Assembly (NCBI RefSeq): GCF_022376445.1
Contig: NW_025954991.1
Location: 248,001 to 312,000 of the forward strand
DNA length: 64,000 bases
Direction of reading: 5' to 3'
Source of the DNA: Fomitopsis serialis
Taxonomy: Eukaryota; Basidiomycota; Agaricomycetes; Polyporales; Fomitopsidaceae
In this document: positions 1-64,000 of the stretch, one piece after another
Numbering within the stretch: the stretch's first letter is position 1
Layout: each line of letters opens with the position of its first letter
Made by a program: the position numbers and the translations under genes
Notes under the pieces: generated by a model
Told to the model about the DNA's origin: nothing
Seen by the model: the letters and a program-made list of their open reading frames with translations, nothing else
Databases searched by the model: none

Positions 1-367
1 CGACGGGCGTGCAGCGTCGCACGGACGATCCGCTCTGGGGCGCTCTGCCTCGTCACCTGGTCCTCCCAAGACACCTCCGCGTACGCGTGCAGGAAGACTG
101 GACCCGCACGCAGCGTCACCTATCTAGCCCGCGGATGAGGGAGCGCTGGCACGTACGGTGGATGTGCGCGTCGACGAACCCGGGCAGCACGGTCGCCTCC
201 CTGAGGTCGACCATCGCAGGATCTGCAAAGTCGACGCCCGCCTCGCCCGCGGCATCGTACGGCTGGACGTCGAGCACGAGGCCCGAGTCCGCCGACGTAG
301 TTATCACCCTCCGTGGCAGCAGTTCGAGGGTGTACGGGTCGAAGAGCTTCCCGGCGTAGATCCTCAT
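1..367 (-). CDS. Amidohydrolase-superfamily protein, N-terminal part (runs off left edge)
   Basis: The ATG is at 367 on the minus strand. Exon 1 (367-157) encodes a beta-strand-rich leader beginning MRIYAGKLFDPYT and ends in VLPGFVD-AHIH, the metal-binding HxH motif that opens the amidohydrolase TIM barrel. An intron at 156-98 (GTACGT...CCAG, 59 bp) joins to exon 2 (97-1), giving HIHLFLHAYAEVSWEDQ, which continues the motif in frame. I chose this start because it gives the usual short leader before HxH; the longer open frame upstream is not needed. From the family, it probably hydrolyses a C-N bond in a cyclic amide or a prolidase-like substrate, using one or two bound metals. The substrate cannot be told from this fragment, and the catalytic Lys, the other His residues and the Asp lie outside the window. 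No frameshift was seen. Confidence 0.85.
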
Positions 368-1275
368 AGTGCGTAGTCCTCCGAGCTGGTTCGGTCTAAG
401 CTGTTTGGTCTGCTGGACCGCAGATGAGCGAATGTGCGTCGCTCGAGCGTGGGTGGAAGCAGGATAGCGTTCATCCTGATAAGACCAGAGTTCGTGTGCA
501 CGCCCTCGATGAGCCTGAGACTCAGGAGACCTCGATGCTCGCCGAGGCAGATACGGGCGACGTCGCGGCAGACAGCGGCAAGACGCGGTCACGTGGGCAC
601 AGTACCGCGTCGCACTCAAACCCAATGTCAACCACGTCCAGCACGCGACGATGGGGTCGATGTACTCAGGGAAGGCACTTGGGCACGTTCGTGCAAGAAC
701 GTTCGTCCATTATATTACGCGCAAGAGATCCGGGAGAGACTAGTGATACACGATAGCAAATACAAAGGGCCAGAGGCCCTAGACGGCGTGCAGCAGCCCG
801 ACCATACCACATACGATGAAGTACAGCTGGACCAACACAGCACCACCGCCGAAATCAAATAGCACGCATCAAAAGCGGGTGATGTATGAAGCGCCGCCTG
901 CGCGTCATGAACGCGGTATGAAAGGTATCGATGGGCAGCGATATGAAGCGGAAATGGAAATGGAAATGGAAGGTATGCGAGGTGGGACGTGCTGTGCTAG
1001 CACAATGTCCGTCCGTCCGTCTTGTATGTCTAGAGTGGATGCATATATATGTAAGGTGTCATATATGCCATACGTCGAGATGGGATGAGGGGGGGATATA
1101 TGGGGCTGCGAATACATAAGCGGGACTGAGAACGCGAACTCGACAATATCGTTAACGTACACACATCCGCGGTACGCACATCCGGGATGGTCAAACACAT
1201 TCCAAGCCTGTATGGTACATTTTTTCGGCGGCGGCACGCCGTCACTCACCGACGACTCATGCATCGTTCGCGCCC
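368..1275. other. Intergenic region between two minus-strand genes
   Basis: This holds the promoter and 5'UTR of the amidohydrolase on the left and the 3' end of the F-box gene on the right. Short simple repeats occur near 945-970 (GGAAAT units) and 1007-1022 (CCGT units). I see no further coding signal. The open frames across it have no recognisable protein features. Confidence 0.5.
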
Positions 1276-3680
1276 TCACGCGTCCGCACGCTTGCTCGCG
1301 ATGAACGGGCCCTCGAGCGGAATCGCATGCGGGTTCTGCGCGTACGCGCGCCAGCTGCCCACGAAGTTCACCCCGCCGACGATGTACCCCTGAAGATATA
1401 CGTCCCAAGGCCACGGTCCTCGACAGGGACGCGCACAGAGCGACTAGCCCGTCCCACTTGCGCACACGGCCGTAGAAGCGGTAGTGGTTCCACGCTGGCC
1501 GTGCGCAGCAGAGTCTGCTTCCGCAAGTCAGTACATCGGTTCGCCACAGCTAGCACTGGAGTGGAAGGTGAAGTGGAAGGAGAGACGTACCTCGCCGGTG
1601 ATGATGATGTCGCACACGCCGTTGCACGTGTTGTGGATGTACTCCTCGACCTCGTCTTCGCTCTCGTCTTCCGCGTACTCGTCGTCCGCGTATTCAACTC
1701 CGAATCGTCCATGACCTCGTCGATGATCGCGTCGGGGTTCTGGCCAAGCGCTTCTGCGCGTCCGCACGGTTCTGTGCGAGCTCGCGCACCGCGTCCATGT
1801 CGACGTCGGACGCCTCGGGGTCGTCATCGTCGTGGGGGACGTAGTGGTGTGATGATGATGATGGTGGTGGTGGTGGTGATGGTGGTGCCCGTCGTCGACA
1901 GGCTCGCCGCTCGCCGCACGCGCATTGATCCGTACCCTCGCCGCCATCTCAGCCTCCTCGTCCTCCCTCCGCAGGATGCACTGCGTGCACGTCGCCTCGT
2001 CATGTCCGTTCGGGCGCCCCTGCACGAACGTCTCGTAAATGTGACCTACACCCGCAACTCAGCACCCTCGACACGAACATACGCGCACACACGCCGCGAT
2101 CACTAACCTGCCTCCTACGCTCGTCCTCGATGCGCACGCGCCCGCCGTGCTCCGTGATGCTCACCTTCGGGAACCACGCGTTGCAGATGCCCTCGTCGAT
2201 GTCGCCGTCGAACTGGGGCAGCCCAGCCTCCGCCGGCTGCATCGGGTTGATGCAGTGATGTTCCCTCAGCCGCATGTACAAAGGCGAGGTCATCAGGCGC
2301 GGGTTCATGATCGAGAAGTTCGCGGAAACTCAGTCGACGTCACGAGCGCCTCGTACTGGTTCACGTCCGGGACCTGTTCGCGGGGCATGAGAAAAGAATG
2401 CGGTGTCAGTCGCGCTGGACATAGAGGAAGGATAACTGACACGCACAAGGAGCCGACCCTGCCAGAGGCCGTTGAGCGAGCCGAGCGTGTACACGACGCC
2501 CTTGAGCGGGTCAGGACCCACGGGTCAATGCACCCGCACCAGCGGTGCCAGTCGTTGTCCCACGCAGCGCTCGCTGCTGTCAGTGTCGTCCGCCATACTC
2601 CGTCGTCCTCCAGCTCGCCCTGCTCGGCATCGAGCTGCTCGCGCCAGTCCCACGAACCGTGCGGAGCGAGCGTGACGGCACGGTGCGCGTTCGCCTCGTC
2701 ATGTCCGCGATCGTAGGTGCGATGAACGTGCGCCCAGCGCGACTGCGTGGTCCCGGTTGAGCGGGAGCTCTGGGTGGTGCGGCAGGCGCGTCTCGTAAGG
2801 GTGAGGTAGAGCAGCTTCGCACCTGCGCGATGAGCGGCGCGCTGATCACGATATTAATGCCGAACTGTGGGAGGTACTCGCGTAGATGGTCCGGATGCCG
2901 ATATTGCGGGTAGAATCCGTGGGGTGTCATGAGCGTGTACGGGTAGTCGCCCTCAAGGTTATCGGGGAGCGGGAAGGAGAAGTGCTTGTCGGGAGCGTGG
3001 AACGAGGGATAGCGCAGCGCGGTGACGACGTACGGACGAATACGCTCGATGATAACATTCCTGCGGTCTTGGGAAAGGGCCGCGAGCTTGTCTGGAGCGC
3101 GTAGCAATTATTCAGTAAAAACCAGTACGTCGAAGGATCGTCTCGCACGCACCTGTGTCCAACATCACGAACAACGACCAGATGGCCAGCGAGTTGACGG
3201 TGCTCTCGGCCGGCCAGCCGTGATGCATATGGCGATTCTCCCATGAGCGGTTCACGATGACTGCCTCCGCGAACCTGTCCAGCCCGGCCCACTCGAGCTG
3301 AGAGTAGTTCTTGCCGTCGTTCTCTGTCATCATCATGAAAGCAGTCCAGAGATCGCCTCGAGTGTTGGTGCGTAGATGTCGCCACTCCGGACACGCGTCA
3401 GCATGCGGCAGACCTTCTTGAGCTGGGCGGTACAGAAGCGCGAGCGGGTCGCACGGGTGCCGAGGCGGCGAGACGCAGCGCGGTGGTCAAAGTTGGTGCA
3501 GAAGATGTCGTTGTAGAGAGTGGGTGCATTTTGGGAGCAGAGGGCGTTGTAGACGTGCTTGCTTGTCGCGAGGAGAGCGGGAGGTGGTGGGAGGCCCGAG
3601 GCGGTCGATGGTGCCGAGGCGGTGTGCGACGAGAGAGGACGTCGTCGGGGACGGGGAGGGAGAGGGCGGCGGGCGGGCAT
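1276..3680 (-). CDS. F-box family protein with His-rich and acidic segments, several frameshifts
   Basis: Read on the minus strand from ATG 3680 to TGA 1278-1276 in five exons: 3680-3153, 3091-2447, 2373-2108, 2045-1591 and 1514-1276 (GT-AG introns of 61-76 bp). An F-box-like segment lies at the N-terminus (LPVPDDVLSLVAHRLGTID). Further on are the family-typical block VVYTLGSLNGLWQG, a YETFVQGRPNGHDEATC block, 13 consecutive His codons (about 1885-1849), an acidic stretch rich in D and E, and the conserved C-terminus GLGTYIF-GYIVGG-NFVGSWRAY. I recognise this architecture from basidiomycete F-box proteins of unknown substrate. By family it should be a substrate adaptor of an SCF ubiquitin ligase. 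At least eight shifts, all explained by missing bases, interrupt the frame, for example before GYIVGG and before MMMTENDGK. Because conservation resumes after each one, assembly indels are likelier than a true pseudogene, but pseudogenisation is not excluded. Confidence 0.72.
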
Positions 3681-6600
3681 GGCGGGGGAGGGGGTGTCGG
3701 TGGTGCATGGTGGGTGGCGGATTTATGGAGGCGGGAAGAGGGCGCCTGTTGGGGAGTCGGAGAGGCGGGGAGGGAGCGAAAGAGAGCGAAGCGGAGAATG
3801 AGATGCGCAGACGGAGATTGGCCGCATCGTGCGTCCGATCTCGCGTCCCAGCCTTCTGCGATCGCCGTCCATCCGCCTTCCTCCCATATCGGGAAGCTGC
3901 CCGCTCCTCCTCCGTCGCCATTCATTCGCGGGAGAATCCGTGCCGCTCGCCGATCTGTCGCCGCGTCGCCGATCCTCGCCAGCCACGCCCGGCCCGCGCA
4001 CTGGCCCAGCTCTCCGCCGTCGTCTGGTGCCGCTCTGCACGCATCGCCGTTCGGGCTGCGCACTTCCTCCTCTCCTCGTCCCAACCACATGTCTCCCGCG
4101 CGACCCACGCTGTCATCTCCGCATTACTCGCTCGCCACCGACGCGTCGTCCACGGCTCACAGCGAGCCCCACGCCTCCTCCTGGCCGTCCGGCTCCCGGC
4201 ACCGCACCGTGGTCTCTGCTCGCATCACCTCCATTCCCCGCCCCGAACAAACTCTACTCGCCTTCGCATCCGCACGCGTGGCAACTTCGTCATACATTGG
4301 TCTCTTGTACGTACGTACTTCGTCTCCCACCCCTGTGCGCGACCGACGTCTCTGTAACTATCCCGTCGCCGTCCACCGCCCGTCACGTCCGCATCATCCT
4401 CGCTCTGCGCCAGTCCGCCGTTGTCGCCTACCACAAATGGCTACCTCTCTCGCCGCCACGCATCCATCACAGTTATTTGTACGACCTTCCTTCCCTGTTC
4501 TCCGCGCGCTCGGCTATGCTTCTGCTCCTGCCCGAATTAGCTCTCCCGTCGATACCATCTTCTCCATGCCGTTATGCCTCTGATGCATGCACGGCCCGCG
4601 GCACATCTCATCTTCGTCACTATCGCCCTCGCCTCGCTCCCCGACATGAGCATCAGCTCGCACACTCCGCCGATGCGTCAGCACACCAGCGCGGATCGCG
4701 TCGCGTAGCGGACTCCGAGCACGATCCACTCCGAGCCCAACTCCGCCTAGCAGCCATCCAGGCGCGCTGTGACCCTGGCAGCGCTGCTCACAATGCCTTT
4801 TCCGTCATCTTCCTGCTGCACAGCGCAGCACGGCGCGTGCCGTTATTCAAATCGCCCACCGTGTCGCAACTGCGCGGGGAGCATCCCAGCGTCCCGTCTC
4901 TGTCCGCCAGGCTGTCACGCAGACTGTCTCCGAGCGCACGTCCCAATACATACATATCGTACTACACAGCCTAGGCTAGGAGAGCTATGGAGCGCAGGGC
5001 GTCCTGCGCATCTCGATTGTGCGTTTGCACAGAAGTAATTACGCGCCACACAGAATAACTCAAAACACAGGGTCTCGAATCGCGATCGCGTGAAGCCGGT
5101 GTTCCCTTACGTCTCGCACCTCTGCGTCCCCACAAACTCTGCTTCTTATTCACCAGGCCATCAGGCCTTCAATTTCTCCAGGAGCCGCACTCGACGCCGG
5201 ACGTGCTGGTTCTCAATTCATGCGCGGGCAGCCCTGAGGAGCATCAAGAGGTTCGATCGGCACATTACGTGTAATGGGCTGCACTAGTGAGTCTTCCGTG
5301 AACCTGCTTACGCCTCCGTTAGTTGCCCGGCAGGCAGGCGAACCACGAAGGGCTGCTGGCTGGGTCCGCCTGAGGCGCGTCGATTTATGTCACCGCCGAA
5401 GGCGGTGCGACACTTTGGCCGTAATGGGGCAGACAACCTCGGCAACGGTCTGGGATGCTCTCAAAGAACCGGATGTGGTAGAACGAGTTCAACGGTTCAA
5501 CGTTTCATCCGGCGCAGCGCCGGGCGGTAGCGGCCTTTCTTTCTACGTTCATGTTCTCCGCAACGGGCCGCCCCGATCTCGACGCTGCCGTGAAGTTGGA
5601 TGCCGTTACATGAGCTAGCGGACGCGGCGGGCGCTGTACGAACGTGCGTGCTCACATCGCTATGTAGCAGACCGAATCACACTCGGTACCGGTGCTCGTG
5701 TAAGTATAATACGTGGTATCATTGCTCCGAAACTTTACCTGCGGCAGCTCGAGCACGGTCGCTTTAACGGCGTTATCAGACATGCCGTCCGAGTCTCTCG
5801 TGAGGTATGGTAGGCGGGCCTGGAACGGGTTTTGGGACCCGTGACTGCCTCCGCCCGGAGGGCTTCACTGCCTTCGGAAATGGCAAGACACGGCCGGCTT
5901 GACTGTGGGATGAGCACATCTTTCATTGGTCTGTTATTCTCGGCAGTGCTGTTCTCTCTCGATGCCAGCGGAATGCACAGGTAAGCGGCACTTCCGCGAT
6001 ACTCGTCCTTCTACCCTGGGTGCTCTCATCGGACTTACTTCGTAATAGGCGGCCCTGGTGCCCCAGAGGTGGTGTGATGCGCAGATCGGGCACGACGTCG
6101 TGCGGGGAAACACGATCTGGTGGCACCGTACGCGGACAAGCCGCAATACAGTCGCTTGCGATGACATCGGCATATTGGCCTCGCCGCGGCTCGGCGCATC
6201 ACAACGTTGTTCGTGATGGTAAGTTGTCAGCCATCTCCTCTCGCGGCTTCCAGTTAGGCAAGCCACACTACGGTATCGCGTGTGCGCGCATGGCGAGCGA
6301 GGTACGAAGTCTATTCCCGATCTCAAGTCGTTCGGTAGCTGTCCACACATCAGTCTCTAACGTCAAGTGCACCACTCTGACGCAGACTAGCACGTCTAGA
6401 CCAGGGACGGCGGCCCGCTGCTTGTAGTTTCGCTACACCGACCCGCCACTAGTGGCTGCTAGCACCCAACCGGCACCTCCGAGGCATCCCCGACCTGCCA
6501 GTCTGGGATGCAAATATGCACAACTACGCGCCCACAAACTATCCTCAACGGTCCCGCAGCCGCGCGAACCTCCGGGTCGAGGTAGGCCCGCACGGACGCT

Positions 6601-9600
6601 TTCTCCCCAGCTCGCCTCTCCTCTCCTTGCCCCACGCGAGTGCCACGAGCCGAAGCGACAGTACCACCCGTCTCCTGCTAGGCTGCCCCATTTGGTTCTT
6701 TACACGGCAGCAAACGTTCATCAGAAGTTCAGGCCGCGTTGGGGAGACCAGTACGTACGTGTCTCTCTACTCGCGCGCCGTGAGCAGTCCGCAGGGCTGA
6801 CGTTTGCAAGCACGCGCAGCCGAACGACGTCGTCAAAGTCCGCGGTCGTGGAGAACGGAGCGCGGGCTGTGATGCGTGACGCACCGCCGCTGCGGCGAGT
6901 ACCTCAGTACGTACTCCCTTAGTGCAAACGACTTGGCCTTACAGAATGTATGCCTCAGGATTGGCTCCACGCCTCGCTCGTACCCCGACGCGAATAGACT
7001 GTGGCTGGGTGGGAGGCGCATCGCGACCCGCGCCACAGCGGGGTGGCCAGACGTGAACTGCACGCGCGATGCTGGTGTTTGCCTCCTTGGTGCGGACCCT
7101 GAGGGTTCGCAAGCTCCGACGATTCGTGTGCGCTTCCCTCTCCCATGCGAAGTACTTGCGGCGGCAGGCGTCTCGGTCAATATCAAGCAAGCACGGGCGC
7201 ACCGAGGTCGTTCAGAGATGGTCGTCTCTCACCCGCCCCGGGCCTGTTTAGGCGCCGAACATCGCACTTGGACAGTCCAGCAGCGAGACGGCCTCGCGTC
7301 CCCCTCCTGCTGTTTGTCTTTCACTAGAAGATATCGCCGCGCTTCTCTCCGATCTCTGCGGCAAGGATGATCCGGAGCCCGTGCGATGGGGAGAAGAGGG
7401 GATACGGCGAGGTGCATCTTTGAGGGTCGCTCGCGGAGTGCGATTGAGGAAAGGGTGCGGCGCAGGTGGTCCTGCGCCACACTCTAGGGCCCCTCATTGG
7501 GTTGGTGCGGATGGGGACGCCCTGGTGTGAGCGCGAAGTCAGTACGTACTGCGACAGATTGACCGACGCGTGCGGCAGTGATATCACATCGTGTTGCGAA
7601 TTGCAACTTGTTGAATTTGTCTATTGTTGACGCGCTGACGTCCCGGTGTTAATCGTCGGCCGGCGATGACACCGGGTGCAATCTTGTTGGGACGCCTGGG
7701 CGTGCGGTTACATCCGTTTCTTCGGTAAGTGGTATGTTCTTCGTCCAAGAGCCAAGGTCTGCTGAAGCTGACAAGTATGATTTGCAGTTGTCATATCGAT
7801 GGTCAGGCAACCTCTAGGATTTGGTCGCTCCGGTGCAGGGCTGAATTGAAGCCCAAACAAATTCTACTTGACAGTTCGTATGAAATGCACGATCGCATCC
7901 AGTAAGGGCAGTCGTCATCAACCTCTCACTTACCCACGTTAGTAACTCTGGGCTATGTGCCTTACCTGAGGATCTTATTCGCAGAGCATCTGATCACACG
8001 ACTGACTGTCGCGATGCTGCAGTGACCCTGGTGGCATCTTCTTTCGCATCCGATCTTCACGGCTCACGCTCAGCAAAACAAGACCCACGGGAATTCGGTC
8101 GAGAAAGTTTGGAGGCACTGTTGGCGCAACTGGCACGTTCGTCGCCCTCCGTCAGGTGGACCGCCCTTCTCAGTCAACGCCCGGATATGTCATTCATCCT
8201 CTCATGTAAGACGTAAAATGTCGCAGCGAACATATCTCACCAGACTTCTGTCCAGCTGTCCATCACCGCTGTGGAGCGGATTCCTCAGCAGAAGGCGTAC
8301 ACGCTGAGGAGTCAATCGACCCATCGACCAATCGGCCCGATGTGTTTATCGTGCGAACTCTGCGTGAGTGCACCAAACCCTGCCAGCCAGTCATCCGACA
8401 TGTTCTCAATTATAGCCAGTACCTGTTGGGGCGTCCCCTCAATCGCCCGCTCTGGCAGACTGACGTTCGGCACAGTTTGGGTGGCCGTGAAATGTATCGC
8501 TCCGATGTTGCAACCGCACCAAAGGACATCTGCTGCCGCTACTGCCCATCGGTGAATTCTCGCTTTCCCAGCGCCAACTCGTGGCGTCTGCGACTGCACT
8601 GCTCAGGAGAGGTCGAGCCTGAGGCGAAGGCGCTCTGCACGAAGTATATCAAAACTCTATTTGCCTCTGACGTGCTTGGTAACGCCCGTTGTCTCTCGTA
8701 CCCGTCCAGAAGACTGACTATGTGCGCGTCAGACGGGATTGTCGCACCTAATACGGTGCGTTGAATGGCTGCTTGAGCGCCTGGACGTATGCATGTCTGG
8801 CGGAGCGCCACAACTCCCCCTCAATCCGAAGTAGGACATCGCCGCTGTTGCACACGTCGGTCCTTTGTTCCATTTGGCACGGGACGCTCAGAAGACTCTA
8901 GACTCTTCGGATGGCGTATCAAGGGCCAGCAAGACTCGATGCAATCTTGTGCCGACCAAGGGATCGTGTGAGCGACGAGCGAATATTGTGTGTCTCATCA
9001 CAACGGTTTACGTGTAAGACTTATAGTTCAGCGCTAGTGTTCGTCCCGCCTATTTTTATCTGTTCGGACAGGCACGCATGATTACGATCTGTGCAAGTAT
9101 GTTGGCGCGTGAAACCTTCCGCGTAATCGTTCTCGGGTATGTGAGCGGGCCCGACGCGCCACAGGATTCGGCAGGGTTGCGCAAGGTAGAAGCATTTTCC
9201 GCAAAGTGAGTACCGCTTCATTGAACCAGGTGGACATCTATGTCATGGGTATCTAGATGCCTTGAGCAATTTTCAAGCGGCGTTCCTAAAGACATTCCAT
9301 TTCCTCAGATACCGGTGGCCCACAGACTTCTCAGTGCAAGTCATGCAAGGTTAATCCCGCAATGTACCCCATTACGCGGCGTGCGAGTCAGGACCATCCG
9401 CACGCATTCCAAGGATTGAATTATTTTTGTGAGTGGAATTCCATTGGAATGCAGTTGTCATCTTCTCTAGGACACCGCCGTGCCAGCATGCGCGGCGCAT
9501 CCGTCACATCAGGACCGTGCACGGTTGTGCGCTACCCAGGACGTAACGTTTGTTCCCATGCTGTACCATTACAGGCTTCTCCACGGCTGTAGCCGCTGCA

Positions 9601-11787
9601 TGCTTCAATGGTCTTCTCATTAGACAGCGCATGCTACAGACCGTTTTCAAGCTTCTTTGACCACATGCGCCGAGACACTGAAGCTTCCTACGGTAGGTAT
9701 GTGGCGTGTCTGGCAGTTTAGTGCATGAGGCTGAGAACATATTGCATCCAAGGTTCAAGGGGAATTCCTAGGCATGGGCGTTCCGCTGCGCATACAATGG
9801 TTCGATGATGCGGCTAGCATGGCATTGCCTTGGCCCCAATGCCGCCGTAAGCCCTTGTTCCGTGTCCCTTTCAGGCGACCTCCGTTGAATGTGAATAGCG
9901 ACGCAGACTTGATAGATCCTTGACCAAGATGACGGGGGCCCGTCTGTCGTGATTGCAGCGAAGATAACAACTCATTGTTCTGGGTCATTTTCAGACTGTA
10001 TTCTCCGCGGAGTACTACTCTCGTTAACGATTTCAGCTCCGAGGACCGTATTCTAGATCTTGGGTTCATGGAGAATGTTCTATTAGAACGCCCACGAACG
10101 CACCGCCGCACCGTACGGACGTCAAATTCCTCCGGCGGTCTTGCGTTCCGCTCGTGAATAAACGGTACGAATCTCCTTGTGCAGCCTCTCACGACTGCTT
10201 TCTCTTTCAAGTGGACTCACCTCATACTTTGATAGTACCAGTTAATGGCGTATACCGACAACTTGGCCTCCACACGCGTGCTTGCGATACTGTACAGGGC
10301 AGTGACGAGAATGTACGGGAATGTACGGGAATATGACATCACGGCTACAGACAGGGTGGTTCCTCACACTCTGATTACTCAGGCATCTGTCAAGCAGCCG
10401 TGGCTACCGCAGCGTCACGGTGCGCCGGCTGGCATTGCGATGCTTTGTTCTGCCAGTCAGGTCTGTGTCCGGAGTTGCGTCTGCTCCCAGTTGATCCATG
10501 TCGTGATCTCATTTGAAAGCAGAGGGTACGTGTTATGTTAAGACAGCTCTCAGCATCGAAGCCATGATCGTACTGATACATGACATCGCGGGTATATGTG
10601 TAATTTTATCGTCGAGTCAAGATGCAAGCTGACGCTGAGGATGGCGACAGGGTCTGCATCATCCTCAATTCTCGCGACTAAAATCTACCACCACCGCCCT
10701 CACGTGCCACGTACCCGGGCCCTATGCTCCCACTAATTTCTCTCCGAACCAGATGTGACTGGGTCAGTCAACCTTCTTACCGCAATTCTCATGCCTGAGT
10801 TTAATTTCGCGACCTCGAGGAAGGCTGATAACAATCAAGCTGTCAGGGCTACAAGAATGCAGGGGTTACCGCCAGCCCTTGCCTTCCGGAAGCCCACGAG
10901 ATTTGGTTATCGTGGCAAGTGAGTAAAACTGGATCTCAAAATTGACCCCCGACTGAGACGACTCAGCTCTACCGCTGTCGCCGGTCTCCCTCCCACTCTC
11001 CATCACGCCGGCTATCCCTTGCCCATAATTGACGTCGGGATCGCTTAAGCAAAGGCAAGCGCTGCGTTCCATACCGCGGTCAAAGCCGGCGAAGATACGG
11101 TCGGCATGAATTATGGTTCATCGAAGCCAATATCGCTGGTGCGTTCAGTGTAGCCACATTATCAATTCCGCGAATCACGCGTAGCCCTTCTCTGAGTAGT
11201 CTCCGCCAGCAGACCAACTTGCCACTTGATCCAGCATATAGACACCGTAAGTGTGGTAGGTGTGGACCACGCCCATTGAAAGCAGGGTCTCTATTGATCA
11301 CTGCCATCGGCTTTACGTGACCATTGATTCTGGGTCCGCCCACTCTAACCTCCACTCCATGCGGTCAATGCCGACACCTTCACCACCATTGGTTGGCCCA
11401 AGCTAAATATCCCGGCCAAGGAGATAATGAGCGTGTGCACACACCAAGGCACACCACTAGCATCCGGCTAAGTAGCCATGCCCAAGCGAACGTACGCGCT
11501 GGACTCGGAGCGCTCGCACGGAACATCAACAGTCTCTCAGTTAGATGCGCTCGAGGAGCTCTCGCAGGCGAGTCTTGGAAGTCATCACGGGCTGACCTTG
11601 TAACAACTTAGCTGCGTTCACGACATTGAGTCGAGCTCGAGGCAAACTGATCTATGGATCAGTTATGGTAGTGTGACAACTGACCATCCGCATTGACGGT
11701 GAGGTATAGATAGCGTGGGGTATGATATATACATACAACAGATAGCGAAACTGTCCGACATGACCATTCCTTTGAATATGTACCCGT
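3681..11787. other. Gene-poor 8.1 kb stretch
   Basis: I found no supported gene here. From about 3.85 to 5.2 kb the plus strand is strongly pyrimidine-rich, which keeps three overlapping frames open (366, 277 and 381 codons). These look like low-complexity S/R/P-rich composition artefacts. The palindrome AGTACGTACT occurs at 6906-6915 and 7541-7550. A short tandem of GGGAATGTAC units lies near 10314-10333. The rest is unique-looking sequence with short open frames on both strands. It could hold degraded transposons or diverged genes that I cannot recognise. Confidence 0.4.
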
Positions 11788-12572
11788 TCACTGTACCGGG
11801 GGGAGTGCGGGGAAATAACGATGTTCCAGACGGTGCTCAGCAGGTCGCGGAGAGCACTTGTTACTATGTTCGAATCGAGCACCTTCGGTTTCCGCACGCT
11901 CGATGGTCTTCATCAATTTATCCTCCCGGGACTGCAGCCGTTGCTCCATTCCGAGGATGAGCATCCGGACTTGCTCGATGTGAGCCAGAGTGGTCTGCGC
12001 CGTAGCGTTCACTGCCCGGGAGTCTGTCGGCGCGCTCGGACCGCGAACACCTCAGACCGTGAGGGCATGACTGAAGGCGTAGTCGAAGGAACGATATTGA
12101 GATTCGCCTACAAACGATTATATCATCTAGTTGAGGCTATGTCGAACAACGTCTCGTACCTGCCAGTTCACCCCTGCCAGCTTCTCCAACTCGCGCTCCA
12201 ACATCTTCTCTCGTACCTTCCCTCTACACATTGGAGACTCAGTGGCGGATAGCCATAAGAGCATAGATACTATACCTCTCTAGCTCAGTCATGCATCGCT
12301 CGTTCTCCCGTTGAGTTCCTTGCAAGAGGATATCAAGATTCGTGTATTCCTTCTGCAACTCTTGAACGGCGTTTAGTGGTGGTCGCTGCGCCAGCTGGGC
12401 CTGCAGCGATTGGATCTGGGTCTGTAGCTATAATCGGATAGCGCAGTTTGGTCATTCGAGTCTAGATGACTTGTGCAGTGACGATAGCGTACTCTGTCGC
12501 ACTCTCTGTCTTCTCAATGAGCTGTCGTCGCAGAACGTCTTCCGTGGATTCCTCTGGCGTTTCCTTCAGCAT
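11788..12572 (-). CDS. Small coiled-coil protein of unknown function
   Basis: This is a proposed four-exon minus-strand gene: 12572-12471, 12427-12276, 12233-minus-ten corrected to 12223-12160, and 12107-11788. The introns are about 43-52 bp; the first donor (GTCATC) is weak. The start is ATG 12572 (MLKETPEESTEDVLRRQL). Nearly the whole product is heptad-like: exon 2 carries QIQSLQAQLAQR and ELQKEYTNLDILLQ, exon 3 EKMLERELEKLAG and exon 4 HIEQVRMLILGMEQRLQSRED. One missing base in exon 4 (after VFAVRA) must be assumed; the exons then keep phase throughout. I do not recognise the family. The consistent coiled-coil reading across four spliced exons is the main support. A scaffold, tether or cytoskeletal role is only a guess. 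The C-terminus after ETEGARFE may be wrong. Confidence 0.55.
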
Positions 12573-13562
12573 CCCAGATCATCAGCGCCCAAGGCCAACG
12601 ATGGGCGCCATAGTGTCTAGTACTTTGTGCACGTCGCATATTGTGTTGCGAGTCCTGGATGAAGAGAGGATGCAGGAACGACTCCAGGATGGGTGGTCAC
12701 TCAGAGTCGGCAACGCGATTGAACGGCGCGGTTGAGTTGAGGCAGGCACGTGCGCGCGTCGCCAAGTGGCTGAGGCCGCGTTCCACTTTTGGTTCCGCTG
12801 AACGTTGTTCTCTTACTCGGAAACCGCTCTGACGATGATAGGCACCCCTTGAAGTCGACAAGCTGTCAGGAAATGCATGTATGTCCTGAATTGGGCTCAA
12901 ATATTGTCTGGCGTGGCCACCTCGCGCCTACTGGCAGGCGGCCACTTGCAGAAGTCAATAGAAGGGACGTGGCACGCGTGTGGGGTTTGGAGGGTATGAT
13001 GTGTACGCCTTTGAATGATATCTGTTACTACCGCTCACCTTTCGTAACGCGAGTCGTCCGTCACTGGCATGTCGACAGGTGAATAACTCCGGAACGAGTG
13101 AGCTGCGCGGGTGCATAGTCGAAGAGCAGCATCACCAGCTAGCTTTCACACTTGTCAAAGATGTTATCAAAAAGGCATAGGGTGGGACGACCAGCGTTGC
13201 AGCCCATATCGAGATGAGGTCTAGGTCAAACGCCAAGATCGCCCCCTGGTCGCTACTCGGACATCGTACAGACAAGATGTTCTTCTACCACGAGGTCGTC
13301 ATATTGACTGCGGACGCCCTAGGGCTAATCAACATGCTGCTCTGGCACCTGTACTTTTGCAAGACCCCATGCCGGACGCTTGCTACTGCGTGCTCCCCCT
13401 AAACAATAGGCATGCCTGCGGGTCGTCTCTGGTTCCCTCGCACAGGATGACTACGCAGTTCATCCCCGGACGCCGCCGTTCGCACACCAAAGTTGGTACT
13501 TTCACCAATGGTCTGATGGTGATCATATGCCGCGACATACCGCGAGGGTAGCGGCACATACG
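12573..13562. other. Intergenic stretch upstream of the coiled-coil gene
   Basis: It holds the probable promoter of the coiled-coil gene and the 3' flank of the next F-box gene. No gene was recognised; the open frames are short and lack protein features. Confidence 0.4.
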
Positions 13563-15424
13563 TCACGGTCGCGAGAGCCTAGACGGGCAGTCGTTCATGT
13601 GAAGCTGAGGCTGGCCGTGCATTTTCAGGGAGAAGAGCGAGAGTAGGATGTTAGGGATGGAAGGGCAAATGCTATCATCATCGGATGGTATTCTAAGTAT
13701 GTTTCGTGATCTCGTGATACATGGTCGTGTAACAGGTTGACCTTTGGAGACAGTCATGCGTAGGTACGCACTATTGTCATCTCTCAAAAGTGACATCGCA
13801 TTCTGCGCAAAGAACATTGAGTATTCATCTTGCACGCAGCACATAACGTACGAACCGTCAAAGGGTCGGCTGCAGTCATAACGGACCGATCGCATATGTG
13901 CAGCGATTTGCTCTCCCCTAGCCGCATCGAGCTGCCTCATCGATCGTGCGTGTGACGCGCCTTCGAAACACCACCAGCGTAGGTCCGGGGATACTTTGAC
14001 TTGCTGACTGTTTTCTTGGTCCACGAAGGTATGTCTCCAAGGTGAGCCACCCTCCGCCAGGTCGGGGCTCGTGTTGAGAGAGAGGTAGCGAAGATGGGGA
14101 GCCGTGTCTGGTACAGATGCGGGGAATGCACGGAAGACTATATCTTCGGACGAAGGGACGTCGTCAAATGTGTTGCCTGTGCCTACAGTAGCAAGTTGCT
14201 CATGTGTGTCGCGCCGAAGGGGACAACGGATTTCCAAGCATACGATGGCACTCGTTGCGATAGCCCCATTCACTTTGGCCTGGATAACTGCAATAAGTAT
14301 GTGTTGAGTTGCTTTGCAACGTAGCATCAATGTGCACTCACCCACCAAAGGGCTAGATCTATCCCACATGTGCGATATGAACATATGTCGGACAGTTCGA
14401 CGGCCAGGTATCGGAGACGTGCCGAGCGGACGAAGAATTGTGACCAGAAGTTGGCGTCGAGTTGCGAGTCTGTTCGTGCTACAAGTGCAACAGGCTGCAC
14501 GTTCGACACCGCTGTGAGGGTCGTTGCAGGAAATGTAGGCAATAGGAATCCGCCAACGAAGGTCGGTCGTTGGCCCCGCACTATCCGAGACGCAATCAGG
14601 CAGTCCAACTCCAAGAGATGTATGCCAGTGACATTCCGCCATTCGGCGAATGACAAGCCGGGGCCGCGAACATACTGCAATGCTGGCCACTCAACCACCG
14701 GAGCGGGATGCCCGCGGGAATCCCAGCCGTTTCGGAGCCTGATGTCAAGGTTGCGGACCCCAGGGAATGCCCGCGCGAGATCCGCTAGCTTTGGTGCAAA
14801 GTGAATCCGTGGATTTAGGATTACGAGGTACTGCACGCTGGGCAAACGAAGCTGTGGGTCCAGCTGAAGTAGTGGCGGATCGGTGGGGCGGGCCACCCGT
14901 TGCGGAGGTAAGCTGAAGGTCAACTTGCGAGGCATGGATTGCATATTGTTGATACATCTCGAGGTGTTTGGCCCTATAACATCCAAGTCTATCTCCGCCA
15001 AATGTCTCATAGCAGACAGGACATCGACCAGTCGTGGTTCGTATGCTGCCCAGCATTCGGCGGACTTCAGAGACAAAAGGCGGAGGTGGACAGTTCCCTC
15101 CAATAGGTCGGCGAGCAGAGTAGCCACGTAGGTCCCCCGAATCCCGTCGTAGTGGCGCTGATATGCCCCGCTTTCGCGACGCATTGAGACATTGATCCTC
15201 AACTCACGGAGAGCGGATAGGCGATGTTGCATTGTACCCAGCATGTAGATGCAGAAATCGATGACCTTCGACTCAGAGCGGAGAGTGACGGACTGTAGGG
15301 CATGATGACAGGCAATGAGGTAAACTCCGCGTGCCGTGTAGAGAGTGACCGTGCATCATCGGAACCAAGGTAGGAGACGATAATGCCGAGGCGTCGTCAT
15401 TAATGTGAGAAGGGTCGCTGACAT
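13563..15424 (-). CDS. F-box protein, paralogue 1 of 3
   Basis: Minus strand, ATG 15424 (MSATLLTL...). Exon 1 runs 15424-14342, there is an intron at 14341-14288 (GTGAGT...GCAG, 54 bp), and exon 2 runs from 14287. The N-terminus matches the F-box of its paralogues: NDDALGIIVSYLGSDDARSLS, then HHALQSVTLRS. A leucine-rich, LRR-like central region follows, and near the end RYLSLN and DLRWWCFEGA, then GEQIAAHMRSVRYD. Two or three single missing bases in the first 150 bp and one at the exon 2 junction must be assumed. After the shared FDG motif the frame stays open about 100 codons to 13563. The other two copies stop within 8-12 codons, so this tail is probably 3' sequence read through. By family it is a putative SCF substrate adaptor; the target is unknown. 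Confidence 0.7.
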
Positions 15425-15991
15425 TCGAGTCAGACAGTCGCTTGTGGACGCAGCGCTCATCCGTCCTGATCCACTGATTCGTAGTTACTGGTCGCTGGTC
15501 GCAAAGTCAGCGGTGAGATATAGCACCACACCTGAACATTTACCTGTGGAGTGTGCTGTTGTTCACCAGACCAGCGATTCGGCGTGGTTTCCTCACTGAA
15601 GCTCTATCGGGGCAAAGGGCAGCTGTCGAGTTTAAGTAGTGTCAGGTAGACAGAACCTTGTAACACGGCGGGACTGATGTGGCTCCGGTATGCCACATGG
15701 GGATGCCGTTAAACATGTGCGTATGGAAGTGCGTACTGAGTGATCTTCAGAATTCTGAGCGACACCGAAGGGAATCAATCATAGACCAAGCACTAAGTAC
15801 TTACAGCCAGACAACAGACCGTTGTTTCCACAAGTTAGGATCGTCCTCATATACATACATGATTTCCACTGCATAGCCTTGACATATTAGCTACAACTCA
15901 AGCCCCCGAGCCGCACGCACGTCGATGTGAACAAGTTGACACCCTCGCTGAGTAGTATTTTAACTGGACATTGCGATCTGTTAGTAGAACG
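15425..15991. other. Spacer between F-box paralogues 1 and 2
   Basis: This 567 bp lies between two tandem minus-strand paralogues. It must contain the promoter of paralogue 1 and the terminator of paralogue 2. No clear TATA box or other element was seen. Confidence 0.4.
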
Positions 15992-17579
15992 TCAGTCAGA
16001 ACCGCCAGCAAGGGAAAGGACAGACAAACCGTCGAAGTCTACGGTGTAGTCGTATCGGACCGAACGGAGATACGCAGCGATCCGTTCTCCCTTGGCCGGG
16101 TCGAGCACTCTCGCGACCCGTGCAGCCTCTACACCTTCCAAGCTCCACCAATGCAAGTCAGAATATGTCGTAAGCACTTGGCTATGGTCTGGAGCGAGGA
16201 AGTCGTATCTCCAAAGCGACTCTCCCTCAGGACGTACGTCGAGAGAGAGGTAGCGAAGTGTAATGGGTGTCTTGCGAGCAGAGGCCCCAAGGACGTCCAC
16301 GAGCTCCTGCTTGAAAGAGCACACGCTGGAGTCGTTGGATGCAGAAGTGGCGCCGTTAACGGACTGCGAATCCCCCGCATCACACAGGAACCGAAGCTCA
16401 AAGCAGATGACGTTGCTATCTGCAAGGGCCGAGCACAACGTAGTCTGAAAATCTCGCAGTCAGTGAGTTGACTTCATGGCAAGAAAGCATACGTGTACTC
16501 ACCCACCAGTTCGCAATGTCTAGTTGACGACAATCACCATAGATCGCAACAGCCAGATAACGCAAGCGTGTAGCACTTGCAATAAGCCATGCTACATTCG
16601 ACGATGCCAGGTTCCATCTAATTCCACAATCACTGCAACAGGGTCGATGTTGCTCATTGCAGAGGTGGTATTTGCGCGTGCGCCCGGATCTATCGCCACA
16701 CTGGCGGGAGACCCACTCCATGATATGCCTCCATATGTGTACGAAGGCTGGCGGATCAATTGACATAGATGGACGGGGACAACGTTCTTCCATACCTGAA
16801 CGAGGATAGTGGGCCTCGGATGCGCTCCAGGTTCTGCCAGGTGGCGCGGGTGAGTAACCGTCTACAAAACTCCAGGCCTGATACGGGAACTGCTGTACAT
16901 GGTGTCAAGATTTCTGACACGGGGAAATCCCGCGCAAGCTCGATTGGTTCGGGTAGGTTATGGGGATCCTGTGCTGAGAGATACTCGACACTTGGAAGAC
17001 GAAGCTGAGGATGTAGTAGAAGACGCTTTCGAGTTCGCTGTCGAGGCTCGTTGAAGGCCATGCGGACGGGGGCTGATTGCATCTTGTTGATCAACTTCGC
17101 AGTATTCGCTCCAACGAACTGCACCTCTATCTCCTGTAGGGTTTGCATCGAGGCTAGGACCTCGATCAATTGAGGCTCGTAGGACATCCACACCTCGGCT
17201 GAGTCCATGACCAGCGTGCGCAGATTGGCCGTTCCTCGAAGCATTTTGGCGAGTAGCGTAGCTCCCGCAGCGTAGAGCTCCTCGGTCTCGTTGGTGACGT
17301 GCACGCGCAATTCGGGGGGAGATAGGACTACGCAGTGCAATCGCAGTTCGTGTAGAGCGAAGAGACGATGTGGCATATCATTGAGCATGTAGGTGAAGAA
17401 CTTCAGGGCTTTGACGAAAGAGCGGAGCGTGACATATTGTAGTGCGTGATGGTTAGCGACGCGTAGAATGCGCGTGTCGTGTGGGAGAGTCGATGGGCAC
17501 TTGTGGAATCGAGGTAAGAGACGAGGGTGGCGAAGACGTCGTCATTCAAAGTGATCAGACTCGTTGGCATGCCGGCCAT
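15992..17579 (-). CDS. F-box protein, paralogue 2 of 3
   Basis: Minus strand, ATG 17579 (MAGMPTSLITLNDD). Exon 1 is 17579-16503, the intron 16502-16445 (58 bp) and exon 2 16444-15992. The F-box segment is LNDDVFATLVSYLDSTSAHRLS, followed by HHALQYVTLRSFVKALKFF. The central part is leucine-rich and the C-terminus has TLRYLSLDVRPEGESLWRYD and GERIAAYLRSVRYDYTVDFDG. It shares the intron position (right after a Trp-Trp pair), length and C-terminal block with the genes at 13.6-15.4 kb and 42.7-44.3 kb, so the three are one paralogous family. About three frame breaks in exon 1 are each consistent with missing bases: after LSHTTR, before VWKNVVPVHL and before NVAWLIASA. The inferred role is an SCF substrate receptor with a Leu-rich recognition region. 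Confidence 0.72.
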
Positions 17580-18363
17580 ACCGCTACTCTCGTGTATCAA
17601 TCAGCAGTACCCACGATAGAATAAGAGTTTCGAAGACTCCTGTGACATAACAATTACACACCACGGAGAAGGGCGAGTGGCTTTCGGAAAGTGGCCGGTA
17701 GGAAGTGAAAGACAGTACAGCCACAGCGGCGAAGGGGTCGTATAAACCCTTTAGCTCGCCGACGTAATCGGCGTTCGCGATGGGAGCGCTTCAGGTGTTG
17801 TGTGGCTCAGTGCGCGATAAACAGAATTACCCTAATAGGAGGACAATTGGCAGATTGAGTACAATCCAGGACAAATTTGCAGAGAATAAGGTGTATGAAT
17901 TGCGGACCGGAGACCGGAATGACATACTTGGGTCAGTTCAAGCAAAACAAACGTCATTGTATGCAAGACATCACCAAGTAGACGCAGACTGGACAGTAAA
18001 CACTTCAGGCAAGTTCAAGTAACTGATGCTGCCACCAATCGGCCTCCAGTAGAGCATAGAATGTCAACCCGCCAATTGTCTCAATCTGATGAGTTAGAAG
18101 CACGATGATACAGCGTGTCAGCGTGGATGCGCAGAGCAGGGTGAGAGTAAGAGGGAGGAGGGAGACGGTTGGACCTTTAAGCCGGCGTTGAGTAGCACGC
18201 GGCCGACGACTTCCCGATTAGGATATCCCGTCCGGGGTATGATGACCAATACGACGCCTCTGAAGTGATCCCGCCACCTCCTGCTGCTTAAGCTTACCCC
18301 GCATTCGTGTCTCCCTACTTGATTGGCCACCGACGCACTCGCCAACCCTGCTGCTGTGTCGCC
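17580..18363. other. Divergent intergenic region, F-box paralogue 2 / SNF1
   Basis: These 784 bp separate two genes that point away from each other, so both promoters should lie here. No gene or clear regulatory motif was recognised. SNF1 starts in a good context (GCCATGG). Confidence 0.45.
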
Positions 18364-20999
<2,636 letters not shown>

Positions 21000-22300
21000 G
21001 CTGTCTCTTGGGATCTTTAGTGCGCGTATTTGCTTTCGATGTCGTCTGTGCTATGCCTGCGCTGCTTATTTTTGGTTACCCCCGCATTTGTAGCTCTGTT
21101 CTGGTGGTTGGGATGTAAGAGTACGGCAAAGAAGTCATCACTAGCTATGTACGATGCCACTAATGCGATGGCGTTGATCGCGAGCAACCGATGCACGGTG
21201 CGATGTGAGAAGACCATCGGATAAATCTAGCTTCACTTGTATCTTTTCCTTCGATGCAGCGCATGAATGAAGTTGACAATCACTGACAATCTACACCGAA
21301 ACGCCCTAGGCCAGTTCCACGCAATAAAGTGCGACGAGCGCAGGTGAGTAGCGTGATGTTTTGTGAATTGGTCCCGTTATGGATGTAGGCTGCACTAATG
21401 CGAGCTACGTAGTGATCCCTTCACGTCCTTAACCGGCTACGAACGACAAACGTGACAGCCATCACAATAAACTGGGTTCCTGACCTTCCTGTGAAACCGT
21501 TCACGCTGCTGGATGTCCTAGGAAGGAAGTCGTACGAGCTCGTCCTTCAGAGGTAGGTGTAGATCAATCCTCTGCGAAGCTTCCCTGTGCTAACGTTATG
21601 CGCATCTGTGTCTCGAGTGTTCGTTCGCATGGAAGCACTCGTGCACACAGGCGACGACGGGACTTCTCGCTGAGGAGCAGTCGACGGGGTGCGCGCGCTC
21701 GCCGCCACGAAGCCTTCGCCCTCGTCAACGCGGCTCCGTGGGGACGGCCCGCCACTCCACGTGAGCCGGGAGTGCACAATTTGGCTGGATGTGGACAGCT
21801 GTCACTCCCCGTCGCTCAGAGCGTGGCAGCTGTCCAGTCCGCCACACACCCCGCCTCCGTCTGCACGCACTCGCGACACGCCGCGCACGCCTGGAATGTA
21901 TCTGAGGCGTATACGGCATCGGTGCGAACAAGCGTGCGGGACGCGAGCAGCCCGCCGCAGCCCGCCGCGGGGGCCTGCGCCACCAGCGAGCGTCGGTGGC
22001 ATGTGCATGGAAGGGATCCGCGTGCCTTCGTCGTTCGTTGGGTGACAAGGAAGTGGGCTTCTGTGATAGACGCACGGCGGTCCAGGGTGGCGCTCACCGC
22101 TCCGTCACGCTGTGGAGAGCGTGCACGTCCGTCTTTGGCAAACTGGCTGCCATACACGGCCCGTCGTTGCTCGATGCCATGTCGTGACTTGTCAACCCGC
22201 CACCCGCCCGTTATAAACCCTCGCCATGTTCGAGTCCATTTCACCCCGCCCTCTCCCTTCTGCCTCCTCTCCGCCATCTTCCATCACCTGCTACGCCGCC
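21000..22300. other. SNF1 3' flank and promoter/5'UTR of the Pumilio gene
   Basis: No gene was supported in these 1.3 kb. The right end is pyrimidine-rich, as is common before basidiomycete transcription starts, and holds a TATA box at 22212-22217. The 303-codon plus-strand open frame here continues across the Pumilio start in the wrong frame and looks compositional. Confidence 0.45.
22212..22217 (+). promoter_or_regulatory. TATA box of the Pumilio gene
   Basis: TATAAA sits 84-89 bp upstream of ATG 22301. Transcription starting about 30 bp downstream would begin after the in-frame ATG at 22226. This is why the later ATG, in the context GCCGCCATGG, was chosen. Confidence 0.6.
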
Positions 22301-24873
22301 ATGGACCAGCCCGCCGCCGCCAGGCCTTTCGATCCTTTCTTCGACATGCCGCTCCCCAACCCGAGCCGCAGCATCCACGCCTCCATCTGGGCGCCCCAGC
22401 CGCAGCCCTCGGAGACCGCCTGGACGAAGGCCATCGACTCGTTCACCCGTGTCGACAGCAACGGCCACCCGATTCGTCCGGATCCCCGTCGCACGAGCTC
22501 ATTCCCTAGCACCTGCGAGGACCTGTTCGGGCCTCCTGGTGCGGATAGTCGTATGCGCAGACACGTCGGGGCCATCGGCGACGGCCGCAAGAAAGGGTCT
22601 CCGACCTTGGAACAAGTCGTAGGTGTCCAAATCAACGCATATATGCGCGCATGTAGTCAGTTCTGACGAGGTTACCAGCATGTCGAACAGCTGTTCCGCA
22701 CTCTGAACCTCAACTCTCCCGCTCCGGCCCTCAGCTGGTCACTACCTTCGGGCAGCCGCAGCAATCGTCGCAGGCGTCCCCTGATCTATCTCCCATTTCG
22801 AACACTGCTCTTCTTACTCCTTCCGATTCTCCTTCCACGAAAACGTTCGACGTCAAGCCGGACGGCAGCCACTACGGCCTTGGTGTCTTCAATGGCTATC
22901 AGGGCGATCGTCTCTTCGAGACTGGGCCGCCGCCGAGGCACAGCGACCCTTATAGGGATCCTCACGTCGTCTCGAGGAGTGGCTTTCCGTCCGCGCATCA
23001 GCGGGACGCGAGCACTTTTCCTTTCCTTGAGCCTCTGTCTGAAGTCTCCTCGCCGATTCAGAGTTCCCAGCCCTTCCTACAGGCCGCCTATCCCCAGCCC
23101 ACGCATCGTCGCCTCGAGTCCGCTCACGGTCAACAGCAGTCGTGGACCCAGCAGCCTCGCATGCGGGCCCCCTCCGGGTGGGTCCAAGCAGACGAGAGGT
23201 CGATGGCCGACTTCGTGGCAGGTAGTTTTGCACCTGAATCGACTCTTCGATCGTCCCAGTCGAGCCACAGCAGTGGCAAGTCGCATGCTCACGAGGTAAG
23301 CCCTTATTCCCGTACGTAATGGTTCTCTTCTTCACGCTGACGACGTCCTCTCATAGCCGATCAACTTCTTGTCCTTGCTTCATCCGTCCTCTTCGCCGCC
23401 GTACACTCTCTTCGTCGACCGCATTATCAGGTCGTCGGACCAGCAGGCGTCCATCTTCCTTCAGCAGAAGCTGAAGGTTGCTGACGGTGCCGAGCGGGCA
23501 AAGATCGTGGACGCCATATGCTCCAAGGGCTTTGAGATGATGGCTCATCGGTAAGGCATCGAGCAGACCTGTCCTGAGGTGGAGCTGACAAGGCTGCGAC
23601 ATCAGGTTCGGAAACTGGGCTGTCCAGCGGTGCCTCGAGGCGACTGCTTCGCCTGAGGAGCGTCGGAAGATTGTCGCTTGCATGAGGTACATAACCATCC
23701 ATCTATACGCTCCGAGTGGAACATCCTTCTGATGTCTGAATAGGGGTCGCGTTGTCGACCTAGCGACCAATTGCTACGGGTGTCATGTCCTGCAAAAAGC
23801 TCTGGACTGTGAAGAGGACGTCAGGCTGTTGATCGTTTCCGAGCTTCTCCTCGGCGATCCTGCTCAGACCCTCGTGAACAAGCATGCGTCTCACGTCTGG
23901 AGCAAGGTAGTATCAGCCGTTGTATATGTGACGACATAAGGCTGATGTCCGTATGCAGGTCATGGAGCTGACCTGGACGTCCCCGCACCTCCTATTTCGC
24001 ATAGTATGTCGGCCTTGTGTGTATGATGTCTACATGCTCGCTAACATACTCCTGTTCGCAGTGTCAACAGATCTCTCAAGGGCAAGTGGGCCGCCTAGCT
24101 TGTCACGAGACTGGTTCCCTCGTTGTCAGGTATGCTCATACCCACCTTGCTGATACTCAAACGAATCGTCTCGCAGCATGCCTTTGAAACCTCGAAGAGT
24201 CGGCGAAGGATGGCATCATCGACGAGTTGCTGAACCAGGGTCAGCAGTCTTGCCGAGTCGCAAAAGTCAGTGGGGATCGTACTGCGTCCAACACAGTGAG
24301 TGTCCAGCGATGACTTTTGCTCGCGCTAAGCGCGCAATTAAGTTCTCGAGCACGGATCTAAAAAGCACCGGGACATGGCCCTAGACCATCTCTTGGCTGG
24401 CCTTCTTGAATACGCAACGAACGAACAAGGTGTGAAGTCTGTTACGAAGGCCCTGAAAGAGGGTGGCAAGGAGACGTTGGACAAGATCATCAAGCGCATG
24501 TGCGAGCCTGCCAAGGGGTAAGTGTTACAGGCATGTAGTCTGATGTGTACTTGAACTTCTTCTTCACAGGGGGCGCAGAGTCACGATTGTTGACTGGCGC
24601 TGTCCGTCACCGGAAGCCAGCTCATCGCGAGCGTGTTGCCCAATGTATGTGAATCTGGTATCCGGCTGAAACATGTAGCTGACGAAGACGGCACAGGCGG
24701 ACAAAGATCAGCGTGCCTCCTGTATGACTCTATCCGCGGGCACATCGTCACGCTCCGTGGCTGCAAGACTGGCTCCAAGGTCATCTGGCTCTTCGATCGC
24801 ATGGCGAGTCCGGCTCATGAATATGTGATGCGTCTTTGACCATTTGTTACAGCGCGCATACTACGGCTACTGA
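22301..24873 (+). CDS. Pumilio/PUF-repeat RNA-binding protein
   Basis: Twelve exons: 22301-22618, 22679-23295, 23357-23550, 23606-23686, 23744-23906, 23959-24003, 24062-24129, 24177-24295, 24343-24517, 24570-24644, 24697-24803 and 24853-24873. The first third is low-complexity. PUF repeats follow, visible as GFEMMAHRFGNWAVQRCLE, NCYGCHVLQKALD, NKHASHVWSK, LACHETGSLVV, SQWGSYCVQHILEHG and EYATNEQGVKSVTKAL. The protein ends DRM-RAYYGY. The repeat pattern resembles the fungal JSN1/Puf1-like group. PUF proteins bind mRNA 3'UTRs and control stability or translation. Nine single missing bases must be restored, mostly in homopolymers (exon 2 one, 6 two, 7 two, 8 two, 10 one, 11 one). The total is then 1992 nt, 663 residues, with every splice phase agreeing. 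The last intron (24804-24852) has a GC donor. Confidence 0.93.
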
Positions 24874-25788
24874 GGCCGACTAGAGAGCGGTGACACGTTC
24901 CATTCGCCTCGATCGCATCTGCAGCAATCTTCTCGTCTCGGCATGCTTAAAAGCCTTGAAAATCCGGAAAACATCATCGATCTCAACACAGCATCATACG
25001 AATCAAGTGCAATCATAAGTATATCTCGCATCATCAAGCAAGCATCGTATCGTATTCGACTGGTCATTCAAGTTCAATGCAGGACAACGCCTCATGTTAC
25101 ATGATCATCTCACCACCGTCTCCGTAGCTAGCATCAACAAAAACGTCTACGCCCGCATATCGCTTCACGAATGGACTTTACGGCACTCGCATCATCTCTC
25201 TTCGTCGCATTTACCAAGCAGCGTTTCTTTATTGCTCGTTTTATTAGCTCAGGCAGCAAGCGTTTCTCGCATCATGCGGTATTTATACCTTCGAAAATCA
25301 ACTATACCGTCGCACCACCTTCGTCTTAGTCTCTGATACGGCTGTCCTCTTGTACAATAGTACCTATCCTGTCGTCGTCATTTGACATCCTGTCTTTACG
25401 AGTCGAACTGTACATACGTGTAGAATACAATGAGAAGTATTATGTGTACGCTACTCGTCGTGCGACGCATGCCTTACGTGTTTCGTTGAATGCAACGAAG
25501 AATCGCAACGTCCTCGTATACCTCCAGAGAGGCCTTGAGATCTGAGAGCAGAAGCCTCTGTCGACGTCGCCCAGCAGATACTACAGAGCGTAGGTTACAC
25601 TTTGTACACTGGCAGCGCACGGGTACAGGCTGCAGGCTGCCTGCTTCGGCTTGCTCGAGAAAGTGTCAGGTACGATACCTAGTGCTTGGAGCAGTGACAA
25701 GGCGGACAGGCTTGAACATCACGCAGCGCAGCCTTGAGACTGCCCTCGCGCGCGTTCAATGGGACAACGCGTGCCACGCCGGTGATTG

Positions 25789-25806
25789 CCCCCCCCCCCC
25801 CCCCCC
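25789..25806 (+). repeat. 18-nt poly-C tract followed by a short CA run
   Basis: Eighteen consecutive C residues followed by ACACAC. It is the longest homopolymer noticed in the window. The true length in the genome is uncertain, because other homopolymers here appear shortened. Confidence 0.9.
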
Positions 25807-26994
25807 ACACACATTTTGAAGCTACTTTCCATTGTAACGACTGTCCCGTTGACAGGCCCCAAGCAATCATGCGTCTTGTCTTGAGCATCGAAGTCATAGA
25901 GTTTGAGGTACAGTGTAGACGAGCGGCGTACTGGTATTCTGATCGTCCCGTCTTCAGTTCCAATGTGTCAATGTTGCTGTAAAAGTCCAGGTTGAGAAAG
26001 AGTTACTTACCGGTCTGCGTGTCCTGATAGCAAAGATTAATTCCACTATCAGCCTGAGAAGGAGGCCACGCGAGTCTCCAGTCCACCGGAATTGCCACCG
26101 CCCACGACGCATGGAGACGCGCAGATCCCATCCTGCAATGCTACTTATCTCGGACGGTATCGTCTCTGCGTTCGGAATCTCCGAGTCCACGAGATCTATG
26201 AGATTGGGAGGGCTTCGCGTGCAGGCTCTAAACGCAGGCGATCTGCGAAGTGTGCCCGAGGGAATAGACGTGATGTGTTTATCTGCGTCCGGGAAGAAGT
26301 GATCGAGCATGCGTAATGAATACATCATCACGGACCGGTATCCTTGGGGAAGGTGCAAACATGAGGCATGGATCGTCTCTTCCTTGCTTAGATACGTGTT
26401 TCTCACCTTTATGGGCACTGATCCGAACCTCTTGCATTGCCGACGAGCGGCGCAACGGCATACCATTGTATCGGAAGCTGATGTCTTCGACGCTATATGC
26501 CATCTTTTGAGACAGTATCCGTTGCGGATCATACGCATTGGTGGGAAGCGAATGAGCGTACAGCGATTGGTGTTGACCAAAGGAAAAGCTGTACGCTTGG
26601 CTGTCATTATTGGCACGTCAATAAAACACGTATTTCTGAATGAAATTGCGTAAATGTCTGTCGGCACATCAAGGCGTATACCGTTGCATGTGTTGAGTAA
26701 ATGATAAGCGAGGAGCTAAGGCTTTGCCATAATGAGGGCCCCCGGCTCAACGAGCCGGTCAGCGAGCAGACGCATTTTGATCCTCCGGTATATTACGCTA
26801 TTTTAGAAGCAGACACATAGAAAGAAATTCGGCAGTGACGCACATGGTGTCCTGTCTTGACGATGAGCGAGGAACATGGATGAGTCAGCTGCAGGCGTTC
26901 AGTAGGATATCCAAATACGGGTTCTTCGGATACTGCCGGTGCCACGTGCTCACTGCGTCAAAGTCGCGCACAGCGCGCGTCCTCCTCTTCTCCA

Positions 26995-27147
26995 ACGCAC
27001 CTTCAGTCAAATTGCAGACCTCGCCTCTGAACCTACGGCTGGTCTGTGCCATTACAGGGCGGATAGCGACTGGATGTCTTAGTGCTCGACTTTGTCACGC
27101 CTCTTCTTGGGTTTCATTTGCTATGTCGGAGAGGCAGAGCCGGTAGT
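26995..27147 (-). repeat. Dispersed repeat, copy 1 (inverted relative to copy at 40.9 kb)
   Basis: Read on the minus strand, this matches 40897-41053 on the plus strand at roughly 80 percent by eye. The match includes CTACCGGCTCTGC, a long shared core around ATCCGCCCTGTAATGGCACA, and GCAATTTGACTGAAGGTGCG. Weaker similarity continues about 100 bp further. In one frame both copies read SRALRHPV-IRPVMAQTSRR and VCNLTEGAL. It could therefore be a degraded gene pair or part of a transposon. I do not recognise the protein. Confidence 0.7.
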
Positions 27148-30100
27148 TCAGACAATTCTGCAAATGCAGGAACGAGCTGCTTGTTTCAATGGGCTGGAAT
27201 GTTTGTATTGTACGTGCTTGTTCGAGTAATCGAAGGTCTATATTTGTTGAATCGCATGCATTAGCTGTGTGGACTACCATTGCGCCGACGCGCGTCGTAC
27301 AGTAGGACCGGGTAGTTGTCGTACGCGATTTGACTTGCCCAGTCAAGCCTATCCCCGTCCTGTTTCTAACATTGGTAGAGCTATTGATGCGGCTCGAATG
27401 GAGTACCCCTTTGACAAGGACCTCTAACCAGAAGGGACTTATGTGAAGGAGGTAGGATACCTCGTTTGGCGACATCATTTCCTTCCCGAGGCCAACCCTT
27501 GCTGCAATTGTCATTTGTTAACGAGACCTTGGTGCGACTAGTACTGCAATCACTTGATCTGCATTGACACCCACCGAGAACGCCAGCACCTCAAGTGACT
27601 GGCGATAACCCCCATCCTCTTGGCTGTAACCTCCAGCTAAGTCGTTCGCATTCGCGCAGCTCACAATCAGATCCCTCTTCGTGCCCCCGCAATCTACCAT
27701 TGATACTCCTCCCATTGTTCCACACCGGCTAAGCGACGACAGGCTCTGATGGTCTTGCAGGAACCACGCACAACCTGGTACAACCCCCGAGAACGAGCGG
27801 ACGACGGAGCACTCTTGAACCGCCTGGACATCGATGTTGTGCCTTCTGTCGATCTGCTTCCGGTATGTTTGATGCTCCCTGATGCTGGGCACCGATACAC
27901 AATGGTTGTCCATCTGAAGGCATTTCAGCCTGAAGCCTATCGCGCCGTGACACTCGTTGACTGTTCTGAGGTTATGTGTAAGTCGTGTCTAATTCAGGGC
28001 GACGTGGGATTCGGTGTTGGTGAGTCTTGTTCGCTGGACAAGTCTTCGGAACAAAGCTGACCATCGTCTCAGATCACACTCCACTCCCGTACAGCAAAAG
28101 TGAGTAGCTCGCCTGGCTATCTTCACGCAGACGTTTCGCGAGCTTCACCCGATTCGACGCTGTCCACAATACGGGGTGCGATTGCGGGGCCCCACTCTCG
28201 CCAGAGAACTGGTAAGCCTCGCGCGCTCACCCCGGTCGAGGAATGGGGTTACGCCCTCGCCACACCCCAGATCGGAATGCCCCCTGACGAAGCTATCATA
28301 CTTACATGACTTTCGTCCGCTGACCGGGCTTATCTGATCATCGAACGACTCGACGAAAGAAAAAGGGCCCATCCGCCCTCCCGACGCGCTGGCGCATGCC
28401 GGGCGCATCAGCGCTCGGCGAAGGGCCCTCGGTGCGTCTTTCGCGGATTCTGGCGTGACCTGGATGTTCACCGTAGCGTCCCGCCCCGCCGATACCGCCT
28501 CGACCCATTGGGCATTTGTATTGGACTGTCGTCTGCACAATCGCACTGCCCGTGTCAAGCCGGTTCTGCTGAACAAGCTCGCCTTTTGTCGCCGTCCCAG
28601 ATGCCGAATTACAAATGCGAGTCCGCGCTGGTACTCAATGCTATATCGAACTCTCTGTCACTGTCAGCGCCTCTCGCATTGACCACACGGGCGCACGTAC
28701 CTATCACCCTCCCGGCCCCAAGAACACGCAAAGGCCTCATTTTACGGTCACTGGCCACGATTGGGATAGGTCGCATCCCCGCAGCCATACCCTACGCTCT
28801 CGTGCTGCGGTGTGTTCTGATTTCGGATACAATACAACTGCAATACAAAGCCCAAAAGCCTCTTTGTCCTGACTACGTCCGGCTAGCTTTATCTGCCCAG
28901 TTCGGCGCGCCGCAGCCCGGATGTAATGCGGCCATTGTAGACGTGATCTTTTACTGCGGTCTTCTGCATTCAGTCTGGTTCTCTGGGCAGACGTCTGTCG
29001 GAGTAGACAACAGCCTCTACGTAGACCTACGTCCCGCTTGCCATCACGCGGTGCAGCGAACGAGGGAATCAACCCAGGCATGGACATGGACACCTCGTGA
29101 TCATGTCCAGACAACTGCGCAGGGAATAAGCTCGACGAGACCGTGGACGCGATGCAATTTCATCTGGACTCTTCGTATCTCCTTGGCCGCGCGGGCGCGC
29201 CGACGCCAGCTTCCCGGACGCAGTGAAGGAACAGCACGACTGTATTGCGATTCGTGACTGGACGTAATGTATACGTAGATAACGCTGGTATCAGTCCGTG
29301 GGAGAGTGCGACGATGGGTACGGGAAGGGACAACGGATGGGAATGGAAACGGGAGCGGGAGCCTGGACGTCGTGTCTAGTGTGAGTGGGCGGGTGTATAC
29401 GGGACGGACCAAATGACAAGACCGGTTGAGAGGTATGTACAATTGCGGCAGTCCATCCAGATGCAGACAGTAAAACCAATGGAACGAGCCGAACAGACCA
29501 AAGCGTGGATGAGTGCGGGGGCATATACGTGCAGAGACGGGTGAGATCAGAGGGGCGGGAAGTGAAGAACAGATCGACGAGAATCTCATGTATGCGCGAG
29601 AAAACACGAACCAAGCGCCACGAACGAGGTGGTGATACAGATATCGTACAGACCTTCAGATCAGGCCTTCGGAGAGCGCAAACGAGTGTGGGTGGGCGAC
29701 GGGAGACGGGACGAGAAAGGGGTGGTAAGGGCGACGCCGTTCGGCCGTGTGTCCCTCGCCAGGCGTCGTCAATAGATAAGTCGTAATGGTGGTGGAAGCG
29801 ACGGCGAAGCGGGTCTGCACGCATCGACAGCGTCGGGATCCTTTTGGACTGGTGTGGTCGGAATGAACCGCGAGATTTGCAAGACAAGGGAGACGTTTGT
29901 TGTACAGAGACGACCTATGTCGAAGCAGATAATAATAGATAGTGCATCCCGAGAGGCCTACGCGAGTCGGGATGGTGGGGGGTATGTCGCCTCTGGATCC
30001 TGGGGAGTGAGTGCGCGCTCGAGCAATCAAGCCCAGCGCGAACAGGCCGCACGCATATGTACATTTTGCGCCGTCCACGCGCAGGCGCGCCGACGGACCA

Positions 30101-30291
30101 CAGCTGGTCGTCGGTTACCCGTTCGGGACATCACATGCAGATGGGAGGTCCGGCCGCGTTACGTCTTCGTCCTCTGCATCAGCGAGAGAGCGTCCGAGCA
30201 ACGTAACACCCCAGCGGGGAGAGAGGGAGGAAGCCAGGCGCGCGGCGTCAGCTGACGGTGTCTGGCAGCGGATCTTGCGGGATCATGGCGG

Positions 30292-33259
30292 TTACGGGTC
30301 GAAATGGGTAAGATAGGTGAGGGCGATGTCGTACGAGTTGGTCGAGAAAGGCAGGAGCGGGCGGAGGGGAGGGTATGCTGAGGAACGGAAGGGCTGTCGG
30401 GAGACGACGTACGTGAACTGGCTGTCACGCAGGCGCGTTCACCGCATATGAGCTGCAGGGAGACGATGGCGTGTATCAGCACTCCTTCCTTGCGCGTACG
30501 AGCACGATAGAAAACCAAGAGCACGAAGCTAAAAGGATCGATGACCGCACGGGCAGACGACAACGGCAAACCACCCGACCATGCGTCATAACCAGCAAAC
30601 GCGCGCTCTGCAAGATGACGTCTGCACGAAGACTTCGCACAACGTAGTCCTCGTATAACGACGGCGGCGAACGTACGCATATCCTTTCTCTCTTCCTCCG
30701 CCTGATCGCACACATGCGCAGGCCTTCTCCCCCGTTCAAGATCAGAGTCACAACATCCATTGTCCACTATCCAAGACTCGAGACTCACGAACACAGGATC
30801 CCAATTCAAGAGACACAGCCAACAATCAGTAACTCACCTCCGACCATCCCCGCATCCGTCATCCCTCCAACCGCAAACCCGGGGAACCCCGCCCCGTAGC
30901 CCCGCCCAAACCCTACCGCGCCCACCGGCCCCGGAGTAGGCGCGGGCGTCGCCGTCGCGCTCGGGGTCCCGCTGGGCGAGCCCGTGAAGCACCACTGCCG
31001 GATCAGCGCCGCGTACGACGAGTCGAGCGGCGAGGCCGACGCGGGGCTCGCGAAGCCTGCCGGGCGGGACGCGTTGTAGCTGTTCATAGGCGTCGACGAG
31101 CCAGAGCTGGAGTTCGAAGCACCGGCGCCGAGCCCGCTCAGGCTGAGCGCGAGCGGAGACATGCTGCTCGCGGGCGACGACGGCGGGCTGAGCAGCTGCG
31201 AGCGCGTGCCCTCAACGCCCATCTCTGCGCCGAGCTCGCTGCTCCCTATCCTCAAGTCTAGCGGCGCGAGCGAAGACGGCAATTTCGACGGGGCGGAGGG
31301 TGTCGCCATCGACGGTTGCGCGGGGGCAGGCGAGACGGTCGTAGCAGACTGCTCTAACCGCCTTCCTTCGCTTCAGCCTCCTCCTCGCCCTGCGACGGCT
31401 CCGTCACATCAGCGTGCATCCCCGCGTCTGCGGGCAAACTCGCACTCCTCATCCTCCCACTCTGAGGCGGGTCATCGGCGGGGTCACCATACTCGCTGTC
31501 CCAGGCGCGACGTAGTTGCTCAGGCTCAGCTTCCGGGCGATGAACCCTGCACGGGGCTCGTCGGACTCTCCCTGTCCTTCTCCATCGTCGCGGGTGCCGA
31601 CGCAGGCGGGTCGAAGCTCGGGCTCGGCGGCGGGAACGGGCTGGACGAGCTGCGCGCCATCGGGGGCGCATACATCCGTGCCTTCGCCCGCGGCAGGCTC
31701 TCCGCGTCCGCCGCGCGCTGCGGCTCGCCCGTTATCGGCGTCGACCTGAGCGTGCTCGGCGCGCTGAACGTCCGTTGCTGCGCGATCGCCTGGCCAAAGC
31801 TCCCTGAGCCAATCGCACCGAAGCCCATGCTGCTGAAGTTCAGCGAGTGCGAGGCGGACGCGCGCCGGAAGCCGATCTTGTAGTTCTGCCCGCTGTTGTT
31901 GTCCCACCACTCGCCGCCAATGCCGGGGGAGTAGCGCACGACAAGGTACAGCGTGCGCTCGGTGAGCTTGTGCTCGTAGTCCTCTAACCGGATTGTAAAG
32001 CTATAGCCTCTGATCAGCCTACATAAGGACGAAGGCGTAGGTATAGAGACGTACCTGAAGCGATCCCAACCCTGTCTCAGCTCATCCGCCTTCACCTGCC
32101 CACTCGCAATGCCCGCCGCCAGATCGCCCACGGTCCGATGTTCCTGCGGGAACGGCGGCGGCAGGCTCGGGAGGCTCACGACGTGCCTACACGTTACCTC
32201 GCTCGTGGTCTGCCAGTCGTCGAGCGTGAAGCGCACGGCGACGCGCTTCTCGAAGTGCAAGTTCCGGACGAGGACCGTGCCGCGGAGCGCCGGCGAGTGC
32301 GTGCGGGGCAGCGTGAGGGTCTCGAGATGCACGTTCGCGTACGGGTCCGGGTCTGGGGCGGGTATGGTGCTCGTCCTCGAGGGACCGTGTCGATCTCGTG
32401 GAGCGGGGATTCGCTGGAGAGGGAGGGGAAGGGGAACGAGTTCTGGCTCATGCTGGAGTTCTCCGCCTCGGTTTCTGTCTCGGTCTCATCGCCGGGGGGC
32501 TTGGAGAGGCTGGCGGGCTTGCCGGAGCGCGAGAAGACGCGTACGGTCTCGAGCCCGGAGTCCTTGTCGGCAAAGTGGACGTTCTTGGGGCCTGCGGGCG
32601 TGCTCGGCGCCGACTGAGCACGCAAGTGCTTTGAGGCAGCGCGCGGGAGATCGGCGATATTCGGAGACGATGATGAAGACTTGAGAGACGGTTCAAGGTT
32701 TGCCGTTGGAGAGGATGATGGGAGTGCTTGGCGTGCGCGGCAGCGAAGACGTGCAGGAAGAACTCTGGGAGCGGGCAAAGGTAGGTGTAGGGATGAACGG
32801 GGAAGCCTGGTCTGTGGGACTCAGCGGTGAAGAGGTGGGGAACGGTACAGAGTCGGGGGCAAGTGAGTCGCGTGCGGAGGGTATGTCGATGCGCATTGGC
32901 GGCTCGACGCTGGGGCTGAACTTGCCGGTGTTCATGGAGAGGCGAAGAGAATTGGTCGGGGAGAGAGGAGAGGCATAAGAGCGCGTGGCGGGCAGAGACG
33001 AAGGCCTGCCCACGTCGTCATCGTCGTCGTCGTTGTTGTCGATGTCAATGTGGAAGACGGCGCGCTTGTGGGAGCGCGGGAGGTGACCGAGGGAGACGAA
33101 CGCGCCTGGGCCGCGCTCGTCTGAGAAATTGCCCGAGGAGCGAGTGCGACGGTGCGCACCGAGGCGCGGGCTGGCTGGGCTGGCCGTGGCGGTCGTCGTC
33201 GTCGTTGCGGAAGACGTGCTCGCGGAGGGGGTGCGGCCAGAGGGGAGGGAGTAGGGCAT
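30292..33259 (-). CDS. GAC1: PP1 regulatory subunit, GAC1-like, with CBM21 domain
   Basis: Minus strand, ATG 33259. Exon 1 is 33259-32055, intron 32054-32001, exon 2 32000-30838, intron 30837-30378 (460 bp, less certain) and terminal exon 30377-30292 ending THFDP. The N-terminal third is Ser/Pro-rich with an acidic DNNDDDDDD run. A PP1-docking RVxF-type motif follows (KNVHFADK). The CBM21 glycogen-binding domain spans the first intron: HLETLTLPR, GTVLVRNLHFEKRVAVRFTLDDWQ, then FTIRLEDYEH, LYLVVRYSPGIGGEWWDNNSGQNY. The family targets protein phosphatase 1 (Glc7) to glycogen and promotes glycogen synthase activation. About six missing bases have to be assumed, three per long exon. The direction of every frame change fits deletions, and the final phase agrees with the proposed last exon. 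Confidence 0.85.
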
Positions 33260-36200
33260 GGTGTTGGCAGAGCCCTATGCGCACGCGGGGGGATAAGTAC
33301 GGCGGAGGGAGGAGAGGGGAGGGGAGAGGCGCGGAGGAAAAGGGAGGAGAGCGCTGGCTCCTCTTTTGATATTCTAGTCCATATCTGCCCCGACGCGACG
33401 GCGACGTCATGTAGATAGCCCGTCCCTCGGGCCACGTGTGCCCCTTCTAGGCCATCCCGCCCTCCACCGGGCGCTCCCCGCCCCGCCCTGCCACGCACGC
33501 CACGGTCGCTCGTCGCCACGCCGCTCCCTGCGCTCGCTGCCCCAGCCAGCGAGCCGCCCCTGCGCCCCGCGAGTGCCCTGCTGTACGTTTGTTCGTTTCC
33601 GATTGCACTGCTCCACTCGCACAGGCCAATAGACGACGGCAGCCCACGTTCTGGCCTTCCCATCAGTTTCCTATCGCGCCATCCCATTCACTTCGCCCCC
33701 CTCTCCCGCCCTGCCAATACCGCCGGCCCTCCGCCCGCGCGCCCTCTCTGGCCTAGCACTGCCAAATATTCCGCGACGCACCCGTAGTCGATCCAACATC
33801 TCTCAGCCATTCACTACGGTGGCTCCCCCTAGACTCGTACGTACGCCTCCCACCTAACCAAGAACGTGCCATTTCCCACAGCTGCCCCCGCCCACGGCCC
33901 AGTCAGCTCTATCTACACGCCCCCTTCCTGAAGCTCAGCCCTTGATGTCCGATTCCCCCATCCAACAGCCCACGCTATGGCGCACCCTCGCGACTATCGC
34001 ACCGCCCTGTCCCACCCGACATCTGCATTCTCTTCGCTGTCCTCAGCGCCTTCCCTTACGTCTTACTCCTCTATCTGCCCACCTCGACCTTCGCCGCGTC
34101 CCGCCTCTTGTTCCCGCTGTATTGCTCCATCGATACTGCACCCTGTCCCATCTCGCTCGCGACTGCCTCCGATCTTATCGACTCCGCACTCCGGCCCTTA
34201 CGGAGCCTGATGCGGCGACTCTCCTAATGTGCACGGTAAGTAACGCAATCCGCTACTCAGCTTAGCTATAGCCTCCCCGGCCCATCCACGAAGGATTACG
34301 CCAAACTAGCCTCATCGCCTCGCCCCAACCTTTGCCCCCTAGACTCCCTCGGCCCACCCTTCGAATCTGCTGCTCATGCCACTCGGTCTGGTTCTAAAGC
34401 CCTCCAGGCGCTGGCGAAGTCGAAGTCGAGATGAGGCGAGATGGGCGATCTTCTGCGTCTGTTTGTTTGAAATCCTGTTTTGGGCCCAACCCTATCTTGA
34501 TCTCCGTTCTAGCGTGCGCATGGCACGCCGTCCATTCCTCTCTCAGCCTGGCGTCCATGCATCGAGGCCCGTTCTGCTGTCAATCGGCTGTCATGATCAC
34601 GGTCTGGGGCCAGGCACGTCTCTTGCCGTCTGCTCCTGCCGCGGCTCGCGCTCGAGGGCGCAGAACCCATCCCGGTCGCGCGTAGCTCGCGTATTCGTCG
34701 TGCTTCTCAATACTATACTCGTCGGCCATTGGACACCACCCTCTTCTCTGTAGCAGTCTTCTCCACTACTCCCTTGCCTCGCATCGCATCGACCCACCCC
34801 CACCCATAAGGACCACAGCCCTCTGCCCATAATAAGGGCTCACGCTGGTACGTACGTGGAGCACCGAGAGGACAATGACAGCGTCTCTTCGCTCTGCTTG
34901 TGCTTCATTTTCCTGACGAGATCCACACGTCCACTGCCAGCGGTACGGGCTCCTCTTCACACTCCCGCATTTGTATGTACGTGCGCAGTACGCGGCGGCG
35001 TACCACCGATGGCACTCCTTTGTAATGCAGGCGCCCGCCCGTCCGTCGTCCGACGGTTCAATTCTACTTCGGACGTTTCGATCGGTGTGCTGTGTAAGTG
35101 ACGGTTCGACCGAATCTCCTTTTATCGCGTTTTTTTCTCTGCGCCTCAGTGCCCGTGTGCGATCCGCGCGTCGGTGCTTCGTAAGTCGGCTTGTAAGCCT
35201 GACGGTGGGCGTCGGACGCGCCGTATCTTTACGTCGCGCAGATTTCGTGGTCCTCGCCGATGCGGTGTGTCCCCGCCCACAAACGTCCGCATCTCCTTGC
35301 ATCCCGGAGTCCCGCGCAGACGCTGGAAAGCAAATTTGTGGTACGTGCGCACGTTCGGTCTCGACATGGACGTATCCTATCTAACCTACCCGCGATCGAT
35401 CCATCGCTCCATCCCTCTCGGACCTCCAACGGGACGCACGCACGCGCTCGACGCCGCTTTCCGAAGGGTCGGTTTCGCAATTAACAGGCGTCGTTGTCGA
35501 TGGTCGCATATGGACCCTGGGGCCAGACCCCCAGGTAAACGCCAAACGCTGAAGGTTGAGCAAGTCTGACTGGAAAGGCCGGGCCCCACACCACGCGCTC
35601 ACCACGTCGCGAGAACCAGTACTTCCCCTAAGCACACCGGGAGTGCCAAGCAGTGACCGCAACAGCCCCCGCGAGAATCGCACGCATGCCATTGCGCAGG
35701 CCCGCGAAGACGAGTCACTTCAGTCGGGCGGATCGTCGTCATTTCCGACTCATCGTTCCCGCTGGAAAGCTTGTTTTTGCGTTCCGTACAGAACGATGGA
35801 GAAAACGCGAGGCCAGTTTTTCTGTCAGGCCCGACGTGGACGGACAGAGAGGGGCATTCCAGAACCTATGCGTCTGCGTTTGGTCCGCGTGCACAACTTC
35901 GAGGAGCCTCCGCCACCCCCATACCCGATGGTGATCTCGCGCTCGAAGGCGAGGAGCGCGGGGCGGGGCCTAGCCATATCGGGCTAGCGCGCATTGGCTC
36001 CATCGAGATCTTCCGAGATCTTCCCCGGCCGACTGAATTGATTAGGTGAGCGTGTCCAATTGGAGTCGCCACTGCGGGCGCTTGCAGGACCTGGAAAGGG
36101 AATGGCGCGCGCGTTCTTGGCGGTTACAGGCGGGGCCGAGGCGGGGTCGTCTGGGTCACGGTCGGCCCCGTGGGGCCGCGGTCACTATGGTCGTCCCTCT

Positions 36201-39200
36201 TGTCACTTGTGGTCTCCCCGTTGTTTGACTCCACGAGCTGCGCGTTTCTCGATTTTGTGAAGTTTTGTGAGGTCGAAGCTGCGGCTTTGTTACCGTGTGA
36301 GTGAGGTTGTCACGTCGCACGCTCCGTTTCCATCCGCTATGACTGCAGGTTTGAATGCGACTTCGGACTCGGAGGCTCGACGACGTTCGCGCCGGGGCCA
36401 GCTCTCCTCGAGTACAGTATAACGTACGCCCGACTCCATCGCGCGGCGCCGTGCTGTGCACCGAAGCGGCTCGGCTCAAACCTAACGTCAGCCTTGTCTC
36501 CCACTTAGTTTCGACTGCGCAGTTAGCACGCCGACGACTGGTTCTAGGACGGAGTGGTAAGCCATGGATAGCGTCGACTAGGGGGACGTCAGCTGGGACT
36601 AGCGGCGGACGCGACGTGCTGGTGCGCCCTAGAGCCCCCTATTGCGCTGGCCGAGGCGCACACAGAGTCGAGGAAGCGTCGCCGCCACAACTGCTGACCG
36701 CCATATTTGTCTTACTGCAGACCTTGTGAAATGTGAAAGACAGGTGTGGTATGCGATGATAGGCAAGGCCTCCACCGTTTTGACGTGGTCTGGCACTGCT
36801 CTTAGACTTGCGCCGTCATACACTAGGTGTGTCACCAGGGCTGGTCAACTCCAGGTGCGTCCGTTTGTTCGTTCCTTGTGCCAGTGACCCATAGAGTTGA
36901 TGTTCCTATGCCCAAAGGCTGGTAGCGCGAGCAGGAAGTGTCAAACGGGACCTTGGTACGCCGAGAACACGCACACCCATTTTCATAATACCCTATCAAG
37001 AGTTCGTCGGTCTTCTTACATACATAACCGCCCAAAGACACGGACAAGCCGCGTGGAAGCGTCAGATTGCCCTCTGATTTTGTAATAGACTATCAGTCCC
37101 TCGATCCTCCACAATATGCAGTCGGTACGATTGGACGCCTCTCCCGCTGGCGCGCGTCTCCGGTTCCTACGGTTCAAAACTGGCTGGGAGCTCGAGGGTT
37201 GTCTTCTCCCGGCGTCGCCTTCCGACGTCCCGTATCGCCGCACACCAAAGCGCGACCTGCCTCTCTTCGACGGAACACCTGTGCCTCTGCACCATAAACG
37301 GTGCTCGCCGAACTCGTCCCTCCCATCGCTGCGCGCCCCACGTCCGACGCCACCGCATTGTGCGGCACCAACCTCACCTCTCCGCTATGCCGCCATGTGG
37401 GTCGCACTGGCGTGTTATGCGCTCCGCGGTGAAGTGATTGTCAATCTGGGGTAGGCACCCGGGTTAGGTGTACGCGCTAAACGGCGATTAGCCAATGGCT
37501 AGGCTCCGTGACGGCAGTTTCGGCAGGATCTTGACTGGCAAGCATCGTGGCAGCATGGATCGGCGCGTTTATCACTCGAGGCATGGACAACTCGGACCGA
37601 ACGCGAGGCCGTGATGACAGTCGGGCGGCTTGAGAGTTGGGACGGTGCGTATGCATGCACAACATTCAGTCAAATTCACTCGATTGCGTTCTAAACAGGC
37701 TCCGTCATCGCGCACGTTGCTCCCAGGGCGTGCAGGAACGCTCTACTTACCAGCACGACGCGCTGCTCCGAGTCGTCGGCGGGCGCAACGGCGCAATATG
37801 GTGTCGTCTCGACCTCATCTCCGTACACCGGCCAACTGCTACTCGGTCTCCGTGCGTTCTCGCCACAGCCCTGGCAGAACCTCAGGCTCCCTAGATATCA
37901 GGCCCGAGGCTCCGACCGCGAGTCGCGACTCCGTCCAATCCCAAATTCCCAGCCTCGCAACCGACGTCCATCTACGAGCGAACTCCATCCAGCCAGGCAA
38001 CCTGGGTCCCACCGAACGTCACCGAACCTCTGCCTCGCACTGTCCGGTCCGCACGTGGGGCTTCGCGTCACGCATCCGCACCGCTGGGCCTCCCGGAAGG
38101 GCTACGTCTCGGACCCGCTTGCTCTGCGAGGGCAACCTGGGTCCGGTACGCGGGCGCACGCACAGGAACGGTAAACTCCCTGGGAGATTCCTCTGGATCT
38201 GCGCCTCCCTGGGGGGAATTGGCATTCGGGACTCGGGACTCGGGGGTTGTTGCTGCTGGCTCTGGCGGGCGAATCGATCAACGGCTATCAGAGTTTGGAC
38301 GCCCGGGAGGTGTAGTCTCTTATTGCGCCCACTGGTGGAGGAAGATGGGGATCCTCGTCAGGATGCTCGCTCTCAGGCTTCATATTGACGTGTCCTTGGT
38401 CGTTGGGCTCTGCGAGGCTTCTTGGCCCACTCGGGGCCGCTGCAGATTGACCTGCTCTGGCGAGAGTGCGATTTCTCTTTGATCATGCAAATTTGTTGAT
38501 GGAGTAGCGTGGTCATTTCAGCACCGGTCATTGTTGCGATATTGGAGAGGTATTCCTTCCGGGACATGACCACTTGCAACACCATGGTGTGGACTTGCAC
38601 CCACCAGTCGGGCACCGTCCAGTATATCTTTGAAGATGATGGCACTCCGGGGGACGATGTCACGATGGAGGGTGGCGGACGGTCCGCAAATCAAGACTTG
38701 CGGGCCTCCTTCCGAGCCTTATGAGGACGGTTCATAGATCGCTGAGTACTTATCTATACCTTACGTCCGGCCTTGATTGAATGCCATGGATTTAGCCCTT
38801 TCACTGCCACACATTCAGCAGATGTTGAGTGAGTTTGAGGTTCGTCCGTGTGCGCACTTCGTCAAGTTCTCTGATAAAGTGCACCGCTGTACGTTGCGGC
38901 TGTTACGTCTCATCATTTGGGAATCCGAGCTACTACTTATGCTCGCAAAGTCACACAGATCGTCCATGAACCGTGCCACCCTCGCAAGCCTCAGTCACGG
39001 CGAACTGCTCGCGAATGCGTTTGAACGTTCAAGCTCAAGTTCGAGGCGACCGCGGTCGGCAGCGGGGCGCTCCGAGACTGGATGCAGCGCCCGGCAAGGG
39101 ATCCCGCTCAATGACAGTCACTCAGATCTTGCTCACATCGTTTTCAGGACCCTGCACTGTCGGCCTGGGGGCGCACTTAGGCCACGTTCGCAAGTCAAAT

Positions 39201-40896
39201 TGTCAAAAACCGGTTGACACCTGGGCGCGCGCACGGTGCTCTGGATTGTACATGAGTCTTCTTGAGTGCTCTTGCCAGTCCATTTTCGTAAGCCATGTGC
39301 TTGATGCAGTGGTCGTCGAGGAGGTCGTATCTGCTATCTGTCTAATCATAGTGCTGCATGACAGCAATTGACAGGCACTGGCAGGCGGACGAAGCACGGC
39401 GAGGCCTTCCTCCGAATAGACTTGCCGTCGGGCAAGTCGTGCCATGATTGACTTACGGCATGGCCTGGAGGCCGACCACGAGAGGTACGTAGCCGCGCAA
39501 CGTCGGTGTTTAGCTCAGCGGGTTTACGACTGGCTTACCCCCGCTGACTGGGGCAGCGCGGGCAGTGGCGCGCTCATTCCACTTGCGGTGTAACGGCGAC
39601 TGTCGTACGTTGTCAAGAACGAACCTTGCATCCCGTCGGGTGCCCGGTGAATCAATGGTCGTCCTATCGTGCGCGCGCGGGTACTGCGCAGACCGGTGAA
39701 TGGGCAATGCATAGGTTTGAAAAGGGAAGGCGCGCTCTGCGATGTCAATTGTTCGACAAGGCCATCGCGGCGGTATCTCAGCACGAACGGAGAGGCGGAT
39801 TGCTAATTGGAGCGTAAGCCTGCAGTATAATGGCGCTCTCAGCGACTACGCTTGAACAGTAAGCAGATCCCTCCTGACCTTGACCTCATAGGTTACCGTG
39901 CGTTACCACCTCAAAGACTATCACGCAGCGTCGGCGAGACCGCACATCCGCGCTCACTAACCGACATGGCATATTGCCGGAGACGTCTAGGTTCCCAGGA
40001 ACAAACTGAATGGCGAAGCGTCCTGGCCAGGCTCTCCTTCTCTCGTCTGGCGGGCTGTCAAGATTGACTCAAGAATCAGCGAGCAGCGCCTTGCGGATAT
40101 CAATCACGTCGGGTAGGGAGGAGAGGCTCTAGACGCACTATACAGTTGGATGCGCTGCCCGTATCAGCAGCATCTTGAAGACGCAGACATACTGCGATGG
40201 TCTTATCGAGGTCGCTTCGAGTGTCAGGAGAGTGATGAACAATGCTTGGTTTACGTACAGTCTGGCGCGGTGCAGCGTCTGCCATAGTGGACTCCACAGA
40301 GTGGGGCCATCCTCGTCGAAGCATCTCTATGGTAGAAGGGACAATACATTCGGCTAGAGAGCGCCGTTCGTGGATCTCTTAGGCAGTGTCCACAGAGCAT
40401 GTGCACGCTTCCACCCCTCTCACCACTTTCCATGAGGTGCATCGTTTGACTTTGACCCCACATCTGTCAGGCTCGAGTGTGCTCTGTTCAGAACGGGATT
40501 ATATCATTTGAGTGCACGCAAAATGTAGACCGTGGACGCACCCATGCTGCTAAGGACGGCGTGACGCGTAGGATTCGGGATAGGCCCTGCCTGAGTCCTA
40601 GGACCACAGTGGCGCCCCCAGCTGAGCGTAGAATTCTAGTAAATGGACGTCTCACAGAATCAGGAAACATCTGCGTGCGCATGATGCGGCGTCCCAGTGA
40701 ATCTTGGGGTAATGATTGTCACTTTCGGCCAGGAATATGCCCAGGCCAAGTTGATGGACATACTGCGATTTGTATCATATCACGGTCGGAAAAAGCCGCC
40801 AAGAGCAATGTTCGTCAACTCGTTGTAGAAGGGCATAAGTGGCTTGCAGTGAAAGTTGGTTACAATACGTACTACGAGAACTTGGAGGTATGTATG

Positions 40897-41053
40897 GACT
40901 ACCGGCTCTGCTTCTCTAGCCATGAGTATGATAGCCAAGGGAAGCGTGACAGTGAGTCGAGCACTTAGACATCCAGTCCGTATCCGCCCTGTAATGGCAC
41001 AGACGAGCCGTAGATCAGAGGGCAACGTCTGCAATTTGACTGAAGGTGCGTTG
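40897..41053 (+). repeat. Dispersed repeat, copy 2
   Basis: This is the partner of the minus-strand copy at 26995-27147. The similarity covers both possible coding and clearly stop-containing frames, so it is partly non-coding or degraded in at least one copy. Downstream both copies read LD(I/F)(L)LNA before a stop, though the frame must shift in this copy. Confidence 0.7.
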
Positions 41054-42141
41054 AGGGAGAAGGCCAGCTCGTCCAGCGCGTTTGTGGGTCTGTCACGTGG
41101 ACGTCGGGGTGCCACGATACACGACCAAATTTGGATTTTATACTCAACGCTTTCCGTCTCGCACAGTGATCATGCGGTACTACATGCAGTGGCATTGACC
41201 CGCTAAAGCCTGCTAACGACTACTTTTCTGGCACTCCGCATGCCTCAATAGTGATTCTGGACGTGCCTCCATCCGTGCCTCTACCATGCGTCTGGCTGTC
41301 CTCGTCATATGGCGATCCATGCAATTTGTAGGATTCTATCAGCTGGCAAGCACGTTGTGTTCTGTTTCAATGTCTCGGAATAAGAGCTGACTAACAGGGT
41401 TCTACAGACAATCAACGTGGCATTTTTGTGGAGACTCAAAAAAACCTGCAGTGTGCGTCTCCAGTGCTTGCCCCAATAGTACTCATTGTCGTAATCGCGA
41501 CAGGTATCTGTGCTTATGAAGCCACAGAACAACGATCTCAACTGCCTCTTTTGAACCTGAAAGTCATTAGTGGGATTCCGTGATAATCCGAGTGGGCTCA
41601 TCAAGACAGCAGTTCAGAGAATGACGTATGGTGTGGGTGTGTAACCTTGCACAACTACCTGCGGGACACGTCATCCCAGGACATGAACACAATGCCACTG
41701 TATTTGATCTACGACGCATCCGTCAGGGCAATGCCAGATATCGGCAGAACTTCGCGACTCAATTGGCTGCAAGTGCCTCGTGTTGCTCGTAGGACCGGCG
41801 AAGTGGAGCCTTTCGTCCTAGCAGCGAACTGACCGGTGAGAGACTTCTATCGTGCTCTCATGCAGTGACGTGCACACGTCTAACTTGATGTTTGTCGAAG
41901 AGCTTGCAATACAGAATGATCTCAGTGGCACTAGGCAGTGAGTAACATGCTGCCAGTGGCCCCACCTGCAACCCCACTGATAGTGCCATTCGTAGCCCTT
42001 GTCGTCCTGCAGTGGATGTAGATATGTACTACAGTCAGTTCCCCTGGGCGGTATGCACAACCTTGATGGATGGTAAGTACACCGACACAACAGTGGTAAT
42101 AAACCAATGCTCCGAGTCGATCTCGTTGACGAGTCCGAGTT

Positions 42142-42232
42142 ACACCGGGAACAATACTTCTGAATTGGTTGTCGAACATGCAATGAACAACGCTCCTGGT
42201 TGGAGAACCGTTTCGGAGCATGTTTGAAGTCC
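42142..42232 (+). repeat. Imperfect inverted repeat, left arm
   Basis: This arm contains ACACCGGGAACA, TGTCGAACATGCAA and TGGAGAACCGTTTCGGAGCA. The reverse complement of 42334-42425 carries the same blocks in the same order, about three quarters identical by eye. The arms are separated by about 100 bp. Confidence 0.75.
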
Positions 42233-42333
42233 GAAGGTATGCCGAAGATACGAAGGATATTCGACGAACATCGCCACAATTACCAAAAAAGGAAATTCGT
42301 CGACCGAAAATATAACATCTTCGTCAATCTTTT

Positions 42334-42425
42334 GGATCCCAAATGTGCTCCGAAACGGTTCTCCACAAGGAGCGATTTCCGTTGCATGTTCGACAGTCGA
42401 CTCGGAAGTGCTGTTCCCGGTGTTA
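42334..42425 (-). repeat. Imperfect inverted repeat, right arm
   Basis: Reverse-complement partner of 42142-42232. The mismatches are spread through the arm, as expected for an old duplication rather than a recent palindrome. It lies 280 bp upstream of the F-box gene start at 42702. Confidence 0.75.
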
Positions 42426-42701
42426 GGTTATATGTTGCCAAGGAGTATCAGGGGTCTTGTCCTTGAATGTGTGCGACTGCGCGAAGCATGACAACTGGCA
42501 CTCTCGATCATCCTGGGCCTGAGGCCTGAACCCGACGACGAAGAATCGCCGGCACTCACCATTCACCACGACCGCGCTCTCTTCAAACCTAGCTCAGTGC
42601 CCACTTTCGTCTCATCTTCTCTATCAGTCAGTCAGTAGGTATCCTCTTCAGTTGCTTTTTGACTCGGTTCGCGTCCCTCTGACCGAGTCGCATAGGAAGC
42701 C

Positions 42702-44269
42702 ATGCATATCCTGGATTTGAATGAAGACACGCTTTCAATGATCATCTCGTATCTGTCCTCCCGGGATGCACGTCAACTATCCCTTGTATCGCGAGGTCTC
42801 CATCTCTTGGCGAAGCACCAAGCATTGACCTCCGTATCGCTTTATTCTGTTGAGAAAGCTCTCAAGTTCAGCATTTACATGCTGAAGGACATGCGACACC
42901 GCTTACCTATGCTGCGAGAGCTGCAGCTCAAGTTCGTGATCCTCTCGGAAGAAGAACTACTGCATGCAGAATACAGCGGTAGGTATCTGTCTGACTCTGC
43001 CATAACTGCCGATGCAGTTGCACGTCTTGCAGACCTTCTCGAGCAAGCTTCCTGGTTGAAATCTCTCGCCTTGGATGGCGCAGAGGTGTGGCTAACATAC
43101 GCCCCTCGCATTTCCGAAGCACTCTGCCGCATGCTTCATTTGTCAGTGATAGACATGGACATGTTGTACACTGCTGTCCCCAAATTCCTGCGTGGTCTAC
43201 AATCCGCTCCTCGCACCATGATATTGCATCAAACAGCACCCTCCACGCTTCCTCTAAACCCCTACCTGGATCAGTGCACGGACCTCTGTTCGCCCAGCGT
43301 GGATTGCCTGGTTGTGGAGAATATTGCGACCTTCCCATCGCCCGACGATCTGGCGTGCATGTTTCCGAATGCACGCCGACTTCATCTGTGCACCCCTCCG
43401 ACGAGCGCTATAACACGACTATCGCTCGTTCCAGGATGGCCGTTGCTGGAGCACGTCCGAGGATCTGCTGTACTGTTCGCTCAATGGAAACTCAGCAATC
43501 CCGTCCATCTGTTCGAAGTAACTTGCGCTGTCGTGACACCTTCGAAGAGGATACCAACTACCAGCAAGCACAGGGCCCAAGTACGCAAGGCTGCTATCCT
43601 AGCACTGCAGAATGTGCAACCTGTTGCGCTCCAGGCCGAAGTGGACTACAAGCTGGATGGAATGTATTGGTCAGACTTCCTGACTGCCTCGCACCGACTC
43701 CGTTACCTGTCCCTCAGGCTTCATCATGTCACACGCCTTGCGACGTTGGAACGACGTATGCTCCGCTGGTGGGTGAGTGCCATACTAGTAATTCGCTAGA
43801 GGACTTCGAAGACGCTCATGGTTATCTGTAGAAAATCGTCAAACCCTTACTCGCGCGTAGGACGGGCGTTATTTGCCTTAAGATCTTTTGCCACCTTCAT
43901 GGTGATCGCAAGACAGCAGACGACGCGCCAAATGATCCTTCCGTCGCTATTCCCCAAAATATCGTTGATGAGTTGCAAGCCTCAGCAGTATCTATACCGA
44001 GCCTCTTGTATCTCTCGCTCGTCATCCGCACGTCGCAGGAACGTCAACCGCGTATTTCGGATCGCGGTGAGTTCCAGGCGTGGCACGATACACACATAAC
44101 CGGCGACCTCCGGTGCTGGTGGCAGATCGTCCACGAAGAGGGGAGAGAACGTGTCGTGAAGACTCTTGATGTGGAGAAAGGAGAGCGCATCGCGGCGTAT
44201 ATGCGCTCGACAGCGTACGATTATACCAAGGACTTCGATGGTACGCACTCCTTTACTTTGGGTTCTTAA
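42702..44269 (+). CDS. F-box protein, paralogue 3 of 3 (intact)
   Basis: Two exons, 42702-43772 and 43832-44269, joined by a 59 bp intron (GTGAGT...TGTAG) placed right after a Trp-Trp pair, as in the paralogues at 13.6 and 16 kb. The total is 1509 nt, 502 residues, with no frameshift. The F-box is LNEDTLSMIISYLSSRDARQLS. Leucine-rich repeats of irregular length follow (LRELQLKFVILSEEEL, LKSLALDGAEVWLTYAPR), and the C-terminus carries SLLYLSLVIRTSQ, DLRCWWQIVHEEG and GERIAAYMRSTAYDYTKDFDG. It is the only complete member of this family in the window and serves as a template for reading the other two. By family it is an SCF-type substrate receptor; its target is unknown. It converges on EXO84 with 385 bp between the stops. 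Confidence 0.82.
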
Positions 44270-44654
44270 TGCAACTGACAGCCGGATCCCAGAGCGCGAC
44301 GTTCCCTAATCAGTGAGCGTTGATGGAGGAAGTGTTAGGGTGCCAGGATTGGAGTCGGCTGGATCAGTAGTAGTGGTTGTGATCTTCATCTCAGCCTGAG
44401 TTGGCCGCTATAATGGCCGCAGCTAGTCTCACTTGAATGATGTACAATGCCGCACTTTTCGATCAACCCGAATCGCGTTGAATTGCCGAGAGGTCTACCA
44501 TGTATGCAGCAGGCTCGCAAGATCAGGCTGTACCCAGGCCATATCCAATCTCTAGATGTCTGGACGGACGAAAGCTCAGCTCAGCCAGTAAATGAAAATC
44601 GACGAAAATTACAGAGTCGTACAGAACGTGCCGTCCATGCATCGTTAAATGCTT

Positions 44655-47394
44655 TCAGAACATCCCGTCCCGTCGTGGCACAGCGACCGGCGGGGGCCTA
44701 TGTCCAGCGGCACTTCCAGGCCTATCTCGCGACTTCGGGGGCGGCGCAGGGCTCGGCTGGTTCCGCCTCGTCTCGCCCAGGATCCCCTCCGGACGTGTCC
44801 TCGACGGCGCCGGTGCGCGTGGCGAGCCCGCAGACGGTGACCGCGGCGACGGTGTAGCGATGCGAGCCGATGATGGAGTGCGTGGCGCGGGAGATACTGG
44901 CGACATACGTGTGTATGCTGAGGTAGACGTGCCAGGAGAGGTGGTGGTGATCTGCGGTAGCGGGGGTACAGGGGGCACATCTGGGGCTGCAGTCTGAGGA
45001 GGGGGTATTGCAGGAGAGCGTGATCGGATCGACGCAGAGGATAGTGTGTGCATCAGTTCATGTGAGATCTCCCTCTGAGGCTTGGATGGCGGCAGACGCG
45101 GGATAGAGTTGTCTGGTGGTTCTGCCAACAGAAGCCTGTCTAGGAGGAAGCGGAAGTCGATGCCGTACTCTTCCAGTGACTAGGACGTCCAGCTGTAAGA
45201 CAATGTACACAACCAAAAAGACTGCGCCTCGACTCACCCTACGACTCTGCGACTGGGTGATCTTTATGGCTTCTTCGATGGTTTGCTGGTCGGCATCCGA
45301 GCTGTATACCTGCTTCCTGAACATCTCCGCATAGAATTCGACTTGCTTCTTCGTCCATCCAATGAAGACTAGGGCAAAGGTATGGTCAAAATCATCAGCG
45401 CAAGCTCACGGGCAGCAACAGAGCAGTGACTCACAGCTCGCTACCTCGTTCTCCCGGAAACTTGATAGGAACCAGTCCGCCGTATGCTTGATGCCCGTGA
45501 AGACCACAACAGCGAGGTCACCGACATACGTGCCCACATGCCCCTCGAAGCGGATCAACCGCACCCGCTTGCGTATCATGTCCGCTCGTGCCTGTAGGAA
45601 GGTATTGCGAGCAGCCGGCCCAGCCTTTAGGCGCACCAATAAAGCGATCAGCCGGGTCACCGCGGACTTGCGATTCGTCGGCTGGGCAAGGGACTGCAGG
45701 AGTGCGGCAGTAAGTTGACCTCGCAGCGGCGTGAGCTTCGTGGCCAGACTCGGTATCTCTTGAAGATGCGCGTCCCCTGCGGCAGTGCGCTCAGTATTCG
45801 AGCGGCCATCAGAAGGAGTGAGCATACCCTTATCCACGAGTTCGACGGCTTTGTCCCACTCCCTGAGCGCAATCGAGACGGTGAGCTCGTCACAATAATC
45901 GCCCATCCAGCGTGCGTCACGCTCGGCTTTCTCCTTCGCCGTGGCACCCATCTCTGTTTGACCCACCAAGTCGGCCATCCACGTCGGTATTGGTGGCATG
46001 CTCTCAACGTTGAACGCCATTGAGGAGCGCTATACAGTTGGATTTGAGTTATCACGTACGTGCAAAGCGAAAGGTGGTCAAACGTACGTCGGCCACGTAG
46101 AGACTCTTCCTGCGACCATGCTCTGCTTCGCGTTCTTTACGGCGCTTAGCAGAGAGCTCTTCTGCGACTTGACGGAACTGAGAAAGCAGCTGTTTCTTGT
46201 CTCCTCCGGCTTCAGTACGATACACATGGGTCTCCTTCCCATGTCTGATCTTGAAGACGTTGGACATCGCTATTTGAAACGTTCGTCACACGGACATGGC
46301 TGCGCATATTTACGCCTAGACTCACTAGCAGTGTCCTTGGTGTCCAAGACGAGCATCTCATTCAGAGGCCAGCACCGCTCTGCCACGAGCCTGTCGTTCT
46401 CGACATTGTTCCTTCTCCTTCGGATCCGCGCGACGAGCACTGCGTCGTCGAGAATGACGAACCGGACGGGATGGTCAACCTTATACGTTGCGGCGTTCAG
46501 AGCGAGTATGTTATCCATCTCGGAGACAACATGTCGTCCCGGTGTCGTCGGCACGAACTTGCTCGAACCTTCAATTTGCTGATGGAGCGTCTGCATCTGG
46601 TTGGCGTAGAGCACGCGCAGGTCGGCAATGGAGGATCGGACATTGCGGCGTCGCTCTGTGAGGTTGTGTCAGAGGGTTCAAAAGCGCGCAAGGGACGTGT
46701 CGGCTACCTGCTGCTGATGCAGACTCTTCGACGTGAAGGAGAGATGGCATGCTCTTCCACTCCGAGAGGCAGTCCTTGAACTCCAGCATCTCGTTCTCAA
46801 TGACACCGACCTCCTTCGAGATTTGGACGAACTGTGTATAGCTGCGCAAGTCAGCGACCGAATGCAACACGCGCCCACAGAGACACTTACTTCTGGAAGA
46901 CGTCCTGTTGTAGGTCCTTGCGAACGCCATCCTGCTGTGTTCGCAGTGATGATTGTAGAGTCTTCAGCTCGGCCTCCGTTGAGTTCGCCATCTTTGTCTT
47001 AAGGTCTGTTGTCCATACAGGTCAAAAATATCCGGTGTAAGCTCAGGCTGCACACACATCTATCCGGGTCAAACTCATCGACGTCCAGCAGCCTAAGGTC
47101 CGCTGTCCAAGGATCCTCCCGCTGTGCTACCGCCGGTGCCGCACCCCCTTTCTTGGAGAGCGCGGTTTGAGAGGCTGTAGGTCCGATTGGGAGGCTAGGG
47201 ACGTCGGGAACCAAGGCATCTGTAGGGGAAGAGATCTCTGCGAACCGCGCAGACATTCGCCGCTTCATCTTCTCGTCAACCCGCGTTGCTCTGCGTCCAG
47301 CATCTCGGAGGCCCTGCCCTACCCTCTTGCTGGGTGCCTTTGCCAGCTTCTGCGCCTCCGATGGCCTGCGCTGCCGAAGAGAAGATTGCTGCAT
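44655..47394 (-). CDS. EXO84: Exocyst complex subunit EXO84
   Basis: Eight exons on the minus strand: 47394-47058, 47005-46891, 46841-46708, 46655-46326, 46269-46088, 46029-45435, 45368-45238 and 45179-44655. The total is 2349 nt, 782 residues, with no frameshift; every intron is GT-AG, 49-66 bp. Recognisable blocks are KMKRRMSARFAEISSPTDA, MANSTEAELKTLQSSLR, ISKEVGVIENEMLEFKD, LSEWKSMPSLLH, DLRVLYANQMQTLHQQIEG, VLDTKDT/MSNVFKIRHGKE, DELTVSIALREWDKAVELV, VRLIRFEGHVGTYVGDLAVV and FTGIKHTADWFLSSFRENE. The C-terminus is a Pro/Ser-rich tail. EXO84 is one of eight exocyst subunits that tether secretory vesicles to the plasma membrane at sites of growth, in fungi the hyphal tip. It shares a 368 bp upstream region with the divergent gene at 47763. 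Confidence 0.95.
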
Positions 47395-47762
47395 GGTGGT
47401 TCACTCTCGCCGAGACAAGGACAGCCTGAGTCAGTATCGGACGCTGTAGCTCTGAGATGTTTAGGACACAAAGCCTGCGAGTCGCTTGTGTCTGTAAGTC
47501 GTCGGTGTATCAAGTCGTAGAGACTGGAACCAGCATATACTTGAGACGATTGAGTGTGCTGTCGACGCGTATGGCAGTGAGCGTGTGGGGAACCGTACTA
47601 TGGGCGCCTATCAGGTCGGTAGGCTGTAGCATAGCTTCGGTCATGCTTCGGGCCTGACGGCGTCGACCCTCTCCCGGGCCCGAACCTGTCCCGAACACTC
47701 AGTCTGAGTCTCAGTCGTGTACTCACACATTATACTGTATTCAGCACATTCTTTGCGTCGAA
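47395..47762. promoter_or_regulatory. Divergent promoter region, EXO84 / PRXL2-like
   Basis: Only 368 bp separate the two start codons, and the genes point away from each other, so both promoters and 5'UTRs must fit here. No obvious TATA box was seen on either strand. Confidence 0.5.
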
Positions 47763-48830
47763 ATGGCGGATCACGCTCCGCAAAGTTCAACTCATACATT
47801 GATACCATCGACAGAGGCCATCACCAGCACTGCAAAGCTTCCTGTTTTCGACTCGCAAGGCAACTCGACCGATTTCGGGAGCCTCTTTCGCGACCAGAAG
47901 ACGATTGTCGTCTTTATCCGTTCCGTATCATCCATTCGCTCATACATAGACAGATTATACTGAAAGTATGGTCGTACTACAGGCCACTTCTTTTGCGGCG
48001 TATGTGTGGACTCACTCACGTCGTCGGCCTATACTCACGTACAGGACTACCGTTTTATCTAGAGCTGCCAGGTTAATCGCTTCATTCAGTGCACGTCGAT
48101 TACTTATGAATTTGGGTAGCAATATGTAATGCAACTCGCGGAAGTTCCGCAAGAGTCGCTTCAACAAGCTGGGGTGCGTCTAGTTGTGATAGGATGCGGA
48201 GACTGGCAACCGATCCAAAACTATTGTGGTACGTCTTATGCCTCTCAGCACGGCTAGCAATTTGTTGTGCGCTGTGATCCTGCATCCGAATATCACAGTT
48301 CGACTCAGGGCGACCCGCAACCTTGTACCGCATTTGACGCGCTCCCACAGACACGACCGGCTTCAAAGGTGAGATGTATGCCGACCCGTCGCGCGCCCTG
48401 TACACGGCCTTGGGACTAGTGGAGAGCCTGGATGTTACTCCTTCTGGACAGGAGAAGCGTAGCTACATTACCAGAAGCCTCCTCCGCAACGCCCTCCGGA
48501 GCATCTTGGTCAGCCTCCCCCAGTCCGTCGCATTATTCGCATAAACGCTGACAATTATTTGTGATCTTGAAGCAAGGGCCACTGAAAACCCCGCAACATA
48601 TAGGGAAGCAGGGCAAAATCTCGCAGCTAGGCGGAGATTTCGTCTTTGGTCCGGGCGAGACCTGTTCATTCGCATCGAGGATGCGCCACACGGAGGATCG
48701 TGAGTGCTCAGCGTCACTTCTTCAGTGAACCAATCGATTTATCATGTCATGACCGTCGTCAAAATCCGCCTTCGAGCCAGACATCGAAGTTGCTGACCTG
48801 ATGCGCACCGCTGGAGTGGCAGAATCGTGA
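47763..48830 (+). CDS. PRXL2 / AhpC-TSA-like thioredoxin-fold protein
   Basis: Six exons: 47763-47919, 47983-48005, 48120-48228, 48351-48508, 48573-48699 and 48781-48830. The total is 624 nt, 207 residues, in frame throughout. Visible blocks are AKLPVFDSQGNSTDFGSLF, KTIVVFIRHFFCGVC (a CxxC at the thioredoxin-like active site), LAEVPQESLQQAGVRLVVIGCGDWQPIQNYC, TTGFKGEMYADPSRALYTALGL, GPLKTPQHIGKQGKISQLGG and DFVFGPGETCSFASRM. This pattern fits the peroxiredoxin-like 2 group of the AhpC/TSA superfamily, a probable thiol reductase or antioxidant. The first intron uses a weak donor (GTTCCG), accepted because it restores IRHFFCG. The 23 nt second exon and its donor are the least certain part. Confidence 0.85.
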
Positions 48831-49219
48831 AGTTGTACTACAGTGCAAACACTATCGACAATCATCGTTGCGCTATGGACATACGGAAGGACGAGCGAAT
48901 GCTGTCCTCGCGTCTTTCTATTTTTGTGCGTCTTCGAGCCCAGTATCATAGTAAATTGCATGGTGCTTCACGTGATCTCAGGACGCTGAAGTCGAGCTTG
49001 CTGGGTGCAGTAATCGGTATCCCTCTCAATTGTCTTGGATTATACCTGCCCGCCTGCAGTGCTCAGTCGTAGTCCCGTGTGCGCTGAATGCTAGTGAATG
49101 TACGCTGTATGAGCAGTACTTCTATGTCCAACACAGACCCAAGTAACACCAGTCTAGAGTCTACAGAGGGCCTCGCCCTCAAATGACGATGAACGGGACT
49201 TAACAACAACCACACCAGT
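48831..49219. other. Convergent spacer, PRXL2-like / TRI5-like A
   Basis: These 389 bp lie between two converging stop codons. No gene was seen; both terminators are expected here. Confidence 0.4.
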
Positions 49220-50352
49220 TTAGAATGTCGTCGCATCTATCATGTACTCCCAATGCGCGCCGATTATGTCCTGCAGCCGGTATCGAGGATCGCCCACATG
49301 GAACCTAATATATCCCCGCTCAAAACTGTCCCAAGCCTCCCTCGCTGGTCCTTCACCGAGCGTGCGACGGATGCGCTCCGAAGCGGCTACGACCTCGTCG
49401 ATGACTTCGCGCAGCGTGGCAATAGTGGACCTGCCCGTGATGCGCGCCCGAGCGTGGATGTACGATGCGACCTCGCCGTCCTGCTCCTCCTTATAGAAGG
49501 ATAAAATGTCACTGCAATGGTGTGTCAGATCTGCGTGATCCATTTCACGGCACTTCACTCACTTTGCGTGGTTGATATACAGGCAAGCATCCCTTAACAG
49601 AGATGTCAGCTTCCAATCTTTCAGCAGTAGCGAGGACAAGACTTACGGGAAGACTTGGATATAAGTGTTCTCGCCTGGCAAGTCGCCCTTGCTCCATATG
49701 AACGCTGCGTACGCTTCCGCGTCGCCGTTCATGCCACGGGAGAAATCCACAAACGCCTTCGAGTTCGGCTCTACGAACGACTTGCTCTCCGGGTTCCCGA
49801 TCAGCTCGCCATTCAAGAAGCGCAGCGTGGACGAGAAGATGCTGCTCGCGCAGAAGCTGGAATAGAACTGGCCCATGTTCATGATCACTCTGACGAACTC
49901 GCCTAGCATCCCCCTGTCGTCTCGAAGGGACCCGTCGCATATCCGCTGGTAGAAGTCTTGCGCACCCACAGCGTCGAATAGCTCTGGGGTATCTACCGCG
50001 GTCAGGAGCGCTGTGTAGATCGCTATGGCTACCCTGGCTTCGATGTCCGACACGTGTGGATAGCTCGCCTCAGTGATGACGAGGCCCGTCACAATGTGCC
50101 GCCGGATACGTTGCTCAAAGGGCCAGGTGCGGGTAATCGCCTTCACTCTGGCCTCGAGCTCCGCGTCGCGCGAGAATCTGGGAAGTGCGACATTCATTCT
50201 GTGCAGGAATTCCCGGATAGACACTTTGGCCACATCTGCGATGGAGCCCTGGGTAGCAAGGTCAGTGCTTGTGAACGACCTCGTACGATGGACAGCATCC
50301 CTACCTTTTGCGGGATGGCACTACCAGTCTTGTGGAGAGTTGATCCTGGCAT
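49220..50352 (-). CDS. Trichodiene-synthase-type terpene cyclase, copy A
   Basis: Four exons: 50352-50305, 50248-49647, 49592-49563 and 49511-49220. The total is 972 nt, 323 residues, no frameshift. The start MPGSTLHKTGSA is the first ATG that splices in frame. Near residue 102 is the Asp-rich site, here VDTPELF. At about 227 is the NSE-type metal triad NDILSFYKEE, and near 303-304 the diphosphate-sensing Arg-Tyr pair (DPRYRLQ). These positions fall within a few residues of D100, N225/S229/E233 and R304/Y305 of Fusarium trichodiene synthase, so the assignment is firm at family level. The reaction should be Mg-dependent cyclisation of farnesyl diphosphate; the product cannot be predicted. The Asp-rich site has DTxxE where B and C have DD. 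The third exon is exactly 30 nt, as in the other two copies. Confidence 0.9.
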
Positions 50353-51170
50353 GACTGCAAGCTGTAACAGTCCTTGTGAGTCCCGCTGCTCAGATTTCAA
50401 CACTGAGAGTTCCGACGCTGACCTGTTGATATGATATCGACAACTTGAAATACTTCGACGGTTGGGATGATGGGCTACCAATGCGCGCTGCTGCCCTTTA
50501 TGTAAGTACCTGCCACCTGAGCATGCCGCGGACGCTTCCACTGCTCGAGCCTTCCGTCGACGATGCGCTATGATGCAGTAGCATCCATGATAGGAACACA
50601 GTGGAAGCGCGTTCAGAAGCCAGACACGGACACTCATCGCTCCCGAAAAAGATACGTGTGTCCAGACTCCGCGGTGGTTGATCAAAGCTACGAGATAATT
50701 TGCGTTATGCATCGTTGAACTGTCCACAATGACCACCGCCGCGCGGATCCAAATGCTTGCGCTCAGTTCGTGGCTTGTAAAGGAACATGAAACTGTTTGC
50801 TTCAAAAAAGGAATGCCTCACGCCACTAGCGCCGCGGCCTCCCGTCTATAGACGTTGGAACACAGCCGCTAGACACCATCGCCAACGGAACAGCGTCATG
50901 TAGTTCATTTGATCTGCGCACCGGAAGGTCACCGAGGGGGCGTCAGCTAGTAGCCTGAGCTTTGCAGCCTACCACACACCTTCCGCGGAGCAGGGACGGC
51001 GCCGTTCAAATCCCGCCGAATGGCTCATGTTACTTATGTAGAGCTTAGAATTTTCTGTTTGACAGAACTACGAATGTAACACAATCAAGGCATCTGGTCA
51101 TGTAGTGCTTACATCTCTTCTATTGAATACAGACACGGTGCGAAGTTCTAACGGCATGACATGACACATA
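50353..51170. other. Spacer between TRI5-like copies A and B
   Basis: 818 bp with a weak TATA-like element (CATAAAGG on the minus strand, about 50502-50495) 150 bp upstream of copy A. No gene was recognised. Confidence 0.4.
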
Positions 51171-52367
51171 TCAGAGGCCGGTAGCTAAGTATTCTCCGCC
51201 AAGTAGCTCCTGGAGTCGATAGCGAGGCAGCACCAGATGCAGACTGACAAAGCCAGTTTCGAAGCTGTCCCAGGCCTCCCTCGCGGGCCCTGGAGGAACC
51301 ATTTCGCGGATTCTGTCTCGAGCAACGAACCATTCGTCGATGACGTCGTGGAGTGTCTCGGACACGTTCTTTCCTGTAACTGTCGCGCGCGCATAGATGT
51401 AGTTGTCCGTGTCTCCGTCCAATTCCTCCTTGTAGCACGAAAGTATGTCACTGATGAAGGCATGAGTCAGCCGTACAGACAGAAGGAACGATTTGAGACG
51501 AGCTTTTACTTCAGATAATTGATGTATATGCGCGCATCCCTGGGAGCCACATCTCAATAAGGTTCGTTGCGGATTCCTTTGAAGAAACTCACGGGATCAC
51601 TTCCACATATATCTTCTCCTCCGGGAAGACCGACTTCTCCCAAATGAAGCATGTGAATGGGTCCGGGAGCCCCCCGAGATCCCTCCTCATCACCACAAAT
51701 GGCAACGTGCGTGGGTGTATGGCACCGCCCTGGTCAGGTGCGGTCTCTAGCATAGCACCATTGAAGTACCCTAAAGCACCGATGAAGACGGCGTTGGCTC
51801 CAAACTCGGGATAATAAGTCCACATGCTGTGCAGCACCTCTCGTAAAGCGACGACGAAGGTGGAGTCCTTTGGCGACGGGCAACACAGCTGCCGAGGGAA
51901 GTCCCGTGCGGACAGGGAGTTGAACAGGTTGATGTCGTCGAGGTAGGCAATGAGCGCACAATACAGCGCGATGGCAGCCCTCGCGTCGACGTTGGTGATA
52001 TGGGTATAGCTGGTCTCGGAAAGCGTAACTCCTAGGAGAATTTGCGGACGCATTTTTTCCGCAAAATCCCAGTTGCTGGCGATTGCCTTCACTCGAGACC
52101 TGAGTTCATGATCTTGTACGTATGTCGGCTTGGAGATGCTCAGTGCATTCAAGAACCCTTGGATGACTTCTCTGGTAGACGGTACTGTCGGCTGGTAGCA
52201 GTCTCTTTAGGAACCGGTCATTCGGCTAAGGCAAGAGAGACCTCACCGTCTGATACGGCGACGATGTCGCGGTGACACTACAATGGACAACGCATCATTG
52301 ACACGTCAGTTTCAGATTCAATGCGCCGGCTCGAGTACTCTCACCTCACGGTTCCAGAGAGAGGCAT
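51171..52367 (-). CDS. Trichodiene-synthase-type terpene cyclase, copy B
   Basis: Five exons: 52367-52350, 52277-52247, 52184-51593, 51539-51510 and 51450-51171. The total is 951 nt, 316 residues, no frameshift. The start is MPLSGT; an intron at 52349-52278 removes an in-frame TAG, which is its own acceptor. The metal sites are YLDDINLF (Asp-rich) and NDILSCYKEE (NSE type), and the C-terminal sensor pair is PRYRLQ. The sequence differs from copies A and C more than they do from each other (for example WTYYPEFGANAVFIGALGYF in the middle), so it may make a different product. The 30 nt exon (51539-51510) and the split Asn codon of the NSE motif are shared with A and C. Expected activity: cyclisation of farnesyl diphosphate in the cytosol. 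Confidence 0.88.
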
Positions 52368-52446
52368 AGCGATCAGCCGTGAAGGGGACGATGAGCAGTG
52401 AGGTTGAGTCTTTGACCTGGAGTGTCAGTAATGCATCGCACCTCAC

Positions 52447-52453
52447 CTTTATA
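52447..52453 (-). promoter_or_regulatory. TATA box of TRI5-like copy B
   Basis: TATAAAG on the minus strand, 80 bp upstream of ATG 52367. This spacing suits transcription starting shortly before the chosen start codon. Confidence 0.55.
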
Positions 52454-54867
52454 GTGGCAGACGAAAATCGCATAACACAATGACGCTGGCGATGCCAGAG
52501 AACGTCAAAGTAGGCATGCTGCGTAGGCCACACAAAACAATACCACAGATGGGTGGGGCGTTCGACTTCACGGCAACGCGCCCAACCAGCTAGTCATGCA
52601 CGCGCAGTAGACGACTTCCGTTTTTATGAAGCACCTTTTACGTGATCATTCCGATGGAAATCGTCTGATATCTGGACTCATACTCAGTGATAGCGAGTTC
52701 CCTACAGAGTTGGTGAAGCATACCTGCACCCGGGCAAGGCCAGTTGCAACAAACGCGACCACGGTTTGCGTTTACAACTTCGGAGCGGCGTACCTCCGGT
52801 ATGACCGACAAGCAGGAAGATTGCTAGTGCATGGATGATGCGTTCGTAGTTGGCAGCTACATACTGCGATGTTTCCGACAGTTCACCGGGTGTCTCTGCA
52901 AGATCCTCCGAGTCGTTCGATCATCACCACATCCAGCCTCACTGAACAGGAGTGGGCGATAACCCACTTGCCAAGCTCCATCGTTTTCCGTGGACTCCTT
53001 GGCAGATAATTTGTCAATGCAAGCCACCTGTGCCTGCCAGTGATTAACTTGAACGGGCCGCCACCGAGCCGCTAGCACGGAGTCGCCAGAGTCGCCGAAG
53101 GAACTGCCATGGCAGCGCAAAGGCTCTGTCATATTTCCTTAGCTATCTTGTACAGTCGGCCAGTGAGTTACCTGTACGGACTTAGTAGCCCTTGCTTCAT
53201 AACGCAGTCGTCACAACAACTGTAGTTCGTATGGTCATTGCCAGCTTGAGTGGTCACGGTCGACCATTCGGACCGCTGTCCTATCGGACCGGGAGCTCGT
53301 GTCCGATGGTTGCGCTGGTATGACCACATTGGATGTTAGCATGCACACGTATCCGTGAACGAGTTCACAAAAGCAGTATACTTCCCCAGAGATGGTTTGG
53401 TAGCTCTTTGACGGTAACTTGTAAGTACTGACAGCGGCGGCCGCTTGCCAGTGGGTGCGTCAGTCGATGTCGGAGCGCTCAGCCACATGTGCATGAAGCG
53501 GGCGCTAGATCTACGTACTACTACTAACTTAGTATTCGTTCGGAAGCGTTCCAACTCCCCGGACCTTGTCTCGCGGTGGATGAATAGCATTCTGACAGAA
53601 AATATGATGTTCTCCGGTTTCTCGAAGTGACGAGATAGGCTGTGGGATCCCAGGTAAGTAGTGCTACAGTAGATCTCTGGTACGTCACGGTCGATGCTGC
53701 CAGAGTCAGCTATATGAATGAACCTTGTTCACTGTTGACCATGATGCAGGGCTACACCGACCCAGAAGAGGCACACCAGTACTCGCACTGCTGTTGACGG
53801 ATGCAGGCGACTGTCGCGGAGGTGCTTCAATCACGACTCATCCCTATTGACGCGGATGTCTCAGTTGCACTGGCGATTGATGTCGAGCACACATACCGGA
53901 CACCACGTGTATTCACAGAATGTCCCGGCATGACCATAATCAGATAGCAAGTGGCACACCGACCGTAGCATGATGCATATGCACCCCACATCCGCTGAAG
54001 CCCTCTTGTATCGTGTGCATATCTCTCTACATCGTCTTGAGGGGTTGTTTAATATCCCGGAATTTTAGGTCTTTGTTTGGATAGCACCACAAATTCCTGT
54101 CATGAGCAGACGCTGCACTCCTCAATTCAGATACTCGATGGACACTCTAGTCCTTTGTTGATAAGGAATTTACGACTGGTGACAGGTCCTCCATTGCACG
54201 TCAGACACCTCAGATTTCGACACTGAGTACTGAGTAACGCACCGCAGTTCCACATGTGCGAGTCGTGGAAGATTTAGGTGGACCGATACAGCGGCAACTG
54301 GCACGGCACTGCGACTGGGAAGGGCTTCCTCTGCATACGCGCATCGAGAATCACAGCTCGTGCGGAGTCATTCGGAAGTACGCTAAGCCTTGCATAATAG
54401 GGACCCGTCCATGCGAAAGTAGGAGTCTGCACTTAGACGACGTACGAGCTCAGGTAGTCTGGCTCACTGAAGTACACTCAATCACTCGTAGAAGTAAGCC
54501 TAGCGCCCCGCAACCAGATCAATAGCTCGACGTACTGACGAATCATGCATAGTATTGTACAGCAATCTGTTCAGAATATGGGCAAAGACGAGTTGAGCAA
54601 TCTGATCCTCGGGTCACCCGGAGTGGTTCCCATGAGAATACATAAGAAGAGGCACATCGATCTCGCGGGCGTCATCGCGAGCACTGCAGAAATAGATATG
54701 CGACTCACTGAGAAGAGTTCTAGCAAAGGAGAACAATTGATTAGACTCACCACCGAGCAAGACAGGATTCCACCAGAGCGCGGCATGGAATCATGTTCCG
54801 TGATCCTTGCTCACTCATCCAATGGCCGGAAAAGCGAGCGACGATAGACATCTTTGTCGAAGCACGA
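52454..54867. other. Gene-free 2.4 kb between TRI5-like B and the F-box gene
   Basis: No supported gene on either strand. Short open frames (for example plus 54545-54847, 100 codons) have no recognisable motif. No repeat was noticed. Confidence 0.4.
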
Positions 54868-56493
54868 TTATGACCATCCCATTTCCTCCGAGGCGTCGAT
54901 TTTGCGAATGGCATAGAAGCGATTCCCCGTCTGAGTGACCTTGGCGTATCCTGTAAGAATGCTCTCGTCGATTATGTTGCAGTTCATGAAGTGCACTGCT
55001 GATAGCTTTCCGCGACCTGCTCCGTGCGCCTGCCCATTCCAGAGATGCTTTTGAAGCTTCAACAATGCCCGGTTGGTATCAGAACTGACGGGCCCGAAAT
55101 TCACGTTACGGAAGGTCAAAATCTCCAGACGCGGTAAGCGCGGGGGCAGGTCAAAATCTAGGGTGTCCTCTTCAAAGTCTATGTTGTGAGTGAGCCCTTC
55201 CGAGAGGCTTTCCACGGCATATGGACCCTCGATCGTGAGGCTCGTGACGTTGTGCGTGGCCGCGAGAACCTTGTATAAGGCGAACGGCGGGATGAGTTCG
55301 TCGCCATACAGCAAGAGCGTCTCGAGTGATTGCGCTGGAAGGTAGCGGCATATGTGTGAGGTGACCCGCGAGACGGCAAACTTGCTGGAAACAACCCCGG
55401 ACAGGTCTACGGTGACTTGTTCGGGCTCCGGAGTGGTCGTTTTGATATAGAAGCAAGGATCCCCGTAGTAGTCAGAGAGGCCGATGCATAGGCCTCGAAC
55501 ATCGTTCAGGCCAGGCAGCAACTCGACAATTACTGGAAGCAATTGGGACAGCTGAGCGGCGTCTCTTGTGACATGGATAGTGAGGGAAGAGAGCCGAGGA
55601 GCACCAAGATGCGTTAGCAGCTCAGCACACTCGGATTCAGTTGTGGAAAGATGAAGCGAGCGGAGATGCTGCAGTACGACGCGACCATAGAACTCGGGAT
55701 GAAGTTCTGGGAATTCCATGGGTGCACAACCATCACAGAATATGTTGGCGGACTCGAGGGAAGGCGTGTTCTGGAGTATGCGAAGCACTTCCCATACGTC
55801 TGGGCACATGAAGGCATCACCCCCGCTGATACCGATGGAGAGGTGCTTCAACGTCGAGGAGATCAGGCCGTCTAGACGGACGGGACAGTTCATAACGAGT
55901 AGGCGCTGAAGTAAGGGTGTGTGTGTGTACCGTAGCAAGGTAGCAAACACCGCTCGACCATCGGGTGAAGTATTAGGACGTGCCGTCGTCACCCAGGGCC
56001 CTTGCACACTGAGTATCTCCAACGCTCGGGCTGGCATCTCCTGAAGCAGCGTTTGCATCTCTTGACGGAGGCGGGGTTTTTCCGTGAATAGATGGAGCGC
56101 ACGGATGCGGGGAAGCGCTCCGAGCAGCACTGCGAGAGCCCTAGCCTGTGAGTCTTCATACTCCTCTATCTTCCGCCTATCGCAACCGGATTTTACGATC
56201 AGCGGGTCCTCGAGATATGCCGTGACCTCGAGCGGAACCGTCCCGGATCTCGCAACGAGCTCGGACATCCACTCCGCGTTGAGAGACATGTCGAGCCGAC
56301 TCCATAGGCGAGGGCAGCGGAGAGCTATCGCGCGCCATCGCCGACAGACGTGCGACACCACGATCCAGCAATGGCGCGTACAAACGCGTCCTTCGTCGTC
56401 GCCGCATCTGTGAGAGCCGTGAAGGGGAAAATATTGTCCTGCGGTGCGCCTGGGATGCTGGCAGAATATCTCCTCCAGTATCTCCACGGGCAT
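54868..56493 (-). CDS. F-box protein, single exon, 541 aa
   Basis: A single uninterrupted exon from ATG 56493 to the stop at 54868. The N-terminus MPVEILEEIFCQHPRR and the later VSHVCRRWRAIALRCPRLWSRL form the classic basidiomycete F-box pattern (LPxEILxEIF...VCRxWRxIAL...LW). The rest contains irregular leucine-rich repeats such as LRSLHLSTTESECAELLTHL, PRLSSLTIHV, VTSLTIEGPYAVESLSEGL and PRLEILTFRNVNF. It is unlike the three paralogues elsewhere in the window and belongs to the large F-box-like LRR family expanded in mushrooms. It is a presumed SCF substrate adaptor with unknown target. The long intact frame shows that this part of the assembly is largely free of indels. It lies between TRI5-like copies B and C; there is no evidence that it serves terpene synthesis. 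Confidence 0.88.
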   Translation of the reverse strand: MPVEILEEIFCQHPRRTAGQYFPLHGSHRCGDDEGRVCTRHCWIVVSHVCRRWRAIALRCPRLWSRLDMSLNAEWMSELVARSGTVPLEVTAYLEDPLIVKSGCDRRKIEEYEDSQARALAVLLGALPRIRALHLFTEKPRLRQEMQTLLQEMPARALEILSVQGPWVTTARPNTSPDGRAVFATLLRYTHTPLLQRLLVMNCPVRLDGLISSTLKHLSIGISGGDAFMCPDVWEVLRILQNTPSLESANIFCDGCAPMEFPELHPEFYGRVVLQHLRSLHLSTTESECAELLTHLGAPRLSSLTIHVTRDAAQLSQLLPVIVELLPGLNDVRGLCIGLSDYYGDPCFYIKTTTPEPEQVTVDLSGVVSSKFAVSRVTSHICRYLPAQSLETLLLYGDELIPPFALYKVLAATHNVTSLTIEGPYAVESLSEGLTHNIDFEEDTLDFDLPPRLPRLEILTFRNVNFGPVSSDTNRALLKLQKHLWNGQAHGAGRGKLSAVHFMNCNIIDESILTGYAKVTQTGNRFYAIRKIDASEEMGWS

Positions 56494-57061
56494 TGCAGCA
56501 ATCGGACCACGGACAGCCTCGAGAAACTAGGCATTTTGTGAGTCTTCCACCGTATCCTAGAACATGTGTAACCTTACTGGGACATTTGGTGGGCACCCTT
56601 GGGTGTCCATTTGGATACGCGCGGCGTTGCAGGGCCCGTCCGCCTGCCATTGACACTTATGAAGTACCGCAGAGAAACGGTCCCAAACATAGACCTCACC
56701 TAAGGCAATATTCGTTACGGCTGCGCTGAAGGTTTCCAGCCACTTGCTGCGACGTGCAGTGCCGAGAGGACAAGACAAGCGTACATGTTTACGGACAGGC
56801 TCGAGCCTGCCAGTGAGAGCGATTCGGCTTCGAACGAGTTTATGATCCGTGATCGACTGATCGATTAGTAAGCGCCAGCGTCCAGGTACTTAACAAGGCC
56901 CAACACAAATTCGTTACAGTTGCGTTGAAACCGCAAATCATGATTAGACTATGCGGAGTCATATGCAATACAGTTGGTCTAGTACACGCATTTCTAGATT
57001 CGTTCTATCCTTGATACTCCTACAGCAGCGCCTTAGTACTTCCTCTTGACGCACTCTATAT
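56494..57061. other. Spacer between F-box promoter and phosphoglycerate mutase 3' end
   Basis: 568 bp holding the upstream region of the F-box gene and the 3' flank of the mutase gene. Nothing else was recognised. Confidence 0.4.
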
Positions 57062-59344
57062 TCACTCGTGAGCAAGGAGGGAGCGGCCGCTCATTTCTAC
57101 AGAGAACAGTCAACAAAAGGCCAAGCACAAAACATGGACGACGTGACCGACCTTCCGGTTTGCCAAGACCCAGGATATCCAGCACGGTCGGGGCAACATC
57201 GCATAGCGCGCCCTCCTCTTCCTCGCCGTCCTTCTTGTCCACCGTGAACTTGAGCTTCTTCGGGTCGCCAGTCATGATGAACGGTACAGGGTTCGTCGTG
57301 TGCGCGGTGTGTGGCGCGCCCGTCTGCGGGTTGACCATCTGCTCCGCGTTACCGTGGTCGGCCGTGATCAGAAGGATGTAGCCTGCCTCCTGGCACGCCT
57401 TGTATACGGTGCCGACAGCCGCGTCGGTATGCGAGATGGCTTCAACAGCGGCATCGTAAATGCCAGTGTGCCCGACCTAGAGGGAAGGTCATTGGCCGAA
57501 TAGAACAACAGAGGGAGAAGCAGACCGACCATATCCGGTGGTGCGAAGTTGCACATGACGAATTCATGGTCGCCCTTCTTGACGATCTCCGCGACCTTGT
57601 CCGCGACACTTTGCACGCTCATCTTGGGCTCCTTGTCGTAGGTCGCGACCTTCGGCGAGGGGATCATATGCCGCTCCTCGGCTGCGAACTGCTTCTCGAC
57701 ACCACCATTGAAGAAGAACGTGACGTGCGCATACTTCTCCGTCTCTGGTGTCTGACGTAAGGAGAGGCGAGCTAAGTGTATGAAGAGACATACCGGCCAC
57801 ATGTGCCTGCTTGACACCCTCCTTCGCAAGCCACTCGGCAAGAACGTTGGTCATTGGCAGGGGAGGGAACGCAACAGGGAAGGGGAACTCTGCATTGTAC
57901 CGCGACATCGTGCTGATGTGCTACCAATTCAGCATTGCTCGTTAACGAGGCTACTCCTGCTTAATAGCAACTTCAATTACTCACGAGGTTCTTGGGGACA
58001 TCGACCTCCATCGGCTTGTCCGGAAGGCCCAGCACAGTCGCGATCTCACGCACGCGGTCAGAGCGGTAGTTGAATAGGAACAATGTGTCCCCCTCTGTGC
58101 AAACATCTGTCAGATTCTCAGCGATGCGCATACATCGAGTGGACGCACCCTTGATACGACCCTCGTCACCGTTCACGATGATGGGCTTCAAGAACTCATC
58201 CGTCTCATCCTTCTTGTACCTCTCCTCGATCGCCTTGACGACGTCCTCGCCCTTCTCTCCCTCGCCCTTGACGAGACCATCACGGCGATCTTGACTCGCT
58301 CCCAACGCTTGTCACGGTCCATCGCGTAGTAGCGGCCAACGACGGTCGCGATCTGGCCGTACTTTTCCTTCTCAATGAAGGCGAGCAGGTCCTTTGCGTA
58401 GCCAGCAGCGGACCGAGGTGCGGTGTCGCGCCCGTCACCGAAGAAATGGATGTAGACATGCGGGACGCCCTGCTCCTTGGCGGTCTCGAGCAGAGCGTAG
58501 AGGTGGTTGATATGTGAGTGAACACCACCATCGGAAATCTAGCAATTAGGGCGTCAAGGCGAGTTAACATATTGTAACGGGTGTAGCGCAGAAAGCACCA
58601 GGATCTGAGAGGCCTAGGTCATGAGGATGATAAGGGCCGTAGAGAGGCAGGAACGGGAAGACTGAGCAGGTCTTCATAGCATACATCCACCCTTTGGCTG
58701 GAACTAGCTTCAGTCTTCATGCCCTTCCATAACATCATGCAACCCTTCGTTTGTCAATCTAGAGTACTCTGTACGAGACGTCGTGCCTCGGCTCAGAACT
58801 CAACACCTTGTGCAGATTGCAATCCACCCGCTGACCAAGTACCTCCGCAGTCCCGGTACAGATTATTACACTCACCAAGCCGAGAAAATGGAGCCGGCCG
58901 TTGCCCTCCTTTGCGTGCTTGCAGCTCTCGAGGATGACCTCATTCTTGTGGAACTGCTTCTTTTTGATAGACACGTCGATCTTGACGATGTCTTGCCAGA
59001 CGATACGTCCAGCACCGATGTTCAGGTGGCTTTGCCAATACTGAGATATGTGTCTTTTGATGACCAAATGCACTCACCCGACTTCCGAGTTACCCATGAG
59101 CCATCGCTGAGACCGACAGCTATACCATGCGCTTGGAGAGTCCGTACGCTGTGATCCTTGGCAATGGTGTCCATGTTCGTCGTGTCTCCAGCCGAGATGG
59201 CATCCCCCTTCATGTTCTTCTCCGGTGCAATGCCCCATCCATCGTGAACGCTGTGACCACCGTAGAGACTCTGAGCCTCTCCCTGAGAAGACGACCGACG
59301 ATGAGCACTCACATGAGGCAGACTTTGTTCTTCACCTCAACCAT
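57062..59344 (-). CDS. gpmI: 2,3-bisphosphoglycerate-independent phosphoglycerate mutase
   Basis: Nine exons: 59344-59313, 59250-59078, 59029-58876, 58538-58149, 58094-57985, 57920-57794, 57744-57530, 57476-57152 and 57096-57062. It interconverts 3- and 2-phosphoglycerate in glycolysis using two Mn ions. Visible blocks are [40 protein letters not shown] with the phosphorylated catalytic Ser, [77 protein letters not shown] and [15 protein letters not shown]. Two single bases are missing: just before MGNSEVGH in exon 2 and after RVKIAV in exon 4. With both restored the exons total 1563 nt, 520 residues, normal for the family. As assembled, the catalytic Ser is out of frame. Intron 3 (58875-58539, 337 bp) is unusually long. 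Confidence 0.96.
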
Positions 59345-60280
59345 GTTAGTATGTGCTGGTGAGTGGGTGTATGCGTGTATACCGACAGCGTGCGGCCTTA
59401 AGAGCGGCCAAGATGTTCAGCGTAGCGTCTGGACTGTGACGCAGGTCCTCCGAGGCTTCGCCCACTCCTCCCCATTTCAACCCCATTGGTCGCGAATCTT
59501 ATCGATCTGCCGCGCTCGCCCGCAATTAACGCGTTCGGCCCGTCTCGAGTCGAACCAGATGCATGCTGGGCATTGCGGCAGCGTCGCCGCCATGGCCAGA
59601 TATTGCTCACTACTGACGCTGAACCGTAATGCATTTGGTACAGTAGTGCAACTGTCCGATCGTTGCACGTGGATACGCACAGAAAAACATGTATGCCAAT
59701 GCCTATGCCCGATGCATAAGTAGCTCTGCACTCAGGCATCGTAGGATTAGGGCATTGCCGCGTTGGCGGCGAAGCAGTCGTCGGCAGGTGACAGCAGGTT
59801 GTCTGGCTTATTTGTGTGCAGATAAGGATGTAGCGGCCGACCTGAATCTGTGCGGGGCAGGACAATGCAGCGTGACGGTCAGCGTAGCAGTGGTACGGCC
59901 ATGGTGGCATAAGTAGGCTGTGTAACGGGGAGCGGGACTGAAACAGGCGTAGCAGTCCGGTTGTCAGACAGTAGTCCGTACGTCGATTTCAGAATAAGCG
60001 CCGAAGCTGGCGCCGCCGCCAGAGACAGGCTGCAGTCAGTTGGCAGACAGCAACTACGACGTACACACACAGAGTTGCCACCATGCCACGAACAGTACTA
60101 CCAATTGGCACAATACCAACAGGGGGATGCCTCTAGATCTAAGGCCTTGTCCTGTAGGTGCATAGCAGGACCGTTACTGGCTGTGTTCAACGCTCCAAAC
60201 CGAGGGCGTACGAACATCGATCCTGGCTGGATGATATAGGTGTCATTTCGACGGCAATGCACTCTGGTACAATCTCCCTT
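59345..60280. other. Spacer between phosphoglycerate mutase start and TRI5-like C stop
   Basis: 936 bp. It holds the upstream region of the mutase and the 3' flank of TRI5-like C. No other gene was recognised. Confidence 0.4.
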
Positions 60281-61418
60281 CTAGTAGGCCTCACACGCCT
60301 CACACGCCATGCTATCCATCATATAGTCCGTGCCAATGACCTCCTGCAGCCGGTACCGAGGGTCGCCGATGTGGAACCAGATGTAGCCTGCCTCGAAGCT
60401 GTCCCATGCGTCCCTTGCGGGACCTGTACCAAGATGTTCTCGAATGCGTTCGACCGCGGCCACGACCTCGTCGATCACCTCGCGAAGGGTGTCGTACGTG
60501 GCTTGTCCCGTCACACGAGAGCGAGCACGTAGGTAGGTATCGTCTCCCCTTCAAGTTCCTCCTTGTAGAACGATAGGATGTCGCTGCTGCTCGTGTAAGT
60601 ACTCTGACCGTACTCCTGGTAGACAGTATGTCCGCACTGACTTGACATGATTCACGTATATACAGGCTTCCCTGTCAATCCACGGTTAACCAGTGCGTCG
60701 TAAAAAGTGAATACCTGACTCACGGGAATATATGGATATATGAGGTTTCATCGGAAAAATCTGCCTTGTCCCAGATAAAGGCCGCATACGCCTCTGGATC
60801 CCCTGATAAACTCCGTTGTAAGTCGACAAAACTCTTCGACCGTGGCTCCAGGAAGGACGGGGTGGACGGATTGCTAATCATCTCGCCGGCGAACCATCGC
60901 ATGGTAGAAGATATGATGCAATTTATGCCGAAGGCAGGGAACAAGCGACCCATGTCTACGAGGAGTCTTGCCAGCTCCCCGAGGAGTCCTCGATCCTGGT
61001 GGGCAGACCCGTCGCACAACATCTGAGGGAACTTGTGCGCAGATACGACACCGAAGACCTCTGGATCGTCAAGGGCCACCATGAGAGCGGTGTAAAGTGC
61101 TATTGCCACCTGGGCGTCGATGGACGTGAGGTGCGAATAACTCGCCTCGGTCATAACGACACCAGTGACGATATGGTGGTTAGTATGATCGTGACTTGGA
61201 CTCGGAGATGGCCACGTCTGGGTGATTTCCTTTACCCGAGATTCCAGGGCCGGGTTGCGGGTGGACTTGGGGGTGGCAGGAACGTTCATCTTCTGTAAGA
61301 AATCGACTATTGCGTTTTTGGCGACGTCCTTGAGCATCTAGTACGAGCGCGCAGGTGATTGACAGCATATCCGTGAGGTTAGTGTTGAGCATACCTCATC
61401 TTTGGGCGTACTCTCCAT
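60281..61418 (-). CDS. Trichodiene-synthase-type terpene cyclase, copy C
   Basis: Four exons: 61418-61395, 61337-60724, 60671-60642 and 60583-60281. The start is MESTPKDE. The Asp-rich site is VALDDPEVF, the NSE-type triad is NDILSFYKEE with its Asn codon split by the last intron, and the sensor pair is DPRYRLQE. Copy C resembles A closely (shared VTGxVxTEASY, EAYAAFIWxK, LREVIDEVVAAxERIR, GPAR-AWDSFE). One base is missing in exon 4, in a G run right after YKEELEG. With it the exons total 972 nt, 323 residues, the same as copy A. Expected function: ionisation and cyclisation of farnesyl diphosphate; product unknown. The clean repair suggests a sequencing indel, but a recent loss of function in this copy is possible. 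Confidence 0.88.
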
Positions 61419-61577
61419 AGCAGCGGTGATCGCGAGGTAGAATTATCTGTCTTGCTAATCAGCCGAGCCCCATAATGTGATTGGGTGAATACACACCTCC
61501 TAGTCAAGCCAGGTATATCGTTGATGCTCAGCGCTGCGTGCACAAGCGTTGACCTTGCATCGCGGTCAGCCGTAGAC

Positions 61578-61585
61578 CTTTTATA
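61578..61585 (-). promoter_or_regulatory. TATA box of TRI5-like copy C
   Basis: TATAAAAG on the minus strand, 160 bp upstream of ATG 61418. Confidence 0.5.
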
Positions 61586-63786
61586 CTAGCGATGAGTTGA
61601 TGGAAGCTATATGATGACTCGCAGAGACCTCACCATCCCTGTATCGCCAAGGTGAGTACCAAAGGAGGTTGTTGATCGAAATTCCTTGCAACGTACAGTG
61701 TCTCCACAGGTCCAAGGACATGCTCACCAACATTTACTACGTGGCTCAACCATGTGTAATGCACTTCCCTAAGGCGCACCACGCCGATGCGTGATTGAAT
61801 AACTCAGTGTACTGCACCTTCCATATGCATGCTGGTGGCTGATAAACTTGTGCATAGGACCACCAGAGCCCGAAGTGAGGTGGGCGATGCGCGTGAAGCA
61901 TCCGCCGCTAGAAATTAGGCCGCGGAGCGTGCTAGCTTCCCCAAACCGTAAGGCTTCTGGGAACACATTTCCCGACTACGGTCAGCATCTTTCATACTAG
62001 CTCGAACCTAGAACACCACTCACCCCCTATCAAGACAACTTGTTGTACATTGTAGGTCAGGTACTGGGACAAAATGACAGAGCTATCAGCCGAAGGACAC
62101 GATACCTGACTGTGGACATAATGATACAGGGGCATTGACGTACAATTTTCAAGAATCACGTGTCTAAGCGAAACATCGACACCCGTCGTGTTTCGAATTG
62201 GAAGTGTCCTCCACTAGCTGAGCGCGACCATTTGACGCGTCCCTATGCCTTCAGAAAGTACACCGTATGCTTCTAGACAGTCCGCTCAGCATCGGTCAAT
62301 GCGACGCGCTTAGAATGAGACAAACTAAAATTACAGCCATGGAACATCACCCACAACCTTTTCCGTGATTGCAAGGGGCCTCGGTGGTGGAAGAAGATAT
62401 GGACAACGATTAGCCATGCTTCGCTTCGCCTTCGAACGTGGATGTTTCGTCGTCCCTGGCAAGAGCTCTCAGCATACGAAATTGGAGGAATTCCGAAGAA
62501 GAGTCGGACAAAGCGATCCTCAATTCAGCCCATGGCGGCAGGCTGCATTGTTCTAGACACCGAAGTCGGCTGGTAAAAGACCCCGGGACACTTACAATGA
62601 TTCATGAAGAATTGCATACCTCGCCCGTTCCGCTATGCAGCGATGGTTCGACCAGCCTCCAGGGTAACTTCTTGTCAGAGGACAAATGCGATAGGGACCC
62701 AGACATAGCGCCGACTCGGAGTCTCGGATACGACGGACTGTTTCAGACACCTCCAAGGTATGACACGATGTACTTCCTGCGAATCACGTCGAAGACGAAA
62801 GCAAGTTAGTCTCGGGAGTAGTTTGATAGAGGTAAAATCGGTCCTTAGTCGTTCCTTGGATGACGGTCTTTGCATTCATCGTCAGAACGTTGACGGCAAC
62901 AGTTATCTCGTGGTATGAGGGTAGACTCTGAACACATAATTGAGTGATCAGTAACAGCAGATCAATGAGTATCGAACGGCAACGATACCTCGACACCAAG
63001 CTGTTCTTATTCTTTAAGTTCCTGGGCCGCACATGTAGTACCAGTTGTAGACTCGACGCTGCGGGCCCGGCGGAACGCGATGAGAGATGAGATCGATGAG
63101 ACTTGACATGTTACATATGGTCGAGGGCTGGGCAGTTTGCGTGACGCGCGTCAGCCAATGCCTATGCCATACACTGGTTGAATGAACAGTAGTGTCATCG
63201 CATACCATAACTTAAGTACTAGCGCCTGACTAGCGCGCAGCGTAGCGGCAGCGGCGCACGCCACATTGTCCCGTTATGGAAGTCCATCACAAGAATTAGA
63301 ATTTGCCCGGTTGGCAGAAGCCTCAAAATGCAGAAGCACTGGGCAATGATTAATGAGGCTCAACGTTGAAACATTCAACCACAAGGCAGTTCCCAGTATT
63401 AGTGTGACGTGTACCTTCGGCGCGCTCACTAACATTCAGTTCACTTCGACGTCGCTCCACCTGCGGATTTGAGAAGGTCACGGGCCGTCCATTCTTCGAC
63501 AATGCATAATGTTGACTCACTCGAACTTGCTAGTTTCCAGGTTCTGATGTCCTCATCGGCAGCTCGATGGTCAGACAGGAATATCCGGAGCGCGCGGAGG
63601 TAGAAAGAATTACCTACTCTGCCCAAGTAGACTAGCTCGGTGATGATTCAGTCTGTCTGCTAAATCATGGTCACATCTCTGTGAGTGATTCAATGCTCAA
63701 GGGTCGGACCGGAGTTCTGGCTGACGCGAATCCAATCCAACATAGTACGACAAGGAATTACTGGAGTAGCACTGCAATCCGCATGG
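61586..63786. other. Divergent intergenic region, TRI5-like C / sesquiterpene synthase
   Basis: 2.2 kb between two divergently transcribed terpene synthases. No supported gene; minus-strand frames around 62.7-63.2 kb are short and unrecognised. The promoters of both synthases lie at its ends. Confidence 0.4.
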
Positions 63787-63792
63787 TATAAA
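63787..63792 (+). promoter_or_regulatory. TATA box of the sesquiterpene synthase
   Basis: TATAAA located 58-63 bp upstream of ATG 63850, the usual distance for transcription starting about 30 bp before the ATG. Confidence 0.65.
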
Positions 63793-63849
63793 GAGCCAGT
63801 GGTTCGTCCGAAATTCAAGCTCAATCCTTGATATCCACGGCCTTTGCAC

Positions 63850-64000
63850 ATGGAAGGCTACTGCACGAACACTTCATTCACCCTCCCTGAAACTATGGCC
63901 AATTGGCATATCAATCCTCATTACGATGCAATGAAGGCTGAATCGAATGCCTGGTTAAAGAGCTTCAAGCCCTTCAACGAGAGATCTCAGCTAGCATTCG
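63850..64000 (+). CDS. Classical basidiomycete sesquiterpene synthase, N-terminus (runs off right edge)
   Basis: ATG 63850 opens a frame to the window end (50 codons). The visible part has FTLPETMANW, then HINPHYDAMKAESNAWLKSF and ERSQLAF. This matches the start of the class I sesquiterpene synthases common in mushrooms (LPxxLxxWPWPRxINPHYxxVKxxSxxWxxSFxxF). By family these cyclise farnesyl diphosphate with Mg; the DDxxD-type and NSE motifs lie beyond the window. The PWPR segment between Trp and HINPHY is absent here. The gene diverges from TRI5-like C across 2.4 kb and belongs to a different subfamily from the three TRI5-like copies. The assignment rests on 50 residues but the signature is distinctive. 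Confidence 0.85.
   Translation, partial: MEGYCTNTSFTLPETMANWHINPHYDAMKAESNAWLKSFKPFNERSQLAF

Follow-up and report, generated by a model that had tools for sequence, protein, structure and literature searches.

A tandem array of TDTS genes with a classical sesquiterpene synthase gene inside it in the brown-rot polypore Fomitopsis serialis

In the trichothecene (TRI) cluster, TRI5 is accompanied by a TRI4-type P450 and by further TRI genes. The wider TDTS (TRI5-like) family, defined by PF06330, is numerous in basidiomycetes (305 of 517; PMC11122449), and PMC10608071 assigns this domain to 25 of 172 characterised STS. Postia (Rhodonia) placenta, likewise a brown-rot member of the Polyporales, has a clade V that includes PpSTS-25, which makes myrcene and linalool, and PpSTS-29, which makes a product reported without identification (PMC6116744). 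In PMC9948225, all members of clade V come from P. placenta or P. chrysosporium. According to PMC10210940, 25.4% of basidiomycete STC genes lie in tandem, with 15% of the tandem genes belonging to different clades. Arrays of synthases that are both tandem and mixed in clade are already described in basidiomycetes; among the open-licence papers listed for the species and for such arrays, we found no title or abstract about the array presented here.

This array, whose genes are listed below, shares with TDTS (PMC11122449) the Pfam domain, the NSE motif, the RY pair, and the predicted fold, and the relatives listed include TDTS from P. placenta. TS6 fits the DDxxxxD-type motif of P. placenta clade V exactly (by eye). 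TS1 and its copies differ from TDTS in that Thr or Asn replaces the second Asp. Fusarium TRI5 is distant, with 16-18% identity in structural alignment. The closest solved structures, by sequence and by fold, are longiborneol synthase CLM1 (8h4p) and SydA (8yzx), but at 23-26% identity to the array TDTS their product is not transferable. TS1 and TS2, which are neighbours, fit the definition of tandem genes in PMC10210940 (another STC of the same scaffold within a distance of four genes); in contrast to the arrays treated there, the present case is one defined locus that is probably conserved across genera. As regards the TRI4-type P450 of the TRI cluster, an uncontrolled scan found no P450 signature in 138 kb around these genes.

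Synthase genes, motifs, and predicted catalysis

Fomitopsis serialis, also called Neoantrodia serialis, is placed in the Fomitopsidaceae, Polyporales, by taxonomy look-up. For N. serialis GCA_022376445.1, PMC11678574 gives 66.7 Mb and 13 TPS genes (in a table), together with 29 predicted secondary-metabolite clusters. The assembly used here measures 66.19 Mb in 806 contigs. The stretch analysed (hereafter the window) has 64,000 nucleotides and corresponds to C235:248001-312000. Window positions 33.4-59.1 kb have a second copy on a 26-kb contig, C443, which matches piecewise with 94-98.5% identity. The synthase genes are as follows, in window coordinates unless contig positions are given.

49220..50352, minus strand: TS1, TDTS (TRI5-like) sesquiterpene synthase, intact, four exons, 323 aa; PF06330 32.0 bits
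51171..52367, minus strand: TS2, TDTS, intact, 320 aa by the deposited model; PF06330 27.1 bits
60281..61418, minus strand: TS3, TDTS, frame change in the last exon as assembled; PF06330 25.8 bits
63850..64000, plus strand: TS4, classical PF19086 sesquiterpene synthase, start inside the window; PF19086 66.1 bits
67193-68304 (contig 315193-316304), plus strand: TS6, TDTS outside the window, intact
contig 226564-227705, plus strand: TSA, intact copy of TS1 outside the window, 67-72 kb left of TS1
contig 229330-230471, plus strand: TSB, intact copy of TS1 outside the window, 67-72 kb left of TS1, deposited as P0002

A first-pass annotation of the window had reported three TRI5-like genes and the start of a classical synthase at 63.85 kb, hence four synthases in 15 kb. 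All four are there: the main exons of TS1, TS2, and TS3 score above the curated PF06330 (TRI5) cut-off of 25.2 bits, and TS4 begins at 63,850 and runs on to ~65.1 kb, beyond the window end. However, the array is larger, since TS6, TSA, and TSB lie outside the window, and TS3 and TS4 have no single continuous frame as assembled, which had gone unremarked. The spliced TS1 product equals deposited protein P0001 (323 aa, 100%), and TS1 is intact in both alleles. TS2 is 100% identical to deposited P0164 over the query, its first exons resting on the deposited model. Genome-wide, merging of profile matches gives 25 classical loci and 12 TDTS loci, with alleles counted separately. Contig C390 carries two TDTS genes beyond those of this array, and part of it (C390:260001-267225) has a second copy, C326, which is 99.3% identical.

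As for the motifs, NDxxSxxKE (the NSE motif) is present in TS1, TS2, TS6, TSA, and TSB, with its Asn codon split by an intron. The Ser that raw ORFs show at this position is explained by that intron, which rules out a loss of the Asn. The first Asp (D102) of the Asp-rich motif is the same in all 33 aligned sequences, and the motif reads DD in TS2, TS3, and TS6, DT in TS1 and TSB, and DN in TSA. The predicted structure of the TDTS genes has the class I terpenoid cyclase fold. TS4 matches PF19086 and has the DExxD and NSE motifs in the form DEYTD and NDLASYNKE, the latter spanning an intron (read from the listing), but as assembled not a continuous coding frame.

From these features we infer how the synthases might work. 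Each intact TDTS would be a class I cyclase, in which a Mg2+ cluster would be anchored by the NSE triad and by the leading Asp of the Asp-rich motif, and Arg/Lys/Arg-Tyr would act as pyrophosphate sensors while farnesyl (or geranyl) diphosphate is ionised. Ring closure would most likely be 1,6 via the bisabolyl cation, which is a guess. Different paralogs would then yield different volatile hydrocarbons, to be used unmodified or tailored by P450s encoded elsewhere. Activity of TS1 and its closest relatives is not assured, because in most of these sequences the second position of the Asp-rich motif is not Asp.

Frame breaks and base quality around TS3 and TS4

The early exons of TS3 are intact and the gene carries the NSE motif, but right after this motif the last exon switches frame; the Rhodofomes roseus ortholog of TS3, P0007, has a continuous frame. 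When TS4 is compared with its R. roseus ortholog P0045 (70%), four frame changes are counted by eye from the listing of the sequence as assembled. Conserved residues carry on past every break, and no nonsense substitution was seen. The deposited TS3 model (P0006) and the predicted TS4 model (P0044) appear to splice around the breaks, and both call for caution: P0006 bridges its break at the cost of the full catalytic NSE motif.

The phosphoglycerate mutase gene on the left of TS3 is also broken. Its iPGM_N positions 36-129 and 122-194 fall in different frames, and C443 differs in length there. Over 11.5 kb, the window and C443 are separated by 78 substitutions and 24 gaps, whose distribution is uneven. 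Left of 58.28 kb there are 14 gaps of 2-29 bases (one, of four bases, near the 3' end of the phosphoglycerate mutase), with none of a single base over 10.5 kb, whereas window positions 58280-59143 have ten gaps, all single-base, and zero substitutions, the window being the longer copy in seven of the ten. Together with the broken phosphoglycerate mutase, these single-base gaps make base quality from ~58.28 kb on doubtful, so the breaks in TS3 and TS4 are not callable as mutations from the assembly. Part of the noise in 58.28-59.10 kb may be C443's own, because this stretch is the last 0.86 kb of that contig, which stops ~1.1 kb before TS3. A search of the assembly for a second copy of TS3, TS4, and TS6 (for TS6, with its first 806 bases) found none.

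Two readings of the breaks have to be weighed. TS3 and TS4 could be true pseudogenes, which would make the array partly decayed, as the loss phase of birth-and-death evolution. Their frame changes against continuous R. roseus orthologs would fit this, as would their presence as one copy each, and since TS6 farther right is intact, the poor zone may be limited in extent, or the breaks may be real. What speaks for assembly error instead is that the conserved protein letters of TS4 resume after each break with no nonsense substitution seen, that the adjoining phosphoglycerate mutase is broken too, and that the differences from C443 in 58.28-59.10 kb are ten length changes of one base. We therefore consider true pseudogenes quite possible, if somewhat short of an even chance, and assembly error at least as likely.

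Age and duplication of the array

The phylogenetic tree comprised 37 rows: six pieces of F. serialis main exons and 31 of the 51 distinct listed proteins, from which P0006, the fragments, and most of the unnamed rows had been removed. TS1, TSA, and TSB group in a clade restricted to F. serialis (support 100/98), which is nested in a broader one (100/100) that also contains Rhodofomes, Daedalea, and F. betulina. TS2 clusters with Rhodofomes and Daedalea (100/100), TS3 joins Rhodofomes (100/90), and TS6 is sister to TS3 plus Rhodofomes (100/97). Since there are three clades, each with a Rhodofomes ortholog, TS1, TS2, and TS3 are old paralogs according to this tree, which resolves TS1, TS2, and TS3/TS6 as three old lineages. 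The main exon of TS1 is 52% identical to that of TS3 and 32% identical to that of TS2.

In comparison, the copies on the left match the window at 50,503-49,212 with 84.3% and at 50,591-49,212 with 82.5% DNA identity. A 474-bp fragment (81.4% identity) of the F-box-like gene at 54868..56526 sits between TSA and TSB, which indicates that the TS1 copies arrived as a block. The dN/dS values are 0.21 for TS1-TSA, 0.24 for TS1-TSB, 0.41 for TSA-TSB, and 0.23 for the TS1 alleles. Judged by these sequences, the only recent births are TSA and TSB.

These results divide the earlier suggestion of local gene birth. It holds for the TS1 lineage, with its 84% and 82% copies and its own clade, but not for TS1, TS2, and TS3 as a set. 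That these three genes arose by recent local amplification might be expected from their common family and strand and their position inside 12.2 kb, but with identities of 52% and 32%, three clades that each have orthologs in another genus, and TSA and TSB as the sole recent copies, the tree rejects it, and we give this reading almost no credence.

Relatives in other genera point the same way as far as reported figures, as opposed to contig sequence, can tell. In R. roseus, the longest contig reported is 416,417 bp for each of the three orthologs (of TS1, TS2, and TS3), and in D. quercina it is 649,369 bp for the TS1 ortholog and the TS2 ortholog alike; it is probable on these figures that the array is conserved across genera. 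The nearest classical relatives of TS4 report longest contigs of 2,103,578 bp (R. roseus) and 115,264 bp (D. quercina), so in two of two relatives the classical and the TDTS orthologs would, by these figures, lie on different contigs.

A classical synthase among TDTS genes

The neighbourhood was characterised by a Pfam search of 60 chosen ORF pieces, and these features bear on the nature of the locus:

18.9-20.7 kb: SNF1-type kinase, in the window; Pfam match
47658..48076, plus strand: open frames left of TS1, by eye peroxiredoxin-like, without Pfam confirmation
54868..56526, minus strand: F-box-like gene between TS2 and the phosphoglycerate mutase; 23.1 bits, just under the cut-off of 24.3
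57033..59336, minus strand: 2,3-BPG-independent phosphoglycerate mutase, a housekeeping gene, frame-broken as assembled; iPGM_N and Metalloenzyme matches in several frames
70.4-83.7 kb (C235:318.4-331.7 kb): tandem pair of ABC transporters, interpreted as ABC-A type; nucleotide-binding pieces above cut-off

Two pieces of the peroxiredoxin-like frames gave no meaningful Pfam match. The F-box-like gene and the phosphoglycerate mutase lie between TS2 and TS3, and Exo84 and the kinase to the left; other window genes are a CBM21 protein and a second F-box-type gene. No whole gene was recognised between TS3, TS4, and TS6. The left flank holds COX5A, histidyl-tRNA synthetase, and a PEP mutase-like piece (under cut-off), and the right flank an MHYT protein, an HATPase_c protein, RCC1 repeats, and a tetraspanin. 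The ABC transporters, 6-20 kb past the window end, are 65-69% identical in DNA over four pieces, and their ABC-A-type membrane domain scores under cut-off.

We looked for the P450 heme motif in C235 218-356 kb (138 kb) and found none, in a scan that had no positive control and in which introns can split the motif; a looser pattern gave two matches, judged to be chance. None of the 113 P450 matches listed for the genome is on C235, with 92 of 577 candidates scored. The earlier statement that the window holds no P450, transporter, or regulator thus stands for the P450 signature, within the limits of an uncontrolled scan, but not for regulators, given the SNF1-type kinase. Extension to the right, proposed as a search for P450s, oxidoreductases, and transporters, brought the two ABC transporters but, up to contig position 356 kb in the uncontrolled scan, no P450 signature. 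Shared 7-9-mers in five 400-base promoters were absent at the chosen thresholds, which is a weak test, as hardly any would be expected by chance (random draws of 400-base stretches, mean <=0.03).

The same annotation had seen in the locus a possible mixed biosynthetic cluster. In an extended version of this idea, TDTS and classical products would be formed jointly and leave through the neighbouring ABC transporters. The classical gene is indeed only 2.8-3.5 kb from two TDTS genes (match positions), and the transporters start ~2 kb past TS6. Under a uniform, naive null, 0.011 classical loci are expected in the array span plus 5 kb on each side (P ~0.011), but P is ~0.055 for a classical locus near any of the 12 TDTS loci, alleles included. 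Moreover, no P450 signature was found in the 138 kb of the uncontrolled scan, housekeeping genes sit between the synthases, the promoters have no common words in the weak test above, and the classical orthologs of TS4 are on other reported contigs in both relatives. A mixed cluster is therefore not supported, and we regard it as very unlikely; the grouping of the TDTS genes is explained by duplication. Somewhat less improbable, though still unlikely, is a conserved "bouquet" locus, in which Fomitopsidaceae would keep an array of three TDTS lineages together without tailoring genes because its volatile hydrocarbons (or monoterpenes) serve as final products without modification, and in which DT or DN for DD would mark the TS1 lineage as a distinct catalytic variant.

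We conclude that the region is probably an old tandem array of TDTS genes (clade-V/TDTS type) of a brown-rot polypore, shaped by birth and death in the manner common for such gene families, with a classical synthase inside it by chance. The old paralogs TS1, TS2, and TS3/TS6 would have been kept side by side, a species-specific segmental duplication of TS1 would have been added to the old array, and TS4 would happen to fall inside it. TDTS products in this group are little known, and the array offers a comparable duplicated set of old paralogs, a species-specific triplet, and two alleles, in which product divergence after duplication is directly testable.

Two repeated segments were also observed on the contig. 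Window positions 13.8-17.6 kb and C235:238.8-243.3 kb share several DNA matches of 63-72% and a short one of 81%, which probably reflect a diverged gene or repeat family; Pfam gave no match for five ORFs taken from both places. In addition, a 1.38-kb inverted copy (86%) links contig positions 313281-314621, between TS4 and TS6, with 346602-347971 in the region of the RCC1-repeat gene, with weaker matches on both sides.
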